A DNA stretch of 64,000 nucleotides from Spartobacteria bacterium. GTDB lineage: Bacteria > Verrucomicrobiota > Verrucomicrobiia > Chthoniobacterales > UBA10450. The notes under the pieces are model-generated. The model was not told the origin of the DNA. It did no database searches and saw only the letters and a list, made by a program, of their open reading frames with translations. The translations under genes and the position numbers were made by a program. This document shows positions 1 to 64,000 of this stretch, in pieces; the first letter of the stretch is position 1; each line of letters starts with the position of its first letter. The stretch is from NCBI GenBank assembly GCA_003169975.1, contig PNAA01000059.1:1-64000 (forward strand), read 5' to 3'.

Positions 1-586
1 TACTTTTCGGACAGCCTCTAACAAAGTGGTCATACCATGTCGGGTTTTCCGAAGAACGGCGAGCATATTGACGGAATGAAAATGTAAGATGCTCGGGCGC
101 TTCTAGGTTGGTGCCGTTCAGTTTCACGAATTGCAGATTCGCTAGAAACTGGTCCCGATCTTTATAGTCCGCAGTGGTTCCGTCAATCACATCGAGCGAC
201 ATCTTCACATCTGGGCGTCGGTAAGTACGCTCGACTACATCGTCGACGTTCGTGGTGTAGATTCGAAACCAGTACGGCTTCGTCAGAAGGTCATACCAGT
301 TCGGCACGTCTTTCGCGACAAACAATGCCTTTAGTAGAAAGCTTAGCTGCAGTTTGTCGCGCACGAGACACAGTTCGTACAGGTCCTTGAGAGGCGTGCG
401 ACCGTCGTACGGCGGCGTTAACCGAAGAAACGACCACAGCTTCTCGCACAACTCAGGCCCCGTGGGCATTCTCTCATCAAGCTGATTAGTAGCACCGACG
501 GAGAATCCGGCGCCGATGAATAAAACGAGACCGTTGCTGTTGATCGCCCGCGCGATCTCGGCCCGGTCCGCAGCTTCAATTTCCAC
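1..586 (-). CDS. SIR2-like NAD-binding domain protein, C-terminus cut by window edge
   Basis: An open frame on the minus strand runs off the left edge. It translates to a SIR2-type core: GLVLFIGAGFSVGA (the GAGxS NAD-binding loop), then WFRIYTTNVDDVVERTY (the TTNxDD motif), then FVKLNGTNLEAPEHLTFSFRQYA, which aligns with the KLHG region but has Asn at the usual His position. The start is taken as GTG at 586-584; a TTG further upstream is possible and an in-frame TGA lies just beyond that. SIR2-like (SIR2_2) domains outside classical deacetylases are often NAD-hydrolysing effectors of anti-phage systems. That role is inference here, because the C-terminal effector or sensor part and any partner gene lie outside the window. 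Confidence 0.72.
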   Translation of the reverse strand, partial: MEIEAADRAEIARAINSNGLVLFIGAGFSVGATNQLDERMPTGPELCEKLWSFLRLTPPYDGRTPLKDLYELCLVRDKLQLSFLLKALFVAKDVPNWYDLLTKPYWFRIYTTNVDDVVERTYRRPDVKMSLDVIDGTTADYKDRDQFLANLQFVKLNGTNLEAPEHLTFSFRQYARRSSENPTWYDHFVRGCPKS

Positions 587-1969
<1,383 letters not shown>

Positions 1970-2073
1970 GTTATTCGCCATTGAAAATAGCCGGCGGGGT
2001 GGACAATCCGGCGCCCTTGACTACAGTTTTGGCCCCGCTGGCGCGCGCCGGCGGGCTTCACCTTTTCTCACCT

Positions 2074-3882
2074 ATGGCACTCAGCGAGACCGACATTCAA
2101 CGTCAGAAAGAAATTAAACAGGCCGAGGAACTTCTCTTCAGCGGCCACCAGGAGCTTGGCTTTGCCAAAGGATTGTTCCTCGGAAATTTCGTCGCCGACT
2201 GGGCGATGCCTTATCCGCGCCTGACCGATGCCCAACAAACCGAGGTCGATAGCGCCGTGACGGAATTGCGGCACTTCCTGGACGAACATCTTGATCCGGA
2301 GGAAATCGACCGAGAGGCGGACATTCCGCGGCATGTGATTGACGGCCTCGGGCGCGTCGGTGTGCTTGGGATGACCGCGCCGAAGGAACTCGGCGGCCGT
2401 GGATTTTCGCAGAGAGCCTACTGCCAGGTGCTCGAGGAAATCGGCGCGCGCTGCGCGTCGACCGCGGTTTTCACGAACGCGCACCACTCCATCGGCATCC
2501 GAGCGCTGCTTCTTTTCGGCACGAAAGAGCAACAGGCAACATGGCTCCCGAAGTTGATGAACGGCGAACAGCTCGCGGCTTTTGCCTTGACCGAAGCGGA
2601 AGCCGGCTCGGATGCGGCCAATGTCCAGACGCACGCGGAACCGAGCGCGGACGGTTCGCATTTCATTCTCAACGGCGAAAAGCGCTACATCACCAACGCT
2701 TCCATCGCGCAAGTGCTGACCGTGATGGCGCGCACGCCCGTCCCGGGCAAGGAAGGCAAAACGGCAATCACCGCGTTCCTCGTCACGCCTGACATGGAGG
2801 GCTTCGAGATGCTCGAGCCGCGCATGCCGAAGCTCGGAATTCGCGGCACGACCACCGGCCGTTTTCGGCTCAACAACGTGCGCGTGCCGAAAGAAAATAT
2901 TCTCGGCCCGTTAGGCAAAGGCCTGCGCGTCGCGCTGACCGTGCTCGATTTCGGTCGCACGACTTTTGGCGCCTGCTGCACCGGGGCGGCCAAGACCTGC
3001 CTGCGGATGTCGATCGAACACGCGAACAAGCGAAAGCAGTTCAACAAAACGCTGGGCAATTTCGATTTAGTGAAGAAAAAAATCGCGCGCACCGCGGCCG
3101 ACGTTTACGCGATGGAAGCGATGACCCAGGTGACCGCCTCGCTGATCGATCGCGGCCTCGAGGATTTCATGGTCGAGACCGCCATGCTCAAGGTCTTCAC
3201 CACCGAGCGGCTCTGGGACGCGGTCAACGACTGTTTCCAGATCCACGGCGGCTCCGCGTATTTCGACGACTCCCCGCTGGGCCGGATGCTGCGCGACGCA
3301 CGGATCAACCAGATCGGCGAAGGGAGCAACGAAGTGCTCACTTCCTTCATCGCGCTCGTCGGAATGCGCGGGCCGGGGATGGAGTTCAAGGAAATCTACG
3401 ACACGATGCTGAAACCGTGGCGTCCGGACGGGGCAAAAGCAGCCTGGGGCGCCGGCCTGAAACGACTGAGCGCCGCAGTCAAAGTGCCGGATGTGCCGGT
3501 TCGCAACGCTCAACTGAAATCGTACGCCGGTCAGCTCGCGCGCCTGGTTTGGCGCTTCAATTTCGCGGTCGACAAGGCGCTCATCGCTTACCGTGAACCG
3601 GTGATGGAGATGCAACTGGTGCAGGAGCGCATCGCCAACGCGGCGATGGAATTATTCGCCGTGACATGCGTCCTGAGCCGCTGGGATTCGGAATTGTCGG
3701 TCGTCAGCCGCAATGGCAGTGCAGCAACCGATCATATCGCGGCGGATCTTTTCGTTAGGCGCGCGTTCCGCAAGACGCGGAACTTCCTCCGCGGTCTGGG
3801 CGACAACGACGACGGCGCTCTCCTCGCCACCGCCGATGCGGTCCTCGGCCAGGGCAGCGCGACGAGCCAAAACGGCGCGTAA
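2074..3882 (+). CDS. Acyl-CoA dehydrogenase, long form
   Basis: 602-residue FAD-dependent acyl-CoA dehydrogenase, expected to oxidise acyl-CoA at the alpha-beta bond in the cytoplasm. Domains in order: N-terminal helical domain (about 70-170), middle beta domain with the FAD/substrate signature FALTEAEAGSDAANV, then the C-terminal helical domain with ARINQIGEGSNEVL, where the VLCAD-type catalytic Glu is expected. About 160 further residues follow, longer than the ~380-residue short forms and closer to VLCAD/ACAD9-type or FadE-like lengths. The start is placed at ATG 2074 (MALSETDIQ) rather than TTG 1981, because the extra residues do not look like family sequence. An example of the TCGTTAGGC motif lies inside at 3752. 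No electron-transfer flavoprotein genes are adjacent. Confidence 0.9.
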   Translation: MALSETDIQRQKEIKQAEELLFSGHQELGFAKGLFLGNFVADWAMPYPRLTDAQQTEVDSAVTELRHFLDEHLDPEEIDREADIPRHVIDGLGRVGVLGMTAPKELGGRGFSQRAYCQVLEEIGARCASTAVFTNAHHSIGIRALLLFGTKEQQATWLPKLMNGEQLAAFALTEAEAGSDAANVQTHAEPSADGSHFILNGEKRYITNASIAQVLTVMARTPVPGKEGKTAITAFLVTPDMEGFEMLEPRMPKLGIRGTTTGRFRLNNVRVPKENILGPLGKGLRVALTVLDFGRTTFGACCTGAAKTCLRMSIEHANKRKQFNKTLGNFDLVKKKIARTAADVYAMEAMTQVTASLIDRGLEDFMVETAMLKVFTTERLWDAVNDCFQIHGGSAYFDDSPLGRMLRDARINQIGEGSNEVLTSFIALVGMRGPGMEFKEIYDTMLKPWRPDGAKAAWGAGLKRLSAAVKVPDVPVRNAQLKSYAGQLARLVWRFNFAVDKALIAYREPVMEMQLVQERIANAAMELFAVTCVLSRWDSELSVVSRNGSAATDHIAADLFVRRAFRKTRNFLRGLGDNDDGALLATADAVLGQGSATSQNGA

Positions 3883-3905
3883 AAAGCCGGTCGTCCCGCG
3901 GGCGA

Positions 3906-5450
3906 ATGGCCGTTATTAGCTCCAAACGGGGCATGGACCTCGTTCTAGCGCTCGATCTGCGCGGTAAACGCGTCTTGATTTTCATTGTCGCCTACAATGC
4001 TGGGACGACGATCGAGAAAGTGCTGAGCCGCATCCCGGCCTCGCTCCAGCAACCGGACGTCGAGGTGCTGATCATCGACGATTCCTCGAAGGACGACACC
4101 TTTCTGAGCAGCCTGCGTTATCAACGAGCGCATTCCGCCTTCAAGATCACTGTCCTGCGCACGCCGGAAAACCAGGGCTACGGCGGCAACCAAAAACTCG
4201 GTTACCGCTACGCGATCGAGAACCATTTCGATATCGTCGCGCTCGTCCACGGCGACGGCCAATACGCGCCGGAAAAACTTCCGGCCCTGCTCGCGCCGCT
4301 CCTCTCGGGGAACGCGGACGCGGTCTTCGGCTCGCGGATGCTCGACAAACAGGCCGCGCGTTCCGGCGGGATGCCGCTCTACAAATGGCTGGGCAACCAA
4401 ATCCTGACCGGTTTCCAGAACCGAATGCTCGGCACGCAGCTCTCCGAGTTCCACTCCGGATACCGTCTCTATTCGACCCGGGCGCTGGCCCAGGTCCCGT
4501 TCGAGAAAAACACCCACGATTTCCATTTCGACACCGAGATCATCATCCAGTTTGTCCTGCGAAAGCTGCGCATCGTCGAGCTGCCGATTCCGACCTTTTA
4601 CGGCGACGAAATCTGCCACGTAAACGGCTTGAAATACGCTTTCGATATTTTCCGCTCGACGATCAAAGGACGGTTGTGCCGCATGCACCTGTTTTACGAT
4701 CGCAGGTTCGAGGTCGGCAGCGAAGCGGCGGCCCACTCGGACAAGCTCGGTTTTCCGTCCTCGCAATCGTTCGCGATTGAGCGCTGCACTGGCGGCCGCA
4801 ACATTCTCCAGCTCGGCCTCGGCCACGCTCATGTCGCCGACGAATTGGAGCGGCGCGGATGTCGCGTCACGCCCATCGATTTCGCGGCCAACGAACTGGC
4901 GGCGAATTCAGAAACCGTCTGCCTGGCGTCCCGCCCACAGCTGCCGCAGGATCTTTCGGTCTACGATCAGGTTTTGCTCATGGACCTGGTCGAACACTTG
5001 CACGACCCGGAAGGTTTCATGGATGAATTGCGCCATCGCACGGCCGGCCGCCAGCCCGAAGTGATCGTCACTGCGGCCAACGTCGCCTTTTTCATCACCC
5101 GGATCATGCTCGCCCTCGGTCAGTTCAACTACAGCCGAAAAGGAATTCTCGGCCTCGGTCATCGTCGGCTCTTTACCTTTCGCTCGTTGCGCGCGCTGCT
5201 GGAACAGGCGGGTTACGAGGTGCTCGAAGCGCGCGGTGTCCCGGCGCCTTATCCCCTCGCTCTCGGCTGGAATCGCCGAAGCCGGATCTTGCTCGCGCTC
5301 AACCAATGTCTGATTCGATTCAGTAAAGCCCTGTTTGGTTACCAGATTTGCCTGCGCGCGCGTCCTCTTCCGCATTCGCATCATCTCCTGAAGGAGACGA
5401 TCTCAGGCAGCGCCGGGCTGCGGGCCGAAGTCCTGGCTCGTGTCGCCTAA
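3906..5450 (+). CDS. Fusion: family 2 glycosyltransferase + SAM methyltransferase
   Basis: 514-residue cytoplasmic two-domain enzyme. Residues about 18-260 are a GT2 (GT-A fold) glycosyltransferase resembling dolichol/undecaprenyl-phosphate sugar transferases: IFIVAYNAGTTIEKVL, the LIIDDSSKDDT nucleotide-binding Asp motif, and HGDGQY as the DxD-like metal site. From about residue 290 a class I methyltransferase follows (NILQLGLGHAHVADELERRG as the glycine-rich SAM loop, then LLMDLVEHLHDPEGF). No hydrophobic membrane anchor is evident. It is the first gene of a run of sugar genes, 23 bases after the acyl-CoA dehydrogenase. The stop codon TAA (5448-5450) lies within a GCCTAACG motif. Start could alternatively be ATG 3933. 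Sugar and acceptor are unknown. Confidence 0.85.
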   Translation: MAVISSKRGMDLVLALDLRGKRVLIFIVAYNAGTTIEKVLSRIPASLQQPDVEVLIIDDSSKDDTFLSSLRYQRAHSAFKITVLRTPENQGYGGNQKLGYRYAIENHFDIVALVHGDGQYAPEKLPALLAPLLSGNADAVFGSRMLDKQAARSGGMPLYKWLGNQILTGFQNRMLGTQLSEFHSGYRLYSTRALAQVPFEKNTHDFHFDTEIIIQFVLRKLRIVELPIPTFYGDEICHVNGLKYAFDIFRSTIKGRLCRMHLFYDRRFEVGSEAAAHSDKLGFPSSQSFAIERCTGGRNILQLGLGHAHVADELERRGCRVTPIDFAANELAANSETVCLASRPQLPQDLSVYDQVLLMDLVEHLHDPEGFMDELRHRTAGRQPEVIVTAANVAFFITRIMLALGQFNYSRKGILGLGHRRLFTFRSLRALLEQAGYEVLEARGVPAPYPLALGWNRRSRILLALNQCLIRFSKALFGYQICLRARPLPHSHHLLKETISGSAGLRAEVLARVA

Positions 5451-5552
5451 CGATCTGCGGTGAGAAATCTCGTGCAACTGCCTCGCTCGCGGGGGGCAAA
5501 AGGCCCCGGCTAATCGCAGGGTATTGGCACGGACAGTGCTTGAAAATGAGCC

Positions 5553-6887
5553 ATGCCAGTCCTTCGCGCCAAGCCGCAGGTCGCTCGTCTTCAGCCAACA
5601 GCGTTGCGCTTTGATCGTACCCCGCCGCCGCGCTACCGCAAAATCGAGAAATGCCGGATCTGCGGAAATGAGAACCTCGCGCCGGTTCTTTCCCTCGGTG
5701 AACAATTTCTGACCGGGGTTTTCCCACGGGGACTCCACGCCACGCTGAGCAAGGGACCGCTCGAACTGGTCGCCTGCGCCGCGACCGCAAAGCAGGACGC
5801 CTGTGGATTGGTGCAGCTTCGCCAGTCCTACGAACTGGGCGAGTTGTACGGTGAAAATTACGGTTACCGTTCCTCGCTCAACGCTTCGATGGTCCGGCAT
5901 CTCGAGAGCAAAGTGCACCAGTTGATTGAGCGCCACCCATTGCAATCCGGCGATCTGGTGCTCGATATCGGCAGCAACGACGGGACGCTTCTTTCCTTTT
6001 ATCCCGAGAAGAATGTGACAGCGGTCGGGATCGATCCGACCGGGCGGAAATTCGCTTCCTACTATCGCGACCACATCACGTTGCTCCCGGATTTCTTCTC
6101 CGCGGCACTGTTCCGGGAGAAGTTCGGATCGCGCCGGGCCCGGATCGTGACCTCCATCTCGATGTTCTACGATCTGGAGAGCCCACTGCACTTCATGGAA
6201 GATGTCGCTTCCATTCTGGACGAGGAAGGCGTCTGGCATTTCGAGATTAGCTACCTGCCTTCCATGGTGCGCACGATGGGCTACGACACCGTCTGCCACG
6301 AACATCTCGAGTATTACTCGCTGCACCAGATCAAATGGATGACCGACCGCTGCGGTCTCAAGATCCTCGATGTGGCCTTCAACGATATTAATGGCGGGAG
6401 CTTCGCGGTAACCGTGGCGCGGCGGTCCTCCTCCCACGCCGAAAACCTAGCCCAAATCGAGCGCGTGCTGCGCGCAGAAGAGACGCAAGGCCTGAGCACC
6501 GTGGCGCAACAGCGCGACTTCCAGAAGGCGGTCGAGAACCACAAGAAAGACCTCCTCTATTTGTTGCGCGCTCTGAAGGCGGAGAAACGTACTGTCCTTG
6601 GTTACGGCGCCTCGACCAAAGGCAACGTCCTCCTGCAGCATTGCGGAATTTCACGCGACCTGCTGCCGGCGATCGCGGAAGTGAACCAGGACAAGTTCGG
6701 CTGCTTCACTCCCGGCACCGGCATTCCGATTATTTCCGAGGCTGAAGCGCATGCCATGAAGCCCGATTACTTTTTCGTCCTGCCCTGGCATTTCCGCGCG
6801 AATATCGTCGAGCGCGAGCAGGCCTTTTTGCAACGCGGCGGAAAGTTGATTTTCCCTCTTCCCGCAATCGAAATCGTCGGAGGTTAA
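5553..6887 (+). CDS. NDP-sugar C-methyltransferase family protein
   Basis: 444 residues with the three-part architecture of TylC3/NovU-type sugar C-methyltransferases. There is an N-terminal zinc-binding module (KCRICGNENLAPVLSLGEQFLTGVFP; Methyltransf_13), a central SAM-binding domain (LVLDIGSNDGTLLSFY), and a C-terminal domain with GYGASTKGNVLLQHCGI (Methyltransf_14). These enzymes methylate a carbon of a keto-deoxysugar nucleotide. The HEHLEYYSL segment with conserved His is present. The gene is separated by only 3 bases from the next one and lies in the same operon as the GT2 genes, consistent with synthesis of a branched or methylated deoxysugar for a surface glycan. Confidence 0.87.
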   Translation: MPVLRAKPQVARLQPTALRFDRTPPPRYRKIEKCRICGNENLAPVLSLGEQFLTGVFPRGLHATLSKGPLELVACAATAKQDACGLVQLRQSYELGELYGENYGYRSSLNASMVRHLESKVHQLIERHPLQSGDLVLDIGSNDGTLLSFYPEKNVTAVGIDPTGRKFASYYRDHITLLPDFFSAALFREKFGSRRARIVTSISMFYDLESPLHFMEDVASILDEEGVWHFEISYLPSMVRTMGYDTVCHEHLEYYSLHQIKWMTDRCGLKILDVAFNDINGGSFAVTVARRSSSHAENLAQIERVLRAEETQGLSTVAQQRDFQKAVENHKKDLLYLLRALKAEKRTVLGYGASTKGNVLLQHCGISRDLLPAIAEVNQDKFGCFTPGTGIPIISEAEAHAMKPDYFFVLPWHFRANIVEREQAFLQRGGKLIFPLPAIEIVGG

Positions 6888-6890
6888 CCC

Positions 6891-9284
6891 TTGAAGCGAA
6901 ACGCGCTCATCGTCGGCGCGAGCGGACAGGACGGCCGTCTGCTGACACGGCAACTTCTCGATCGGGGATACGCCGTCCGCGGATGGACGCGGGCCAATCC
7001 ATCGCCGCCGATCGAATGCGAGTGCGCGCAGATCGACCTCCTCGACCCTCTCACCATCGAAAAAGAACTTCGAAACCTGTCGCCCGATGAAATCTACTAT
7101 CTGGCGGCGTTTCATCATTCAACCGAAGACTCCCTCAAACTCACTCCGGCGGAACTGACGCAACGCAGTTTCGAGGTGCATGTCGATGGCCTGCGCCACG
7201 TGCTTGAGGCGATCGAGGCAGTGGCGCCGCGAACGCGCCTCTTCTACGCGGCCTCTTCGCACATCTTCGGCGAAGCGGTGGCGGAATCGCAGAACGAGCA
7301 GACTCCCTTCGCGCCGACGTCCGCCTACGGCACCTCGAAAGTCGCGGGCATCGAATGTTGCCGTCGCTTCCGGGAAAAAGGAATCTTCGCCGCGACCGGC
7401 ATTCTGTTTAATCACGAGTCGGCGCTGCGCAAAGCGTCGTTCCTCTCCCAGAAGGTCGTGCAGGGAGTCTTGCACGCGCGGCGCGAACCGGGGTTCAAGC
7501 TCGTGCTTGGCGATCTCGACGCGCGCGTCGATTGGGGCTACGCGCCCGATTACGTGGACGCGATGTTCCGCATTTTCCAGCTGCCCAAAGCGGACGACTT
7601 CGTGGTCGCATCGGGCGAGCTGCACAGCGTTCGGGAGTTCGCCCAAGCAGCCTTCGCCGCCGTCGGACTCGATTGGACGCAACATGTCGAGACGGACGCG
7701 CGGTTACTGAAGAGAGATTCCCAACCGCTCTGCGGCGACGCCGCCAAACTGCGCGCCGCGACCGGGTGGTCACCCACGGTCAATTTTTCCGAAATGGTCG
7801 CGAGACTCGTACACGAAACAGAGGAAACCATGCCATCTCCCAAACTGCTCATCTTCATTCCCACCTATAACGAGGCCGAAAATGCCGAGCGCCTTTGCCG
7901 CGAATTGAGCGCGCTCGGTCTCGGCGCCGACATTCTTTTCTGCGACGACGGGTCGCCCGACGGAACCGGCGCGATCGTCGACCGGTTGGCGCAGGAATAT
8001 CCACGCGTCCGAGCCATGCATCGCGAGGGGAAACTCGGAATCGGAAGCGCGCACCGCGACGGAATTCGCTACGCCTACGCTCACGGTTACGAGACGCTGG
8101 CGACGATGGACTGCGATTTTACCCATCAGCCCGCGGATGTGCGGCGGCTGCTGGCAGTGGCGCGCGCGAGCGGTCGCGCAGTCGCGATCGGATCCCGCTA
8201 CATGGAGCGCGACAGCCTGCCCGGCTGGAATCTGATGCGCCGTTCGCTCACGCGCTTCGGCCATTTCCTCACGACCAATCTCCTCCGGCTCCCGCAGGAT
8301 GCGACCGGTGCTCTGCGCGTCTATCAACTTCGCCTGCTCCCGGAAGAGTTGTTCGAGCGCGTTCGTTCGCGTGGCTACTCCTTCTTTTTCGAGAGCCTGT
8401 TCGTTCTCCACCACAACGGTTTTGCGATCGAGGAAATGCCGATCGCGTTGCCGGCTCGGACCTACGGAAGCTCGAAAATGTGTCTGCGCGAAACCTGGCG
8501 AAGCGCCCGCCGACTGCTCAAACTTTACTGGGCCAGCGTCCGTCATCCCGAGAGCTTTCTGCTTTCCTCGCCGGTGCTCCCGATTCTTGGCGCGGAAGCG
8601 CCGCTGCAGGATCCCCAGGGCTGGGACAGTTACTGGACGCGCGGACAGGAGAAGAGCCGGCGTATTTATTCCGTGATCGCGAGCATCTATCGGCGGCTCG
8701 CCATCCGGCGGAGCCTGAATCATTTCATGCGCAAACATTTCGCGCCGGGCGATCGCCTGCTTCATGCCGGCTGCGGATCAGGACAGGTGGATACGGAACT
8801 TTCGCAGGAGATGAAGATCACGGCGGTGGATATCTCTCTGCCGGCGCTTGAATCCTATCGCCGCAACAACCCGCACGCGGAAGCCATTCGACATGGCGAC
8901 ATCCTGCACCTCGATGGGGTCGCCGGCGAAACCTTCGACGGCGCCTACAACCTTGGCGTGGTCGAGCACTTCACTCAGGAACAGATCGTGCAAATTCTGC
9001 GCGAGATGGGCCGGACGGTGAAGCCGGGGGGCAAGGTTGTGATCTTCTGGCCGCATCGCCGCGCGACCAGTGTCTTTGTGCTGAAGCTGATCCATCGGGT
9101 GCTGGATCTCTTTCGCCGCAAGGGTGGAGAGGCGGTCCGCCTGCACCCGGCGGAGATTTCCCTGCTCGAATCGCGCGAGCAGGCGCAGGCCGTCGTCGAA
9201 CGCGCCGGATTTGATCTCGTCGACTACTACTTCGGGATGCGGGATCTGCTCGTTCAGGCCGTCGTTGTCGGCTGCAAACAGTGA
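6891..9284 (+). CDS. Triple fusion: SDR sugar dehydratase/epimerase + GT2 + SAM methyltransferase
   Basis: 797-residue protein with three catalytic modules. Residues 1-305 are an extended short-chain dehydrogenase resembling GDP-mannose 4,6-dehydratase (NAD loop VGASGQDGRLLTRQLL, AASSHIFGE, YGTSKVAG with the Tyr and Lys of YxxxK). Residues about 312-545 are a GT2 domain of DPM1 type (IFIPTYNEAENAERL, LFCDDGSPDGT, DCDFTHQP). Residues about 570-797 are a class I methyltransferase (LLHAGCGSGQVDTEL, GVVEHFTQEQ). The TTG start is supported by GGAGG 8 bases upstream and by the SDR N-terminus MKRNALIVGASG. An internal ATG at 7830 begins exactly at the GT2 domain and may mark the historical fusion point. 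It overlaps the next gene by 4 bases. Confidence 0.85.
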   Translation: MKRNALIVGASGQDGRLLTRQLLDRGYAVRGWTRANPSPPIECECAQIDLLDPLTIEKELRNLSPDEIYYLAAFHHSTEDSLKLTPAELTQRSFEVHVDGLRHVLEAIEAVAPRTRLFYAASSHIFGEAVAESQNEQTPFAPTSAYGTSKVAGIECCRRFREKGIFAATGILFNHESALRKASFLSQKVVQGVLHARREPGFKLVLGDLDARVDWGYAPDYVDAMFRIFQLPKADDFVVASGELHSVREFAQAAFAAVGLDWTQHVETDARLLKRDSQPLCGDAAKLRAATGWSPTVNFSEMVARLVHETEETMPSPKLLIFIPTYNEAENAERLCRELSALGLGADILFCDDGSPDGTGAIVDRLAQEYPRVRAMHREGKLGIGSAHRDGIRYAYAHGYETLATMDCDFTHQPADVRRLLAVARASGRAVAIGSRYMERDSLPGWNLMRRSLTRFGHFLTTNLLRLPQDATGALRVYQLRLLPEELFERVRSRGYSFFFESLFVLHHNGFAIEEMPIALPARTYGSSKMCLRETWRSARRLLKLYWASVRHPESFLLSSPVLPILGAEAPLQDPQGWDSYWTRGQEKSRRIYSVIASIYRRLAIRRSLNHFMRKHFAPGDRLLHAGCGSGQVDTELSQEMKITAVDISLPALESYRRNNPHAEAIRHGDILHLDGVAGETFDGAYNLGVVEHFTQEQIVQILREMGRTVKPGGKVVIFWPHRRATSVFVLKLIHRVLDLFRRKGGEAVRLHPAEISLLESREQAQAVVERAGFDLVDYYFGMRDLLVQAVVVGCKQ

Positions 9285-11029
9285 ATGGTCCGGCGTTACT
9301 TTCACCAACCGGACAGGCCGCGGCTCCAACTGATCGGAACGAGAAATCATCCGACCGTTTGAAGCCGGTCACTCGTTCCGCTGACTCCGGGCGCTGGCTC
9401 GTCCGGCCGGAGTGGTTGACCTTCGCGCTGTTGGCGTTAGTCGCGGTTGCTCTGCACATCCGATTTGTCACCGCAGTGGGCGGGCTTTGGCGCGATGAGA
9501 CCAACAGCGTGAACCTGGCGACGCTTCCCACCCTCGCGCAGGTCTGGCGCTTTCTGGATTACGATTCGTTCCCGGTTCTTTATTTTGCCGTCCTCCGGGG
9601 CTGGACAGCAATCTTCGGGTTAGGAAACGACGAGGCCCTGCGAGTGCTTGGTTTGCTAATCGGGCTCGGCATCCTCGGGGCTTTGTGGGCCAACGCGCGC
9701 GCGTTCGGCAGCCGCCTGCCTTTGCTCTCGCTCGCCCTCATCGGCTTGAACCCGATGGTCGTGCGCTACGGCGACTCGAATCGCGCCTACGGCCTGGGGA
9801 TTTTGTTGATTCTATTCACGCTCCGGAGTTTTTGGCGTCTCGTGGAAAGGCCCGCGGCTCCTTCCGCAAAGCAGATCGCGCTGGCGGCCGTGCTGGCGGT
9901 GCTGAGCGTGCAGTGTCTCTATTACAATTCGATCCTCCTGTTAGCGATCGCCGCCGGCGCAGTGGCCGTGGCCCTGCGGGCAAAGGCGTGGCGCACTGCC
10001 GGGACGATTATCGCGATCGGCGCGCTCGCGGCCGCTTCGTTGTTACCTTACGCGCCAATTATTATGCGCATGCGGGCATGGACGTTTCTGGTGAGTTACC
10101 CGGCTACTTTTTCGTGGTTGTGGAAGCGCGCGGGCGAAGTGATGGGATCGCCCGAGCCGGGTGCCGTCTGGCTCTGGGTCGGCCTCGTTGTGGTCAGTCT
10201 CGGCGTGACCCTCGTGGCGCTTCTCTTACGACGCAGCTCTTCCGGGCGGCTCCCGGCCGCGGTGCTTTTTGGCGCCGTCGCTCTCGTGGTAGGCGTGGCC
10301 GGATATGCCGCGTTTCTCCGGATGCTGAATTACTACACGCAACCCTGGTATTACGTGACTCTCGCAGCTTTTGCGGCCTGCACGTTGGATGTCGTTCTTG
10401 GTGCGTGGCCAGCGAGTGGGAATAGAAATTTCCCGGCGATCATCCTCCGCTGTCTGCGACCGTCGGTCGCACTCGGGCTGATCTGTTTCACCGTGCCGCT
10501 GACATGGTATGAATTGCCGACCAGACACACCAATGTCGATCTCATCGCCTCCCAGTTTCAAAAATTTTCCCGGGAAGGGGACGTCATCGTGATTCCGCGC
10601 TGGGAATGCGCGATCTCTTTTTGTCGATATTATCACGGCCAGGCGGAGGTGGTCACCATTCCGCCGATCGCTGATCATCGCTTTCATCGCTACGACCTGG
10701 TGCTGGCTCAGATGAAGACGAAGGATGCAGAGCAACCTGTCCTCGATCGGATGGAGAAGGCGCTCCGGGCCGGCCACCGGGTTTTCCTGGCGGACGCGCT
10801 CCCGTTGCCCGCCGCGGACGCGCCGTTGCCAACTCTGCGCCCGCCCTACCAGAACCCGAATGGGGCCTGGCACGGAGATCGGTATTACGCGGTTTGGAAC
10901 GCCTACGTCGGCCGCTTTCTTCGCGCTCACGCCACACGCGCGGAGAGGATTGAGATTGCGCTACCGCCCGGGATCAAGGTGCAGAAGTTTGAGGAACTCG
11001 AACCCGGTGTCGTGGCGGGATGGCAGTAA
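9281..11029 (+). CDS. GT39/ArnT-like membrane glycosyltransferase
   Basis: 582-residue polytopic membrane protein with roughly ten hydrophobic segments, starting with LTFALLALVAVALHI. Just after the first segment is GGLWRDETNSVNLA, which matches the acidic loop (D-E) of GT-C fold glycosyltransferases that use polyprenyl-phosphate sugars. The C-terminal ~130 residues are soluble and probably periplasmic. The GTG start overlaps the upstream stop (GTGA at 9281-9284), indicating translational coupling to the fused sugar enzyme. It would transfer a lipid-linked sugar outside the membrane. It ends 1 base from a convergent gene. Confidence 0.78.
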   Translation: MNGPALLSPTGQAAAPTDRNEKSSDRLKPVTRSADSGRWLVRPEWLTFALLALVAVALHIRFVTAVGGLWRDETNSVNLATLPTLAQVWRFLDYDSFPVLYFAVLRGWTAIFGLGNDEALRVLGLLIGLGILGALWANARAFGSRLPLLSLALIGLNPMVVRYGDSNRAYGLGILLILFTLRSFWRLVERPAAPSAKQIALAAVLAVLSVQCLYYNSILLLAIAAGAVAVALRAKAWRTAGTIIAIGALAAASLLPYAPIIMRMRAWTFLVSYPATFSWLWKRAGEVMGSPEPGAVWLWVGLVVVSLGVTLVALLLRRSSSGRLPAAVLFGAVALVVGVAGYAAFLRMLNYYTQPWYYVTLAAFAACTLDVVLGAWPASGNRNFPAIILRCLRPSVALGLICFTVPLTWYELPTRHTNVDLIASQFQKFSREGDVIVIPRWECAISFCRYYHGQAEVVTIPPIADHRFHRYDLVLAQMKTKDAEQPVLDRMEKALRAGHRVFLADALPLPAADAPLPTLRPPYQNPNGAWHGDRYYAVWNAYVGRFLRAHATRAERIEIALPPGIKVQKFEELEPGVVAGWQ

Positions 11030-11030
11030 C

Positions 11031-12353
11031 TTACTTCAACATCTTGACCGCGCGCAGCAGGTCTTCCGGGACCAGTTCGTAAAGGTTGCTCTCGACGAAA
11101 AAGATGTGGTATTGCCGCAGCTCAAACGTGCAGACAGCGGCGAGGCAAAGACCGATCCAGAGCACCTGCGCTTTTTTTCGCGGGATCATTTGCCAGAGGC
11201 AAAGAACCGCGAGATAGCGCAGCGGAAAGTCCCACATATTGGTGTAACGCAGGTTCATCCCGTAGCGAATGTTCACCATCACGAGGAAGCTCGTGCCCAC
11301 GAAGAGCAGCAGGTAGAGGCTGGCGCGCTCGGAACTTTTGAGACGAAAAATTCCGCCGATCGCGAGCACCAAAACCACCGGACTAACGACCATCATGTCG
11401 ACCAGGTAACGGTACCATGGCCCGTCGCCGGTCCTGATCGCGTATTTAAGGACCGACACTTTGCTGACAAACAAACGGTAAATCTCGATCGTTGTCCCGA
11501 GGCCCCCGCAAAAGAAAACGAGGACGACGACTCCAAGAAGAGGGCCGAGCACCGTGACGAGGCAAAGACTGCTCGTGAGCCGGCCAAACCGCAGCCAGTG
11601 ATTCGCCGCGGTCAGAACCAGAATTCCGAGGTAGGCAAACATCGCGTTTTCTTTCGTCAGCACCATGACGGCGAGAGCGCCGGCATAGGCGGCGAGCCAC
11701 GGCCAGCGATTGGGTCGTTGCAGATTTTCCCAGAGCAACCAGAGAGACAGCGTCGCCCAGAAGGCAAAAACCCCATCGATCAAGGCATGTTGCGACATGT
11801 GAATTTGCGTCGGCGCGCAGGCCATGAGCGCGGCCACGCCGAGGGCCATCGCGGCGCCTCCCAGTCGCCAGGCAAAAAGGGCGCTCAGCAGCAAAAGCAA
11901 CATGCTGCAAAGGCTGGAGATCGCGTTCAGCGAGGTGCGCGGACCGGTGTCCCACATCAGGTGCCAGGTGTAAGCGGCCCCGATATAAAAAAATCGCGTC
12001 GGAGGCAGGATCGCCATCGACATGCTTTTCTGCTCCTGCAGATAGTTATCCGCCAGGTCGGGGTAACTGGTCAGGCCGTGCAGAATGAGAGTGCTGACGT
12101 AAGCGCGATAGATTCCCTCATCGAAACCGAGCTCTTGATACGCAGCCGTGGGATGGAGCGGTGCCAGCCAGTGCAGCGTGGGATGCCGGTCCCCAAAAAC
12201 GAATGACGGCAGGCGCAGGAAACATCCGGCCAGCAAAATAACGACGAGCGCCAGGAGCGTCGCGCGCCGGCCACGCAAAGCAGGGCGCGGAGCGACCGGA
12301 GTAGGCGTTGGCGCGAACGCCGCCGTTGAAACAGCTTGATCCAGAAGAAGCAT
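11031..12353 (-). CDS. GT39/PMT-like membrane glycosyltransferase, paralogue A
   Basis: 440-residue multi-spanning protein. After the first membrane helix (about 33-50) it carries ELGFDEGIYRAYV with the acidic pair D78-E79 typical of GT-C enzymes, and later LTKENAMFAYLGI. It is clearly paralogous to the plus-strand gene at 21189: both share LFAWRLGG or LFAYRLGG, an ALIDG/AVIDG segment followed by FAFWA, and LWLxWENLQRP at equivalent positions. It is convergent with the previous gene with a single base between stops. Expected to act on polyprenyl-linked sugars at the outer face of the inner membrane; acceptor unknown. Confidence 0.75.
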   Translation of the reverse strand: MLLLDQAVSTAAFAPTPTPVAPRPALRGRRATLLALVVILLAGCFLRLPSFVFGDRHPTLHWLAPLHPTAAYQELGFDEGIYRAYVSTLILHGLTSYPDLADNYLQEQKSMSMAILPPTRFFYIGAAYTWHLMWDTGPRTSLNAISSLCSMLLLLLSALFAWRLGGAAMALGVAALMACAPTQIHMSQHALIDGVFAFWATLSLWLLWENLQRPNRWPWLAAYAGALAVMVLTKENAMFAYLGILVLTAANHWLRFGRLTSSLCLVTVLGPLLGVVVLVFFCGGLGTTIEIYRLFVSKVSVLKYAIRTGDGPWYRYLVDMMVVSPVVLVLAIGGIFRLKSSERASLYLLLFVGTSFLVMVNIRYGMNLRYTNMWDFPLRYLAVLCLWQMIPRKKAQVLWIGLCLAAVCTFELRQYHIFFVESNLYELVPEDLLRAVKMLK

Positions 12354-12449
12354 GATGTTGTGGAGCCGAAGCGCCGCCCATCACGACAGCAGCAAGCATT
12401 CCACCCCGCGGCACGAAAAATGGTTCAAAAAGGGGCAACCCCGCCTTCG

Positions 12450-13418
12450 ATGACCACGCCTTCGCTCACCATCCTCATTCCCTGCTTAAACGAGGCCCTC
12501 GGCATCGCGGATGTCGTGCGCGAATACAACGCCACTTTCCCGCAGGCGACCGTCCTCGTGGTCGACAACGGTTCCGACGACGGCACCGCCGCCATCGCCC
12601 GCTCCGTCGGGGCGAAAGTGATCACCGAACGCCGGCGCGGCAAGGCCACCGCAGTCGCCACCGCTTTTGCGGCGATCGATAGCGAACTGGTCCTGATGGT
12701 CGACGGCGATGGCAGCTATCCCGCGGATGGCGCGCGGCTGCTCGTCGAACAATACCTGCGCGAACCGGTCGACATGATCACCGGCATTCGAAGCGCGCAA
12801 AACGCGACGCAGGCTTTCCGGCCGCTGCACCAGTGGGGCATGTCCATTTTCGCCGCGGTGCTCAATTCCGTTTTCCGTTTCAAGCCGCTCGATCTTTTCT
12901 CCGGGCTGCGGCTTTTCTCGCGCCGGTTTTACAAGCATGTGCCGGTTCTGTCGCGCGGCTTCGAATTGGAAATCGAGCTGACCATTCAGGCCGTCGATAA
13001 AGGTTTCGCGCAAACCGAGATTCCGGTGCCGTTTCGCAGCCGCGCCAAAGGATCGGCTTCGAAACTCAAAACGACCCGCGACGGCTTACGCATTTTCCGC
13101 CTGCTCGTCGTGCTCTTTCGCGATTACCGGCCGTTCACTTTTTTTGGTCACATCGCCGCCGTCGCCGCGCTCCTCGGGTTCGCCGCGGGCTGCATTCCCG
13201 TCGCCGAATATTTGACGACCGGTTTGGTCAATCGCCTGCCGTTGGCCGTGCTCGCCGCGAGCCTGGTCACTCTTTCGATCATCATCGGGCTCGTTGGATT
13301 GCTCCTCGAAGCGAACCTCCGATATCATCGCGAGGCCTATCACATTCAGCTGCGAAAATACGGGGCGCCCACGGTGCAGCGGACCGCCGGGGAGTTTCCG
13401 CGCGTCATTGCCGGCTGA
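12450..13418 (+). CDS. GT2 glycosyltransferase with C-terminal membrane helices
   Basis: 322 residues. The GT-A core (1-225) has LTILIPCLNEALGIADVV, VLVVDNGSDDGTAAIA and MVDGDGSYPADGA (the DxD metal site). Two hydrophobic segments follow (about 230-250 and 265-290), the architecture of DPM/GtrB-like transferases that load a sugar onto undecaprenyl phosphate on the cytoplasmic face. ATG 12450 is chosen because the GT2 fold begins directly after it; the longer frame adds an unrelated basic stretch. Divergent from the GT39-like gene, which could use the product as donor. That pairing is inference. Confidence 0.85.
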   Translation: MTTPSLTILIPCLNEALGIADVVREYNATFPQATVLVVDNGSDDGTAAIARSVGAKVITERRRGKATAVATAFAAIDSELVLMVDGDGSYPADGARLLVEQYLREPVDMITGIRSAQNATQAFRPLHQWGMSIFAAVLNSVFRFKPLDLFSGLRLFSRRFYKHVPVLSRGFELEIELTIQAVDKGFAQTEIPVPFRSRAKGSASKLKTTRDGLRIFRLLVVLFRDYRPFTFFGHIAAVAALLGFAAGCIPVAEYLTTGLVNRLPLAVLAASLVTLSIIIGLVGLLLEANLRYHREAYHIQLRKYGAPTVQRTAGEFPRVIAG

Positions 13419-13429
13419 GGTCGCACCGC

Positions 13430-14464
13430 ATGGCGACGGTTCACGTCCTCACCCAGTATATCTGGCCCGACGCCGCGCCGACGGGTCTCTACGCGGAACA
13501 GCTCGCGGCCAGAATCGAGCAAAACGGCGGCAAGGTGACCCTGGTCGGCGGGCGCGGCGGTTATCGAGAGTTGCAACGGTGCCGGCCGGTCTCCGAGATC
13601 ATGCATCTCGATCATTACCGCGGCTCCCGCGGAAGTCTGGGCCAGACCTTCGCCGAATATGCCTCGGTCACCCACGCCTTCCGGGACTACATTAAACGAT
13701 TCGCTAGGCGCGACGATGTCGTGATCGTGACCAGCGCTCCGCCTAACACCGTCACCCTGGCCAAGGCGATCCGCCGTCGCGGCGCGCACTGCCTCTACTG
13801 GCTGCAGGACTATTATCCGGAACTCGTTAGGGGATTGCGTGAATATCCGGCGCCCTTGCGCAGGACCTTCCGCCGGTTTTGGGATCATCACCTGGCACAG
13901 TGGGACAGAGTCGTAAAAATCGGCGCAAACCTCGGCGGGCCAGCGCACAACTCCGTCGTCATCCGCAATTGGCCGACCATGTCATTCGACGAGCCGATCG
14001 CGCCGCCGGAGCCGCGCACCGCGATCTATTCCGGCAACCTCGGCTATGGTCATGACGTCGAGTTATTGGTCGAGGCCTGCGGCAAACTGCGCACCGCGGG
14101 TTATCGCGTTTCGATGCGCTCCGACGGGCGCGGCGCGTGGCAGTTGCCGGCCTGGTTGCAACCCCTGCCCCTGGAAAACAACCCGCTCAAGTTGCGGGAC
14201 GATCTGCTCCGCCATGAAGTGCATTTGGTCGCGGCCAATCCAAAAATCACGCAGGCGCTTTTCCCCTCGAAGATCTGGAACAGCCTCGCCGCCGGGCGCC
14301 GGCTTGTTTGCACGGGTTTCGCCGGCGAGATGGCGGTCGAGCTCGAAACCTCCAAGACCGCGCCCTTTCAACGTCACCTCGAGCAATGGACGCAGTTGAT
14401 CCAGGCGACGCAGCAGAGCGATCAAGCGGGACAAATCGCGCCACTCGAGCCGCTGCTCGCATGA
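13430..14464 (+). CDS. GT4-type glycosyltransferase
   Basis: 344 residues with a GT-B fold pattern. The N-terminal half begins HVLTQYIWPDAAPTGLYAEQLAARI, the opening of WcaI/WbuB-like GT4 enzymes. The C-terminal half begins IYSGNLGYGHDVELLVEA and ends with KIWNSLAAGRRLVCTGFAGEMAVEL, the donor-binding region. The family's usual E-x7-E spacing is not obvious; LFPSKIWNSLAAGRRLV occupies that position. It lies 11 bases after the GT2 gene and overlaps the flippase gene start (ATGA at 14461-14464), so these three genes form a tight operon. Confidence 0.8.
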   Translation: MATVHVLTQYIWPDAAPTGLYAEQLAARIEQNGGKVTLVGGRGGYRELQRCRPVSEIMHLDHYRGSRGSLGQTFAEYASVTHAFRDYIKRFARRDDVVIVTSAPPNTVTLAKAIRRRGAHCLYWLQDYYPELVRGLREYPAPLRRTFRRFWDHHLAQWDRVVKIGANLGGPAHNSVVIRNWPTMSFDEPIAPPEPRTAIYSGNLGYGHDVELLVEACGKLRTAGYRVSMRSDGRGAWQLPAWLQPLPLENNPLKLRDDLLRHEVHLVAANPKITQALFPSKIWNSLAAGRRLVCTGFAGEMAVELETSKTAPFQRHLEQWTQLIQATQQSDQAGQIAPLEPLLA

Positions 14465-15768
14465 GAACGGACGGAAAAGCTTTGCTCTCCAACAGCGCGT
14501 GGTCGCTCCTCAATCAGGGCGCGCGCGTCGGCGCGCTGGCGATCGTCACGATTGCGCTCACCCGGCATTTCGGTCCGCAGCGCTTCGGCGCACTCGCCTT
14601 CGGCCTGGCCTTCGTTCGCATCTTTGCCGTCATCGCAGCTTTCGGGCTGGACCGGATTCTCGTTAGGCGACTGGCAGAAGATCCGGAGGAAGCCGGGGAA
14701 ATTGTGCGCCATGCCTTTCGCCTCAAGCTCGTCCTCGCCCTCGCCAGCTATGCAGCGCTGATCGGTCTCGCGTTTCTGATTGACCCGCACGCGCGGCTGA
14801 CAGTCGCCATCGTGGCGCTAGCCGGGGCCGGTCTGCTTTGTCAGCCGTGCGACGTGTTTGATCTTCATTTTCAGTCCGAGAACCGGTTTCGCCTGAGCTT
14901 CTTCGGCCGCACAATTCCGATCCTGCTCAGCACCGGAATCAAACTGGCCGCCCTTTTTGCGGGCGCGCCGTTGCTCGTCTTTGCCGGTTTGGAAACGGTC
15001 GAGGCGCTGCTCGTCGGCACCGCGCTCTGGTGGCTGCATCGGCAACAGAGCCCTGAGCCGGATTTCGCGAAAACTCCGACCGCGCTGATCGAATGGCGAG
15101 ATTTGTTAGGCGAGGGCCTGCCGCTCCTCCTCGGGTCGCTCGCGGTCATGATCTACATGCGTTCCGACGTCCTCATGCTCGGGAAAATGGCCGGCTTCAA
15201 GGCGGCCGGCATCTACAGCGCGGCAGCGCAGATTACCGAAGCGTGCGCGCTTCTCCCGCTGGCCTTCGGGCCGGCGCTCTTTCCGATTCTCTTGCGCTGG
15301 CGCAAGCTGGGACCGCGCTACTACAGGCAACAATTCGGACGCCTCTTTCTCGCGGCGGCCCTCGCGGGACTCGCCATCTCCTTGTTCCTGACCGTCGCCG
15401 CCCGGCCCATTGTCCTGCTTCTTTACGGAGCCGAATTCCTGCCCGCCGCGCAAGTCCTCGTCATCCACGGATGGGCGACGATTTTTGTTTTTCTCGGAAT
15501 CGTACAAAGCGGATACGACATTACCGAAGGGCTCACCTGGGCGGCGACCCAGCGGGCCACACTCGGTGCGGTCATCAATATCGCGTTGAACTTTATCCTG
15601 ATCCCGAAATACGGGGCGAGCGGCGCAGCCGTGGCGACGCTCATTGCCCAGGGTTGCTCGGCCTTTCTGCTCAATCTCGCGCGGAAGCCAACTCGACCTG
15701 TTTTCGCCTTGCAGTTGCGGGCCTTGCTCCTCTTTCCGTTTTTTCTTCGGCCGTTGCGCTATGAGTAA
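14461..15768 (+). CDS. Wzx-like polysaccharide flippase (MOP superfamily)
   Basis: 435-residue integral membrane protein with about 12-14 hydrophobic helices and no large soluble domain. N-terminus NSAWSLLNQGARVGALAIVTIALTRHFGPQRFGALAFGLAF is typical of Wzx/RfbX polysaccharide exporters, and a second polysaccharide-synthesis-like half starts around LLLGSLAVMIYMRSDVLMLG. It would flip a lipid-linked oligosaccharide across the inner membrane. The ATG at 14461 overlaps the upstream stop by 4 bases and is preferred over an upstream in-frame start inside the GT4 gene. No Wzy polymerase is recognisable nearby, although a GT39-like protein could be misnamed. Confidence 0.85.
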   Translation: MRTDGKALLSNSAWSLLNQGARVGALAIVTIALTRHFGPQRFGALAFGLAFVRIFAVIAAFGLDRILVRRLAEDPEEAGEIVRHAFRLKLVLALASYAALIGLAFLIDPHARLTVAIVALAGAGLLCQPCDVFDLHFQSENRFRLSFFGRTIPILLSTGIKLAALFAGAPLLVFAGLETVEALLVGTALWWLHRQQSPEPDFAKTPTALIEWRDLLGEGLPLLLGSLAVMIYMRSDVLMLGKMAGFKAAGIYSAAAQITEACALLPLAFGPALFPILLRWRKLGPRYYRQQFGRLFLAAALAGLAISLFLTVAARPIVLLLYGAEFLPAAQVLVIHGWATIFVFLGIVQSGYDITEGLTWAATQRATLGAVINIALNFILIPKYGASGAAVATLIAQGCSAFLLNLARKPTRPVFALQLRALLLFPFFLRPLRYE

Positions 15769-15791
15769 ATCTCCCATCTCCTCACACTCCG

Positions 15792-16775
15792 ATGCAGAGC
15801 GATTGTAAATCACCGGTCGCCCTCATCCTTTTCAATCGACCTGAGGTCACCGAACGCGTCTTTGCCGCGATCCGGGCCGCGCGTCCTCCGAGGCTTTTTC
15901 TGATCGCGGACGGGCCGCGACCGAACGTCCCTTCCGACACCGCGCGTTGCGCGGCGGCCCGGGAAGTGGTCGAAAAAGTCGACTGGTCCTGTCAGGTCTG
16001 GCGCAAGTTCGCGGAGAGCAATCTCGGGTTGCGCCGGAATGTTTCCGAGGGCCTCGACTGGGTTTTCGCGGAGACCGAGGAAGCGATCGTCCTGGAGGAC
16101 GATTGCCTGCCGGACCCGAGCTTTTTTCCCTTCTGCGACGAACTGCTCGAGCGCTATCACGATGATGCCAACGTCGGAATGATCTGCGGCACGAACCTCG
16201 CCCCGCGCGAGATCGCGGCAGATGATGGCGCGAGCTATTACTTCTCACGCTATTGCTACATTTGGGGCTGGGCGACGTGGCGGCGCGCCTGGCAATGCTA
16301 CGATCGGGAGATGAAGGAATGGCCTTCGTTAGGCAAGAACGGCTGGTTGAAAGAGAAAGTCGCGACCTCGACCGCGATCAATTTTTGGCGGCGCCATTTT
16401 GACGACGGCTACGAGCAACATCCCGACGGTTTGAACACGTGGGATATTCAGCTGGTCTTCGCGTTTTGGAGACATCAGATGCGCTCGATCGTGCCGCGGG
16501 AAAACCTGGTCAGGAATCTGGGCATCGGCGCCGACGCCACTCACACAAAGCAACCCCGGCGTCGCGCCGAACAAAGCAACGGTTTCCTGAAATTTCCCCT
16601 GCAACATCCCGCCCGGCAGGCGGCGTATGAAAAGGCCGACCGTCATATGCAGGCGAAGGTGTTCGAGGCGCTGACTCCTTGGCAGCGAATTTATTGGAAA
16701 CTGCAACTCCCTTTCCCGATCTGGACGGTGCGACGAACCCGACGCTGGCTGGGCAACGCTTTGGGCGCGAAGTGA
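15792..16775 (+). CDS. GT2-like glycosyltransferase, HlpA type
   Basis: 327 residues. The N-terminus VALILFNRPEVTERVFAAIRAARPPRLFLIADGPRP and the later EAIVLEDDCLPDPSFFPFCDELLERY (acidic DD site) identify the GT-A enzyme family annotated as hemolytic protein HlpA-like or methyltransferase FkbM-associated glycosyltransferases. The segment YIWGWATWRRAWQ is characteristic of this group. No membrane segment. It follows the flippase by 23 bases and precedes an FkbM methyltransferase by 10 bases, so it is probably part of the same glycan operon. Confidence 0.8.
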   Translation: MQSDCKSPVALILFNRPEVTERVFAAIRAARPPRLFLIADGPRPNVPSDTARCAAAREVVEKVDWSCQVWRKFAESNLGLRRNVSEGLDWVFAETEEAIVLEDDCLPDPSFFPFCDELLERYHDDANVGMICGTNLAPREIAADDGASYYFSRYCYIWGWATWRRAWQCYDREMKEWPSLGKNGWLKEKVATSTAINFWRRHFDDGYEQHPDGLNTWDIQLVFAFWRHQMRSIVPRENLVRNLGIGADATHTKQPRRRAEQSNGFLKFPLQHPARQAAYEKADRHMQAKVFEALTPWQRIYWKLQLPFPIWTVRRTRRWLGNALGAK

Positions 16776-16785
16776 ACTAAAAACG

Positions 16786-17457
16786 ATGTTTTACCGACTC
16801 GGAATCGCGCTCCTGCGAAGCCTCAGTGCGGTTCCATTTCTGGCGCGGGCGCTCGACGCGTTTGGCCGCATCTGGCAGCGCCATCGAAAACTGCGCGCTC
16901 ATTTACGCACTCTGAACTTTGACGGTGTAATCGATGGCGGCGCCAACGTCGGCGAGTTTGCCGCCATCGTGCGGGCGGCTTTGCCAAAAGCTGATCTGAT
17001 CTGCGTGGAACCGCATCCGGCTTCGGCCGCGATTCTGCGGAAAGATGGTTACAAAGTGGTTGAGGCCGCGCTTTGGAAAGAGACGACACGACTGCACTTG
17101 CATCAGCCCACGGCGAGATCGACCTCGTGCACGGTCCTCGGCGAAACCGCGCCTAACGATGGGGCCGCAACCTTGGAGGTAGCGGCGGTCCGCCTCGACA
17201 GCCTCGCCATTTCCGGAAGCCGGCTCCTCATCAAGCTCGATTTGCAGGGCGCTGAGCCCATCGCGCTCGAGGGCATGGGCGCGTTTTGGCAGCGTTGCGC
17301 CGGAATTTTGCTCGAGGTTTCGATCGGCGCCGGCGGGACCTACGAATCCTTGCGCGCCATGCTTTCCCAGCACGGCTTTGAGGAATATTCGACCACCAAT
17401 GAACTCACCGCCGATGGTCGCGTCGTGGAAGCGGACAAACTCTGGCTGCGCCGTTAA
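16786..17457 (+). CDS. FkbM-family methyltransferase
   Basis: 223 residues. The SAM-binding motif is FDGVIDGGANVGEFAAIVRAALP, with the acidic end of beta-2 at ICVEPHPAS; the family motif LLIKLDLQGAEPIALEGM follows. FkbM-type enzymes usually O-methylate sugars or glycan termini. It ends the plus-strand run. Its TAA stop (17455-17457) overlaps the TAA of the convergent gene within the sequence TTAA, so the two genes share their stop region. Confidence 0.85.
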   Translation: MFYRLGIALLRSLSAVPFLARALDAFGRIWQRHRKLRAHLRTLNFDGVIDGGANVGEFAAIVRAALPKADLICVEPHPASAAILRKDGYKVVEAALWKETTRLHLHQPTARSTSCTVLGETAPNDGAATLEVAAVRLDSLAISGSRLLIKLDLQGAEPIALEGMGAFWQRCAGILLEVSIGAGGTYESLRAMLSQHGFEEYSTTNELTADGRVVEADKLWLRR

Positions 17458-18593
17458 CCAAACGCGGGCAGCGTCGCGAGATACGCGATCACATCCTCCG
17501 CGGCGATCTTTCGCATGCACCATTGATCGGGGCGGGCGCAGTGCCATTGCACGCACGGGTGCAGCGGGCAGCTGTTGTCGTGAAAGATCTTTAATCCGTC
17601 CGGCGCCGCGAACGCGCCGGGGTTCGCCGGACCAAAAAGAACCGCGCCCGGTTTTCTAAATCCGTTCGCGATGTGCGCGGCGCCGGCGTCATTCGTGATC
17701 ACCGCCACACTACTCGCGATCAGCCGAACAAGATCGACCACCGAGAGGCGATCCAGCTGGTCCCGCACATTGGGCCGCGACCTGATGTCGCCCAATATTT
17801 TTTGTTCTTCGACGCTGACTTCATGGGCAAACCCCGTCAGCACGAAACGAACGTGCGCGAAATGATCGATCAACCTGAGAAAGTTTTCGAGCGGCCAGCT
17901 TTTCCAACGGCAAGCGGTGGTTAGGGAAAGCACCACCGCATCCTCTGTGCCTGGCATCGGTTCACCGCGCAGCTGCTCGCAAATTCCGGGTTCCAAATCG
18001 CAGCCCAGATAATCGGCCACGCGCCGGAGATTCCCGTACTCGTTCTCGAGCAAACGATGTGGCAAAGGATGATCGATCATGCTGCGCCCGCCGCGCGTCG
18101 TCCGCGCGGCCAGGGCGTGCGCCCCCGCGCATTTGATCGCGAGCGCACTGAGTGCGTTACCCGTCAGATCGATCCAAAGGGCGACCGGTTCGCGCCGGCG
18201 CGCGAGCACGCGCCCGACCAGGTTCCTGACGCGGAATTTGTCCGGCGTCTTGAAAAGATCGACCAGTGAATCATCAAACGGGATCACCTCCCAACCGCAG
18301 GCTTCGCCGATGGCCGCGAGCGCCGGACGCAGCGCGACCCGGGTTGCGATTCCCCGGCGATGACACTCACCAACGATCCCGGCGATCAAAGGCAGGTGAA
18401 TGAACAGGTCGCCCAGCCCGGCAATCGAGGAGACGACGCAGGGACCGGCCCATGCGAATTCGCGCTCGCGTTTGAAGGGATTGAGCGCATCGACCGCGCG
18501 CATGACAAGCGCGCTGCGCAGAGAGCGCGTGTCGTAGCCGAGCAACGAGGTACGAGCGGCGGGCGACGACTCGGCGGAATGGCGGGTTTTCAC
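17454..18593 (-). CDS. GT9 (heptosyltransferase-like) glycosyltransferase
   Basis: 379 residues resembling ADP-heptose:LPS heptosyltransferases. SSIAGLGDLFIHLPLIAGI is the N-terminal GT-B signature, LTTACRWKSWPLENFLRLIDHF matches the W-K-W substrate-site region, and ITNDAGAAHIANGFRKPGAVLFGPANPGAF is the typical C-terminal donor site. Start chosen at GTG 18593-18591, which overlaps the upstream FkbM stop (GTGA); the longer frame runs inside the FkbM gene. It would add a sugar to a lipid-linked core or surface glycan. Confidence 0.82.
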   Translation of the reverse strand: MKTRHSAESSPAARTSLLGYDTRSLRSALVMRAVDALNPFKREREFAWAGPCVVSSIAGLGDLFIHLPLIAGIVGECHRRGIATRVALRPALAAIGEACGWEVIPFDDSLVDLFKTPDKFRVRNLVGRVLARRREPVALWIDLTGNALSALAIKCAGAHALAARTTRGGRSMIDHPLPHRLLENEYGNLRRVADYLGCDLEPGICEQLRGEPMPGTEDAVVLSLTTACRWKSWPLENFLRLIDHFAHVRFVLTGFAHEVSVEEQKILGDIRSRPNVRDQLDRLSVVDLVRLIASSVAVITNDAGAAHIANGFRKPGAVLFGPANPGAFAAPDGLKIFHDNSCPLHPCVQWHCARPDQWCMRKIAAEDVIAYLATLPAFG

Positions 18594-19378
18594 CGTTGGA
18601 AATACCACGTTGTCGACCCGTAGGGATCGCTCGAGAGATGCCGCCATTTGCCGGGTACGAAATCGGCCGGCGTGCGCGGATCGAGCGTCCCGGCGCCCCG
18701 CAGCGGATGCCATTCGAGGAACAGGTGACGCACCTGCTCCGGCAAGCCTTGCCGTAGAATCTCTCTTTCTCCGCCCTCGATATCCATCTTGACCAAGGCC
18801 GGCCGATCGCAGAGCGAGGCGAGAGAGCGAATCGGCACCGTCGCTCCCGCGCTTCGTCCCGAGTAATCGACATGATCGGTCACGGAATTTTCGCCGGAAA
18901 CGAGAGTGCCAGTCCCTGCGGTTGGGCCGACCGCAGCTTCGTCAATTTCCAGCGCGGCCGCGAAAGGTTGCGCTCGCAGGAAGCTCGCATTCTCGGAATT
19001 CGGCTCGAGCGCGACGATGCGAGGCCGAAGATTTTCTGCTTTGCTGAGGTGGGTGATGAGCCACGAAAACGCGCCCACGTTGGCTCCGAGATCGAGCACG
19101 AGGCTGACCTCGGCAAGCGCGCGCCGAACGAGGGATACGGGGTAATCCTCGAAAAGGTTAGCAAAAGTGTAGAGATCGCCTTTGCCCAGACGCACATCGA
19201 AGTCTTCAAAGCGCAAGACGCCGCAGCGTTGGATCCGGTTCAAAAGTGGCGATCCCAGGTAGGAAAGCCACGGGCGAGTCCAGCCAAAGCCGACGCTGCG
19301 AAACCCCGCGGACGCACGCCCGACCCGCCGGGCGTGATCGAGCACCAGGGTGGTGACGCGATGGGGAGAGAGGTTCAT
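18590..19378 (-). CDS. FkbM-family methyltransferase
   Basis: 262 residues. The SAM motif is LVLDLGANVGAFSWLITHL, followed by IVALEPNSENASFL and the family motif ALVKMDIEGGEREILRQGLP. Probably methylates a hydroxyl of a surface sugar. It overlaps the downstream GT9 gene by 4 bases, so the two are translationally coupled. It is only distantly similar to the other FkbM gene at 16786, so a local duplication is not obvious. An upstream flanking gene on the same strand (19403-21085) ends 24 bases before its start, suggesting one minus-strand transcript. Confidence 0.84.
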   Translation of the reverse strand: MNLSPHRVTTLVLDHARRVGRASAGFRSVGFGWTRPWLSYLGSPLLNRIQRCGVLRFEDFDVRLGKGDLYTFANLFEDYPVSLVRRALAEVSLVLDLGANVGAFSWLITHLSKAENLRPRIVALEPNSENASFLRAQPFAAALEIDEAAVGPTAGTGTLVSGENSVTDHVDYSGRSAGATVPIRSLASLCDRPALVKMDIEGGEREILRQGLPEQVRHLFLEWHPLRGAGTLDPRTPADFVPGKWRHLSSDPYGSTTWYFQR

Positions 19379-19402
19379 CCAGTGCGCTAAACTTTCGCCT
19401 GT

Positions 19403-21085
19403 TTAGGGACCGCGGCCCAGCCGAAAAGGATCGGGCCGATAGTGCTCGTGACTCTTGGTCGCCAGACCGAATCCCTCCATTTCTTCCCGGGTCAGGAAGC
19501 GCGCTGCGCCCGCTTTGGTGAGCGCAGCTACTGCCTGCGGATCGAGCCTAACGAGTGCAGCCACGACCGGCCGTTGCTCCAGAAAGGGATCATTGCGAAT
19601 CAAATCGGCGGAATACCAGGCAAGGCGCGGGTCGATCCCGACGACCTCAACGTCCATCGAGTGCACCGCCTCGAAGGCCCGCGCGAATGGTCGGATGAAT
19701 GTCTCCGCCTGAAAGCAACGCAGCGGCAGAACGATCAAAACGGAAGCGGCCACGGCGACCGTTAGGAAATTTCTCGCAATCCGCCGGCCGACTCTTTCGA
19801 CGAGCGTCGCCCAACCGGCGACAGCGACCAGAACGAGGCAGGACATCGCGCCATGGAAATAGCGGTAACCCCAGCCATGGCCCTGATCGAGATAGAAAAA
19901 ATAATAAAAGCCGAACGTGAGCGCACAACTAAGGGCCGCATCCTGAATAATGGGCCGCTCCCGGAAAATGCGGCTGAACCCAAGGACGGCAAGGAGCGGA
20001 GTGGCGAGCGTGCTCCAGCCAACGACGAGCAGTAAATCCATCGGCTGAATGACGAGCATCTTCGGGTTCCAGAGACGAAGGAACGAGGCCACCGTGCCGC
20101 TCGAGGGAGGTGAAAACCTGGCCCGCCAGGCGTACCAGCCGGCGCAGCCTAACAAGTAGATGAAACCGAAAACCGAGACGGCTCGCCATCTCCGCTGCAG
20201 CACCAGCCGACCGAGAAAGGGCGCGACAAAGAGGGCGTGGACGATCGGTTGATGCAGTCCGATGGCGAGCACGCCCACGATCGGCGCCAGGTAGAAACGG
20301 CGGCGGTCCGGGCGCGAATAGAGCCAGAGCCAAATGGTATTGAACGCGAGATGCGCGGGCATGGAGTAGGCGGTCATCGCCATGACCAGAAATTGCGCCG
20401 AGGTACCGAGCAGGAGCAGGGCGACGAAGGCATTCTGCATTTCGTTAGGCCAAATGTTGCGAGCCGCGCCGTAGAGCGCGAGCACGGCGAGAGCGGCGAG
20501 AACCGGGTTCAAGAGCGACTGGAGATAGACGCCCTGGAAAATCGCGCGTAGCGCCGCGTAGACCGGCAGATAAGTCGCCTTCCAAGCATGCGCCGCCGGA
20601 AAGTAGTCCACGTAGGTCGGCTTGATCACCCGCACGGCATCGAGCCATTGCGGCGGAATTTCGGCGCTGATTTTCCCGCGCAGGAAAATCTGCGCCTGGA
20701 AGTCGGCCATGTATTCGTCCGCGCTCAAGGCATAGTCGTGGCAGACGAAATGGGTCCCGAGCGCGGTGACGGCGAGAACGAAAGCGACGATGGTGGCCAC
20801 GACCAGTCCGTCGCGGGGCGCGGCGTCCGAGGCGCCAGCCGTCGGGTCCGGCAAATCCTTCTTGCGAAACATGAAAAGGGCGGCACCCAGACAAAAGGCA
20901 GCAAGCAAAGCCAGGCCCCACACTTCATCCCGGGCAAAGATGACGTAGAAGGCGCTGTAGCCAGTCCGGGGATCGGGTCGTCCGGCGAAGGTGCCACTGA
21001 GCCACCAGGCCAGGGCGACGCCGGCCAGCGCCACGCCGCTTAAGACCAACAGAATCCGGCGCACGCCGGTCGACGATGAAATCAT
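19403..21085 (-). CDS. Membrane glycosyltransferase-like protein (GT-C fold)
   Basis: 560 residues with about 11 hydrophobic segments. After the second or third helix it carries DYALSADEYMADFQAQIFLRGK, an acidic loop in the position of the GT39 catalytic site. A soluble C-terminal ~110 residues contains DVEVVGIDPRLAWYSADLI. Start placed at ATG 21085 (MISSSTGVRRILLVLSGVALAG), which puts a membrane helix right at the N-terminus; the longer frame adds nonhydrophobic sequence. Divergent from the GT39-like gene at 21189. Function as a polyprenyl-sugar-dependent transferase is inferred from topology only. Confidence 0.65.
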   Translation of the reverse strand: MISSSTGVRRILLVLSGVALAGVALAWWLSGTFAGRPDPRTGYSAFYVIFARDEVWGLALLAAFCLGAALFMFRKKDLPDPTAGASDAAPRDGLVVATIVAFVLAVTALGTHFVCHDYALSADEYMADFQAQIFLRGKISAEIPPQWLDAVRVIKPTYVDYFPAAHAWKATYLPVYAALRAIFQGVYLQSLLNPVLAALAVLALYGAARNIWPNEMQNAFVALLLLGTSAQFLVMAMTAYSMPAHLAFNTIWLWLYSRPDRRRFYLAPIVGVLAIGLHQPIVHALFVAPFLGRLVLQRRWRAVSVFGFIYLLGCAGWYAWRARFSPPSSGTVASFLRLWNPKMLVIQPMDLLLVVGWSTLATPLLAVLGFSRIFRERPIIQDAALSCALTFGFYYFFYLDQGHGWGYRYFHGAMSCLVLVAVAGWATLVERVGRRIARNFLTVAVAASVLIVLPLRCFQAETFIRPFARAFEAVHSMDVEVVGIDPRLAWYSADLIRNDPFLEQRPVVAALVRLDPQAVAALTKAGAARFLTREEMEGFGLATKSHEHYRPDPFRLGRGP

Positions 21086-21188
21086 GGTGGGAGAAGAAAG
21101 CGTGCTTTCCTGAGCAGCCAACGGGCCACCGCCAGCGAAGCGTCGCGCGACCACGCTGTCTAGCACGAGACTTGCAGCATTGGAGCGG

Positions 21189-22517
21189 ATGGAACTCTCT
21201 GCCGGCACGACTTTGCCTGCCCTCCCGGGTCAGGAAACGAATGCTGTCGCGGGGCGACGATTCCTCACGCTGAGCCGGCACCGAGCGCTCGTCATCCTCA
21301 CGATGACGACTCTGCTTGGGATCGGAATCTTCCTGCGTCTTTATCCCACGGCGGGCTTCGCGCACCTCGGCACGGATGAGCGTGATTACATTATTTTTGT
21401 GAAGCAAATCCAGGTGGCCGGCATCTGGAATTACGACGCCGTTGTGCAGGTCTATGTGGAGCGGCAATACAAACTGCGCGAAGCGGTCGTCCCGGCGACG
21501 CGCGTCGCGTTTCTCGTCCCGGCGGCACTCTGCGCGGATTGGTTTCATCTGACCACCTTCCGCGCCTTGCAGGCAACCGCGGCGACCGCGGGCGTGCTTC
21601 TGCTCCTGCTCGGCGCGCTCTTCGCCTATCGTCTCGGCGGGACGATCCCGATGATCGGCATGACCGCGCTGCTCGCGACCGGACCGCTCCAGATCTATCT
21701 CTGCCAGCGGGCAGTGATCGATGGCTATTTCGCCTTCTGGGCGATCGCCGCACTCTGGCTCGCATGGGAAAACCTGCAGCGCCCGCGGCACGCCGGCTGG
21801 CTCGTCTCTTATGCGCTTTGCCTAACGATTTTGGTGCTGACCAAGGAGACGTCGGCTTTCGTCGTTTTCGCGCTTCTGGGGACGTTCCTCTTGAATCGCT
21901 TCCTGCGCCTCGGAACCGTCACGCCGCACCTCCTGGCGGCGACGATCGTCGGCCCCGCGATCGCCATCTTGCTGCTCGCGGCGATGGTCGGCGGCCTCGG
22001 CGAATGGGTGCGCTTCTACCAGATGTTCGTCGCGAAATCGCGGACGAACTTTTACTCCATGGCCGCGCAGGATGGACCCTGGTTTCGCTATGCGATCGAC
22101 TTCGCGCTCATGACGCCGGCGGTCGTCGCCTTTGCGATCGGCGGGATTTTTCAACTGCGCAGACGCGATCGTGCCGGACTGTTCATGGCGGTGTTCGCGG
22201 CTTTCGCGTTGATCGGCCTGTCGTGCGTGAAATACGGAATGAGCCTTCGTTTGGCCGCGTTCTGTGAGATTCCGCTGGCCTGGCTGGCCTGCTCGCAGGT
22301 GCTCGCGCTGAGCCGGCGATTTCGGAGAGTCCGGCCTGCGATTGTCGGGGCGGCTTTGTTTTTCGTGCTCGCCGCCGTCGGGCTCAATCAATACGTGCGG
22401 CTTTTCGTCCAGGGCGGTCTCTACGATCCGATTACCAATCAGCTCGTGGCGAAGCTCGGCATGCAGAAATCGCCCGAGACCGTCGCCGCCGAATTGGCCG
22501 CGTCGGCCAAACATTGA
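21189..22517 (+). CDS. GT39/PMT-like membrane glycosyltransferase, paralogue B
   Basis: 442-residue polytopic protein, paralogous to the minus-strand gene at 11031. It has the acidic pair D63-E64 in HLGTDERDYIIFVKQI after the first helix and LTKETSAFVVFALLGTF at the place of LTKENAMFAYLGI. ATG 21189 is preferred, with GGAG just upstream; a TTG at 21180 is the alternative. About ten helices. It ends a few bases from the convergent GT39/TPR gene. Expected to transfer a lipid-linked sugar in the periplasm; acceptor unknown. Confidence 0.75.
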   Translation: MELSAGTTLPALPGQETNAVAGRRFLTLSRHRALVILTMTTLLGIGIFLRLYPTAGFAHLGTDERDYIIFVKQIQVAGIWNYDAVVQVYVERQYKLREAVVPATRVAFLVPAALCADWFHLTTFRALQATAATAGVLLLLLGALFAYRLGGTIPMIGMTALLATGPLQIYLCQRAVIDGYFAFWAIAALWLAWENLQRPRHAGWLVSYALCLTILVLTKETSAFVVFALLGTFLLNRFLRLGTVTPHLLAATIVGPAIAILLLAAMVGGLGEWVRFYQMFVAKSRTNFYSMAAQDGPWFRYAIDFALMTPAVVAFAIGGIFQLRRRDRAGLFMAVFAAFALIGLSCVKYGMSLRLAAFCEIPLAWLACSQVLALSRRFRRVRPAIVGAALFFVLAAVGLNQYVRLFVQGGLYDPITNQLVAKLGMQKSPETVAAELAASAKH

Positions 22518-22524
22518 TTCGAAT

Positions 22525-24390
22525 TCAACGCCCGGCGTTTTCAATTTCCTGCCGCAAGGCAAGAAACTCCGGATGGCTCGGCGCGAGCTGGATGGCGCGT
22601 CCGATCTCCCGCCGCGCTGCGTCCACTTCGCCCGCTTTCAGTTCGGCACGGGCGAGAAGGAAATGCGCCTTGGCGTCGTTAGGCGAAAGCTCGACTGCGT
22701 GCTGGAGGAAATTGATGGCAAGCGTCCAGCGACCCTCCTCGAGCGCAAGGACGCCAAGGTTATTGTAGGCGCCGGTGTTCGTCGGATCGAGGCGCACCGT
22801 GGCCAGATAAAAATCACCCGCGGCCTCCCTCTTGCCCTCAGCGTGGCAAAGATTACCGAGCGCGAAATTGATCCCCGCGTTGGCCGGGGAATAGGCGTAA
22901 GCCAGCTCGAGCTTCTGCCGGGCCAGCCTCAGATTGTTGCTTTCTAGTGCCCGCACGCCGGAGTTGTAGCTGTCGAGCGACCAAAACGTCGGATTCTTTT
23001 GCGGCAGCGAAACGAAGGCCGTGCTCGCGATGAGCAGCAGGAGAAAAATGACCGCTTCGCGATAGCGCGCGGTCGCGATTTCTCGCCAGAGCGTCCAAAG
23101 GCCGAAGGCCGCAAAGACCAAAAGCCCCGGAACCGACGCGAGACGGTAACGCTCGGTCACAAAGACCGACAGCAACGAGACCATGTGCAGCAGCACGGCG
23201 GCGGCAACCCAGCGCGACGCCGGAATTTTCCAGCAGGCCAGGAGCAGACCCGGCAAAGCGAGCGCGGCGACGAAGCCAAAACTTAATCCCGGAAAGATGA
23301 TCCCCTCATCCCTTAAAGCCGTGATGATGCTGAGGTCGTCGTATTGGAATGCGTTCCAGAAATTCCTGATCTTGATCCCGAGCAGCCTGACCCAGGCCAG
23401 CGGATGACCCTGGACCCAGGCACGGGCCTTCTGGGACCAGAAGGCAGAGACCGCCGAGCGCTTAAGCGGATGCCCGGCCACCTTCTCAGCAGCCGCGATC
23501 GAGTCCTTCAGCATCGCCTGTTGTCCGGCGTGCAGACCGGGCGGGAATTTCGGATAGCCGTTGGCTATCGGGTTATTCCCGATCCAAAAATTGACGCCGC
23601 TGTGGGCGGAAAGAAATACCGGGTCGCGTGCTACGAAGCAGTTATGGATCCACGCGGGCGACGCCCCGACAAAAACGCCGGCAATCACCATCACTGCACC
23701 GATGATCCGATGAGAGGGGGGAGCAACCCAGCGCAGGAAGAGCGCAGCGAGCACGAGTGGAACGAGAAACAAGATCGTCGCGATACCCATGGCGGTGAAG
23801 CCGATCAACACCCCAAAGAGCAGGGTCTTCCAGAGCGCCGGGGCCTGGCGGCGTTTGACGACCTGCCAGACAACGAACCAGAAGACGAAGACCAGCCACG
23901 CCGTCGGCATCAGGATGACAGAGTAGCCTTGGGCTGGCTGAAAGAATGCCCACCCGACCGCCGCCAGGATGCCGATAACATTCGTGGGTCGTTTCGCAAG
24001 GCCGGAAGGCGATTTCTCTTCCGCAGAATCGGTCACACCAGGCCCGGGAAAGACCAGCGCGCTCAATTGGTACAAAAGGACCGCCGTGCCGCCTTCGCAA
24101 CCAGCCTGGAGCAACCCGGGAACAAAAGGGCTATACCCGCAAACCTTATAGATCGCGGCAAGTAAATAAGCGTAAAGCGGCAAACCGTAGAAGGCCGTGT
24201 GCTCGCTCCAGTTCCCGCGCAGGATCCGCAACGCCCAGTCATTGTAAAACTGCATGTCTCCGGCGGTCGGCAGCAGAAACTGACTGTCGGTCAATCTGAC
24301 CAGAACGATCAAGCGAAGGACAAAGACGCCCAGGAAGAGGTAAACGCCGGGCGTCACAGCCCGGAGCGAGGTTTTACTTGGAAGGTTCAT
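22525..24390 (-). CDS. GT39-like membrane protein with C-terminal TPR domain
   Basis: 621 residues. The N-terminal ~450 residues hold about ten hydrophobic helices, with TAGDMQFYNDWALRILRGNW in the first extracytoplasmic loop. The last ~140 residues are tetratricopeptide repeats (for example NAGINFALGNLCHAEGKREAAGDFYLATVRLDPTNTGAYNNLGVLALEEGRW, spread over several units). This combination resembles bacterial relatives of eukaryotic TMTC/PMT proteins, where the TPRs contact the acceptor protein. It lies directly upstream of, and divergent from, two pilin genes, so pilin or exported-protein O-glycosylation is a reasonable but untested role. Confidence 0.75.
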   Translation of the reverse strand: MNLPSKTSLRAVTPGVYLFLGVFVLRLIVLVRLTDSQFLLPTAGDMQFYNDWALRILRGNWSEHTAFYGLPLYAYLLAAIYKVCGYSPFVPGLLQAGCEGGTAVLLYQLSALVFPGPGVTDSAEEKSPSGLAKRPTNVIGILAAVGWAFFQPAQGYSVILMPTAWLVFVFWFVVWQVVKRRQAPALWKTLLFGVLIGFTAMGIATILFLVPLVLAALFLRWVAPPSHRIIGAVMVIAGVFVGASPAWIHNCFVARDPVFLSAHSGVNFWIGNNPIANGYPKFPPGLHAGQQAMLKDSIAAAEKVAGHPLKRSAVSAFWSQKARAWVQGHPLAWVRLLGIKIRNFWNAFQYDDLSIITALRDEGIIFPGLSFGFVAALALPGLLLACWKIPASRWVAAAVLLHMVSLLSVFVTERYRLASVPGLLVFAAFGLWTLWREIATARYREAVIFLLLLIASTAFVSLPQKNPTFWSLDSYNSGVRALESNNLRLARQKLELAYAYSPANAGINFALGNLCHAEGKREAAGDFYLATVRLDPTNTGAYNNLGVLALEEGRWTLAINFLQHAVELSPNDAKAHFLLARAELKAGEVDAARREIGRAIQLAPSHPEFLALRQEIENAGR

Positions 24391-24657
24391 CGCGCGCAGT
24401 CGAAGTCGAAAGGGTCGGTGTGGCAGCCATCAGTTTCGTGGGCTCGTTGGTTCCAATTCAAAACCGGACGCTGTGGAAGAAAAACCTCGCGCTGTCGTCC
24501 GGCAGTCCCTTCTCCCCGCGCCCGGGGGAAATGCGTCCCAGGCTCTAAGTATCGTGAAATCACGCGGGTTGGCATCAACGCTGCTCTTTAAGAAGGCAAT
24601 CCGCGATGGAACGGCGGACGCAATCAAAACAAACAAACCAGAAAGATAGCAAATAGT
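24391..24657. promoter_or_regulatory. Divergent intergenic region upstream of pilin 1
   Basis: 267 bases between the divergent GT39/TPR gene and the first prepilin gene. The last ~100 bases (from about 24554, GTGAAATCACG...TTGGCATCAACGCTGCT) are repeated in front of the second pilin from about 25291. This suggests that the promoter and 5' untranslated region were duplicated with the gene. The exact promoter was not resolved. Confidence 0.45.
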
Positions 24658-25203
24658 ATGTTACAAAAACTCAGCAAGAACCGCGGGGGCTTCACCCTTG
24701 TGGAAATCATGATCGTGGTCGCGATCATCGCCTTGTTGGCCGCCATCGCCGTCCCGGGATTTCTCCGGGCCCGCAAGCGCGCCCAGGCGAGCCGCGTCCT
24801 GAACGATCTGCGCTTGATCGACTCTGCGGTTGATCAATACGCAATCGAAAACAACAAGACAACCGGTTCGGTTGTCCCCGTGACGGCCTGGACCTCTTAC
24901 ATGAAGCAGGGTACCCTGCTTTACAACACCGGCCAGGACATGTTCGGCAACAACTACAACGCCCAGACTGTTGATAGCTTGCCGAAAGTTCCGCTCGCTA
25001 CCTGGAACACCTTGTCCGACGTGGCGGGGACAACGTTCTTCTCGCCTTACGGGCCTTAGTCGGAAGCGTTCGATTCATACACCTGCCATCGCCAGAGCGG
25101 TGGCAGGCAATGAGTCCGACGATTGGCCGCAAGCAAGGGTTGGCTTCACTTCCAACACTCCTTTCCCAGCCGCCAGAGCCCGCAGCCCACGCGAGGCGGC
25201 GAT
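24554..25203 (+). repeat. Tandem duplication unit 1 (pilin with flanks)
   Basis: About 650 bases covering 5' flank, pilin gene and 3' flank, repeated as unit 2 at about 25291-25940. Matching landmarks are TTGGCATCAAC(G/A)CTGCT before the gene, GGATTCATACACCTGC or CGATTCATACACCTGC after the stop, and GGCAATGAGTC or AGCAATGAGTC followed by a shared GC-rich tail. The coding parts are nearly identical at the N-terminus and differ at scattered sites in the C-terminal half. Confidence 0.85.
24658..25059 (+). CDS. Type IV pilin-like / pseudopilin, copy 1
   Basis: 133 residues with a class III prepilin signal: short basic leader, then G|FTLVEIMIVVAIIALLAAI, with the conserved Glu at +5 and cleavage by a PilD-type peptidase before Phe. 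The following helix (FLRARKRAQASRVLNDLRLIDSAVDQYAIE) resembles GspG/PilE-like major pseudopilins. The short globular part ends LSDVAGTTFFSPYGP. The product would be assembled into a type IV pilus or type II secretion pseudopilus. No pilus assembly ATPase, platform or secretin gene is in the window. Copy 2 follows 330 bases downstream. Confidence 0.88.
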   Translation: MLQKLSKNRGGFTLVEIMIVVAIIALLAAIAVPGFLRARKRAQASRVLNDLRLIDSAVDQYAIENNKTTGSVVPVTAWTSYMKQGTLLYNTGQDMFGNNYNAQTVDSLPKVPLATWNTLSDVAGTTFFSPYGP

Positions 25204-25290
25204 GTTTGTGCGTCCCGTTTCGTCGCGCGAAGCCGCCGCCGGAAGGACAGGGCTCCCCTGCTATCTGTTTCCTGGTTTGTGGACAATACC

Positions 25291-25940
25291 GTGAAAATCC
25301 GGCGGATTGGCATCAACACTGCTCCCAAAGGAAGGCGATCCGAGATGGGGAATGTCGGACGCAATCAAGACATCCAAAGACATCCAGCATGTTACAGGAA
25401 CTCAACAGAAACCGCAGGGGCTTCACCCTTGTGGAAATCATGATCGTGGTCGCGATCATCGCCTTGTTGGCCGCCATCGCCGTCCCGGGATTTCTCCGGG
25501 CCCGCAAGCGCGCCCAGGCGAGCCGCACCCTGAACGATCTTCGCTCGATCGACTATGCGGTTGATCAGTATGCAATCGAAACCAACAGGGCAACCGGAGC
25601 CAGTGTCCCCGTGACGGCCTGGACCTCTTACATGAAGCAGGGTTCCCTGCTTTATAACACCGGCCAGGATATGTTTGGGCAAGCTTACGGCCCGCAGACT
25701 GTTGATAGCCTGCCGAGAATTCCACTCACCACCTGGAGCACCTTGTCCGACGTGGCGGGAACAACGTTCTTCTCGCCCTATGGGCCTTAATCAGAAGCGT
25801 AGGATTCATACACCTGCTATCGCCCGAGCAGTTGCAAGCAATGAGTCGCGCAGATTGTCGCGAGAAGGTTCGATGCCTGCTTCAATTTGAACACCCTTTC
25901 GCCGGCCGTCAGAGCCCACATCCGCCTCGGAGCGGCGACG
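25291..25940 (+). repeat. Tandem duplication unit 2 (pilin with flanks)
   Basis: Second copy of the unit described at 24554. The 3' tail (GCCGTCAGAGCCCACATCCG-like, then GGAGCGGCGACG) runs up to the start of the GT39/TPR gene at 25953, so the duplication boundary lies at or inside the 5' end of that gene. Confidence 0.85.
25389..25790 (+). CDS. Type IV pilin-like / pseudopilin, copy 2
   Basis: 133 residues, the same length as copy 1. The prepilin motif RRG|FTLVEIMIVVAIIALLAAI is identical and the helix that follows is nearly so. Differences are concentrated later, for example ETNRATGASVPVTAW against ENNKTTGSVVPVTAW and GQAYGPQTVDSLPRIPLTTW against GNNYNAQTVDSLPKVPLATW. The start is ATG 25389 (MLQELNRNRRG), which aligns with copy 1; the longer open frame upstream is the duplicated 5' flank. 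Such pairs allow pilin variation or division into major and minor subunits; which applies here is unknown. Confidence 0.88.
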   Translation: MLQELNRNRRGFTLVEIMIVVAIIALLAAIAVPGFLRARKRAQASRTLNDLRSIDYAVDQYAIETNRATGASVPVTAWTSYMKQGSLLYNTGQDMFGQAYGPQTVDSLPRIPLTTWSTLSDVAGTTFFSPYGP

Positions 25941-25952
25941 CTCGCCCAGCGC

Positions 25953-28013
25953 ATGGCGCCCATCCTGCGCTCCGATTGGTGGCGTGCGCTTTTTCTTTTG
26001 CTTATCGCCATCGTGGTTCGAGCACCCTCGCTCTCCGGCGAATTCCTCTGGGATGACGAATACCTCGCGCGCGACAGCCCCTTCATCAAAAGTCCGCTCC
26101 TCGCGCTTGAGGTCTTCCGGCACCATCTCTTCCCGGACTCCTTCTCCGGGCACTACCGGCCGCTCCAGAACCTCTCGTTCATGGCCGACTACTTTTTCTG
26201 GAATAACAACACCTTCGGCTTTCATCTCACCAATCTGCTCCTGCACGCCGGGAGCGCAGTCATGCTCTACTTTTTGGTCAAGCGTTTGCTGCAAGCGGCG
26301 CGTGACGCGGCCTGGCTCCGGGACAAATCGAACTTCATTTCGGATCTGGCGTTCTTCACCGCTCTCCTCTGGGCCGTGCATCCCGTCCATAGCGCGGCGG
26401 TCGATTACATCTCTGGTCGGGCCGATAGCCTCGCTTTCCTCTTTGCTTCGAGCGCATGGTACCTGGTCTTTCGCGCGCGCGAACTGAAGCTGGGAGCCGC
26501 CCGCAACCTTCTCTTTCTCTCGGCCGCGCTCCTCGGTCTCCTCGCGCTCTGTTCCCGCGAAACGGCCGGCCTTTGGTTGGTCATTTTTCTTTTCCACACT
26601 CTGTTCTTCGATCCCAAAATCAGCCGCCGGGGCAAGACCTGGTCAGTCGCCATTTGCGTTGCTCTGTTTGCTCTTTACTTGGGACTTCGGCAGTTACCCC
26701 CGGCGCGATCAGGACCTGGTCCGTCGGAAGGTTGGGGCGCGCCGGTGCGCGCCGTGTTGATGCTTCGGTCGCTGGGTGATTATGGGCGGCTGATGATTTT
26801 TCCGGCCAATCTGCACATGGAGCGCACGGTAGTGGATGGAGACAACTACCGCAGCCACACCACTTGGGAGAATTCCGTCGCGACGGAATACCTTTCGATT
26901 GCCGGATTGATCTTCGCCTTCCTGCTCATCGCTGGTTGCTGCTGGCGCGGGAACGGCCGGTCTTTGCGAATCTTTGGCGCAAGCTGGTTCATGATCGGCT
27001 ATCTGCCCACGTCGAACATTGTGGAACTGAACGCGACTTCCGCCGAACACTGGCTTTACCTGCCCAGCGCCGGCCTGCTGATTTTTCTCGCTGGCTGCGT
27101 GCTCGACCTCCCGGCGCGCTATCGCACGTCACTCGCCGCTCTTGCCTGCCTCGCGGCCGGCGGCCTGAGCATCCGCAGCGCACTACGCAGCAGCGACTGG
27201 GTGACACCCGAAGTCTTTTACGAGCGAACAATCGCTGCCGGCGGCGACAGCATGCGGGTCAGCGGAAATCTGGCCGAGCTTTACACCCGCCGCGGTCAAC
27301 TCGTGAAGGCGGAATCTCTTCTTCGCAAAGTGCTCGCGGGCACCCCCGATTTTCCGGTGGCCCGCAATAACCTGGCGCGCGTCTACTTCGAAGAAGGCAA
27401 GACCAAGGAGGCCGAAGCTCTCTTCGCCGATTCGGCCAAACATTCCGTCGAGGCGAGCAAGACCTATCCGCGCACTTGGATTGCGGTGCTGAATTTCGCG
27501 CATCTTCTGCATGCCACCCAGCGCGACGATGAAGCGCTCTCCGCCTTGGAAAGAGCCCGCACCGATTATCCAGAAGTTTGGGAAATCGTTAGTCTGGAGG
27601 CCGAATTGCTCCGCCAAAAGAAAAAGTCGGCCGCGGCCTTCGATCTCGTCTCGGATTTTGCGCGGGATCACTGGTGGCACTACGGCGCAGCGCTGGCCCT
27701 GGGCCGGCTTTACGCAGAAGCGGGCGACGCGGATCGCGCCGTCGAAGCCCTCCGCACGGCGAGCTGGCTCGACTTGCACGAGGTTGACGCCCTTAATTTA
27801 ATCGCGCAGATGCGCCTCCGCCAAAATCGTCTGGTCGAGGCTTATCGCGCGCAGAAGCGGGCGGTGGCGCGGCAGCCAGACGCGCCCCTCCAATACGCTT
27901 TGCTCTCGGATATCCTGGAAAAAATGGGGCAGAAGGCCGAGGCCAAAGACGCCATCGCTCAGGTCGCGCGCCTCGAAGCGATCGGCCGCCCCTCCCGCGC
28001 GCTCCCGAACTAA
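25953..28013 (+). CDS. TMTC-like membrane glycosyltransferase with TPR repeats
   Basis: 686 residues. The N-terminal ~410 residues contain about ten hydrophobic helices, and the first outside loop carries GEFLWDDEYLARDSPFI (acidic WDDE site), followed by HYRPLQNLSFMADYFFWNNN, as in eukaryotic TMTC and bacterial TPR/GT-C proteins. The remaining ~275 residues are TPR units (SGNLAELYTRRGQLVKAESLLRKVL and others). ATG 25953 is chosen; a TTG at 25887 would extend into the duplicated flank. Its position after two pilins, and the related gene on the other side, suggest a glycosylation module for pilins or other exported proteins. Confidence 0.78.
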   Translation: MAPILRSDWWRALFLLLIAIVVRAPSLSGEFLWDDEYLARDSPFIKSPLLALEVFRHHLFPDSFSGHYRPLQNLSFMADYFFWNNNTFGFHLTNLLLHAGSAVMLYFLVKRLLQAARDAAWLRDKSNFISDLAFFTALLWAVHPVHSAAVDYISGRADSLAFLFASSAWYLVFRARELKLGAARNLLFLSAALLGLLALCSRETAGLWLVIFLFHTLFFDPKISRRGKTWSVAICVALFALYLGLRQLPPARSGPGPSEGWGAPVRAVLMLRSLGDYGRLMIFPANLHMERTVVDGDNYRSHTTWENSVATEYLSIAGLIFAFLLIAGCCWRGNGRSLRIFGASWFMIGYLPTSNIVELNATSAEHWLYLPSAGLLIFLAGCVLDLPARYRTSLAALACLAAGGLSIRSALRSSDWVTPEVFYERTIAAGGDSMRVSGNLAELYTRRGQLVKAESLLRKVLAGTPDFPVARNNLARVYFEEGKTKEAEALFADSAKHSVEASKTYPRTWIAVLNFAHLLHATQRDDEALSALERARTDYPEVWEIVSLEAELLRQKKKSAAAFDLVSDFARDHWWHYGAALALGRLYAEAGDADRAVEALRTASWLDLHEVDALNLIAQMRLRQNRLVEAYRAQKRAVARQPDAPLQYALLSDILEKMGQKAEAKDAIAQVARLEAIGRPSRALPN

Positions 28014-28088
28014 CCGCCGCCCGCGGCGACTCGCGGGATTGACAGTCGAGTCCGCCCCGCTACTATCGGCGGCTCCCAGCCGCGGCTT

Positions 28089-29090
28089 ATGGAAGCGAGA
28101 ATTCTCACCGATAAAGACGTCAATCTCGCGTCGCTCCTCGACAAAACCTGCGCGGTCATCGGCTACGGCGCGCAGGGTCGGGCTCACGCGCTGAACCTGC
28201 GCGACAGCGGGATCCCGGTCATCATCGGTCTGCTCCCCAAGAGCCGGTCCCGGGTAACGGCGCGCCAAGATGGACTCCGCCTAACGACGACAGCCGCGGC
28301 CGTGCGCCGGGCCGATGTCATTTTTGTCGCTCTGCCCGACACGGAAATGGCCGGGGTCTACCAGGTCGACATCGCGCCGCATCTCCGCCCGGGACAGACG
28401 CTCCTTTTTGCGCACGGCTTCGCCATTCACTACCGAACGATCATTCCGCCTAACGACGTCAACGTGATCATGGTCGCGCCGAAGGGGCTCGGGCCCATGG
28501 TCCGCGCGCAGTTCGTCGAAGGCAAAGGCGTGCCTTGTGTCGTCGCGATTCAGCAGGACGCGAACGGACATGCGCGCCAGTTGGCGCTCGCTTATGCCAA
28601 AGCCATCGGCGGCACCCGCGCCGGTGTCGTCGAGACGACTTTCCAGGAAGAAACCGAAGCCGATTTGTTCGCCGAGCAGGCCGTCTTATGCGGGGGAATG
28701 AGCGCGCTGGTCCAGGCCGGATTTGAGACCCTGGTGGAGGCGGGTTACCAACCGGAGATGGCCTATTTCGAATGCCTGCATGAGTTGAAGTTTATCGTGG
28801 ATTTGATGCATCGCGCCGGTATCAGCGGGATGCGGGAGCGAATTTCGGAGACCGCCAAATGGGGCGATATCTCCGTTGGTCCAAAGATCATCGACGAGAG
28901 CGTCAAATTACGAATGAAAGAAGCGCTCCTGAAGATCCGCCGCGGGAAATTTGCGCAAGAATGGCTTCGCGAGACAGCCACGGGACGCAAGCGTTACCAG
29001 CGCCTGTTGGATAAAGGTCAGGCCGAACCGATCGAGCAAGTCGGCGCGCGCCTCCGCAGCCTGATGCCCTGGCTCGATGAAAAATCCTAG
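28089..29090 (+). CDS. ilvC: Ketol-acid reductoisomerase, divergent class I
   Basis: 333 residues, the normal class I length. The Rossmann motif AVIGYGAQGRAHALNLRDSG (about 22-41) and the catalytic residues are present: H109 (FAHGFAIHY), D192 and E196 (EADLFAEQAVLCGG), and later ECLHE and the Ser of RISETAKWGD. The enzyme converts acetolactate to dihydroxy-isovalerate in valine, leucine and isoleucine synthesis. Several normally invariant positions differ: APKGLGPMVR replaces the usual APKGPGHxVR, and ETAKWGDISVGP replaces DTAEYGDxxxGP. No ilvB, ilvN or leu genes are adjacent. It could be a second, specialised copy rather than the housekeeping enzyme. Two TCGTTAGGC motifs lie inside (28279, 28448). 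Confidence 0.88.
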   Translation: MEARILTDKDVNLASLLDKTCAVIGYGAQGRAHALNLRDSGIPVIIGLLPKSRSRVTARQDGLRLTTTAAAVRRADVIFVALPDTEMAGVYQVDIAPHLRPGQTLLFAHGFAIHYRTIIPPNDVNVIMVAPKGLGPMVRAQFVEGKGVPCVVAIQQDANGHARQLALAYAKAIGGTRAGVVETTFQEETEADLFAEQAVLCGGMSALVQAGFETLVEAGYQPEMAYFECLHELKFIVDLMHRAGISGMRERISETAKWGDISVGPKIIDESVKLRMKEALLKIRRGKFAQEWLRETATGRKRYQRLLDKGQAEPIEQVGARLRSLMPWLDEKS

Positions 29091-29102
29091 GCGCGAAGGG
29101 AC

Positions 29103-29116
29103 AGGCGCTTTCGCCT
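29103..29116. terminator. Hairpin between ilvC and a convergent gene
   Basis: AGGCG-CTTT-CGCCT, a 5-bp stem with a 4-base loop, placed between two convergent stop codons. No T-tract follows, so termination activity is tentative. The right arm is part of a GCCTAACG motif. Confidence 0.4.
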
Positions 29117-29426
29117 AACGCGGGCCTGACTCCGGGCCACGTCCAATAATCTGCATCGGTATCGTCGTCGTCGGGACCCCGGCCGAGAAATAAGCGATCG
29201 GTTTCGGGATCGGCGAGGCGGAGGACATCACATAGAACACCACTCTTTTCTGCGCGGGCAGATCCTGCGCCATGTGGGGTCGGGCCACGCGGGATCGAGC
29301 AGTCGTCGCAGCCCGATCCGTATTCGGGCCGGCGAGCGCCGCTCCGCTCAACATGGTCCCAATGGTGAATCCCATCACGAAAAGAAACAAGCCGCGCAGA
29401 TTGAACCATCCGCTTCTTGTTTTCAT
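29115..29426 (-). CDS. Small exported protein of unknown function
   Basis: 103 residues. An N-terminal signal-like segment (LRGLFLFVMGFTIGTMLSGAALAG) ends in an Ala-x-Ala type site. The rest is a Pro/Arg-rich stretch with VVFYVMSSASPIPKPIAYFSAGVPTTTIPMQIIG. No family recognised. It lies between the convergent ilvC gene and the TPR protein and is on the same strand as the latter, 70 bases downstream of it. Membrane anchoring instead of secretion is possible. Confidence 0.55.
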   Translation of the reverse strand: MKTRSGWFNLRGLFLFVMGFTIGTMLSGAALAGPNTDRAATTARSRVARPHMAQDLPAQKRVVFYVMSSASPIPKPIAYFSAGVPTTTIPMQIIGRGPESGPR

Positions 29427-29496
29427 TCTCCAATCCTGCGCCCGTTAGCGGCCCGAAGGCAAGACGAATCTTCGGACTTTGAACCGGCCAAATCGC

Positions 29497-31956
29497 CTAT
29501 TCATCCCAAAGGAAATGCTCGAGCCGCAGCTGCGTAAGCCGCGCTTTGGCCTCGTCGCTGCGCGTGCCTCCGACCGCGGCCAGTTTGCGGTAGACCGCGA
29601 CCGCTGATTTCCAGTCATTCGCTTCCTCCAGCAAATGCGCGGCGTTGAAACCCGCTTTGTAAAACCAGAAGAATTCGTGCTGCACATCGGGCCGGGCGCC
29701 TTTCTCGATCACTCCGTAGTAGGTCGCCAGGGCGCTGGCTTGATCGTTCAATTTCTCCAGCGCTTTTCCCTTTTTGAACTCCGCCTGGTTGCGCCAATGC
29801 GCCGGCACACCCGGTTCGGTCGCAAGCTGATCGTAAAGTTCAATCGCGCGCCGGTAATTTTGCGGATCGGCCGCACCCATCTCGTAGAGAATGTCGCCTT
29901 TTCCACAGAGCGCTTCCCGGTCCTCAGCCGCCTTCGCATCGTTCTTCAGCACTTCGTCGTAAAGAGTCAGCGCCTCTCGATTTTTTCCCAGTCGCCGCTC
30001 GATCGCCGCCTCTTCATTGCGCGCGACCCACTTCAAGTCACCGTTTAGTTTCACCACCTGATCGAGCAACGCGAGCGCGTGATCGAGCGACTCCGCGCCC
30101 ATGCTCGACATCGCCGAACGCGCGGCGAAAAAGAGCGCTTTCTCGGCCAGCGGCCCGTCCGGTTTTTGCTGCGCCAGCAATTCGAATTGCGTCTGCGCGT
30201 TGGCAAAATCCTGTCGCCGAAAATAGGCCTCGGCGATTTTCATCCGCACCTCGGCGATAAAACGGGAATCCGGATATTGCTGGAGAAAATGGTTGGCCGC
30301 GGTGATGACCGGCGTTTCGTCGGCCGATGGCGTCGCGTCCTCGAGCCAGATCTGGAGATAATCAGCGTGCTCGAGCGCGGCCTGGGTCGGATGTCCTTGT
30401 CGCGCCTGCGCCAAATCCTTGCGCGCGGTTGCAATGTCCGGTTTCGAAGCATGGAACGCGAGTTCCGCCAGCGCCACCCATGCCTCGGAGACGCGCGGGC
30501 TTTGCGGAAAATCGCGGATGAATTTTTGAAACGTCAGTCCGGCTTCCCCCTTCCCCTGCGCCGCCTGCGCGGCCCCTTCCTCGAGGAGAAGTTCTCCCTG
30601 AACGGCTTGCTTGGTGGGGTCGCTGCTGATCTTGCGGTAGTCAGCCGCAAACTCCTCGGCGCGATCGAGCCGCAGCCAGCAGAGCGCCGCGTTAAAGAGC
30701 GCGTCGCCCGACACGGTGGGCGCTTGCAGCGCCAGTTGCTCGTAAATGGGCGCGGCCTGCGCGAGGCGCCCGCTGCGGTAATTCGCTTCCGCCATCAGCC
30801 ATTCGACCTGCTCCAGGAACGCCGGGACGGAATTCTGCGCGCGGGCGGCTTCCGCGGCGGCGATCACCGGCTCCCACTGACCCTTCGCCAGGTGCAGGCG
30901 CGCCAGCTCCAGGTCCGCTTCGCCTAACGATGGCAAGCGCACCGCGCTCTCGCGCACTTGTGTCAGCAGTTCGATCGCCATTTCTTGGTTGCCGGAGCGA
31001 AGCTTGCTACGGGCGAGATACCATTGCGCCAGTGCCCGCCGCGGCTCGGCCGGGTCGCGCATCCAGCGGTCGAGTTCCCTCGTCGACGGCTTGCGCTCCA
31101 TCCGGTAAAGCTCGTCGAGCTTGGCAAAGATCGTGGGCAGCCCCGGGTCGTTAGGGTGATGATCGATGAATTCCTCGAGCGCGTCGTCGCCGGTTTCCGG
31201 CGTCTTCGCCTCCAGATGCGCGTCGGCGAGGGTGAAGAGAGTGGCGATCAGCAGCGGATGTGAAACATCCTCCGGCTTCGTCAAAATCACGGTCAGAGTT
31301 TCGATTGCCTTTTCGGGGTGAGCCTGCGCGAGGTTCAGCCGGCCAAACAAAAAGCGCTTCTCGTTACGCTCGGTCGCGCGCTGTGGTCTGGTCTCGCGGA
31401 GGAGACGATCAGCTGCCGCGAGATCGCCCTGTTGGATCAACAACTGGGCCACGCCTAACTTTGCCCGCACGCTCCATCCCGGCGCATTCTTCAGTTTTAA
31501 GAGCACGCGCAGGGCTTCATCCTTTTGGCCGAGCGCGCGCAACGCTTCCGCTTCTCCGAAGAGCGCCTCTGTCTGCCGCGGCGATTTTTCATTCCGCGTG
31601 ATTGCCTGGTAGAACGGCAGTGCTTCCGCCCAGCGTGCGAGCGCCGCGAGGGCTTGGGCGTGCCAGAAGACGGCTTCTGGATCGTTCGTCAGGCTGGGGC
31701 TGGCAACAACCTCGAGCGCGTCCGCGGGCCGACCCACCTGGACCAGCGCCTCCGCCAGCTTGCGCCGCGCAACCAGTTGCTCCGCGGCCGGCGGATTCTG
31801 GGCGAGCAAGGTTTTCAGCCGCTCGACCGCCACTTCCGGCACGCCATCACTCAGCGGCGCGATGGCCGCCTCCAGCACCGGGCTCTGTTGCCCGCGGCTC
31901 GTCGCCCCTAACGAGAGCAGGACCGCGCCCAGGATGGCAAGAAATTTCCTACTCAT
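29497..31956 (-). CDS. Exported TPR-repeat protein, coupled to uvrA
   Basis: 819 residues. Signal peptide [23 protein letters not shown], then almost entirely tetratricopeptide-like helical repeats from about residue 30 to the end. Probably a periplasmic or outer-membrane-associated scaffold, perhaps similar in role to YbgF or other tol/TPR proteins; no enzymatic domain is visible. The start ATG (31956-31954) overlaps the uvrA TGA stop (ATGA), so it is translated from the same message as uvrA. The open frame continues upstream inside uvrA without a sensible start, and the signal peptide fixes this one. Confidence 0.8.
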   Translation of the reverse strand: MSRKFLAILGAVLLSLGATSRGQQSPVLEAAIAPLSDGVPEVAVERLKTLLAQNPPAAEQLVARRKLAEALVQVGRPADALEVVASPSLTNDPEAVFWHAQALAALARWAEALPFYQAITRNEKSPRQTEALFGEAEALRALGQKDEALRVLLKLKNAPGWSVRAKLGVAQLLIQQGDLAAADRLLRETRPQRATERNEKRFLFGRLNLAQAHPEKAIETLTVILTKPEDVSHPLLIATLFTLADAHLEAKTPETGDDALEEFIDHHPNDPGLPTIFAKLDELYRMERKPSTRELDRWMRDPAEPRRALAQWYLARSKLRSGNQEMAIELLTQVRESAVRLPSLGEADLELARLHLAKGQWEPVIAAAEAARAQNSVPAFLEQVEWLMAEANYRSGRLAQAAPIYEQLALQAPTVSGDALFNAALCWLRLDRAEEFAADYRKISSDPTKQAVQGELLLEEGAAQAAQGKGEAGLTFQKFIRDFPQSPRVSEAWVALAELAFHASKPDIATARKDLAQARQGHPTQAALEHADYLQIWLEDATPSADETPVITAANHFLQQYPDSRFIAEVRMKIAEAYFRRQDFANAQTQFELLAQQKPDGPLAEKALFFAARSAMSSMGAESLDHALALLDQVVKLNGDLKWVARNEEAAIERRLGKNREALTLYDEVLKNDAKAAEDREALCGKGDILYEMGAADPQNYRRAIELYDQLATEPGVPAHWRNQAEFKKGKALEKLNDQASALATYYGVIEKGARPDVQHEFFWFYKAGFNAAHLLEEANDWKSAVAVYRKLAAVGGTRSDEAKARLTQLRLEHFLWDE

Positions 31957-34880
31957 TTGCCTAACAATGGCCGCAGGTACGCACCGGTGTGGCTTTCCTT
32001 CACTCCCGCGATCTCTTCCGGCGTTCCGGCGCCGACGATTCGTCCGCCGCTCTCGCCTCCTTCCGGACCGAGATCGATCACCCAGTCCGCGCATTTGATC
32101 ATCTCGAGATTATGCTCGATCACCACCAGTGTGTTGCCCGCGTTGCGCAGTTTCATCAGCACTTGCAGGAGTTTTTCGATATCGGCAAAATGCAGCCCGG
32201 TGGTCGGTTCGTCGAGGATGTAGAGCGTGCGGCCGGTCGCCCTCTTCGCCAGCTCCGTCGCGAGTTTGACGCGCTGCGCTTCCCCGCCGGAGAGCGTCGT
32301 GCCGGCCTGGCCAAGTCGCAAATATCCCAGCCCCACGTCCTGCAGCGCGCTTAATTTATCCGCTACCGTCGGCACATTGCGGAAGAAGCGGGACGCTTCA
32401 TCGACCGTGAGCGCGAGCACGTCGGCCACGTTCTTGCCTTTATAAGTGATCTCGAGCGTCTCGCGATTGTAGCGTTTCCCCTGGCACACTTCGCAGACGG
32501 CGTAGGCGTCGGCCAGGAAGTGCATCTCGATCTTGATCAGCCCGTCGCCTCGGCAATTTTCGCAGCGACCGCCCTTGACGTTGAAGCTGAACCGCCCCGC
32601 GCTGTAGCCGCGCACGCGCGCGGCCGGCAGTTGGCTGAACAACTCGCGAATCGGCGTAAACGCACCCGTGTAAGTAACCGGATTGGACCGCGGCGTGCGG
32701 CCGATCGCGCTTTGATCAATGATGATCGCCTTGTCGATCTGATCGAGCCCGTGGAGCGCGCGGTGTTCGCCAGGCTTGTCTTTGGAATTGTAAAAATGGC
32801 GGAAGAGCGCGCGGCGCAGGATGTCGTCGATCAGCGTCGATTTCCCGCTCCCGGAAACGCCCGTGACACACGTCAGGCAGCCTAAAGGAATCGCCGCGGT
32901 CACGTTCCGGAGATTGTTTTCCGTCGCGTCCAGGATCGTCAGCCAGCCGTCGGAAGATGGATTGCTCGAGCGGGGCGCGACTCGCTGGCGTGGGATGGCG
33001 ATTCTGGAACGGCCCGAGAGATAGGCCGCGGTTGGCGAATTCTTTGCCTCCAGAATTTCCGCCAGCGTTCCCGCCGCCACGATCTCGCCGCCGCGTGGAC
33101 CAGCCCCCGGCCCGAGATCGAGAATATGATCGGCCGCGCGAATCGTTTCTTCGTCGTGCTCGACCACGATGACCGAATTCCCGAGATCGCGCAGCCGGCG
33201 CAGGGTCCCGATGAGCCGCGCGTTGTCGCGTTGGTGCAGGCCGACGCTGGGCTCGTCGAGCACGTAGAGCACGCCGGCCAGACCGGAGCCGATTTGGGTC
33301 GCGAGCCGGATGCGTTGCGCCTCGCCGCCGGAGAGCGTGCCGCTCTCGCGATTGAGGGTGAGATAATCGAGCCCGACTTCGAGGAGAAATTCCAGTCGCG
33401 AAGAAATCTCGTGGACGACCTCCGAAACAATCGCCCGCTGCGTTTCGGAAAGGTCGAGCTGCCTAACGAACTGCGCCGCAGCCGCGATCGTCAGCTCGCA
33501 GAATTGATGGATGTTCGCTTCCCGACCACTCTGCGTCTTGATCGTGACCGCGAGAATCTCCGGCTTCAGCCGCGCCCCATGGCAGACGGTGCAGGGCGCG
33601 CGATTCATGAAGGCGCGAATCCGGCTGCGCGTGAATTCGCTTTCCGTCTCTCCGTAGAGACGCTCCAACTGCGGGAGCAACCCCTCAAACGGCCGCGCCG
33701 TCTTCGTCCCCCGGCCGTTGCCGCCGAAGCTCATCTCGATCGGGCGATCGCCGGTGCCGAAGTAAAGCGCCTCCTTGAATTTCTCGGGCAAATCTTCAAA
33801 CGGGATATTGTCCGCGACATCGAAATGCCGGACGAGCGCGGTCTGTAGCCCGCGGTAATAAGACTGCATCCGTTTCGTCCCCCGCCGCCAGGGGACAACC
33901 GCCCCTTCGGCAAGCGATTTCGAGGGGTCGGTGACCATCAGCTCCGGATCGCAAACCAACTGCGTGCCGAGGCCGTGACAGGCCGGGCAGGCGCCGAGAT
34001 GGCTGTTGAAAGAAAAGTGTTTCGGAGTCAGTTGCCCTAACGAGAAGTCGGTCTCCGGATTGCCGTAATCCGTTGAATAACGAACCTCCTCCCAGTCCTC
34101 TCCTTGTCGAACGTTGGACGTTGGACCCCGAAAGCTTTCGGGGTTGGACGTTTTCCCCTCTCTCAGCACCACCATCCTGTTCCCGCCCCACTTCAGCGCC
34201 GTCTCCACCGAGTCCGCCAACCGCGCCCGAATCCCCTCGCGAATAACCAATCGATCAACCACCGCTTCGATCGTGTGCCGCTCGCCCTTCTTCAACCGGA
34301 TCGGTTCCGGCCGACCCAACTCGACGATTTCGCCATCGACTCGCACCCGGACAAAGCCCTCGCGCCTTGTTTTCTCGATCACGTCACGGAACTCGCCGCT
34401 CTCCCCGCGCACCAGCGGCGCGAGCAAAATAATCTTCGTCTCCGCAGGATACTCGAGAATCTGATCGACGATCTGTTGCGCGGTTTGCCGGAAGATCGGC
34501 TGGCCAGTTAACGGGTCGTGCGGCTGTCCGACGGCCGAAAACAAGAGGCGCAGGTAATCATAAATCTCGGTCGTCGTCGCGATAATCGAGCGCGGATTCG
34601 TCCCCGCACTGCGCTGTTCGATGGCGATCGCCGGCGAGAGGCCTTCGATGAAATCGACGTCCGGCTTTTCCATCTGGTCGAGGAATTGCCGGGCGTAGGC
34701 GGAGAGGCTCTCGACGTAACGCCGCTGGCCTTCGGCATAAAGCGTGTCAAAGGCGAGCGAAGACTTGCCGGAGCCGCTCAGGCCCGTGATCACGACCAGC
34801 TTTTCCCTCGGAATCTCGACGTGGAGATTCTTTAGATTGTGCTGGCGTGCACCACTGATCTTGATACTCTTAGCAGGCAT
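31953..34880 (-). CDS. uvrA: Excinuclease ABC subunit A
   Basis: 975-residue ATPase that recognises DNA lesions in nucleotide excision repair with UvrB and UvrC. Two ABC ATPase modules are present: Walker [10 protein letters not shown] near residue 35 and GVSGSGKST in the C-terminal half; ABC signatures [10 protein letters not shown] and [10 protein letters not shown]; Walker [12 protein letters not shown] and [11 protein letters not shown]. Zinc-binding Cys motifs are [16 protein letters not shown] and CENCRGDG...CEVCQGKR. An unusual ~15-residue insertion (about residues 243-258, [14 protein letters not shown]) corresponds to a palindromic DNA repeat at 34105-34159. Start chosen at [16 protein letters not shown]. 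No LexA box was seen upstream. Confidence 0.95.
34105..34159. repeat. Palindromic repeat inserted in frame in uvrA
   Basis: Centre is an 18-bp perfect palindrome CCCCGAAAGCTTTCGGGG (34126-34143), flanked on both sides by GTTGGACGTT units. The right flank GTTGGACGTTTTCCCC (from 34144) is identical to a segment at about 38409-38424. The element is read through in frame as part of UvrA, like the palindromic elements found inside genes of Rickettsia. Confidence 0.75.
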
Positions 34881-34949
34881 CGGACGGAATCTGTCGAACC
34901 TATCAGTCAAGCACACCCGCCCGCTTTCTCCAGCTAATTTGACCCTATC

Positions 34950-35201
34950 ATGACCGAGCCCGTCACCAGCATCCCACCGGAAGAAATCGCGCAGTTGCAG
35001 AAGAAATTCAGCGAGATCAAGCACTCGATTAACAACGCGCTCGCGGTCATGATGGCACTCTCGGAGATGTCGCAGCGCCGGCCCGATTACGCCGAGAAAC
35101 TGGCCAGCACCGTCTTGGCGAAGGCGCCGCAGATCGTGACGAGCCTGCAGGAGTTCACGCAGGTCCTGAACGAAAAAGCCGGGGCCAAACCGGCCGCGTA
35201 A
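34950..35201 (+). CDS. Small helical protein resembling a histidine-kinase DHp helix
   Basis: 83 residues, divergent from uvrA with about 70 bases between starts. Predicted to be all helical: [61 protein letters not shown]. The segment [17 protein letters not shown] is similar to the H-box of kinases (HxxNNxLxVIxGxxEL), including His and Asn-Asn, but no ATPase domain follows. It could be a phosphotransfer or dimerisation module, or the likeness could be chance. No other family recognised. Confidence 0.6.
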
Positions 35202-35231
35202 GACGCAGCCGCTCCGGCTGTCCGCCCTCCG

Positions 35232-36329
35232 CTAGAGCGTCAACAAAAGCTCGGCAATTTCAAGCGCGGCCCGCGGCCGGCTGATCCGACTGATATTCTC
35301 CGACCACTCCCGCCATAACCGCGCGTCATCGGCAAACGCCCGCTGCACCGCCGCGCTGATCGTAGCCGGCGTCGTCGCGATAACCCCTGAGCGCGTTTCC
35401 TCGATCAGCCGCGCGTTGCCTTCCTCCTGGCCGGGCACGATTTGATTGATGATCATCGGACATTTCGCCGCGATCGTTTCCTGCACTGTCGCGCCGCCCG
35501 CCTTGCTGATCAGGAGGTGACTCTCCAGCATGAGCCGCGGCAATTGATCGCTCCAACCGACGATCTCGAAGTCGCGCCCCGTTTCCGCGCGCACCGCTTC
35601 GACCGTTTTGCGCAACCGCTCGTCGCGTCCCACCGTCACCGTCAGCCGAACGTCGGGCAGCGCGAGGACGCGGATGATTTCAGGCGGGGCGACGCCGCCG
35701 GAGTTGATCACGTAAAGGAGCCGGCGCCGGCTGCCCGGCGCGGGCGGTTGCCGCAACTCGCCCAGCTCCGCAAATTTCGGCGTGACCGGAAATCCGCTCA
35801 CCCACACCTTGTCGTCGGGCACACCGCTCGCGGCGAGAACGGCGGCCGTCTGTTCGTTAGGCACGAGAAACCGATCGCACACGCAGCGAAACCAGATTTT
35901 GTTCACCGTGATGGAGTCGGTGATGCAAACGACCCGCTGAAAGGCCGGGCTGGAATCGCCCAGTATTTCCTCCAACAGATGCGGGTAGGCGGGAAAAACC
36001 GACACCACCGCCGTCGGCTGGAAGCGGACCAGCAACTGGCTCAGCCGGTTCTTCGCCTGGAAAATCCAGCGCATACTGGCGGAAAAGTTCTCCCGCCGAT
36101 CGGTCCAATCGTAGAACCGCTTCCAGAGGCGCGGAGAGCGGTTGATCAGCGCGAGATACCCCTTCCGCATCCAGTCGTTTGCCACCCCGTAGGTTTCGGC
36201 AAAAAGATCGTGCACCTCGACCACGGCGGCATCTCCGGCGACCGTGGCCAGGCCGTCGCGTATCCCGCGCGCCGCGGCGTTGTGGCCCTCGCCGTAACCA
36301 GCGGTCAGAATCAGGATTCGTTTCTCCAT
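35232..36329 (-). CDS. GT28 glycolipid glycosyltransferase (MGDG synthase/UgtP-like)
   Basis: 365 residues with a GT-B fold. N-terminus RILILTAGYGEGHNAAARGIRDGL is the diacylglycerol-binding signature of monogalactosyl- or processive diacylglycerol glucosyltransferases. The C-terminal donor site includes HLLISKAGGATVQETIAAKCPMIINQIVPGQEEGNARLIEE, with the Gly-Gly and Glu residues of the MurG/UgtP family. It would add sugar to diacylglycerol at the inner membrane. The ATG at 36329 is directly preceded by a CGTTAGGC motif. Divergent from the YihY-type gene, 30 bases apart. Confidence 0.85.
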   Translation of the reverse strand: MEKRILILTAGYGEGHNAAARGIRDGLATVAGDAAVVEVHDLFAETYGVANDWMRKGYLALINRSPRLWKRFYDWTDRRENFSASMRWIFQAKNRLSQLLVRFQPTAVVSVFPAYPHLLEEILGDSSPAFQRVVCITDSITVNKIWFRCVCDRFLVPNEQTAAVLAASGVPDDKVWVSGFPVTPKFAELGELRQPPAPGSRRRLLYVINSGGVAPPEIIRVLALPDVRLTVTVGRDERLRKTVEAVRAETGRDFEIVGWSDQLPRLMLESHLLISKAGGATVQETIAAKCPMIINQIVPGQEEGNARLIEETRSGVIATTPATISAAVQRAFADDARLWREWSENISRISRPRAALEIAELLLTL

Positions 36330-36359
36330 CGTTAGGCCCAAAGGTCGGAGGAGAGTTTA

Positions 36360-37292
36360 ATGGCAATCCCGGAGCGGCAAAGTAAACTTCGCGTGCAGAT
36401 GAAATTCCTCCGCTTGACCGGCCGGGTGGTGCGACGCCTCGTCTGGGAGACCGCCACCGACGAGACGATGGGCCTCTCCGGCCAGCTTGCCTATCAATTC
36501 CTTTTCACCCTCGCCCCCGGGCTCCTCTTCCTTTGGCACCTGCTCGGCCTCTTCGGCACCGACCCGGCGAAGCTCCACAAAATGCTCGGTGTCGTCCGCG
36601 CATTCCTGCCACCCGACCCGAAAGTGCAGGAGATCCTCGATAGCGTCGTGGCCAACGTCATCGTCACCGGCAGCGGCGGCGCGCTCGCCACCGCGGGCAT
36701 CTTCCTCGGCATTTATCTCGGCACGATGTTCATCGCCACCATCTCGCGCGCGCTCAGTCGCACCCATGGCGTGACGGAGGACCGCCACTGGTGGTCGAAA
36801 TACATCATCTCGCTCCTGCTCCTTTTCTGGTTTGGCATCACGATCATCTTCGCCTTCAACCTCACCGTCTTCGGCGAAACGCTCGCCGGCATCGCCGAGG
36901 TCAATTTCCAACTGCGCATCCCGCTCCAGGAATGGGTCGCCGCCCTCAACCTCCCCTTCACCGCGCTCGCCCTCGTCATCCTCGCGCTCGCCCTCTACCT
37001 GCTCACCCCGCAGAATTACCTCACCATCCGGCAGGCCCTTCCCGGCGCGATCTTTTTCTCCGTCGGCTGGATGACGGTGACGAAACTCTTCCAGTTTTAC
37101 GTCGCGCGCTACGATCGCTACAACCCGACCTACCTCGCTCTGGCGTCGCTCATCATGCTTCTCACCTGGATGTATCTCACCTGCCTCCTCCTGCTCCTCG
37201 GTGGAAAATTAAACGCCATCCTGCGGCACGAAAGCGAAGACGCCGCGGGCCGCGCCGGGCACGCGGCGGAGACCGCGCCGCAGCCGGCCTAA
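36360..37292 (+). CDS. YihY/BrkB (UPF0761) family inner-membrane protein
   Basis: 310 residues with six hydrophobic segments. ETMGLSGQLAYQFLFTLAPGLLFLWHLLGLFG is the family's first helix region, and the C-terminal YLALASLIMLLTWMYLTCLLLLLGGKLNAI is diagnostic. Function of the family is unsettled; it was once called RNase BN in error. GGAGGAG lies just upstream of ATG 36360. The stop TAA is within a GCCTAACG motif (37287). The amidase gene follows after 13 bases and is probably in the same operon. Confidence 0.88.
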   Translation: MAIPERQSKLRVQMKFLRLTGRVVRRLVWETATDETMGLSGQLAYQFLFTLAPGLLFLWHLLGLFGTDPAKLHKMLGVVRAFLPPDPKVQEILDSVVANVIVTGSGGALATAGIFLGIYLGTMFIATISRALSRTHGVTEDRHWWSKYIISLLLLFWFGITIIFAFNLTVFGETLAGIAEVNFQLRIPLQEWVAALNLPFTALALVILALALYLLTPQNYLTIRQALPGAIFFSVGWMTVTKLFQFYVARYDRYNPTYLALASLIMLLTWMYLTCLLLLLGGKLNAILRHESEDAAGRAGHAAETAPQPA

Positions 37293-37305
37293 CGTTGCGC
37301 GCGCT

Positions 37306-38310
37306 TTGATCCGACCACGATTCATCGTCCGCTGGCAGTTCATTTTTTGCGGGCTGCTCCTCGTCGCCGGCCTCGCCGGCACGCTCACGCGGGCGGAACT
37401 CACCGAGGAAGAAAAGAAGGAACTTTTCCTCAAGTCGCGCGAGAAAATGCGCACCGTCGCCTCGCCGACCCCCCCGGAGGAATCCGCCACCCCGCGCCCC
37501 AAACCGAAGCCCGCCAAACATCCGCCCGCGAAAAAGAAAAGGTCCGCCACCCCCAGGCCGACCCCTGAGCCGGAGGAAACACCGGAGCGCACCCCGCGAC
37601 CCGCCGCGCAGGAAACGCCCGAGCGCCACCCCACACCTGAAGAATCCACCCCGGCCCGCGCCGTCGCCGCCACACCAGCGCCCCGGCCCGCCGCCTCGGT
37701 CGCGCCGGCTGCTTCGTCGGCGCCGGCGCAGGTCGTGATCGAGAAATCCGGCTACCAAAAGCCGCGCGGCTTTTCCCTCCTGCCGTTCCACCTTTTCGGA
37801 AAACACTACACCTACCTCACCAGCTCCGTGCGCCGCGAGATCGATCGCGCCCCGGTCCTGCGCGAGCGCTGGCGCTTCATCATCGTGCACAACAGCGGCA
37901 CCCGGCAGGGCAACGCCCGCATCTTCGATTACTACCACCGCAACGTGCGGCGCATGACCAACGGCCTCGCCTACCATTTCGTCATCGGCAACGGCACCTC
38001 CTCGGGCAACGGCGAGATCGAAGTCGGCAACCGCTGGCGGCGGCAGATCAACGGCGGCCACGTGCACAGCGACTACCTCAACAACATTTCGTTAGGCATC
38101 TGCCTCGTCGGCGACTTCAACCGCGACCAGCCGACCCGCGCTCAGCTCGACTCCTGCGAGGAACTGATCCGCTACCTGCGCGCGCGCTGCGGCAAGGTCG
38201 AGCACAACGACATCCCGGTGCGCCCCCATCGCGAGATGAATCCGCCCCGCTGGCCGACCGATTGCCCCGGCGACGCCTTCCCCTATCGCTGGTTCGGGCA
38301 ATTCCGTTAG
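37306..38310 (+). CDS. Exported N-acetylmuramoyl-L-alanine amidase (PGRP/Amidase_2-like)
   Basis: 334 residues. Signal or anchor helix at 12-28, then a ~100-residue Pro/Ala/Lys/Glu-rich linker (residues about 45-145) that may span the cell wall, then a PGRP-type domain. The domain shows WRFIIVHNSGT (first zinc His), GLAYHFVIGNG (Tyr), INGGHVHS, NNISLGICLVGDF and, near the end, PHREMNPPRWPTDCPGD with a further His and a Cys in the usual place of zinc ligands. It would cut the amide bond between MurNAc and L-Ala in peptidoglycan. The start is TTG 37306, coupled to the preceding gene; ATGs further in would remove the signal sequence. Confidence 0.82.
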   Translation: MIRPRFIVRWQFIFCGLLLVAGLAGTLTRAELTEEEKKELFLKSREKMRTVASPTPPEESATPRPKPKPAKHPPAKKKRSATPRPTPEPEETPERTPRPAAQETPERHPTPEESTPARAVAATPAPRPAASVAPAASSAPAQVVIEKSGYQKPRGFSLLPFHLFGKHYTYLTSSVRREIDRAPVLRERWRFIIVHNSGTRQGNARIFDYYHRNVRRMTNGLAYHFVIGNGTSSGNGEIEVGNRWRRQINGGHVHSDYLNNISLGICLVGDFNRDQPTRAQLDSCEELIRYLRARCGKVEHNDIPVRPHREMNPPRWPTDCPGDAFPYRWFGQFR

Positions 38311-38341
38311 TGGGCCGTTGGAACGACGGAAATGCTGGTTT

Positions 38342-38503
38342 AACCGCAGAGCACGCAGAGGTTGACCTGGGGATTTCATCCCTCCTCAGTTGGACGTTGG
38401 GCGTTGGACGTTTTCCCCGGCCCTATTCCGCCAGACCGCCGCTACTCGATCATCTCCCGCGCAAACAGGGTAAATCCATCCCAACTCTGCGCCCTCTGCG
38501 GTT
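38342..38503. repeat. MITE-like element with imperfect terminal inverted repeats
   Basis: Left arm 38342-38360 (AACCGCAGAGCACGCAGAG) and right arm 38485-38503 pair at 17 of 19 positions. Between them are GTTGGACGTT units (about 38394-38418), and 38409-38424 is identical to the right flank of the repeat inside uvrA. The element sits between convergent genes and contains no open frame. The short CGCAGAG units are direct repeats inside each arm. Confidence 0.65.
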
Positions 38504-38548
38504 GACGCGCCCCGATCCAAATCGCGGCGCGTCCTCCCGCCGTGGCAA

Positions 38549-38992
38549 TTATTTCAGCGTGATCTCGCGCATGAGCTTGCTGCCCATGATCTCGCGAATC
38601 TCCAGACGCTTGGTCGCGGTCGCGCGTTGCTGGTCGGCACTGCCCACGATCTTGTTCGCGATCGGATCGGTCCGCTCCCGCAAGTTATCGAGCGACGCCA
38701 TGTCTTTCGATTCCACCATGATCAGGATGTCGTAATCCTGCGGCGTGGCCGCCTCGCCGATCATGATCTTGTAGTCGAGGATGATGTTCTGCTTTTTGAA
38801 TTCCTCCATTTCGCCCTTGAGCGTCTTGGCGAGACCTTTGAGGTAATCATCGGTCATGCCAGGCTTGGTTTTGATCATGGATACGCGCCAGACGGGCCCT
38901 TCGTTGTAGGGAGCGTCGCTTTGCGCCGGGCACAGCCCGGCCGAGGTCATGAGCAAGGCAGCGCTAACCGCCAGGGTAAGATATTTTTTCAT
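38549..38992 (-). CDS. Exported protein with possible dimeric alpha/beta-barrel fold
   Basis: 147 residues. Clear signal peptide MKKYLTLAVSAALLMTSAGLCPAQS. The mature part (VWRVSMIKTKPGMTDDYLKGLAKTLKGEMEEFKKQNIILDYKIMIGEAATPQDYDILIMVE) has the beta-alpha-beta pattern of stress-response A/B barrel or ABM-like proteins, with an N-terminal strand, a long helix and a second strand. No catalytic residues can be assigned. The start is ATG 38992, placing the signal peptide at the N-terminus. Confidence 0.72.
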   Translation of the reverse strand: MKKYLTLAVSAALLMTSAGLCPAQSDAPYNEGPVWRVSMIKTKPGMTDDYLKGLAKTLKGEMEEFKKQNIILDYKIMIGEAATPQDYDILIMVESKDMASLDNLRERTDPIANKIVGSADQQRATATKRLEIREIMGSKLMREITLK

Positions 38993-39135
38993 TTCGGTTT
39001 TCTTTCTATGGTTGATGAGCGGCTCGTCATGAGCCAATCGCGCCGAGTGTGGTTTGAGACCAACGGGCGTCAACAAAATTTCAGCGCCCTCCAAGCGACG
39101 GCACCTGGGCCACGCCCAAGAGCGAATCGCAGCGG

Positions 39136-39540
39136 ATGCGCGAAGACGCCCTCCTCGCCAAAGCCAACGTGCTCCGCATTGAAGTCACCCCTTTCACCGT
39201 CGGCGCCCTGCGCCCGGCGACGACTTCGGCATCACCGCCGCCGTCCCTCGCCGCCTTCAGCGCGCTGGTCGACGCTTACGAACAGGAAATCGGCAAACCC
39301 GGCACCGCCCGCAGCCAGCGCAAAGCCCAGGGCGCGGAACTGCGTCCACGCTACGCCGCGGCCGATGAGGACCTCGGCGACATGGACGACCTCTTCGAAG
39401 AACTGCGCGATAAAGGCGACTCCCAACGCCAGTTCGTCGAGACCTACTTCAACCTGCGCCGCCTCGGCGCCGGCGGGAGCGACGGTAGCGCCGGGATGAA
39501 CAAAGGCGGCCCGGCCAAGCCCACTCCGCCCGCGCCCTAG
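39136..39540 (+). CDS. Hypothetical acidic protein, possibly 5'-truncated
   Basis: 134 residues, no family recognised. Two parts: an N-terminal REDALLAKANVLRIEVTPFTVGALRPATTSASPPPS and a helical acidic part (LVDAYEQEIGKPGTARSQRKAQ...DEDLGDMDDLFEELRDKGDSQRQFVETYFNLRRL), then a Gly/Pro-rich tail. The frame stays open about 70 bases upstream of the ATG with protein-like sequence (PSDGTWATPKSESQRM), then meets a stop without another start, so the 5' end may have been lost. A hairpin follows the stop. Confidence 0.5.
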   Translation: MREDALLAKANVLRIEVTPFTVGALRPATTSASPPPSLAAFSALVDAYEQEIGKPGTARSQRKAQGAELRPRYAAADEDLGDMDDLFEELRDKGDSQRQFVETYFNLRRLGAGGSDGSAGMNKGGPAKPTPPAP

Positions 39541-39542
39541 CC

Positions 39543-39574
39543 AGCCCGCGATTGATCGAGGGAAAACGCGGGCT
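39543..39574. terminator. Inverted repeat after hypothetical gene
   Basis: AGCCCGCG (39543-39550) and CGCGGGCT (39567-39574) form a perfect 8-bp stem with a 16-base loop. It begins 3 bases after the stop codon. There is no T-run, so a rho-independent terminator is only possible. Confidence 0.4.
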
Positions 39575-39610
39575 CCCAAGACGCCTCGGCCGTGATAGAC
39601 ACGAAAAATT

Positions 39611-39630
39611 GTTCGCCTTCAAAGGCGAAC
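39611..39630. terminator. Perfect hairpin
   Basis: GTTCGCC-TTCAAA-GGCGAAC, a 7-bp stem (9 bp if the inner T-A pairs form). It lies between the hypothetical gene and the convergent exported-protein gene and may end either transcript. Confidence 0.4.
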
Positions 39631-39742
39631 GTTCGTACATAACTCGTTAGCCAAAAAGCCGGAAGACATCTTCGTCGAATGGGGCAAGCGCATCGACTGG
39701 AGGCATCGGAGCGGCCATCGGTTGGCTGCATCGCCTGAGTGC

Positions 39743-40423
39743 CTATTGCACCTGGGTAACCTTGAACTGAATGCCGGTGCTGTCGGCGTTATAGTTACCG
39801 TTTTGGCCGAAGTCAACGGCGAAATCGAGTGTGTCTCCAGCCGACATCGCGAGCGTGCGGTGTAACGAAACCGGCGATTTATAGACGTTAATGTTTCCAC
39901 TGAAAAGGGTGTTGTTCGAGTTAAGCACCACGTAAAAACCAGTTGTAGTCGGGCCGCCATGATCCAGGCCCACTACTCTTCCCTGGAAGAGGAAACTCCC
40001 TGATGTTGGGGCCGTCCAACGCACTACGCTCACCTCATTGTTAGGTCCAGGATGCAATTGGAGATACGTTGGGGGCACACAAAAACTAAGGAAGCAAAGC
40101 ACTTGCTGGGTGTCATTGTGTCCGACAAGCGGAGGAGCGTACATCATCATCCCAGTCTCGAGCCACCCGCTCAGGCCGTTAAACGTGGTAGTGTCTGTCA
40201 CAGTATAAAGATTGAGCGGAGAGCCAAGGGGAGACATCCAGCCATAAGACCAGGCTCCGTTCGGGTTCGAGATAATCGAGAAATCCCGGACGGCATCATA
40301 GTCGGCTGTGACAGTTCTTTGGACTTGCGCCGAACCCGCTTGAGGGAAAAAGAGCAAGACGACTAAACCGATTAAGAGGAGTGGATTGAAGAAGGTGGAT
40401 CGAGAAGCGGACTTTGTTTTCAT
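39743..40423 (-). CDS. Exported protein with predicted beta-sandwich domain
   Basis: 226 residues. Signal peptide FFNPLLLIGLVVLLFFPQAGSAQ, then a mature domain rich in Gly, Asn, Thr and Ser with strand-like segments (AVRDFSIISNPNGAWSYGW, WTAPTSGSFLFQGRVVGLD, GDTLDFAVDFGQNGNYNADSTGIQFKV). The pattern is shared by many Verrucomicrobia and Planctomycetes surface proteins, some of which carry PEP-CTERM sorting signals; none is visible at this C-terminus. Probably secreted or surface bound; ligand unknown. Confidence 0.72.
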   Translation of the reverse strand: MKTKSASRSTFFNPLLLIGLVVLLFFPQAGSAQVQRTVTADYDAVRDFSIISNPNGAWSYGWMSPLGSPLNLYTVTDTTTFNGLSGWLETGMMMYAPPLVGHNDTQQVLCFLSFCVPPTYLQLHPGPNNEVSVVRWTAPTSGSFLFQGRVVGLDHGGPTTTGFYVVLNSNNTLFSGNINVYKSPVSLHRTLAMSAGDTLDFAVDFGQNGNYNADSTGIQFKVTQVQ

Positions 40424-40731
40424 AGAGCTTTTGCTATTTAATTCGCGCGATCAAGTCAAGTTCCGAATAGTTGAACACAATGGACTAGCAGAGCAGTGGG
40501 ACTTTCGGAGCAGGGTGCAAAAGCGCTTGGGGGGCAAAGAGAATTACGCAGCTGCGGCAGTCGGGTGGGCCAAGCGTCGCGCGCGTGAGTCAGGATCGGT
40601 GAAATGACGGTCCCGGGCTCAATCCCAGGCGAAAGCCTCGTGTCTGAGTTGGTCCGGCTTCGGGGCAAAGCCCAACGGAGACGGGGCTAGAAACCCCTGC
40701 GAAGGGGCAATCCGGGTGGTTTTGTGGCCAT
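40424..40731. other. Intergenic region, no gene recognised
   Basis: 308 bases upstream of the exported-protein gene and downstream of a minus-strand hypothetical gene. It contains a short hairpin (ACCCCTGCGAAGGGGC region near 40692) and no convincing reading frame. Confidence 0.4.
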
Positions 40732-41406
40732 TCAAGGCCTTGAGGACTCGGCGCGCCGCTTTGCCTCCGCGTATCGGGCCGTCCAGTCTGTCACCGCTTG
40801 TCTGCGGAACTTCCAATGCGCGCCCGCCGTGCGCAGGCGGTTGATGACTTGCTCATTCGTCAATTCTGCGGAGGTCTTGTGTTTAACGTTGCCCGTGGGA
40901 CGCCCAGCTCGCTTGCGCTGGAGCTTTCGGCTAATGACCGCGAACCGCCAGTGTTGGCCAAACATCCGGTTTAGGATTGCGTACTCCCCCTCCCAGCGGA
41001 TCAGGTATGGTTCAACCGGCGCGTCCTTGCGTAGAAAGTTGCGGTGCTCGCGGATGACCTCGGCCAAGTGCGCCTTCAGGAACAGGAACCACTCAACATA
41101 GTCCTCCCATCGGTCGGCCCGGTCGAGCATCTCCAAGATGCAAAACGGCAGGATCCTCAGCCCGCGTTTAAACTCATCCTTCGAGAGCGTCGGTTCCAAG
41201 CGCCACGTCGCTTGAAATAACTGCTCGTAGATCGCCAGTCCAACCCCATACTCCCGCGTCCCGTCGATCCACGCGCGGATCACGCAGTTGTTTGGCCACT
41301 TCATCAGGTGCCGGTACTGCCGCACCGTCATCTTTCCATCGCCATAGGGTTCCCCGAGGTAATGAAACCAATGCGGAACGAGCCAGAATTTATCGCTTGG
41401 CCTCAC
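40732..41406 (-). CDS. Hypothetical protein
   Basis: 224 residues, Trp-, Arg- and Tyr-rich, no recognised domain. It opens with DKFWLVPHWFHYLGEPYGDGKMTVRQYRHLMKWPNNCVIRAWIDG and ends with a basic region (SRKLQRKRAGRPTGNVKHKT, then RQAVTDWTARYAEAKRRAE). The GTG start (41406-41404) overlaps the stop of the small upstream frame at 41403 (GTGA), typical of a coupled pair. The basic tail could bind nucleic acid, which is inference only. Confidence 0.5.
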   Translation of the reverse strand: MRPSDKFWLVPHWFHYLGEPYGDGKMTVRQYRHLMKWPNNCVIRAWIDGTREYGVGLAIYEQLFQATWRLEPTLSKDEFKRGLRILPFCILEMLDRADRWEDYVEWFLFLKAHLAEVIREHRNFLRKDAPVEPYLIRWEGEYAILNRMFGQHWRFAVISRKLQRKRAGRPTGNVKHKTSAELTNEQVINRLRTAGAHWKFRRQAVTDWTARYAEAKRRAESSRP

Positions 41407-41642
41407 GCCAAATCCTCATCAGCGGCGTCGCTTCGTACGTCGTGGACCGCCCCTAGCGTGAATGGCTCATCCGGCTTCACCAGTACGGGCTTGATCCAAA
41501 GCCACCGCCGTAGACTCAGCTTCGCGCCGTAGGCCTGATTACGCCGTGAAACGCCGATTGACGCGTGCGGCAACACCTCGTAGTTTTCATCCCTTGTGCC
41601 CACAATCGAGGAGATGTGGAAGCTGGTTTTTAAGAACGGCAA
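41403..41642 (-). CDS. Small hypothetical protein
   Basis: 79 residues, no family recognised. It ends VHDVRSDAADEDLA and its TGA overlaps the start of the 40732-41406 gene. The 5' end overlaps a possible plus-strand gene by about 47 bases, so the start may lie further in. Support comes mainly from the 4-base overlap with the downstream gene. Confidence 0.4.
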   Translation of the reverse strand: MPFLKTSFHISSIVGTRDENYEVLPHASIGVSRRNQAYGAKLSLRRWLWIKPVLVKPDEPFTLGAVHDVRSDAADEDLA

Positions 41643-41826
41643 GCGTCGCTTCTGTTACGACACCGACGCTCAAAGCGACCACGCCGTGTTTGAGTCGCAG
41701 TTTGTCGAGCCCTTGCGCTCACTGGAGCGACGCGGTTGGGTCAAGCTCGATGAGATCCGCCTCAACATTGATGGTCACTCCTTCATCGGCTTCGTGGATG
41801 TCGTCTCCGTGACGCCCCCTGCGTGA
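41596..41826 (+). CDS. Small hypothetical protein
   Basis: 76 residues from GTG 41596, or 70 from ATG 41614. MWKLVFKNGKRRFCYDTDAQSDHAVFESQFVEPLRSLERRGWVKLDEIRLNIDGHSFIGFVDVVSV has a balanced composition with alternating strands and a helix, which favours a real protein, but no family is recognised. It overlaps the 5' end of the minus-strand small frame. Confidence 0.42.
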   Translation: MPTIEEMWKLVFKNGKRRFCYDTDAQSDHAVFESQFVEPLRSLERRGWVKLDEIRLNIDGHSFIGFVDVVSVTPPA

Positions 41827-42042
41827 AATCCGGCCATGACACGTCTAGCGACGGTAGCTCATCCTGTGTCTCGTTGAACGCGTGAAGACTGCGGTGCTTC
41901 TCTCCGCGAATCCCGGCCAAATTTCTTGCCTGGAAACGCCGCCGGTGGCAGCGTCCTTAGACCATGGCGCGGTCGCCGTTTCACAATTACTTATCAACGG
42001 GCCCACGCGGCCACGCTTAAACAACCTACTGGAGAAAAATAC

Positions 42043-42867
42043 ATGAGCACAATCACAGTGAAGGACGGCACAGAGATTTACTACAAGGATTGGGGCAGCG
42101 GCCAACCCATCGTTTTCTCGCACGGTTGGCCTCTCTCGGCCGACGATTGGGACGCCCAAATGATGTTCTTCTTAAATCACGGCTATCGCGTCATTGCCCA
42201 CGACCGGCGAGGTCACGGACGCTCGAGCCAACCCGGCGACGGACACGATATGGATCACTACGCCGACGACCTCGCCGCGCTCACCGCGCATCTCAATTTA
42301 AAGGATGCCATCCATGTGGGCCATTCGACGGGCGGTGGTGAGGTCACCCGTTACATCGGGCGCCACGGCGAAAGTCGCGTCGCCAAGGCCGTCCTCATCA
42401 GCTCGGTGCCGCCGCTCATGGTAAAGACACCCGCAAATCCCGGCGGTCTGCCGAAAGAGGTATTCGACGGCTTTCAGGCGCAGGTGGCCACCAACAGGGC
42501 GCAATTTTATCTGGATGTGCCGACCGGACCCTTTTACGGCTACAACCGGCCAGGCGCGAAAGTATCTCAGGGTGTGATCCGGAATTGGTGGCGCCAGGGC
42601 ATGATGGGCGGAGCCAAGGCGCACTATGATGGCGTCGTAGCCTTCTCCCAGACGGACTTCACGGAGGATCTGAAGAAGTTCTCGGTGCCGACTTTGGTCA
42701 TGCACGGCGATGATGACCAGATCGTTCCTTATGCAGACTCCGCCCCGCTGAGCGCCAAGTTGGTAAAGGGCGCCATATTGAAAACCTACAAAGGCTTTCC
42801 GCACGGGATGCCGACGACGAACGCAGACCAGATCAATGCCGACCTCCTCGAATTCATTAAGTCGTAA
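42043..42867 (+). CDS. Alpha/beta hydrolase (non-haem chloroperoxidase-like)
   Basis: 274 residues. Fold and motifs match cofactor-free haloperoxidase/esterase enzymes: [32 protein letters not shown] (oxyanion HGW), [18 protein letters not shown], nucleophile elbow [10 protein letters not shown], acid in [11 protein letters not shown] and catalytic His in YKGFPHGMP. Probably hydrolyses esters or catalyses perhydrolysis in the cytoplasm. Start ATG 42043 has GGAG about 8 bases upstream; the longer frame adds unrelated residues. Confidence 0.92.
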
Positions 42868-43017
42868 ACGCAAACTACTCGGTCCTCAGATAAGTCCGCA
42901 TTCTGCCGGCCCAAAGCCTATAAGTGTGATTTATGGCTGTACTGCCTTCGCTGCCGTCACTAATCCTGGACCTCGTTAGATGCCCAAGACACGCCATTCT
43001 CTCCAACCGATACTCGC

Positions 43018-43443
43018 ATGAATGAATCTGCCGCCCCACCTCGCAAGGCTGTGATTCTTGCCCCCGGTGAGGGGCGGTCCTATCCGATGGGCCGCATCGC
43101 AGCCGTCTTCAAAGCCAACGAATCCGAAAGCGAATCGCGCTACTCCATCTCGGAATGGTGGCTTGAGCCACACACGCAGGGTCCGGGCGCTCACTCGCAC
43201 CCTGAGGACGACATCTTTTACGTCCTCGAAGGCATCATGAGCGTCTTAGTAGGTGAGGCGTGGACTCATGCCACTCACGGATCATTCATTCTTGTACCTG
43301 GTGGCGTCACCCACGACTTCGAGAACCGCGACGACATACGAGCCGGGGTGCTCAACCTGTCCATACCGGGTTCGTTCGAGGGGCACATTCCTGCAATTGC
43401 GCGGTGGTTTAGCGAAAATCCACCTCAAGATGCAGGCCTCTAA
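43018..43443 (+). CDS. Cupin-domain protein
   Basis: 141 residues with a single cupin beta-barrel. Motif 1 is GPGAHSHPEDDIFYVLEGIMSV (two His and a Glu/Asp cluster for metal) and motif 2 is GSFILVPGGVTHDFEN (third His). Such small cupins bind a metal and act as isomerases, dioxygenases or sensors; the substrate cannot be told. It follows the hydrolase after 150 bases and seems to be an independent unit. Confidence 0.85.
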   Translation: MNESAAPPRKAVILAPGEGRSYPMGRIAAVFKANESESESRYSISEWWLEPHTQGPGAHSHPEDDIFYVLEGIMSVLVGEAWTHATHGSFILVPGGVTHDFENRDDIRAGVLNLSIPGSFEGHIPAIARWFSENPPQDAGL

Positions 43444-43549
43444 CCCGACGCTGGAGCCAACTCCGAAAGCATTCGCGAGCAGGCACATTGGCCGCGGTGA
43501 AGTCCATGTTTGATTTTATGAATCAGTTCGCGACGGCTGATCTTGTGCC

Positions 43550-43957
43550 ATGAAGAAAGCCGTTCCCTCTCCAAATTCAAAGATAGCCAGATCGTTGCTC
43601 GAAAGGCGTCGCCGGCATGTGGTCGCTTTTGTCGAATCCTTGCCAGACGCGTTCGCTGTTCCTGGGGGCGATAGCCACTTGAGTCTCGAAGTCCGCGGCA
43701 AACGGTTCGGTTACTTTCTTGACAATCATCACGGCGACGGCCGGGTGGCTTTGAATTGTAAGACCGTTCCCGGTGTGAATGAAACTCTCGCCCATGCTGC
43801 TTCGGAACGCTTTTTCATCCCCAAATACGTCGGGGCTCGTGGCTGGCTTGGTCTCTGGCTTGATCTGCCGAAGATCGACTGGGAAGAGGTTGAGAGCGTG
43901 ATCACGGAAGCTTACCGTCTGGTCGCTCCGCGAGCGCTTGTCTCCAGGCTGCCATGA
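43550..43957 (+). CDS. MmcQ/YjbR-family protein
   Basis: 135 residues of the MmcQ/YjbR fold (double-wing DNA-binding-like). Core motifs: HVVAFVESLPDAFAVPG, LEVRGKRFGYFLDNHHGDGRVALNCKT, ERFFIPKYVGARGWLGLWLD and the helix WEEVESVITEAYRLVAP. The role of the family is not established; members are small cytoplasmic proteins often next to unrelated genes. No partner is obvious here. Confidence 0.83.
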   Translation: MKKAVPSPNSKIARSLLERRRRHVVAFVESLPDAFAVPGGDSHLSLEVRGKRFGYFLDNHHGDGRVALNCKTVPGVNETLAHAASERFFIPKYVGARGWLGLWLDLPKIDWEEVESVITEAYRLVAPRALVSRLP

Positions 43958-44078
43958 ACCAAACGCCCGACCAGACGTCGCAGCCAACATCGGGCTGTCC
44001 TCGTTATGGCAAACCGGTCAGTCTTTAAATCGTGCGAACTCTCAAAGCGTGTAATTATTCTCGCGCGAATGGAAGCTG

Positions 44079-45716
44079 TCACGACGCCAGCATCGCCCGC
44101 GCGCGCTCCAGCGCGGCGTCGATATTCGCGCAGATATTCTCCAGCCCGACGGCATCGACGAAGCCACCTTCGAAAAGGACTTTCATCGGCTGCGGTTGCA
44201 TCCCGCTGAAGACCATTCGCGTCCCGCAACTGCGGAACTTCTCGCGCACCAGATTGAGCACCCGCAGCCCGGTCGCATCGATCGCGGGGACGTTGCGCAT
44301 CCGGAAAATCACCACCGGCGGCGTCGCGCCCGAGCGCTCGAGGGCCGCTTCCAGTTTCTCGGCCACGCCGAAAAAGAGCGGACCCTCGAAACGATAAACC
44401 AGCACCCCCGGCGGGATCTTCTTGCCGCGCACCGACTCGCCGCCCACTTCGAGATCGCTTTCCGCCGTCACCAGATGGATCTGGGTCACCGCTTCCATTT
44501 GCCTAACGAAAAGCGCCGCCGCGATGAGCAACCCCAGCCCGACCGCGACCGTCAGCCCGAAGGCCACCGTCAGTGCGAAAGTCACGAGCAAGACCCAGAA
44601 ATCGCCGCGCGGCCCGCGCGCCATAATCCCGAAATTGTGCCACTCGCCCATCCGCCACGCGACCACCATGAGCACCCCGCTGAAGGTCGCCAACGGGATG
44701 AAGCGCGCGAGCGGCGCTGCCAGCAGGACGATGAGAAGGAGCGTGATCGAATGCACCATCCCCGCGACCGGCGTGCGTCCGCCGGAACGGACGTTGGTCG
44801 CGGTGCGCGCGATCGCCCCGGTGGCCGCGATCCCGCCGCAGAGCGGACTAACGAGATTCGCCAGCCCCTGCCCGATCAACTCCTGATTGGAATCGTGCCG
44901 GCGGCCGATCATTCCATCGGCGACCATCGCCGAGAGAAGCGACTCGATCGCACCGAGCATCGCGATCGTGAAAGCCGGCAAGACGAGCGTCTGAATGCGC
45001 GCGAACGAGATCGCGGGAATTTGCAGGCCCGGGAAACCCTGCGGGATCCCGCCAAAGCGCGAGCCGATCGTCTCGATCGGGAAAGCCAGCGCGTGCGCCA
45101 CGATCGTCAGGCCGATGAGCGCCAGGATCGCCGGCGGCACCGCGCGCCAGCGGCGCGGCCAGAAGACCATCGCGGCGATCGTCACCAACCCGACGACCAG
45201 CGCCTGCCATTGCGTTTGATTCACGTGCCTAACGAGCACGCCGATCTGCTGCAGCGCATTGACCGGCAGCGCCCCGCGCAAGCCGAGCAGTTCCCGCAGT
45301 TGCCCAACGAAAATGATCACCGCGATCCCGCTCGTGAACCCGGCGATCACCGGATACGGAATATATTTGATCAGCGCGCCGAGCCGGAGCGCGCCCATCG
45401 CGATCAACATCGCCCCGGCCATCAGCGTCGCGAGCGCCAGCCCGCCGTAACCCTGCGCCGCGACAATTCCGGCAATGATCGGCACGAACGCGCCGGTCGG
45501 CCCGCCGATCTGCACCCGGCTGCCGCCAAAAGCCGAAATCAAAAACCCGCCGATGATCGCGGTCCAAATTCCCTGCGCCGGAGTCACGCCCGAGGCAATT
45601 CCAAACCCGATCGCGAGCGGCAGCGCCACAATTGCGACCGTGATCCCCGCGAGCAGATCGCGAAGAAACGCGTGGCCGTTGTAATCGGAAAAATAATCGA
45701 AAAGGCGGGGCCGCAT
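44079..45716 (-). CDS. SulP-family anion transporter with STAS domain
   Basis: 545 residues. The membrane part (about 1-400) has 10-12 helices with the family signatures AGITVAIVALPLAIGFGIASGVTPAQGIWTAIIGG and GPTGAFVPIIAGIVA. The C-terminal STAS domain (about 430-535) includes VVIFRMRNVPAIDATGLRVLNLV. It imports sulfate, bicarbonate or another inorganic anion through the inner membrane. Two CGTTAGGC motifs are inside the gene. The long open frame on the opposite strand is a shadow of its codon bias. Confidence 0.92.
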   Translation of the reverse strand: MRPRLFDYFSDYNGHAFLRDLLAGITVAIVALPLAIGFGIASGVTPAQGIWTAIIGGFLISAFGGSRVQIGGPTGAFVPIIAGIVAAQGYGGLALATLMAGAMLIAMGALRLGALIKYIPYPVIAGFTSGIAVIIFVGQLRELLGLRGALPVNALQQIGVLVRHVNQTQWQALVVGLVTIAAMVFWPRRWRAVPPAILALIGLTIVAHALAFPIETIGSRFGGIPQGFPGLQIPAISFARIQTLVLPAFTIAMLGAIESLLSAMVADGMIGRRHDSNQELIGQGLANLVSPLCGGIAATGAIARTATNVRSGGRTPVAGMVHSITLLLIVLLAAPLARFIPLATFSGVLMVVAWRMGEWHNFGIMARGPRGDFWVLLVTFALTVAFGLTVAVGLGLLIAAALFVRQMEAVTQIHLVTAESDLEVGGESVRGKKIPPGVLVYRFEGPLFFGVAEKLEAALERSGATPPVVIFRMRNVPAIDATGLRVLNLVREKFRSCGTRMVFSGMQPQPMKVLFEGGFVDAVGLENICANIDAALERARAMLAS

Positions 45717-46074
45717 GATTATTCAGACAGGATTAACAGGATTTTGGGGAAAGCCCACCGTCATTCCAAGCTGGGTGCGGCGAAACGGATAATGTTTTCA
45801 TCGCGCCTGCGAACTACCTCGCTGGTTACCCTATGAAAACCACCGCTTCACTCGGCATTGTCCTGAACCGGAGCCGCGTGGAAAGCCGGCGCGGAATGGG
45901 GTAACTTTCACGCGACGCCGGCTGTCTTTACTGCTGGCGAAAGGATGCTACTCACAGAGGAGATTAATGTTTATGGACTCATGGATTTTTCGCCCAGGAT
46001 GTAGAGGCGATGCGCGAGCGCTCTTATCGAATTCTCCAGTCGGCGAAGAACGGGCTGAGCCTCGCTTTCGGAAG
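45717..46074. other. Intergenic region with a short dispersed-type repeat
   Basis: About 360 bases upstream of the SulP gene and a small lipoprotein gene. Near 45722 it contains CAGACAGGATTAACAGGATT, a repeat of ACAGGATT units of the kind seen dispersed in Planctomycetes-Verrucomicrobia genomes. No gene recognised. Confidence 0.4.
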
Positions 46075-46224
46075 ATGCCAGTGGTCTCGCTCGTTCTTGC
46101 CTGCGCGCTGCTGAGCGGCGGTTGCGCCGACGATGCGTTCCTCCCGACGCCGGATAATCTGCCGCCCGGGCAGGCTGCCCCATCCGACGATTCGCAACAA
46201 CCACCGCCGCCGCCCGCAGGCGGG
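46075..46224 (+). CDS. Small lipoprotein
   Basis: About 50 residues from ATG 46075: MPVVSLVLACALLSGGC, a signal with lipobox LSGGC, followed by a short acidic Pro-rich tail (DDAFLPTPDNLPPGQAAPSDDSQQPPPPPAGG). A longer frame from 45967 would put residues before the signal and is not preferred. Function unknown; probably anchored in a membrane as a short tether. Confidence 0.55.
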
Positions 46225-46314
46225 TAAGTCAACTCTCTTCACCAGTCGCTAATCACAGGCCGACGGGCAGTCGCTGCGGCGAACGCGGGCTGGCGCGATG
46301 AATCATCCGCCAGG

Positions 46315-46599
46315 CTACTGGCTGCGCGGAGTTGGACTTGCCCCCGTCGGGCCCTCCTTTTTCTGGGCGTCCGGCGCGTTGCAGCTGATCGTGACGGTCG
46401 CGCCGACCTTCAGGTCGCCGGTCACCTTGGTGGTGGAGTGGCGAGTGATTTCCCAGACGTCGCTACCAGTCTGCACGGTGATCACGCTGCTGGTGATCGC
46501 GAGCACTTTCCCAGTCATTGTAACCGTTTGGCCAAAGGCCGCGCCGCTGAGGGCGAGGCTTCCAGCGATAACCAAACCAAGCAATGCTTGTGTTCTCAT
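46315..46599 (-). CDS. Small exported protein, predicted OB-like beta domain
   Basis: 94 residues. Signal peptide MRTQALLGLVIAGSLALSGAAFGQ, then a compact beta-rich part: TVTMTGKVLAITSSVITVQTGSDVWEITRHSTTKVTGDLKVGATVTIS, which has the strand pattern of DUF5666-like or OB-fold proteins, then a Pro-rich tail. ATG 46599 is chosen because the signal peptide begins there. Role unknown. Confidence 0.68.
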   Translation of the reverse strand: MRTQALLGLVIAGSLALSGAAFGQTVTMTGKVLAITSSVITVQTGSDVWEITRHSTTKVTGDLKVGATVTISCNAPDAQKKEGPTGASPTPRSQ

Positions 46600-46698
46600 G
46601 GGGAATTGAATGGCGAGAACGGGCCACGAGCACAAGCTTTTCCCCATTTCCGACAGTCGCGAAGTTGACGTGGCGCGACGAAATGAAAAAGTAAGAAC

Positions 46699-46917
46699 GT
46701 GAAAACACTGATTCTTTTTGTCGGCTGGTGCATCCTGTTCATGCTTTCCTGGCCCGCGGCGCTCCTCGCGCTGATTCTCTTTCCCGTGGTCTGGCTTTTG
46801 GCGCTGCCCCTCCGACTGGTTGGCATCACGTGCGAAGCACTCCTCGAACTGGTTCGTGCTGTTCTGCTGCTGCCGGCGCGGTTGTTTGGGTGGAGGCGAT
46901 CCGCGGGTCGAGCTTGA
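46699..46917 (+). CDS. Small membrane protein
   Basis: 72 residues from GTG 46699. Two hydrophobic stretches (LILFVGWCILFMLSWPAALLALILFPVVWLLALPL and ALLELVRAVLLLPARLFG) with a short basic C-terminus. No family recognised. Divergent from the exported OB-like protein, about 100 bases apart. Confidence 0.5.
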   Translation: MKTLILFVGWCILFMLSWPAALLALILFPVVWLLALPLRLVGITCEALLELVRAVLLLPARLFGWRRSAGRA

Positions 46918-47089
46918 TGGGCCGCAAGTCGCGGCAATCTCGCCGCGCCGGAAGGTGATCCATCGACAGCTTCCTTTGGTGCGCCATGAGCGCATCGGCG
47001 CCGGTCGCGGCCGCCGAAGCGCGACCGCTTGAACGAGAGGCGAGAATTCTTGTTCCCCGCATCAAGCCGGCTTCCGCCGACACGGACGC

Positions 47090-48862
47090 ATGAAAAAGCT
47101 GGGGACTTTGCCCGCTCATTTTCGCATCGACAGGGCGGCTCCCCGCTTTTTCAATCGCGCGATGTATCACTCACTCCTTTGCGCGGCCCTGCCGGGCACG
47201 ATGATGGTCTCAGTGGTGAACGCCCAGGCACCTTCTTCTGCTCCGTCGCAAGGATTCGACGTCATTATCAGGAATGGAACGGTCTACGACGGTTCTGGCG
47301 GTGAAGGACGAAAGGCGGATGTGGCGCTGCGCGGCGATCACATCGCGGGCGTGGGCGATTTCAAGAAGGCGAAGGCTCGCCTAACGATTGACGCAGAAGG
47401 CCTCGCGGTCGCGCCCGGGTTCATCAACATGCTTTCATGGTCGACCGAGTCGCTCATTGCCGACGGGCATTCGCAAAGCGAGATCCGGCAGGGGGTGACG
47501 ACCGAGATCATGGGCGAAGGCGAATCGATGGGCCCGCTGAATGAGCGGGTGCGGGAAAAAATGCTGCGCGAACAGGGGGACATCCATTACGAGATTAAGT
47601 GGAAGACGCTGGCCGAGTATCTGCGCTATCTGGAGAAGCGCGGCATCTCTTGCAACGTCGCCTCGTTCATCGGCGCGACGACGATTCGCGAGAACGTCGT
47701 CGGTTTCGAAGACAAGGCGCCCACTCCGCAACAGCTCGAAGAAATGCGCGCGCTGGTTCGCCAGGAAATGGAAGCGGGCGCGCTCGGCATCGGCACTTCG
47801 CTGATTTATCCGCCGGCCTTTTACGCGAAAACGCCGGAGTTGATCGAGCTCTGCAAAGTCGCGGCGCAATACCAGGGCAAATATATTTCGCACATGCGAA
47901 GCGAGGGGAACCAACTCCTCGAAGCGCTCGACGAACTAATCCGGATCAGTCGCGAAGCGAAAATCCCGGCGGAGGTTTACCACATTAAAGCGGCCGGAAA
48001 ATCCAACTGGCCAAAGGTCGACCTGCTCCTCGCAAAGATCGAAGAGGCGCAGAAAGAAGGCCTCAAGATCACCGCCGACATGTACACTTACACCGCGGCC
48101 GGCACGGGGCTCGATGCCTGCCTCCCGCCCTGGACGGAAGAGGGCGGCTATCCGGCGCTTTTTAAACGGCTGCGCGACCCGGCGACGCGGCAGAAAATCG
48201 CGCGGGAAGTGGAGACGCCAGGCGATGCCTGGGAAAATCTTTACCTGGCCGCAGGGTCGCCCGACAAAATTTTGCTGGTCGGCTTCAAGTCGGAAAAATT
48301 GAAGCCGCTGACCGGCAAGTCGCTCGCCGAGGTGGCAAAGATGCGGGGCAAGAATCCGGTCGAAACGATCATGGACCTGATTGCCGAAGACGAGTCGCGG
48401 GTCGACGCGATCTACTTCCTGATGTCGGAAGAGAACGTGCGCAAGGAAATGGCGAAACCGTGGATTTCCTTCGGTTCGGATGAAGCGTCGGAGGCGCCGG
48501 AAGGTGTTTTCCTGAAATCGAACCCGCATCCGCGCGCTTACGGGAATTTTGCGCGGGTCCTCGGCAAGTATGTCCGGGAGGAAAAAGTAATTCCGTTAGG
48601 CGAAGCGATTCGCCGGTTGAGCGCCCTGCCGGCCACGAACCTGGGGCTCGATCACCGCGGCTTTCTCAAGGAAGGAATGTTTGCCGACGTCGTCGTGTTC
48701 GATCCGGCGACAATCGCCGATCGCGCCACCTTCGAGCAACCGCATCAATATGCGGTCGGGATGAAGCACGTTTTCGTGAATGGCGTGCAGGTGTTGAAAG
48801 ATGGCGAGCACACCGGGGCGACGTCGGGCCGCGCTCTCTGGGGTCCGGGAAAGGTTCGTTAG
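47090..48862 (+). CDS. Exported D-aminoacylase-like amidohydrolase
   Basis: 590 residues from ATG 47090; ATG 47162 would place a signal-like segment (MYHSLLCAALPGTMMVSVVNAQA) at the very N-terminus and may be the true start. The amidohydrolase core begins DVIIRNGTVYDGSGGEGRKADVALRGD. Where D-aminoacylases have PGFIDxHxH it has PGFINMLSWSTESL, so the HxH metal pair is missing. Candidate metal ligands remain in YISHMRSEG and AEVYHIKAAGKSNW. The C-terminus returns to family sequence (GLDHRGFLKEGMFADVVVFDPATI). It is probably a periplasmic N-acyl-D-amino acid or dipeptide hydrolase-like protein; activity is uncertain. Confidence 0.8.
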   Translation: MKKLGTLPAHFRIDRAAPRFFNRAMYHSLLCAALPGTMMVSVVNAQAPSSAPSQGFDVIIRNGTVYDGSGGEGRKADVALRGDHIAGVGDFKKAKARLTIDAEGLAVAPGFINMLSWSTESLIADGHSQSEIRQGVTTEIMGEGESMGPLNERVREKMLREQGDIHYEIKWKTLAEYLRYLEKRGISCNVASFIGATTIRENVVGFEDKAPTPQQLEEMRALVRQEMEAGALGIGTSLIYPPAFYAKTPELIELCKVAAQYQGKYISHMRSEGNQLLEALDELIRISREAKIPAEVYHIKAAGKSNWPKVDLLLAKIEEAQKEGLKITADMYTYTAAGTGLDACLPPWTEEGGYPALFKRLRDPATRQKIAREVETPGDAWENLYLAAGSPDKILLVGFKSEKLKPLTGKSLAEVAKMRGKNPVETIMDLIAEDESRVDAIYFLMSEENVRKEMAKPWISFGSDEASEAPEGVFLKSNPHPRAYGNFARVLGKYVREEKVIPLGEAIRRLSALPATNLGLDHRGFLKEGMFADVVVFDPATIADRATFEQPHQYAVGMKHVFVNGVQVLKDGEHTGATSGRALWGPGKVR

Positions 48863-48895
48863 CCGATTAGCCAAACCGGCTTCCTCGCCGCTTTC

Positions 48896-49990
48896 CTAGT
48901 TGAGCGCGTAGACCTCGACGAGCGCGACACCGGTGGCGCCATTCGCGCCTCGGACCACCGCCGAGTAAGCCCCCGGCGCGAGGGTGCCGACGATCGCTGC
49001 TTCGCGGTCATCCGTCGGCGGAACCGTGGTGGCGATGATTGCCGACTCCTGATCACTCCGCCAGTTATCATTCGAGGCCAGCAGCGCGCCGTTGCTGTCG
49101 TAGAGCTCCAACGTGGGATCGAGCAAGGCATCCGTGACGCCGTTCGGGACCAGGGAGGGCCCAATCGCGCGAATGATCACATCCGTGCCCGTCGTCCCGC
49201 CCAGGATAAAACCGCCGATCATTACGTTGTCACCCGATTCCACCCGGCTGCGGGTCGAGATATTCGCAATCCGACCAGTCGCGGCATCCAGATCGTATAG
49301 TTCAAACAAGGCGACGCCCGACGAATTACCCTGACCACTCACGATGGCGCTGTAGGCCCCAGGCAACAAGTTCGCAACGAGCGCCGGTTCGCGCGGATCG
49401 GTGGGCGCAAGACCATACGCACTCACCCCCTCCCCCGGGATATTCCAACCGTCGTTCGTGGCGATGACTGCTCCGGTGGAATCCACGATCTGGAGAACGG
49501 GGTCGGTCATCGCTCCGCTGACGCCAGCCGCGGCCAGGGAAGGCCCGATGGCGCGCACGGCCACTTTCTTGGCCACGATTCCGTCGACGATAAAACCGCC
49601 AATCATGACGTTTTCACCTGTCTGGACAAAGGTGCGGCTGGAGATATTGGCGAGAACCGCCGTTGGAATAAGCCTTGAGGATCCCACCGTGCAGGAAACG
49701 GGAGCGGAGTAAGCGCTCTCCACCCCGGCCGTGTTGTAAGCGGTGATGGCGAAGGTGTAGGTCACGCCCCGGAGCAGGCTCACCACCGTTGCGGTCGTCG
49801 TCGTTTTCACGTCGAACACCTTGTTATAGGGCAACACAACCGTTCCGTAATGAACGCGATATCCGGCGATGTCCTGCTCGGAATTAGCGTTCCAAGCCAG
49901 CGTAACGGTGCCCGCCATCGTCTCGAAAGCGGTAAGAATTGGCAGGCAAATGACAAACAGGAACAGGTGGATGCGTCGCTTGGAAATCAT
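48896..49990 (-). CDS. Exported FN3 protein with two tandem beta repeats
   Basis: 364 residues. Signal peptide IHLFLFVICLPILTAFETMAG, then a fibronectin type III domain (about 27-103: VTLAWNANSEQDIAGYRVHYG ... TYTFAITAYNTAGVESAYSAPV), then two ~125-residue repeats. The repeats match as ISSRTFVQTGENVMIGGFIVDG against ISTRSRVESGDNVMIGGFILGG, and both continue with AIGPSL and a Gly-Ala-Tyr-Ser ending. This repeat type is common in Verrucomicrobia and Acidobacteria surface proteins. Probably secreted or surface attached; ligand unknown. Confidence 0.8.
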   Translation of the reverse strand: MISKRRIHLFLFVICLPILTAFETMAGTVTLAWNANSEQDIAGYRVHYGTVVLPYNKVFDVKTTTTATVVSLLRGVTYTFAITAYNTAGVESAYSAPVSCTVGSSRLIPTAVLANISSRTFVQTGENVMIGGFIVDGIVAKKVAVRAIGPSLAAAGVSGAMTDPVLQIVDSTGAVIATNDGWNIPGEGVSAYGLAPTDPREPALVANLLPGAYSAIVSGQGNSSGVALFELYDLDAATGRIANISTRSRVESGDNVMIGGFILGGTTGTDVIIRAIGPSLVPNGVTDALLDPTLELYDSNGALLASNDNWRSDQESAIIATTVPPTDDREAAIVGTLAPGAYSAVVRGANGATGVALVEVYALN

Positions 49991-50367
49991 AATTACCAGA
50001 ATTTCTAGAGCAACATGCGTACCGCTTGGAGCAGAGCAAAGCCATCCGTGCCGGGCTCATCCCCGGATGCGGTCGACGGCACGCAGCCGGGAAGATTCGC
50101 GGGGAAATCCGCGCTCGAAGACCGATGCAATCAGCACAATTTGCGGCGACGCGACCGACATCAACGCCGTTCTCTCGATAAATCTCCCGCGGGACGAACC
50201 GCGCTTCGAGAAAAGGGTCGTTTCGTTGATGCCAGCGACGGCAAGGCAGCCGCTCGGCCCAGGCGGCGGCATCGACCAATCGTGGAAAGACAGCACGATC
50301 GTAAGCGGCACCCGTGCAACCAATGGCACAGTCCGGCCCGCGTCTTGCTTATTTATTTCTCAGAATC
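49991..50367. other. Intergenic region, no gene recognised
   Basis: 377 bases between divergent genes (the FN3 protein on minus, the response regulator on plus). It is expected to contain both promoters. No convincing reading frame or repeat was seen. Confidence 0.4.
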
Positions 50368-50763
50368 ATGAAAGACCCTTTACGGATACTGGCGGTCGAG
50401 GACGAGAAGGCGCTGGCTCAGCTGCTCGCGGTCGTGCTGGGGGGCCCGGCCGCCAAAGTAACGAGGGCGGCGGATGGCTGGGAAGCGCTGATGAAGATTG
50501 CCGTTACTCCGCGACCCTTCGATGTGGTCATCACGGACCACCGCATGCCGCGCGTCTCCGGTCTCGATCTCGTGCGCCGGCTGCGCAAGACAAACTTCGC
50601 CGGAAAGATTCTCGTCTTGTCGGCTCACTTGTCGGATGAGGACATCCGCGCCTACGAGGAGTTGAAAGTGGACATGATGATGTCCAAACCGTTCAACTTT
50701 GACGAGATTCAAAGCGCGGTGGCCGTTCTCACCAAGGATGTCTCCGTGTCGGCCGCGGCATAA
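50368..50763 (+). CDS. Single-domain response regulator
   Basis: 131 residues consisting of one receiver domain. Acidic cluster E11-D12, phospho-acceptor D57 (VVITDHRMP), conserved Ser/Thr position at LVLSAH and K107 (MMSKPF) are all present. There is no output domain, so it acts like CheY or Spo0F through protein contacts. No kinase gene is adjacent. Start ATG 50368; the longer frame has no receiver sequence. Confidence 0.88.
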   Translation: MKDPLRILAVEDEKALAQLLAVVLGGPAAKVTRAADGWEALMKIAVTPRPFDVVITDHRMPRVSGLDLVRRLRKTNFAGKILVLSAHLSDEDIRAYEELKVDMMMSKPFNFDEIQSAVAVLTKDVSVSAAA

Positions 50764-50787
50764 ACGAAGCATCGATTGGATTGCCGC

Positions 50788-51690
50788 CTACCGGTCCTGA
50801 GTTCGACGCCGTTCTGAAGATTGTTTTGGCGGGGCCGCCACCGTGACGCAGCGCGAAGCGCGAGGCCGGGCTCCCGCTTCTTTGCGGAGACGCTGCAGCA
50901 GTGGTTTCAGTTCGGGATAGATCGGCAGGTAAAACCGTGCGCCGGTTTTATGGCGCCGGACGCTGATCCGTTCCCGCTTCCAGTCCACATCTGCCCACGT
51001 CACCGAAGCCGCTTCTGCCTGCCCCACGCCGGCAAGGCCCAGGAACTGGATGAAGTCGGCGCTCTGCGAGGCGTGATCGGTGAGGCGTTGCGAGCGGACC
51101 GATTCAACGATTGCACGAAACTGCTCAACGGTGGGAACCAGTCGAACCGGCTCCTGCGGCTTCTTCCACTTCGTCCGCACGTTGGCAAAGGGCGACTCCG
51201 CGATGATGCCGTCGCGCACTCCGATGTCGAGCAGCGCGTTCAGAAATCCGGTGTAGCGATTGTAGCTGGTGTTCTTCAGCCGCTTCTCGTGAATCGCCAG
51301 CCATTCCTCCAGGTGCGACGAGCGGACCTGCCGCACCTCCACCTCCATTGCGCAAGGAAAGCTGCGCTCCATCTGGCGGATGATCGATGCATTGGTTGCA
51401 CGCGTCTTGGCAGACTTGCCCTGGTTAACCGCCACGAATTTCTCGATCACTTCACGCAATGTGGTCTTCTCCAGCCCCTGATGAACGATCTGAAGATTCC
51501 TGATCCACTCCCGCAGCCGCCGCTCCGCGATCTTGCGATCGGTGGTGCGTAGCGAGCATTCCCTGCGCTTTCCCCGCAGCTTCTTCGCGCCGTAATAGCG
51601 CCCCGACAGTGAATGGCGATAGAGGCCGGGGAAGTTGCCAGCCTTGATGTAATGCGGCTGCGTTTTGCCCGCAGAATTGTTGGTTACCAT
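50788..51690 (-). pseudogene. Tyrosine recombinase/integrase, degenerate and C-terminally truncated
   Basis: 300-residue frame. The N-terminal arm-binding and core-binding (SAM-like) domains are intact (TLREVIEKFVAVNQGKSAKTRATNASIIRQMERSF; SHLEEWLAIHEKRLKNTSYNRYTGFLNALLDIGVRDGII). The catalytic domain starts (SADFIQFLGLAGVGQAEAASVTWADVDWKRERISVRRHKTGARFYLPIYPELKPLL), but the first catalytic Arg position reads GVGQAEA. The protein then ends in unrelated sequence (RPRASRCVTVAAPPKQSSERRRTQDR) before the HxxR and Tyr motifs. It must have lost about 100 residues by frameshift or deletion. Marks the left side of the accessory region. Confidence 0.8.
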
Positions 51691-51830
51691 GTTCCTCTTT
51701 CGCCGCTCACTTCGCGGCAGAATTTGCTCCTCCTCTAGCTGGAGCCGGAATTATCAGGCCGCTTTTCCTGAGCGCAAATGCGCCTAACGAACAGGAAACT
51801 GCCTGTCGACATGACAGGTTGGGACAGGAT

Positions 51831-52046
51831 CGGACAGTAACGGACTGATGTGGTCTCTACGTTTGCTGAAAATATTTTGCCGAACCATCCCTTGGCCGGG
51901 ATGTCGACGCCAATTTGAGCATTGACAGGAATCGGCACGATCCCTCAATCTGGCCCCGCCAAATAGATCTGGATCTGGCGCGGACGCTTATCCTGAGGGC
52001 TCCACCCTTCTTTCAGAGCTGTAGTTGCGGGCAAACTACCAGGTAA
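51831..52046 (+). ncRNA. Shared 5' leader, copy A (candidate structured RNA)
   Basis: Copy A of a conserved leader also present at 56975-57186 (B) and 61464-61556 (C). The part from about 51960 is common to all three: AAATAGATCTGGATCTGGCG, then hairpin 1 (AGGG-CTCCA-CCCT, 51996-52008), TTTCAGA, hairpin 2 around 52019-52031, then GGCAAACTACCA. Hairpin 1 reads GGGG...CCCC in B and C, an A-T to G-C exchange that keeps pairing. The upstream half (GGACAGT-ACGGAC-GATGTGGTCT) is shared only with B. It ends just before a gene for an exported dockerin-like protein. It could be a riboswitch-like RNA or a common regulatory region. Confidence 0.5.
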
Positions 52047-52058
52047 ATGGAAACGTCT

Positions 52059-53249
52059 ATGAAAAATCCAACTTCGCAGAAAATCACCCTGACGGCGATG
52101 GCTTTGGTTGCTTCGCTCGTGCTCAATGCGCAAGCCGGACGGCCAACCACAACACCGACTCCATCCGGTGCCCTTTGGTACAATGGCGACTTTAACGGGG
52201 TCAACGCCATCCCCAACGAGGAGGACACCAGCCTCGGGCCAGGCCAATTCGCCAGCGTCTACGATGATTTTATCGTGACGGACCCGAGCGGATGGGTTGT
52301 GACCTCTGTATTCTCTGATAATCTTTCGAGCACCAATGTTACCGGTGCAATCTGGGAAGTCCGACAAGGCGTCTCCGAAGGCAACCCCGGCACGCTCATT
52401 GCCGCCGGCGTGACCCTAACGCCCAACGTGACGGCGACGGGTCGCTCGGGCTTCGGTTATAACGAATACGAAGTCGAGGTTACCGGCTTGAGCGTCTTTC
52501 TGCCACCTGGGATGTATTGGCTTAATGTTACGCCGATTGGCGACCTGACGGGGCTTTCGTTTGATGGGACGACCAGCGGCGCCAATGCCGTGGGTATGCC
52601 TCCGGGCAACGACCAAAACGCCTTCATTAACAGCAACTTCTTTGGCTTCGTCTTTACCTCCACCGCCAATCTTGGCTTACCCTACGACTTCTCCATGGGT
52701 GTGAGAGGCACCGTCTCTGAGGGTTGCGACCTCGTGCTGGTGAGCGCGACCTCAAGGAAGACTCACGGCAGCAAAGGAGCATTCGACATCAGTTTGCCGC
52801 TTACCGGCAATGTTGGAATCGAATGCCGCACCGGGCTGACGAGGAACACGGTCGTGTATACGTTCAACAACGCAGTGACTGGCGCCGACAGCGCGAGCAC
52901 TTCGTGCGGAACGATCGGTAGCGTTTCCGTGGATCCAGCCGATGCGTACAACCTGCTCGTGACCTACAACGGCGCGGCCTGCAACGGCTCGACCGTTACG
53001 GTCACCGCCAACTATGTGCATTGCGATGGGGGCGGCACACTCAGTTCCGCCTCGGCGAGCATGGGCATATTGGTCGGTGACGTCACCGGCGACGGTAGGG
53101 TCACGAACGGCGACACCGCGCAAGTCCAGTCTGTCCAAGGTCAACAGACCAACAGCTCGAACTTCCGCGATGATGTGACGCTGGACGGAAAGATCAACAC
53201 TCAGGACATGCAAACGGTGAGGTCGCACAGAGGCGATGTCCTGCCGTAA
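52059..53249 (+). CDS. Exported protein with C-terminal dockerin-like module
   Basis: About 396 residues from ATG 52059 (or 400 from ATG 52047). Signal peptide KITLTAMALVASLVLNAQAG, then a Gly/Thr/Asn-rich beta domain (about 30-225), then a ~100-residue module starting SATSRKTHGSKGAFDISLPL, then two EF-hand-like dockerin repeats: GDVTGDGRVTNGDTAQVQS and DDVTLDGKINTQDMQTVRS. The last ~170 residues and their DNA are nearly identical to the end of the Kelch fragment at 55691-56619. Dockerin repeats bind calcium and, in cellulosomes, cohesin; no cohesin is recognisable here. The leader upstream is shared with two other exported-protein genes. Confidence 0.8.
   Translation: MKNPTSQKITLTAMALVASLVLNAQAGRPTTTPTPSGALWYNGDFNGVNAIPNEEDTSLGPGQFASVYDDFIVTDPSGWVVTSVFSDNLSSTNVTGAIWEVRQGVSEGNPGTLIAAGVTLTPNVTATGRSGFGYNEYEVEVTGLSVFLPPGMYWLNVTPIGDLTGLSFDGTTSGANAVGMPPGNDQNAFINSNFFGFVFTSTANLGLPYDFSMGVRGTVSEGCDLVLVSATSRKTHGSKGAFDISLPLTGNVGIECRTGLTRNTVVYTFNNAVTGADSASTSCGTIGSVSVDPADAYNLLVTYNGAACNGSTVTVTANYVHCDGGGTLSSASASMGILVGDVTGDGRVTNGDTAQVQSVQGQQTNSSNFRDDVTLDGKINTQDMQTVRSHRGDVLP
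52731..53249 (+). repeat. Dockerin-containing C-terminal module, copy 1
   Basis: About 520 bases nearly identical to 56100-56619, including silent positions, with the same ending (GTGAGGTCGCACAGAGGCGA then CCTGCCGTAAT). The module encodes the last ~170 residues of two otherwise unrelated proteins. Confidence 0.85.
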
Positions 53250-53337
53250 TAGAGAACACATAATCGGGATTGATGGCCTCGCTATCAAGTCGAACTGAAT
53301 TTCGCCATAGTAGCGCGTGTGCCGTAGTTGCGATGCC

Positions 53338-53745
53338 ATGCAAAAGCAAGAAGACCAGGCGACCATAGATGAAGCAAAGCGGGCGACTGAATATCTCGCT
53401 AATGAGCGTACGTTTTTGGCGTGGATCAGGACAAGCATTGCGGTCATCAGCCTCGGCTTTGTGGTGGCTAAATTCAGTGTCTGGCTGCGCGAGTTGTCGA
53501 CGCATCTGGATCCACAGATGCAGGCACATCACCCGGGAGTTTCGCTGCCATTAGGCGTGGCGATGATGACTTTTGGCGGCCTGCTCGCCTTACTGGCGGC
53601 GTGGCGTTATCACGTGGTAAATCGCGACATCGAGCGCGGCAAAGTGAGCGCCGATCGTGGACTTGTGATATTGGTCACGGTGATGGTCACGGTGCTTTCT
53701 GGAGCGATGATCGTTTTTCTCCTGCTGACGGCGAACCAACCGTAG
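53338..53745 (+). CDS. DUF202/YidH-like membrane protein
   Basis: 135 residues. The N-terminal EYLANERTFLAWIRTSIAVISLGFVVAKF is the DUF202 signature (NERTFLAWxRT), followed by two more hydrophobic helices (LGVAMMTFGGLLALLAAWRYH and LVILVTVMVTVLSGAMIVFLLL). Three-helix inner-membrane protein of unknown function. Start ATG 53338 chosen over an in-frame upstream start with a Cys-rich prefix. Confidence 0.85.
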   Translation: MQKQEDQATIDEAKRATEYLANERTFLAWIRTSIAVISLGFVVAKFSVWLRELSTHLDPQMQAHHPGVSLPLGVAMMTFGGLLALLAAWRYHVVNRDIERGKVSADRGLVILVTVMVTVLSGAMIVFLLLTANQP

Positions 53746-54590
53746 GCGCACCAGAGGTAGCCAGTCGTTTTCACTTAGTGGCTCCCGCTCCACCTCGGCA
53801 CCTTTTCCCTCGTATGGAGGCTAGGAGAATAGGCACGGTCGATCTTGAAATCATTCAAAACCTTGACTTGGACGGACAGAAGTGGACTCCTCGAAAACTG
53901 TCGGGGAGCAAAACGGGCGGACCCACATTCTTAGAATGGGCTGTGATCTCTCAAGTTAAGTCTCAGCGGCAGAGTGACTTGAGGTGGCATAGCTCAGTTG
54001 GTAGAGCGTTTCGTTCGCAATGAGATTGGGTCAATATTCCCATTTTCTCCCAAACGATCTGACGTGCTCATACCTCTGAAAAAGCCTTGAAGGGCCGTTC
54101 GCCACTTGCTCCAAAATGATCCCAATTATATTGGTCGGTGGATAAAACGGTGGATAAAGGGAGTCCGCCCGAGTTTCCGTCCTCTTCTTCGGGCCCCCCT
54201 TAATTTTCTTCGCGGTATGGCGGGCTTCCGGCAAGTGGGATAAAGGAAGTTCGACCTCATGGGAAGCAACGGCCTCCTGGGCTCGTTTCTTTTCGGGCGC
54301 TCCGACTTGCCCATTGCATCGCCTATCACGCTTCGCCGCGAGCAGGGCGAGCTTCATATCGTCATTCTGGTCGGGATACCGCCCACTAAATCCTAAATAT
54401 CAGATTACATTTCGCAATTACCCTTGTTCTTGCTTTGAGGCCGCACGCCTCTCTGCTTTCCTAGCGATGTTCGATGCAACGGGCGCATTCAACCAGCGCT
54501 CCGATGGCCTCTTTCCGGCAAATGTCTATGGCTTGGCGGATCTTAGGTTGAAGTGCTCGGCAGCTGGCTCGGAAACTCTCTCTAGTAATT
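53746..54590. other. Long region with tRNA fragment and no convincing gene
   Basis: About 845 bases between DUF202 and the next exported protein. It holds the tRNA-like fragment at 53983-54025 and a direct repeat GGTGGATAAA at about 54134 and 54147. A minus-strand frame at 54031-54357 (108 residues, Arg/Lys/Pro-rich) has no recognised family and may be a remnant. The frames on both strands otherwise look like shadows. Confidence 0.45.
53983..54025 (+). pseudogene. 5' half of a tRNA (Ala-like, anticodon CGC)
   Basis: GGTGGCA (acceptor 5' strand), TA, D-arm GCTC-AGTTGGTA-GAGC, then anticodon arm TTTCG-TTCGCAA-TGAGA with anticodon CGC in a correct 7-base loop (T33, A37). After this the sequence does not form a T-arm, and the downstream bases cannot pair with the acceptor strand. 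The gene therefore breaks off after the anticodon arm. Such half-tRNAs are typical of integrase attachment-site scars; an integrase remnant lies 2.3 kb to the left. Confidence 0.6.
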
Positions 54591-55664
54591 ATGGTAGCTC
54601 TAGCAAGACCTCGCTCCCTATCACTTCGCCGTTCATGCACCTGGTGGGTATCCGTTCTCTGCGCGCTCCCGGCTTTGGCCTCAGCTCAAGTTCCGCGTGG
54701 GGTCTTTTCCCTCTCCAACTCTGGAAAGGCGTGCAGCGACACGGTGCTGGCGAATCCTGATGTGACCGGGGTCAGCATCCGGTATGCATGGGCCGACCTC
54801 GAGCCAACAGAACGCGTCTATAATTGGAGCTTTCTCGACTCGGAAGTCGCGCGGGTGGCAGCCGCGGGAAAGGAGGCCCTGCTCCGCATCGGTACCCAGG
54901 CCGACAAACCGACCTGGGTGACAACGGCTGTTCAACAGGCCGGCGGCACTTTCTTTACCTTTCAGAATGGCAGCGTAACCACGACCATTCCGGTTTTCTG
55001 GGACCCCACTTACCTGGCCAAAAAGAAGGCCATGATCGCCGCCTTGGGAGCGCATTTTACTAACAACCCGGCGGTGACAATCGTGACGGCCAGCTTTGCC
55101 AACGCCATCAGCGAGGATTGGAGCGTCCCCCATACACCGCCGGACGTCATCAATTGGTTCGCCGTCGGCTACACCTCGCAGAAGATGCTCCATGCCGGTC
55201 AACAAATCATCGACGCCGCCATGGCAGCCTTTCCGAATCAATACGTCGCCCTGGCGATTGCGGGCGATGGACATGTGGGAGCGACGGGCAATCTCGATCC
55301 GACTGCGACCTATGTCGCAACAAACGCGATCGCCACTGCCGACACTTCGTGGCCTGGGCGATTGATCGTGCAGATCAACAGTCTTTCGACCTTTAACCCG
55401 GTGGCGCCGGGCCCGGTCAATTCAGCCTGGAATCTGCTCTGGAGTAGCCAGCCCAACGTCGGCGGGCAAATGGTTTATCAGTGTGAAAATGATCCTACCT
55501 ACCGGGTCAACGGCGGCGTGCCGATCGATCCCGCGACCGCCTTGACGCTTTCGGTCAACAAGGGCGTGAGTTATGGAATGAATTATATCGAAATTTACCA
55601 GATCGATGTCATTGGTCTGCCAGCGGTCATTACCTACGCACGCACCGCCCTGGGTGCATTGTAG
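54591..55664 (+). CDS. Exported glycoside-hydrolase-like TIM-barrel protein
   Basis: 357 residues. Signal peptide with CTWWVSVLCALPALASAQ. The mature part begins with PRGVFSLSNSGKACSDTVLANPDVTGVSIRYAWADLEPTERVYNWSFLDSEVARVAAAGKEALLRIGTQADKPTWV, the beta-alpha start of GH42/GH5-type barrels (W-x-D-L-E-P and a Y-N-W-x-x-L-D segment). A later SFANAISEDWSVPHTPPD may hold the acid/base Glu, and GMNYIEIYQIDV near the end the nucleophile, but neither is certain. Probably secreted and acting on a polysaccharide; substrate unknown. A broken Kelch gene follows directly. Confidence 0.65.
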   Translation: MVALARPRSLSLRRSCTWWVSVLCALPALASAQVPRGVFSLSNSGKACSDTVLANPDVTGVSIRYAWADLEPTERVYNWSFLDSEVARVAAAGKEALLRIGTQADKPTWVTTAVQQAGGTFFTFQNGSVTTTIPVFWDPTYLAKKKAMIAALGAHFTNNPAVTIVTASFANAISEDWSVPHTPPDVINWFAVGYTSQKMLHAGQQIIDAAMAAFPNQYVALAIAGDGHVGATGNLDPTATYVATNAIATADTSWPGRLIVQINSLSTFNPVAPGPVNSAWNLLWSSQPNVGGQMVYQCENDPTYRVNGGVPIDPATALTLSVNKGVSYGMNYIEIYQIDVIGLPAVITYARTALGAL

Positions 55665-55690
55665 CTGCAATTTGCGAAAGGCCGACTGCG

Positions 55691-56619
55691 GTGGTGGTCC
55701 TCGTGGCTCAGCCTCCAGTTTTACTATTGGGAGCAAGGGATATGTAGGAATTGGAGGTAATAACGGCATAGAGAAAAAGGATTTCTGGGAGTTCGACCCT
55801 GTTGGGAACACTTGGACACAGAAGGCCGACTTCGGGGGAACAGCAAGAGAACAAGCAACACAATTTGCCATAGGCATCAAAGGATATATTGGCACGGGTT
55901 ACGATGGTAGTACCTGGACAAGTGATTTCTGGGAATATGATCCTTCCTCGAATACCTGGACGCAGAAAGCTGAGTTTGGGGGGACAGCGAGATATGATGG
56001 AATCGGATTTTCCGTCGGCGGCAAAGGATATATAGGAACGGGCTACAACGGAACTTATCTTAACGATTTCTGGGAATACAGTCCTGACGGCGGTAGCGAC
56101 CTCACCCTGACGAGCGCAGCTTCGAGAAAAACCCACGGTGCCAAGGGAGCATTTGACATCAGTTTGCCGCTTAGCGGAAATGTTGGAATCGAATGCCGCA
56201 CCGGGCTGACGAGAAATGTGGTCGTGATGACGTTCAATAACAACGTGACCGGCGCGGACAGCGCCAGCTCCAGCGGTGGCACGGTCGGCAGCGTTTCCGT
56301 GGATCCAGCTGATGCGCACAACCTGCTCGTGACCTTCAACGGCGCCGCCTGCAACGGCTCGACCGTGACGGTCACCGCCAACAATGTGCATTGCGATCAG
56401 GGCAACACACTCAGTTCCGCCTCGGCGAGCATGGGCATATTGGTCGGTGACGTGACCGGCGACGGTAGGGTCACGAACGGCGACACAGCGGCAGTCCGAG
56501 CGGTCCAGGGGCAACAGACCAACGCTTCCAACTTCCGCGATGATGTGACGCTGGACGGCAAGATCAACACTCAGGACGTGCAAACGGTGAGGTCGCACAG
56601 AGGCGACGTCCTGCCGTAA
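55691..56619 (+). pseudogene. Kelch-repeat plus dockerin-module protein, 5'-truncated
   Basis: Open frame without a plausible start: the only ATG (55606) lies inside the preceding gene in another frame, and no signal peptide is present. From about 55691 the sequence is Kelch/galactose-oxidase-like: KGYVGIGGNNGIEKKDFWEFDPVGNTWTQKADFGG, then two more blades of the same form with GTGYDG and GTGYNG. The blades are followed by the ~170-residue module with two dockerin repeats that is nearly identical to 52731-53249. Three blades remain out of the expected five to seven, so the N-terminal part was lost by deletion or recombination next to the glycosidase gene. Confidence 0.72.
56100..56619 (+). repeat. 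Dockerin-containing C-terminal module, copy 2
   Basis: Second copy of the module at 52731-53249. Differences include CNGSTVTVTANNVHCDQGN against CNGSTVTVTANYVHCDGGG and NGDTAAVRAVQGQQTNASN against NGDTAQVQSVQGQQTNSSN. The rest is largely unchanged. Confidence 0.85.
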
Positions 56620-56640
56620 TTAGAAAGGGGGGCCGAATTT

Positions 56641-56978
56641 TCGACCCGGGCTTGCTCGGGAGGGGTAATACTCCCCGGGGTGGTCACCCCACCCCCCCTC
56701 CTTTGGATTACCCCGCCTGCCTTGCGATTAAAGGAGAGTCTCAGCGACTAAATCTCGGCGGTGGGTCCTACCCGCGAGGGGTGAGGGAATGGGGTTCTCG
56801 GTGCAGGTGTTCTTTTCGACCCGGGCTCTCCCGGGAGGGGTCATGCCCCCGGGGGTTGGTCACCCCCACCCCCCTCCTTTGGATTACCCGCCTGCCTTGC
56901 GATTAAAAGGAGTGGCCAACGACTCAATTTCTCGGTGGGGTCATACCCGCGAGAGTGACGGAATGGGCGTTCTCCGGA
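56641..56978. repeat. Tandem direct repeat, two units of about 175 bases
   Basis: Units start TCGACCCGGGCT at 56641 and 56816. Each contains a GC-rich inverted repeat (CCCGGGCT..CGGGAGGGG), a C-rich run, CCTCCTTTGGATTACC, GCCTGCCTTGCGATTAAA and a final TACCCGCGAG block. Unit 2 has a few insertions. No coding potential. The units lie between the truncated Kelch gene and leader copy B. Confidence 0.8.
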
Positions 56979-57186
56979 CAGTGACGGACCGATGTGGTCT
57001 GTTCGCCCGCCGAAAATATTTTCACGAATCGTCTATTAGGCCGCCTGTGGGCGCTGATTTTAGGCATTGACAAGGATCGCCACGATCCCTCAATCTGGCG
57101 CCGTCAAATAGATCTGGAGCTGGCGCAGACGCTTATCCTGGGGCTTCTCCCCCACTTTCAGACCTGCAGTCGTAGGCAAATCACCA
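56975..57186 (+). ncRNA. Shared 5' leader, copy B (candidate structured RNA)
   Basis: Copy B of the leader. Its upstream half (CGGACAGTGACGGACCGATGTGG) matches copy A. The common 3' half has TCAAATAGATCTGGAGCTGG, hairpin 1 (GGGG-CTTCT-CCCC), TTTCAGA and hairpin 2 (CCTGC-AGTC-GTAGG), in which the second-strand C of copy C (GCAGG) is T, giving G-U pairing. It ends with GGCAAATCACCAAGGAAA, 24 bases before the ATG at 57210, which opens two short frames and then an exported beta-propeller gene. Confidence 0.5.
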
Positions 57187-57209
57187 AGGAAAAAAGAAAC
57201 CCAATCCCT

Positions 57210-57379
57210 ATGTATTCCATAAATAAAACCAGAACCGTTACCCAAATAAAATGAAATCACTCCCAGACAGCTTCGTTTTCCTCCCTCGACTTCTTCTCTG
57301 CCTGGTTCCTTCCCTTTCTCGCGCTCGTGTCGGCCCGAGCTTTTCAGTTAACAACCCTCAACCGGGAACCAGCCCCTAA
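57210..57379 (+). CDS. Two overlapping leader-peptide-like short frames
   Basis: Frame 1 (57210-57254) encodes MYSINKTRTVTQIK and its TGA overlaps the ATG of frame 2 (57251-57379), MKSLPDSFVFLPRLLLCLVPSLSRARVGPSFSVNNPQPGTSP. Frame 2 begins like a signal peptide. Its TAA is 4 bases before the ATG at 57384, in frame with the propeller protein. These may be leader peptides, or the 5' remains of another exported protein. Either explanation is inference. Confidence 0.35.
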
Positions 57380-57443
57380 AATTATGAAAACCTATATGTA
57401 CGAACCGATTCAGATCAAACCTAAAATTCAGCCTCAAGAAAAA

Positions 57444-58343
57444 ATGAAAACTACAATAAGAACTATATGGAAAAGCCTCCTGGTGGTATTTCTGGGAATG
57501 CTGTTGGTAGGACAAGCCCACGGGCAAATCTATGTGGTCAATCAAGGCAGTGGAGCGGTGGGCGAATACAAGCTGGATGGAATACCGATCAACACCTCAT
57601 TGATCACAGTAAGCATAGGTCCGAACGAGCCTACTGGCATAGCGCTGTCCGGGAATACCCTCTACGTAATAGGGGGTCAGAGCGGCACCAATAGCACTGT
57701 TGGCACATATAACGCCACGACTGGAGCTGTGATCAATCCCTTACTAGTTACCCAGTCCCAACTTCCCGAATCGGTGGCAATTTCTGGAAATAATCTTTAC
57801 GTGGTAAGCGCCGGCGGAAGCGGACAGGGGACCGGTTTTGTTGGCGTCTACGACGCGACGACAGGGGCTCCGATAAGTGTTCCGCTGCTTTCGGGATTGG
57901 TTTACCCGTTGGGCGTCGCATTGTCCGGGAATCATCTATATCTGCCACAGGAGCTGTTCGGTACTTTTGGAGAAATAAACGTCTACAACGCCACGACAGG
58001 AGCTCCACTCGCCTCGCCGCTTGTCTCGGGATTGCTGAACTCCCCAGCGGGTTTGGCGATATCGGGGAATATGTTATTTGAGGCCAACTTCTATGGCGGG
58101 AACATAGGGAAATACGACGCCACGACGGGCGCGGTCATCAATGCTTCATTTATCAGCGGACTGAGTAACCCTACTCAATTGGCGGTGCTTGGGAATTACT
58201 TGTTCGTTACGAATTACGGTAACGGCACAATCGGAGAATACGATGCCACAACCGGAGCCACCATTAACGCATCCTTGATCAGCGGTCTCAGCCAGCCGTG
58301 GGGCATCGCTGTGAGGCACCGAAGGAATAAAAAGGCGTTCTAG
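57444..58343 (+). CDS. Exported NHL/YVTN-type beta-propeller protein
   Basis: 299 residues from ATG 57444 (319 from ATG 57384). Signal peptide MKTTIRTIWKSLLVVFLGMLLVGQAHGQ. The mature protein is made of ~45-residue repeats: IYVVNQGSGAVGEYKLDG, then GTYNATTGAVINPLL, GVYDATTGAPISVPLLSGL, VYNATTGAPLASPLVSGL, KYDATTGAVINASFISGL and EYDATTGATINASLISGL, each followed by a variant of LAxSGNxLYV. Such propellers occur in Verrucomicrobia next to PEP-CTERM sorting; here the C-terminus (IAVRHRRNKKAF) is a short basic tail without a sorting signal. Preceded by leader copy B. Confidence 0.75.
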   Translation: MKTTIRTIWKSLLVVFLGMLLVGQAHGQIYVVNQGSGAVGEYKLDGIPINTSLITVSIGPNEPTGIALSGNTLYVIGGQSGTNSTVGTYNATTGAVINPLLVTQSQLPESVAISGNNLYVVSAGGSGQGTGFVGVYDATTGAPISVPLLSGLVYPLGVALSGNHLYLPQELFGTFGEINVYNATTGAPLASPLVSGLLNSPAGLAISGNMLFEANFYGGNIGKYDATTGAVINASFISGLSNPTQLAVLGNYLFVTNYGNGTIGEYDATTGATINASLISGLSQPWGIAVRHRRNKKAF

Positions 58344-58707
58344 CTATACCTACGGTTTACCAGAGTGGCTTTAAATCGCTGGGCGCGGGGGTCGTCCTAA
58401 CTCCTAACCCCACCCTCTTTGTTTTTGGGGTAGTGGTCGTTCTCGCAACTCACCACCGTTAAGCGACTTCCTATGAGACTGATAATTGAGCCTAACGAAT
58501 TCGCACTGTTTTGCACAGCGTTGCAGAATCGCATTTCACGAGGGAAGAATGGCGCGGAATCGTTGCGCAGCTTTGCAAGGTTTTGCATCAAGAAATCGTC
58601 CGACCGTAGAAAACGACCGTAGAACTTTTCAGCGACGGCGCGAATGCAGCTCAGCCCCGCCTGAATGCAATCGACTGCGCCGCCCGATGAAGCGCGACGC
58701 GCGCCCG
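58344..58707. other. Intergenic region, no gene recognised
   Basis: 364 bases between the propeller gene and a convergent phage-like gene. It contains the only TCGTTAGGC motif (58490-58498 on the minus strand) found to the right of 51.8 kb, and a possible CCCCA...TGGGG hairpin near 58406-58431. Nothing else was identified. Confidence 0.4.
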
Positions 58708-59163
58708 TTAGTCTGGATTTTCAGCTTGGAATGCCATTCGGCCCGCCATGATGTTGAATGTGACAGGCCCGCTTGCAGGCGGCTGATTCTCCAATCCGTA
58801 GTTGCGCCTCGCAACGGAATCAATTCGCTCCAGATTGCGGGCGCTGTTCAGAATCTCACCCGGCTCCATTGCTTCCAAGTGCGGTAGAACCTTCTCTGTG
58901 ATGCCCGCTATTCGCGCAACGTGCCGCTCTGCACGCGCCTGCATCGTCAGGGCAGCTGCGTCACAGGCCGGCACGATTGCGGACTCTACCGGCTTCGCCA
59001 TGCTCTTTGCAGCCTCGATGCGCGGTGTCCACTGCTCGCGGCTTGCTCGGGCGAGGACGGTGCCTTCAGGTATGCCCATGTTTCGGGCGATCTCGCGCAA
59101 TCGGATGCCGGTGGTGTATGCGATGCGGATCTCCGCCCAGGTTGCTGTGGGGATGCGATTCAT
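58708..59163 (-). CDS. HTH protein, possibly phage-terminase-small-subunit-like
   Basis: 151 residues. The N-terminal helix-turn-helix is ATWAEIRIAYTTGIRLREIARNMGIPEGTVLARASREQWT, similar to the HTH of small terminase subunits and resolvase-like regulators. The middle (ARAERHVARIAGITEKVLPHLEAMEPGEILNSARNLERIDSVARRNYGLEN) is helical. No large terminase, portal or capsid gene is nearby, so it is likely an isolated mobile-element or plasmid-derived gene. Confidence 0.6.
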   Translation of the reverse strand: MNRIPTATWAEIRIAYTTGIRLREIARNMGIPEGTVLARASREQWTPRIEAAKSMAKPVESAIVPACDAAALTMQARAERHVARIAGITEKVLPHLEAMEPGEILNSARNLERIDSVARRNYGLENQPPASGPVTFNIMAGRMAFQAENPD

Positions 59164-59385
59164 GTTCGATGGAACGTAGCGACCGCGGGCGTGATTGCAA
59201 AGCGCAGATATTAGCGGCGCAGGTGAAATCGAGACTGAACCCTGCGCCGATCTGACGGAAATTGGAAACGATCAGCGGTTGATCGAAAGCTCCCCGTCAT
59301 GCGTGATGGTTACGCTGCCGTCGTGCTCCACGCCTAGCTTGCGTAGTTAGGCGTTGCGGCTATCCACGAGACGGTAGCCATAGGT

Positions 59386-59661
59386 TCATTGTGTTTGGAG
59401 TGCCGACGGGCTTTGGGTTTTCACCACCGGCGGCGGATTCCATTTGCCGGTGAGCGCGTCTGACTTCGGGCCGTAGAGACGCATGCACACGTTGAACGCT
59501 CCTTTGGGTGCAGGCAGCCAGTTGGCTTCCTTGCCTTTGCCGGGGCTTTCATTCTGGAAATAGAGGTCCAGCGAACCGTCCGCATTGGTCTTGAACGGCA
59601 TCCAACTGCTCACCGCGAAACGATTGAGCACGTTCGCCACCTGGAAGCCATCGCTGTTGCT
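59386..59661 (-). pseudogene. DUF1214 C-terminal fragment
   Basis: Minus-strand segment with RFAVSSWMPFKTNADGSLDLYFQNESPGKGKEANWLPAPKGAFNVCMRLYGPKSDALTGKWNPPPVVK, which matches the end of DUF1254/DUF1214 proteins almost word for word. Those proteins are ~450 residues, so about 80% of the gene is missing. The upstream ~25 codons of the frame (to 59724) are not family sequence. The break lies near 59650, close to a GTTGGACGTT repeat unit at 59703. Confidence 0.75.
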
Positions 59662-59745
59662 CCGGCCCGCTACTCCCATTCGTATCTGGCGCACCTGGCC
59701 GAGTTGGACGTTTAATCTTGACACAAACGGCCACTAAAGAGTGCA

Positions 59746-60891
59746 ATGCCCACCGTGAAAATACTGCATTCCCTGGTCTCCAGTCTTCGACCGGCTAACT
59801 CGGTTCTCGCGCGGCGGCTCGCGTTCCCGCTGCTTCTTCTCGGTGCGGCGCTGGCGGTCGTGCAGCCGTGCGCGGGCCTTTCCTTTGAATTTCAGGAGAC
59901 CGGCAGCCAGGCCATGCCGCACCCTAATGCACCGGCGACATTATTGGCCAACGGTCAGGCCCTCATCGCGGGTGGAGATGGCCCCATTGCGGACGCGGAA
60001 CTTTACACTCCGACAACCGGAACCTGGTCCGCCACCGGCGGTCTCAACGCTGCACGCTCCTATCACACAGCCACTTTGCTACCTAATGGGCAAGTGCTCG
60101 TGGCAGGAGGGTTTGATAGCGACATTCTACTCACAATGACGGAACTCTACGATCCGACAACCGGAACCTGGTCCGCGACTGGCGACCTCGCCAGAGGGCG
60201 GTTTTTCCACACGGCGACACTCCTGGACGATGGCAGGGTGCTTGTTGCAGGCGGAATAGGCGACGCTGGCTTGAATATCCGGAGCGCGGAACTCTACGAT
60301 CCTGTGACGGGCACCTGGACGACAACCGGCCAGTTAAACCGCGCACGTCAAAACCATACCGCGACCCTGCTGTCCGACGGCAGGGTGCTCGTGGTAGGCG
60401 GACTCAACGACAGCAGCCTTAGCATCTCAAGCGTGGAAATCTACGACCCGGCGAGCGGGACTTGGTCAACGACCTCCCCTCTCCCCGAGGAGCGCGGCCT
60501 TCATTCGGCAACATTGCTGCAAAACGGCATGGTTTTGGTAGCAGGCGGGTACTCGAATTCTGGCCCCCTCGCGCGTGCGGACCTCTATGATCCAGCGAGC
60601 GGGACCTGGTCGCCCACCGGCGCGCTTCCCGTTGAAGTCTTCCTTCACGCGGCGACGTTATTGCCGAACGGTGCAGTCTTGGCCACCGGGGGGACGGTGG
60701 GCGCCGCTGCCTATTCCACGGACGCGGAAATTTACGATCCAAGAAACGGAACCTGGACCGCCACCGGCAGCCTCAATGTTGGACGCCGTGATCACACCTC
60801 CATCTTGCTCCGCAAGGGCAAGGTGCTGATAGTAGGCGGGCAATCCGCTGACAGCGCAAGCACAGAACTCGGCCTTCGTGTCCGGCAATAG
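59746..60891 (+). CDS. Exported Kelch-repeat protein
   Basis: 381 residues. Signal peptide around RRLAFPLLLLGAALAVVQPCAG, then six to seven Kelch-like blades of ~48 residues: TATLLPNGQVLVAGGF...TELYDPTTGTWSATGDLARGRFFH, TATLLDDGRVLVAGGI, TATLLSDGRVLVVGGL, SATLLQNGMVLVAGGY, AATLLPNGAVLATGGT and SILLRKGKVLIVGGQ. The blades have the double-Gly and Tyr-x6-Trp pattern and should close to a beta-propeller as in galactose oxidase, but no copper-site residues were identified. No sorting signal at the C-terminus. Probably secreted. Confidence 0.82.
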   Translation: MPTVKILHSLVSSLRPANSVLARRLAFPLLLLGAALAVVQPCAGLSFEFQETGSQAMPHPNAPATLLANGQALIAGGDGPIADAELYTPTTGTWSATGGLNAARSYHTATLLPNGQVLVAGGFDSDILLTMTELYDPTTGTWSATGDLARGRFFHTATLLDDGRVLVAGGIGDAGLNIRSAELYDPVTGTWTTTGQLNRARQNHTATLLSDGRVLVVGGLNDSSLSISSVEIYDPASGTWSTTSPLPEERGLHSATLLQNGMVLVAGGYSNSGPLARADLYDPASGTWSPTGALPVEVFLHAATLLPNGAVLATGGTVGAAAYSTDAEIYDPRNGTWTATGSLNVGRRDHTSILLRKGKVLIVGGQSADSASTELGLRVRQ

Positions 60892-60947
60892 GGATGCCAA
60901 TGACTTTTGGCCGGTGAGCAAATTCGTTCTGGGAATGCAAAGTCGGG

Positions 60948-61220
60948 TCACCGCTTGGGCGTTGCGTCCATCAGTCGCTCCCATTCGCCAAGATTTCCAC
61001 GAAAACCCAAGTCACAGGCGGTTTGCCAGGAGAGGCGGGCCGCGGTGTCACGCCGTTTGCCGCTCTTGGTGTCGGGCATACTGCGATAATGGCGTCTAGA
61101 GACGAAGATGTGGACTGCCAGCGGGTCCTGTTCGGTGCGCATCTCCTGCAGCACACCTTCCACCTCACGAATCGCCGCACCAAGGTTTTCCAAGGCGCGC
61201 TGTAGTGTGCGGGATTGCAT
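60948..61220 (-). CDS. Small protein under a LexA-like operator
   Basis: 90 residues, no family recognised. N-terminal coiled-coil-like helix (TLQRALENLGAAIREVEGVLQEMRTEQDPLAVHIF), then a basic region (RRHYRSMPDTKSGKRRDTAARLSWQTACDLGFRGNLGEWERLMDA). The ATG at 61220 is 4 bases downstream of a perfect TGTTC-N4-GAACA palindrome (61224-61237), the LexA operator reported for Verrucomicrobia. SOS-regulated expression is therefore likely, and that supports a real gene. A role in DNA damage or in a mobile element is inference. Confidence 0.5.
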   Translation of the reverse strand: MQSRTLQRALENLGAAIREVEGVLQEMRTEQDPLAVHIFVSRRHYRSMPDTKSGKRRDTAARLSWQTACDLGFRGNLGEWERLMDATPKR

Positions 61221-61223
61221 TGA

Positions 61224-61237
61224 TGTTCAATCGAACA
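61224..61237. promoter_or_regulatory. LexA-type operator
   Basis: TGTTCAATCGAACA, a perfect match to the Verrucomicrobia LexA motif TGTTC-N4-GAACA. It lies directly upstream of the minus-strand small gene. No other exact copy was found in the window. Confidence 0.6.
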
Positions 61238-61463
61238 TATCCCCGACGCGAGGTCAAAGATGCGCCGCGGTGATCATCGACTGTCGGGGCCGATACCCAC
61301 AAGTCGGCAGCGATTAAGAAGATCACCAACTGCGGCCAAACCGGAGCGGACCGTGCCGCCATCTGGCACGAAATCCACCAGGGCGGGCTGTTTGTCTTGC
61401 TCCGAGGCAGCTTTTCGTTCTTGAAGATTTGTCTCGACAAGCTGAAGGCGAACGGGGCAATCT

Positions 61464-61556
61464 AGTGCCGTCGAATAGATCTGGATCTGGCGCGGACGTT
61501 TATTCTTGGGGGCTTCTTCCCCTCTTTCAGACCTGCAGTCGCAGGCAAAATTACCA
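61464..61556 (+). ncRNA. Shared 5' leader, copy C (candidate structured RNA)
   Basis: Copy C, the shortest. TCGAATAGATCTGGATCTGG, hairpin 1 (GGGG-CTTCTT-CCCC), TTTCAGA, hairpin 2 (CCTGC-AGTC-GCAGG, fully paired), then GGCAAAATTACCAAGTGAAA, followed by AAACGTCTATG as in copy A. The upstream half present in A and B is missing, which marks the 3' half as the conserved core. It precedes a repeat-rich exported protein at 61574. Confidence 0.5.
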
Positions 61557-61573
61557 AGTGAAAGCAAACGTCT

Positions 61574-63640
61574 ATGAGAAAACAATCAGCTGCATGCAAA
61601 TCGGGCACGCTCCCGCGCTTCTTTCGAGCCACATGCATCACTGGGCTTCTGCCGGCGCTGGTCTTGTTGCTCAGCATTCAATCCAGCTTTGCCGGGAGCG
61701 CCACCTGGCTGGCAACTCCTGCCACCGGGGACTGGAACACGGCCGCCAATTGGACGGCAGGTGGCCCGCCCAATGGGTCCGCGGACACAGCAACATTCGC
61801 CGTATCCAATACAAATGGCGTCTCTCTCTCGGCCACCGCCGAGGTCAATCGCACCGTGTTCAACTCGGGCGCGAGCCCGTTTACGATCACCGCCAGCCCT
61901 ACGTTTGCCTTGATCATCAGCGGTGCAGGCATCACGAACAATTCCGCAATCGCACAGAACTTTGTGACTGGTGTGGACGGCGCAGGCGAAATAGGGCAGA
62001 TCATATTCGCGAACAGCGCAACCGCCGGGAGCCAGACTGTTTTCACCAACGCGGGTAGTACGATCGGCAATCTACAGCAAGGCGGTACGATGGTGTTCCA
62101 GGACAGCTCGAGCGCTGGCGACGCGATCGTAACCAATCTCGGCGGCGCGGCCGCTGGCGCGCGCGGCGGCGTGATTGAATTCGATAACACCTCGACTGCA
62201 GGCAACGCCCAGGTTACCCTCAATGGCGGCGTGGGCAGCGCGTCCGAAGGCGGGTTCGTTTTCTTCCATGACTCCGCCACCGCCGGCAATGGCACCTTTC
62301 TCGCCCAAGGCGGCGCACCCGGAGCATTTGGTGCCTGGGTCTTTTTCGATGGGAACTCAAACGCGGGCAATGGGACGTTCGTCGCCAACGGCGCACTTAG
62401 TGTTGTGTATATCGGAGGAGCAGCCAGCGCCGCCAACGGTAACTTCACCAATGACGGCGGACCAGCCACCGGCGCCGGTCAGGGCGGTCAAACGAGTCTC
62501 GATGCAGACGCGACCGGGGGGAACGCGACTTTTACGACCAATGGCGCCCCGGTTGCCGGCGGCCTCCCCGGCTATATGGGGGTCAATAACACCTCTACCG
62601 CGGGTAACGCCACCTTCACGGTCAATGGCGGAGCAGTTAGCGGGGCAGCCGGGGGCCTCCTTCAGTTTATCGATTACATGGGTTTGGTTGGCGCCCCAAC
62701 CGCGGCTAATGCCACGATCACGGTTAACGGCGGCGAAGTTAGCGGCGCAGCTGCGGGCCTCCTCCAGTTCACCAATAGCTCGACTGCAGAGAACGCCACT
62801 CTGGTCGCCAACGGCGGAGCCGGTGGTGGCGACGGCGGTAAAATCCAGTTTACTGTTGATTCTACCGGCGGTGCTGCGCTCGTGACGGTTTCCGGCAACG
62901 GCAATCTCGACATCAGCGGCCACAATACTCCGGGCGTGACGATTGGCTCGATCGAAGGCAGCGGCCTTGTCTTCTTGGGGGCTAACAAACTTACCATTGG
63001 CAGCAACAACCTAAGCACCGCTTTTTCCGGAACGACCCAGGACGGTGGCCTGAATGGTGGCACGGGCGGCTCACTGACGAAAATCGGCAAGGGCAAACTA
63101 ACTCTGAGCACGGCGAGCACCTACACTGGAGGCACCACCGTTAGCAAAGGCACACTCCTGGTCACAAATAAAACCGGCTCCGCCACAGGCAGAGGGACCG
63201 TGCTGGTCAACGCCGGGACACTCGGCGGAACCGGCAAGATCTCCGGCGCGGTTACTGTCGCGTCGGGAGCTACCCCTGCGGCACTGGCGCCTGGGAGTGG
63301 CAGCAAACCCGGCACACTAACCGTGCTGAGCACTCTGGCGTTCGGTTCCCATGCCACTTATAAAGTGGATTTGAACAGCAGCACCGTCAAAGCCGATCGA
63401 ATCATCGCCAAGGGCGTGACCATCAGCAGCGGCGCTCTGGTTTCGATTGGTGACCTCGGCAGCAGCATGCTGCCGAGCGGCACGGTCTTTACCGTAATCA
63501 ACAATACCGCCGCAACCCCGATCGCCGGGACCTTTAGCAACCTTGCCGATAACTCTACGTTAACTGTCGGCAGTAACACCTACCTCGTGAACTACGAAGG
63601 CGGCGACGGGAATGATCTGACGCTGAGTGTCGTGCCGTAG
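61574..63640 (+). CDS. Exported autotransporter-associated beta-strand repeat protein
   Basis: 688 residues. Signal peptide around CITGLLPALVLLLSIQSSFAG. Residues about 40-450 form short Gly/Ala/Asn/Thr repeats with the core STAGNATFTVNGG (variants SAGDAIVTNLGG, STAGNAQVTLNGG, SATAGNGTFLAQGG), typical of parallel beta-helices. A PF12951-type segment follows: GSLTKIGKGKLTLSTASTYTGGTTVSKGTLLV, then LVNAGTLGGTGKISGAVTVASGA and a C-terminal GNDLTLSVVP. No outer-membrane beta-barrel is present, so it is not a classical autotransporter. Probably a long surface fibre or adhesin. Preceded by leader copy C. Confidence 0.82.
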   Translation: MRKQSAACKSGTLPRFFRATCITGLLPALVLLLSIQSSFAGSATWLATPATGDWNTAANWTAGGPPNGSADTATFAVSNTNGVSLSATAEVNRTVFNSGASPFTITASPTFALIISGAGITNNSAIAQNFVTGVDGAGEIGQIIFANSATAGSQTVFTNAGSTIGNLQQGGTMVFQDSSSAGDAIVTNLGGAAAGARGGVIEFDNTSTAGNAQVTLNGGVGSASEGGFVFFHDSATAGNGTFLAQGGAPGAFGAWVFFDGNSNAGNGTFVANGALSVVYIGGAASAANGNFTNDGGPATGAGQGGQTSLDADATGGNATFTTNGAPVAGGLPGYMGVNNTSTAGNATFTVNGGAVSGAAGGLLQFIDYMGLVGAPTAANATITVNGGEVSGAAAGLLQFTNSSTAENATLVANGGAGGGDGGKIQFTVDSTGGAALVTVSGNGNLDISGHNTPGVTIGSIEGSGLVFLGANKLTIGSNNLSTAFSGTTQDGGLNGGTGGSLTKIGKGKLTLSTASTYTGGTTVSKGTLLVTNKTGSATGRGTVLVNAGTLGGTGKISGAVTVASGATPAALAPGSGSKPGTLTVLSTLAFGSHATYKVDLNSSTVKADRIIAKGVTISSGALVSIGDLGSSMLPSGTVFTVINNTAATPIAGTFSNLADNSTLTVGSNTYLVNYEGGDGNDLTLSVVP

Positions 63641-63773
63641 CTAAATTTAGGCCTATCGAGGGAAAACAACAAGTTTGCCAAGCCGCCCCCAGGCACAGGG
63701 GATTCGTCACGGCGGCAACGCCTACCACTCGAAAAGTCTGGCAAATTCACCACTAAAGGGGGAGTGTGAAAGG

Positions 63774-63965
63774 ATGAAACTAAAAACCAATCGACTATCG
63801 CGCTTGGCGGGCCTGAGCACGCTTGGCATCGTGCTCTTGATCGTCGTCCTCGTCATCCTCTTCGGCGGCGGCTTCGGCTTTGGCTGGGGCGGCCCCGGCT
63901 ACTATGGCGGCGGCGGCCTCGTCCTCCTCATCATCATCGTTTTGTTGGTGCTGGGGAAGCTGTAA
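63774..63965 (+). CDS. DUF3309-like small membrane protein
   Basis: 63 residues. Two hydrophobic segments (LGIVLLIVVLVILFGGGFG and GLVLLIIIVLLVLGKL) joined by a Gly/Tyr/Trp-rich loop (GFGWGGPGYYGGGG), the plan of DUF3309 proteins. ATG 63774 follows a GAAAGG ribosome binding site. Function unknown. The region between the preceding stop (63640) and this start holds nothing recognised. Confidence 0.65.
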   Translation: MKLKTNRLSRLAGLSTLGIVLLIVVLVILFGGGFGFGWGGPGYYGGGGLVLLIIIVLLVLGKL

Positions 63966-64000
63966 TGCGATCTGGCCAGCACAGGCCGCGCAAATCCAGA

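Follow-up and report, generated by a model that had tools for sequence, protein, structure and literature searches.

The window analysed here, a stretch of 64,000 nucleotides taken at its full length, carries three copies of a leader element on the forward strand, each preceded by a predicted promoter. The preliminary description had proposed three copies of a shared core, and all three proved to be real: they match the R2 covariance model (CM) at 51961-52051, 57106-57197 and 61473-61566 with 69-83 bits (E-values of 1e-16 to 2e-20), and the R2 search of the window gave no match besides these. The copies, their parts and the genes behind them are as follows.

51922..51951, +, predicted promoter of copy 1: -35 TTGACA (51922-51927) and -10 CAATCT (51946-51951), from the sequence and the family-wide -35 pattern
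51961..52051, +, copy 1 of the leader RNA element (CM match; R2 69.3 bits, E 1.2e-16)
51965..51973, +, copy 1 box 1, AGAUCUGGA, 5′ strand of stem P1; near-invariant columns, pairs with box 2
51992..51995, +, copy 1 S2, CCUG, one side of the pseudoknot helix; its partner is 52040-52043, and the pairing covaries across the family
52011..52020, +, copy 1 box 2, UUUCAGAGCU, 3′ strand of P1; anti-Shine-Dalgarno-like
52019..52030, +, copy 1 P3 hairpin (hairpin 2 of the preliminary description); conserved, covariation weak (p=0.20)
52040..52043, +, copy 1 S3, CAGG, 3′ side of the pseudoknot helix; adjoins the ribosome-binding region
52059..53249, +, exported protein with a C-terminal dockerin-type module (ORF; Dockerin_1 among downstream proteins)
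57067..57096, +, predicted promoter of copy 2: TTGACA (57067-57072) and CAATCT (57091-57096), from sequence and family pattern
57106..57197, +, copy 2 of the leader RNA element (R2 78.6 bits, E 4e-19)
57110..57118, +, copy 2 box 1, paired with box 2
57137..57141, +, copy 2 S2, strand CCUGG; pairs with 57184-57189
57156..57165, +, copy 2 box 2, UUUCAGACCU; pairs with box 1
57184..57189, +, copy 2 S3, strand CCAAGG, with one bulged A against S2 (from the sequence)
57210..57254, +, 14-codon remnant ORF after copy 2, MYSINKTRTVTQIK and a stop
57384..58343, +, beta-propeller-like exported protein, start at about 57384, some 195 bases past copy 2 (ORF, sequence)
61434..61463, +, predicted promoter of copy 3: TCGACA (61434-61439) and CAATCT (61458-61463), from sequence and family pattern
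61473..61566, +, copy 3 of the leader RNA element (R2 83.4 bits, E 2e-20)
61477..61485, +, copy 3 box 1, AGAUCUGGA
61505..61509, +, copy 3 S2, strand CUUGG; pairs with 61554-61558
61525..61534, +, copy 3 box 2, UUUCAGACCU
61554..61558, +, copy 3 S3, strand CCAAG
61574..63640, +, exported beta-strand-repeat (autotransporter-like) protein (ORF)

A position directly before exported-protein genes, as originally claimed for all copies, holds for copies 1 and 3, with start codons at 52059 (the likely start, a second in-frame ATG being present at 52047) and 61574, but not for copy 2, which is followed by the remnant ORF. Upstream of copies 1 and 2, about 125 bp are shared at 77% identity, a local duplication that was not seen at the other copies. 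In copy 3, S2 provides a compensated U-A pair at a place where most members of the genus have C-G, the paralogue L005 reading CCUGG/CCAGG.

The family of this element numbers at least about 150 members in 48-49 genomes, essentially all of them in the window's own family-level group of soil Chthoniobacterales. Matches were found in 45 of the 83 genomes of the window's family by the R1 search and in 48 of its genomes by the R2 search, and R2 gave no convincing match in the rest of the order or phylum. The window's genome has 13 copies, the leader connects as many as 17 genes in a genome, and tandem copies occur in L046. The products encoded downstream across the family are S74-type fibres, kelch propellers and collagen- or autotransporter-like exported proteins, and a signal-like N-terminus is found in 90 of the 96 ORFs downstream. 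Among the motifs that had been described as fixed, TTTCAGA is nearly invariant throughout the family, but GGCAAA and TACCA/CACCA are features of the window's genus.

The element has a constant position relative to promoters and start codons. A -35 box is found some 43 bases 5′ of the conserved core (-45 to -41 from box 1) and is present in the region -60 to -38 in 87 of 106 members, against 11.4 expected. Transcription would start about 8 bases 5′ of box 1, and from this predicted start the element would constitute the entire 5′ leader of its mRNA. On the other side, an ATG ORF follows in 96/106 members, with a modal AUG distance of 17-20 bases past the core and pseudoknot, a relation to start codons that, like the covariation described below, answers one of the refutation tests named in the preliminary description and favors an RNA. 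When located with the lineage's own 16S tail (GGATCACCTCCTTTCTA), the Shine-Dalgarno overlaps the pseudoknot or lies at most 3 bases away in 58 of 75 cases, and 4-7 bases beyond it in the other 17.

The covarying helices of the element are a long-range pseudoknot, S2:S3, in which an internal C-rich strand is paired with a purine strand touching the Shine-Dalgarno, and the stem P2. The latter sits above P1 (AGAUCUGRA:UUUCAGACCU), whose outer pair shows an A-U to G-C change and which is otherwise nearly invariant, so that covariation is unable to prove it. In a structure-blind MAFFT alignment, 80.5% of S2:S3 cells are paired, with changes on both sides in 7 of the 9 pairs, and 81.9% are paired for the structure as a whole compared to at most 54% when it is slid. 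An alignment-free test gave a mean of -14.4 kcal/mol for a member's own S2:S3 duplex versus -10.3 kcal/mol for swapped partners (z=-12.9, none of 1000 permutations being as low). Compensated, i.e. double-changed, pseudoknot cells numbered 164 as against 43±17 under a phylogenetic null (p at the floor of 0.0025), and P2 was likewise better paired than under this null (p=0.005). With the CM alignment and a per-column null, pairs 35-85 and 37-83 scored higher than any null value from 40 simulated alignments, and an earlier R-scape-like test on the MAFFT alignment gave no significant pair. As the fitting of the CM alignment had made use of the pseudoknot, the alignment-free test and the MAFFT count constitute the cleaner evidence for it.

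These results uphold the initial proposal of a structured RNA in the leader of exported-protein genes, but through S2:S3 and P2 rather than the two local hairpins on which it had been based, so that the structural model itself was largely wrong. Among 106 homologues, the paired fraction of hairpin 1 is 0.58, no better than the 0.59 of the phylogenetic null (p=0.60), and that of hairpin 2 is only marginally better (p=0.20), and the base changes across the three window copies are too few to show any covariation. Hairpin 2 corresponds to the weakly supported P3, which may be inserted before S3. Minimum-free-energy (MFE) folding of individual members in most cases did not beat that of shuffled sequences and gives no independent support for the structure, an outcome to be expected with a pseudoknot as the key helix. 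We also considered an alternative off state in which box 2, an anti-Shine-Dalgarno look-alike (CCUCUUUCAGA), would pair with the Shine-Dalgarno; own and swapped partners did not differ significantly (p=0.36), the pairing showed nothing more than generic complementarity, and this state was rejected.

As had been suspected, the element gave no match to a known riboswitch: no Rfam 15 family reached its gathering threshold in the window, and searching 16 member loci against Rfam at a relaxed E-value returned two chance sub-threshold hits, off the element or on the opposite strand. The TPP-riboswitch-like wording of GAUCUGGAUCUGGC is likewise without Rfam support. Ribosomal-protein leaders (e.g. 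S15, S4/alpha) exert translational control by a 5′ leader pseudoknot at the ribosome-binding site, as the present element is presumed to do, but they serve the regulator's own operon with one copy per genome, whereas the present leader precedes about a dozen unrelated exported-protein genes. HDV-like ribozymes agree with the leader in strand order (stem 5′, pseudoknot 5′, stem 3′, hairpin, pseudoknot 3′); however, P1 is variable in sequence in these ribozymes and nearly invariant in the leader, which has no consistent hairpin at the place of HDV P3 and no Rfam match, and this candidate was rejected. The c-di-GMP-I/II riboswitches (GEMM) resemble the present element in being leader RNAs with many copies, placed before genes for surface proteins and adhesins, but the element is without a match in Rfam, and the search for a GGDEF domain in the window's genome gave none, which implies that canonical c-di-GMP synthesis is lacking and argues against c-di-GMP. 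Another close parallel is the preQ1-II riboswitch (RF01054), an HLout pseudoknot (PMC11625349). Both are compact leader RNAs of narrow lineages in which a stem-loop pairs through its loop with a 3′ tail that includes the Shine-Dalgarno, with an additional hairpin before the tail strand (here the putative P3) and with translational control (here presumed). In contrast, the leader gave no RF01054 hit in the window or the 16 member loci, and it has other invariant bases, a longer P1/P2 stem, a Shine-Dalgarno often beside rather than inside the pseudoknot, and exported fibre proteins instead of queT transport as its targets. By analogy, the leader would work like preQ1-II in topology without being a member of that class, to which it is unrelated in sequence.

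Given a shape kept despite sequence change, a position at the ribosome-binding site and no match in Rfam, the element is probably an undescribed translational switch. We therefore favor, with some reserve, a new family of cis-acting leader RNAs in which a pseudoknot blocks ribosome binding and acts as a signal-dependent switch of exported-protein translation. The RNA would fold P1 from boxes 1 and 2 and then P2, leaving S2 in a large loop; S2 would pair with S3, which overlaps or touches the Shine-Dalgarno, in a loop-to-tail pseudoknot with P3 inserted before S3. Formation of S2:S3 would block the 30S subunit and lower translation, and opening or closing of the pseudoknot in response to a signal, be it a protein or a small ligand bound by invariant bases of P1 and the junction, would set expression. 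S2 might also alternate between S3 and an upstream strand, S1, a co-transcriptional S1:S2 hairpin being the open state; such bistability would not compete with the switch but be a possible working mode of it. The strands S1 and S2 are complementary in many members (e.g. AUCGGGcAGAAG/CUUCUCCCGAU in L052), the pairing is predicted by MFE in L052 and L045, and own S1:S2 partners are favored over swapped ones (p=0.001), but with a phylogenetic null p=0.16 and with S1 also forming P2, we regard this mode as doubtful.

Other explanations would do without a riboswitch or without an RNA. The leader could be an operator for a regulatory protein or a trans-acting sRNA governing a surface-protein regulon, which would fit the multiple copies before exported-protein genes, the lineage-restricted distribution, and invariant AGAUCUGRA and UUUCAGACCU strands that a protein could read. 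However, no candidate regulator was found, and the invariant strands are mutually complementary and so partly explained by structure alone; we see this as a possible but less likely reading. A constitutive leader, whose pseudoknot protects the mRNA 5′ end or fixes the translation rate without sensing, would be in line with downstream genes that have export rather than a pathway in common, with an element making up the full 5′ leader, and with the very stable average S2:S3 duplex. We find it unlikely, because the near-invariant bases across genera, some of them outside the covarying helices, exceed the needs of a structural plug, and because, of the genome's 11 S74 fibre genes, only 4 have the leader, which is thus not needed for their expression. 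Finally, a DNA-level cassette or mobile element end might be suggested by clustered copies sharing promoter and leader, by the tandem arrangement in L046 and by the duplicated DNA upstream of copies 1 and 2. This is largely refuted and highly improbable in view of the compensatory long-range changes, the fixed spacing to the AUG and the unrelated flanks of the copies: paralogue identity is 0.77 in the leader and about 0.6 on both flanks, falling close to background just outside the leader on either side, unlike a transposon end. The exact core pattern was not found in viral contigs either, and a phage origin was rejected on this one pattern, which does not cover diverged copies.

The translational-control leader RNA proposed here may possibly be a riboswitch. 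Its targets, being non-metabolic exported proteins, give no hint of a ligand, and a protein-bound or purely stabilizing leader would look alike. A new riboswitch class with an undescribed or unexpected signal, controlling an exported fibre/adhesin regulon in abundant soil Verrucomicrobiota without sign of c-di-GMP signalling, is a speculative and rather unlikely prospect. Chthoniobacterales are abundant in soil and hardly cultured, and the literature searched holds no description of how their many exported repeat and fibre proteins are controlled. The leader marks a regulon of such proteins by a defined RNA of about 95 bases and, should the leader prove to be a riboswitch, the ligand would uncover a surface-protein signal in a lineage without detected c-di-GMP synthesis.

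The three leader copies reported in the preliminary description are present in the window, and no further leader element occurs there:

51961-52051, + strand, leader element, copy 1
57106-57197, + strand, leader element, copy 2
61473-61566, + strand, leader element, copy 3

The placement directly before genes that was proposed for all of them holds for copies 1 and 3, where start codons (52059 and 61574) lie a few bases past the leader end, but not for copy 2, where a 14-codon remnant ORF comes next and the propeller gene starts about 195 bases further on. This ORF (57210-57254, MYSINKTRTVTQIK*), immediately 3′ of copy 2, is a remnant of the MYSxNKIIRTxSLIGAF N-terminus found after other copies, and the copy 2 leader now sits before a broken gene. 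Copies 1 and 2 have about 125 bp of upstream DNA in common (77% identity), absent elsewhere in the genome except for a weak 33-bp match. A putative tyrosine-recombinase-like ORF, recognized from sequence only, lies just upstream of copy 1 (50788-51690, - strand). ORFs 55606-56619 and 52059-53249 carry a common C-terminal module of ~170 aa (RKTHGAKGAFDISLPLSGNVGIECRTG...dockerin-like end), and only the latter has a leader directly before it.

Nucleotide search revealed 11-12 leader copies in this genome and more in relatives. The covariance model R1 raised this to 13 and matched 45 of 83 genomes of the same family, with up to 13 copies per genome. With a second model, R2, built from 60 diverged members, the leader turned up in 48 family genomes, with as many as 17 copies in a genome; of the several hundred other genomes searched outside the family, only two gave a match, each single and marginal. 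These searches uncovered a family rather than three copies alone, and, in line with the earlier view that no described riboswitch has this core, the leader matches no family in Rfam 15. Four member contigs are named, as MAGs of Chthoniobacterales, Spartobacteria and Verrucomicrobia; judging by their isolate labels (palsa, 30 cm depth), these probably come from soil. One locus, L046, carries tandem elements (1291-1386 and 1501-1594, 210 bp apart), with no ORF after the upstream one.

The 12 copies used from this genome share an identity of 0.77 across the leader and of 0.58-0.62 in both flanks, the latter near shuffled background; the conserved unit is the leader itself. A TTGACA-like box is found at -60 to -38 before box 1 (one strand of stem P1, the other being box 2) in 87 of 106 members versus 11.4 expected, sharply peaked at -45 to -41, and a CAAACT/CAATCT-like hexamer was seen by eye 17-18 bases past it; transcription is therefore expected to start about 8 bases upstream of the element. 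In 96/106 members there is an ATG ORF whose start lies within 45 bases, most commonly 17-20 bases past the pseudoknot strand.

In 60 members aligned with MAFFT without regard to structure, four helices were counted: P1, P2 above it, P3, and PK, which pairs a C-rich loop strand (S2) with a purine strand by the ribosome-binding site (S3). P1 is almost invariant (93.6% of cells paired), whereas two-sided changes occur in 5/5 pairs of P2 and 7/9 of PK, column pair 50-108 of PK being G-C in 27, C-G in 17 and A-U in 9 members. When the partners were shifted by one column, the paired share fell from 82% to at most 54%, and, independently of any alignment between partners, each member's own S2:S3 duplex was more stable by 4 kcal/mol than one formed with the partner strand of another member (z -12.9). 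Against a tree-based null keeping each column's substitution number, PK (p 0.0025) and P2 (p 0.005) both stand, these covariation p-values coming from a simplified in-house test, not R-scape; two PK pairs individually exceed every score of 40 null alignments. P1 is too invariant for judgement by this null, its outer pairs being suggestive (p 0.025). The two hairpins originally thought to covary did not withstand the same null: hairpin 1 was rejected (p 0.60), and hairpin 2, our P3, covaries at best weakly (p 0.20). P1/P2 close the loop that contains S2, and S3 follows 3′ of it, which gives a predicted loop-to-tail pseudoknot whose connecting strand carries P3 as an insertion. One clade has a U-to-C change that breaks a P3 pair and creates a P1 pair (G5-C62), which hints that P1 and P3 may compete for bases.

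The 16S end of the lineage is GGATCACCTCCTTTCTA, so that its Shine-Dalgarno is predicted to be AGAAAGGAGG. The best match to it (n=75) overlaps PK in 22 cases, is at most 3 bases away from PK in 36 and sits 4-7 bases past it in 17, and because of this proximity we infer that PK formation should hinder 30S loading. In sequence, box 2 (element columns 50-59, CCUCUUUCAGA) is similar to the 16S tail CCUCCUUUCUA and so looks like an internal anti-Shine-Dalgarno; comparison of own with swapped partners gave no support for its pairing with the Shine-Dalgarno. Among known systems, preQ1-II, whose HLout pseudoknot buries the Shine-Dalgarno (PMC11625349), comes nearest in architecture; membership was rejected because RF01054 gave no match. 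We found no description of Verrucomicrobia or Spartobacteria riboswitches or structured RNA in openly accessible journal papers, which is not proof of absence, and the RNA surveys checked mention neither group.

A signal-like hydrophobic stretch opens 90 of 96 downstream ORFs, versus 19 of the 42 long window ORFs that served as a crude baseline. The Peptidase_S74 fibre chaperone domain was present in 36 of 82 downstream proteins, and kelch, collagen, dockerin and enzyme domains in others. Only 4 of the 11 S74 genes in the genome have a leader, which therefore marks a subset of them. No GGDEF domain was found in the genome. At several loci (among them L022, L026, L030, L048 and L013) the fibre gene after the leader is short or apparently frame-shifted soon past the signal peptide, which may reflect decay, assembly error or phase variation.

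Several explanations of how the leader acts are mutually compatible, and the evidence ranks them only softly. It may form a constitutive plug, it may be an operator for a protein or sRNA, or it may be a bistable switch in which S2 pairs either with S1, the strand upstream of it, or with S3. The model we prefer is that of a signal-responsive pseudoknot leader, which would control the translation of exported proteins in answer to a signal.
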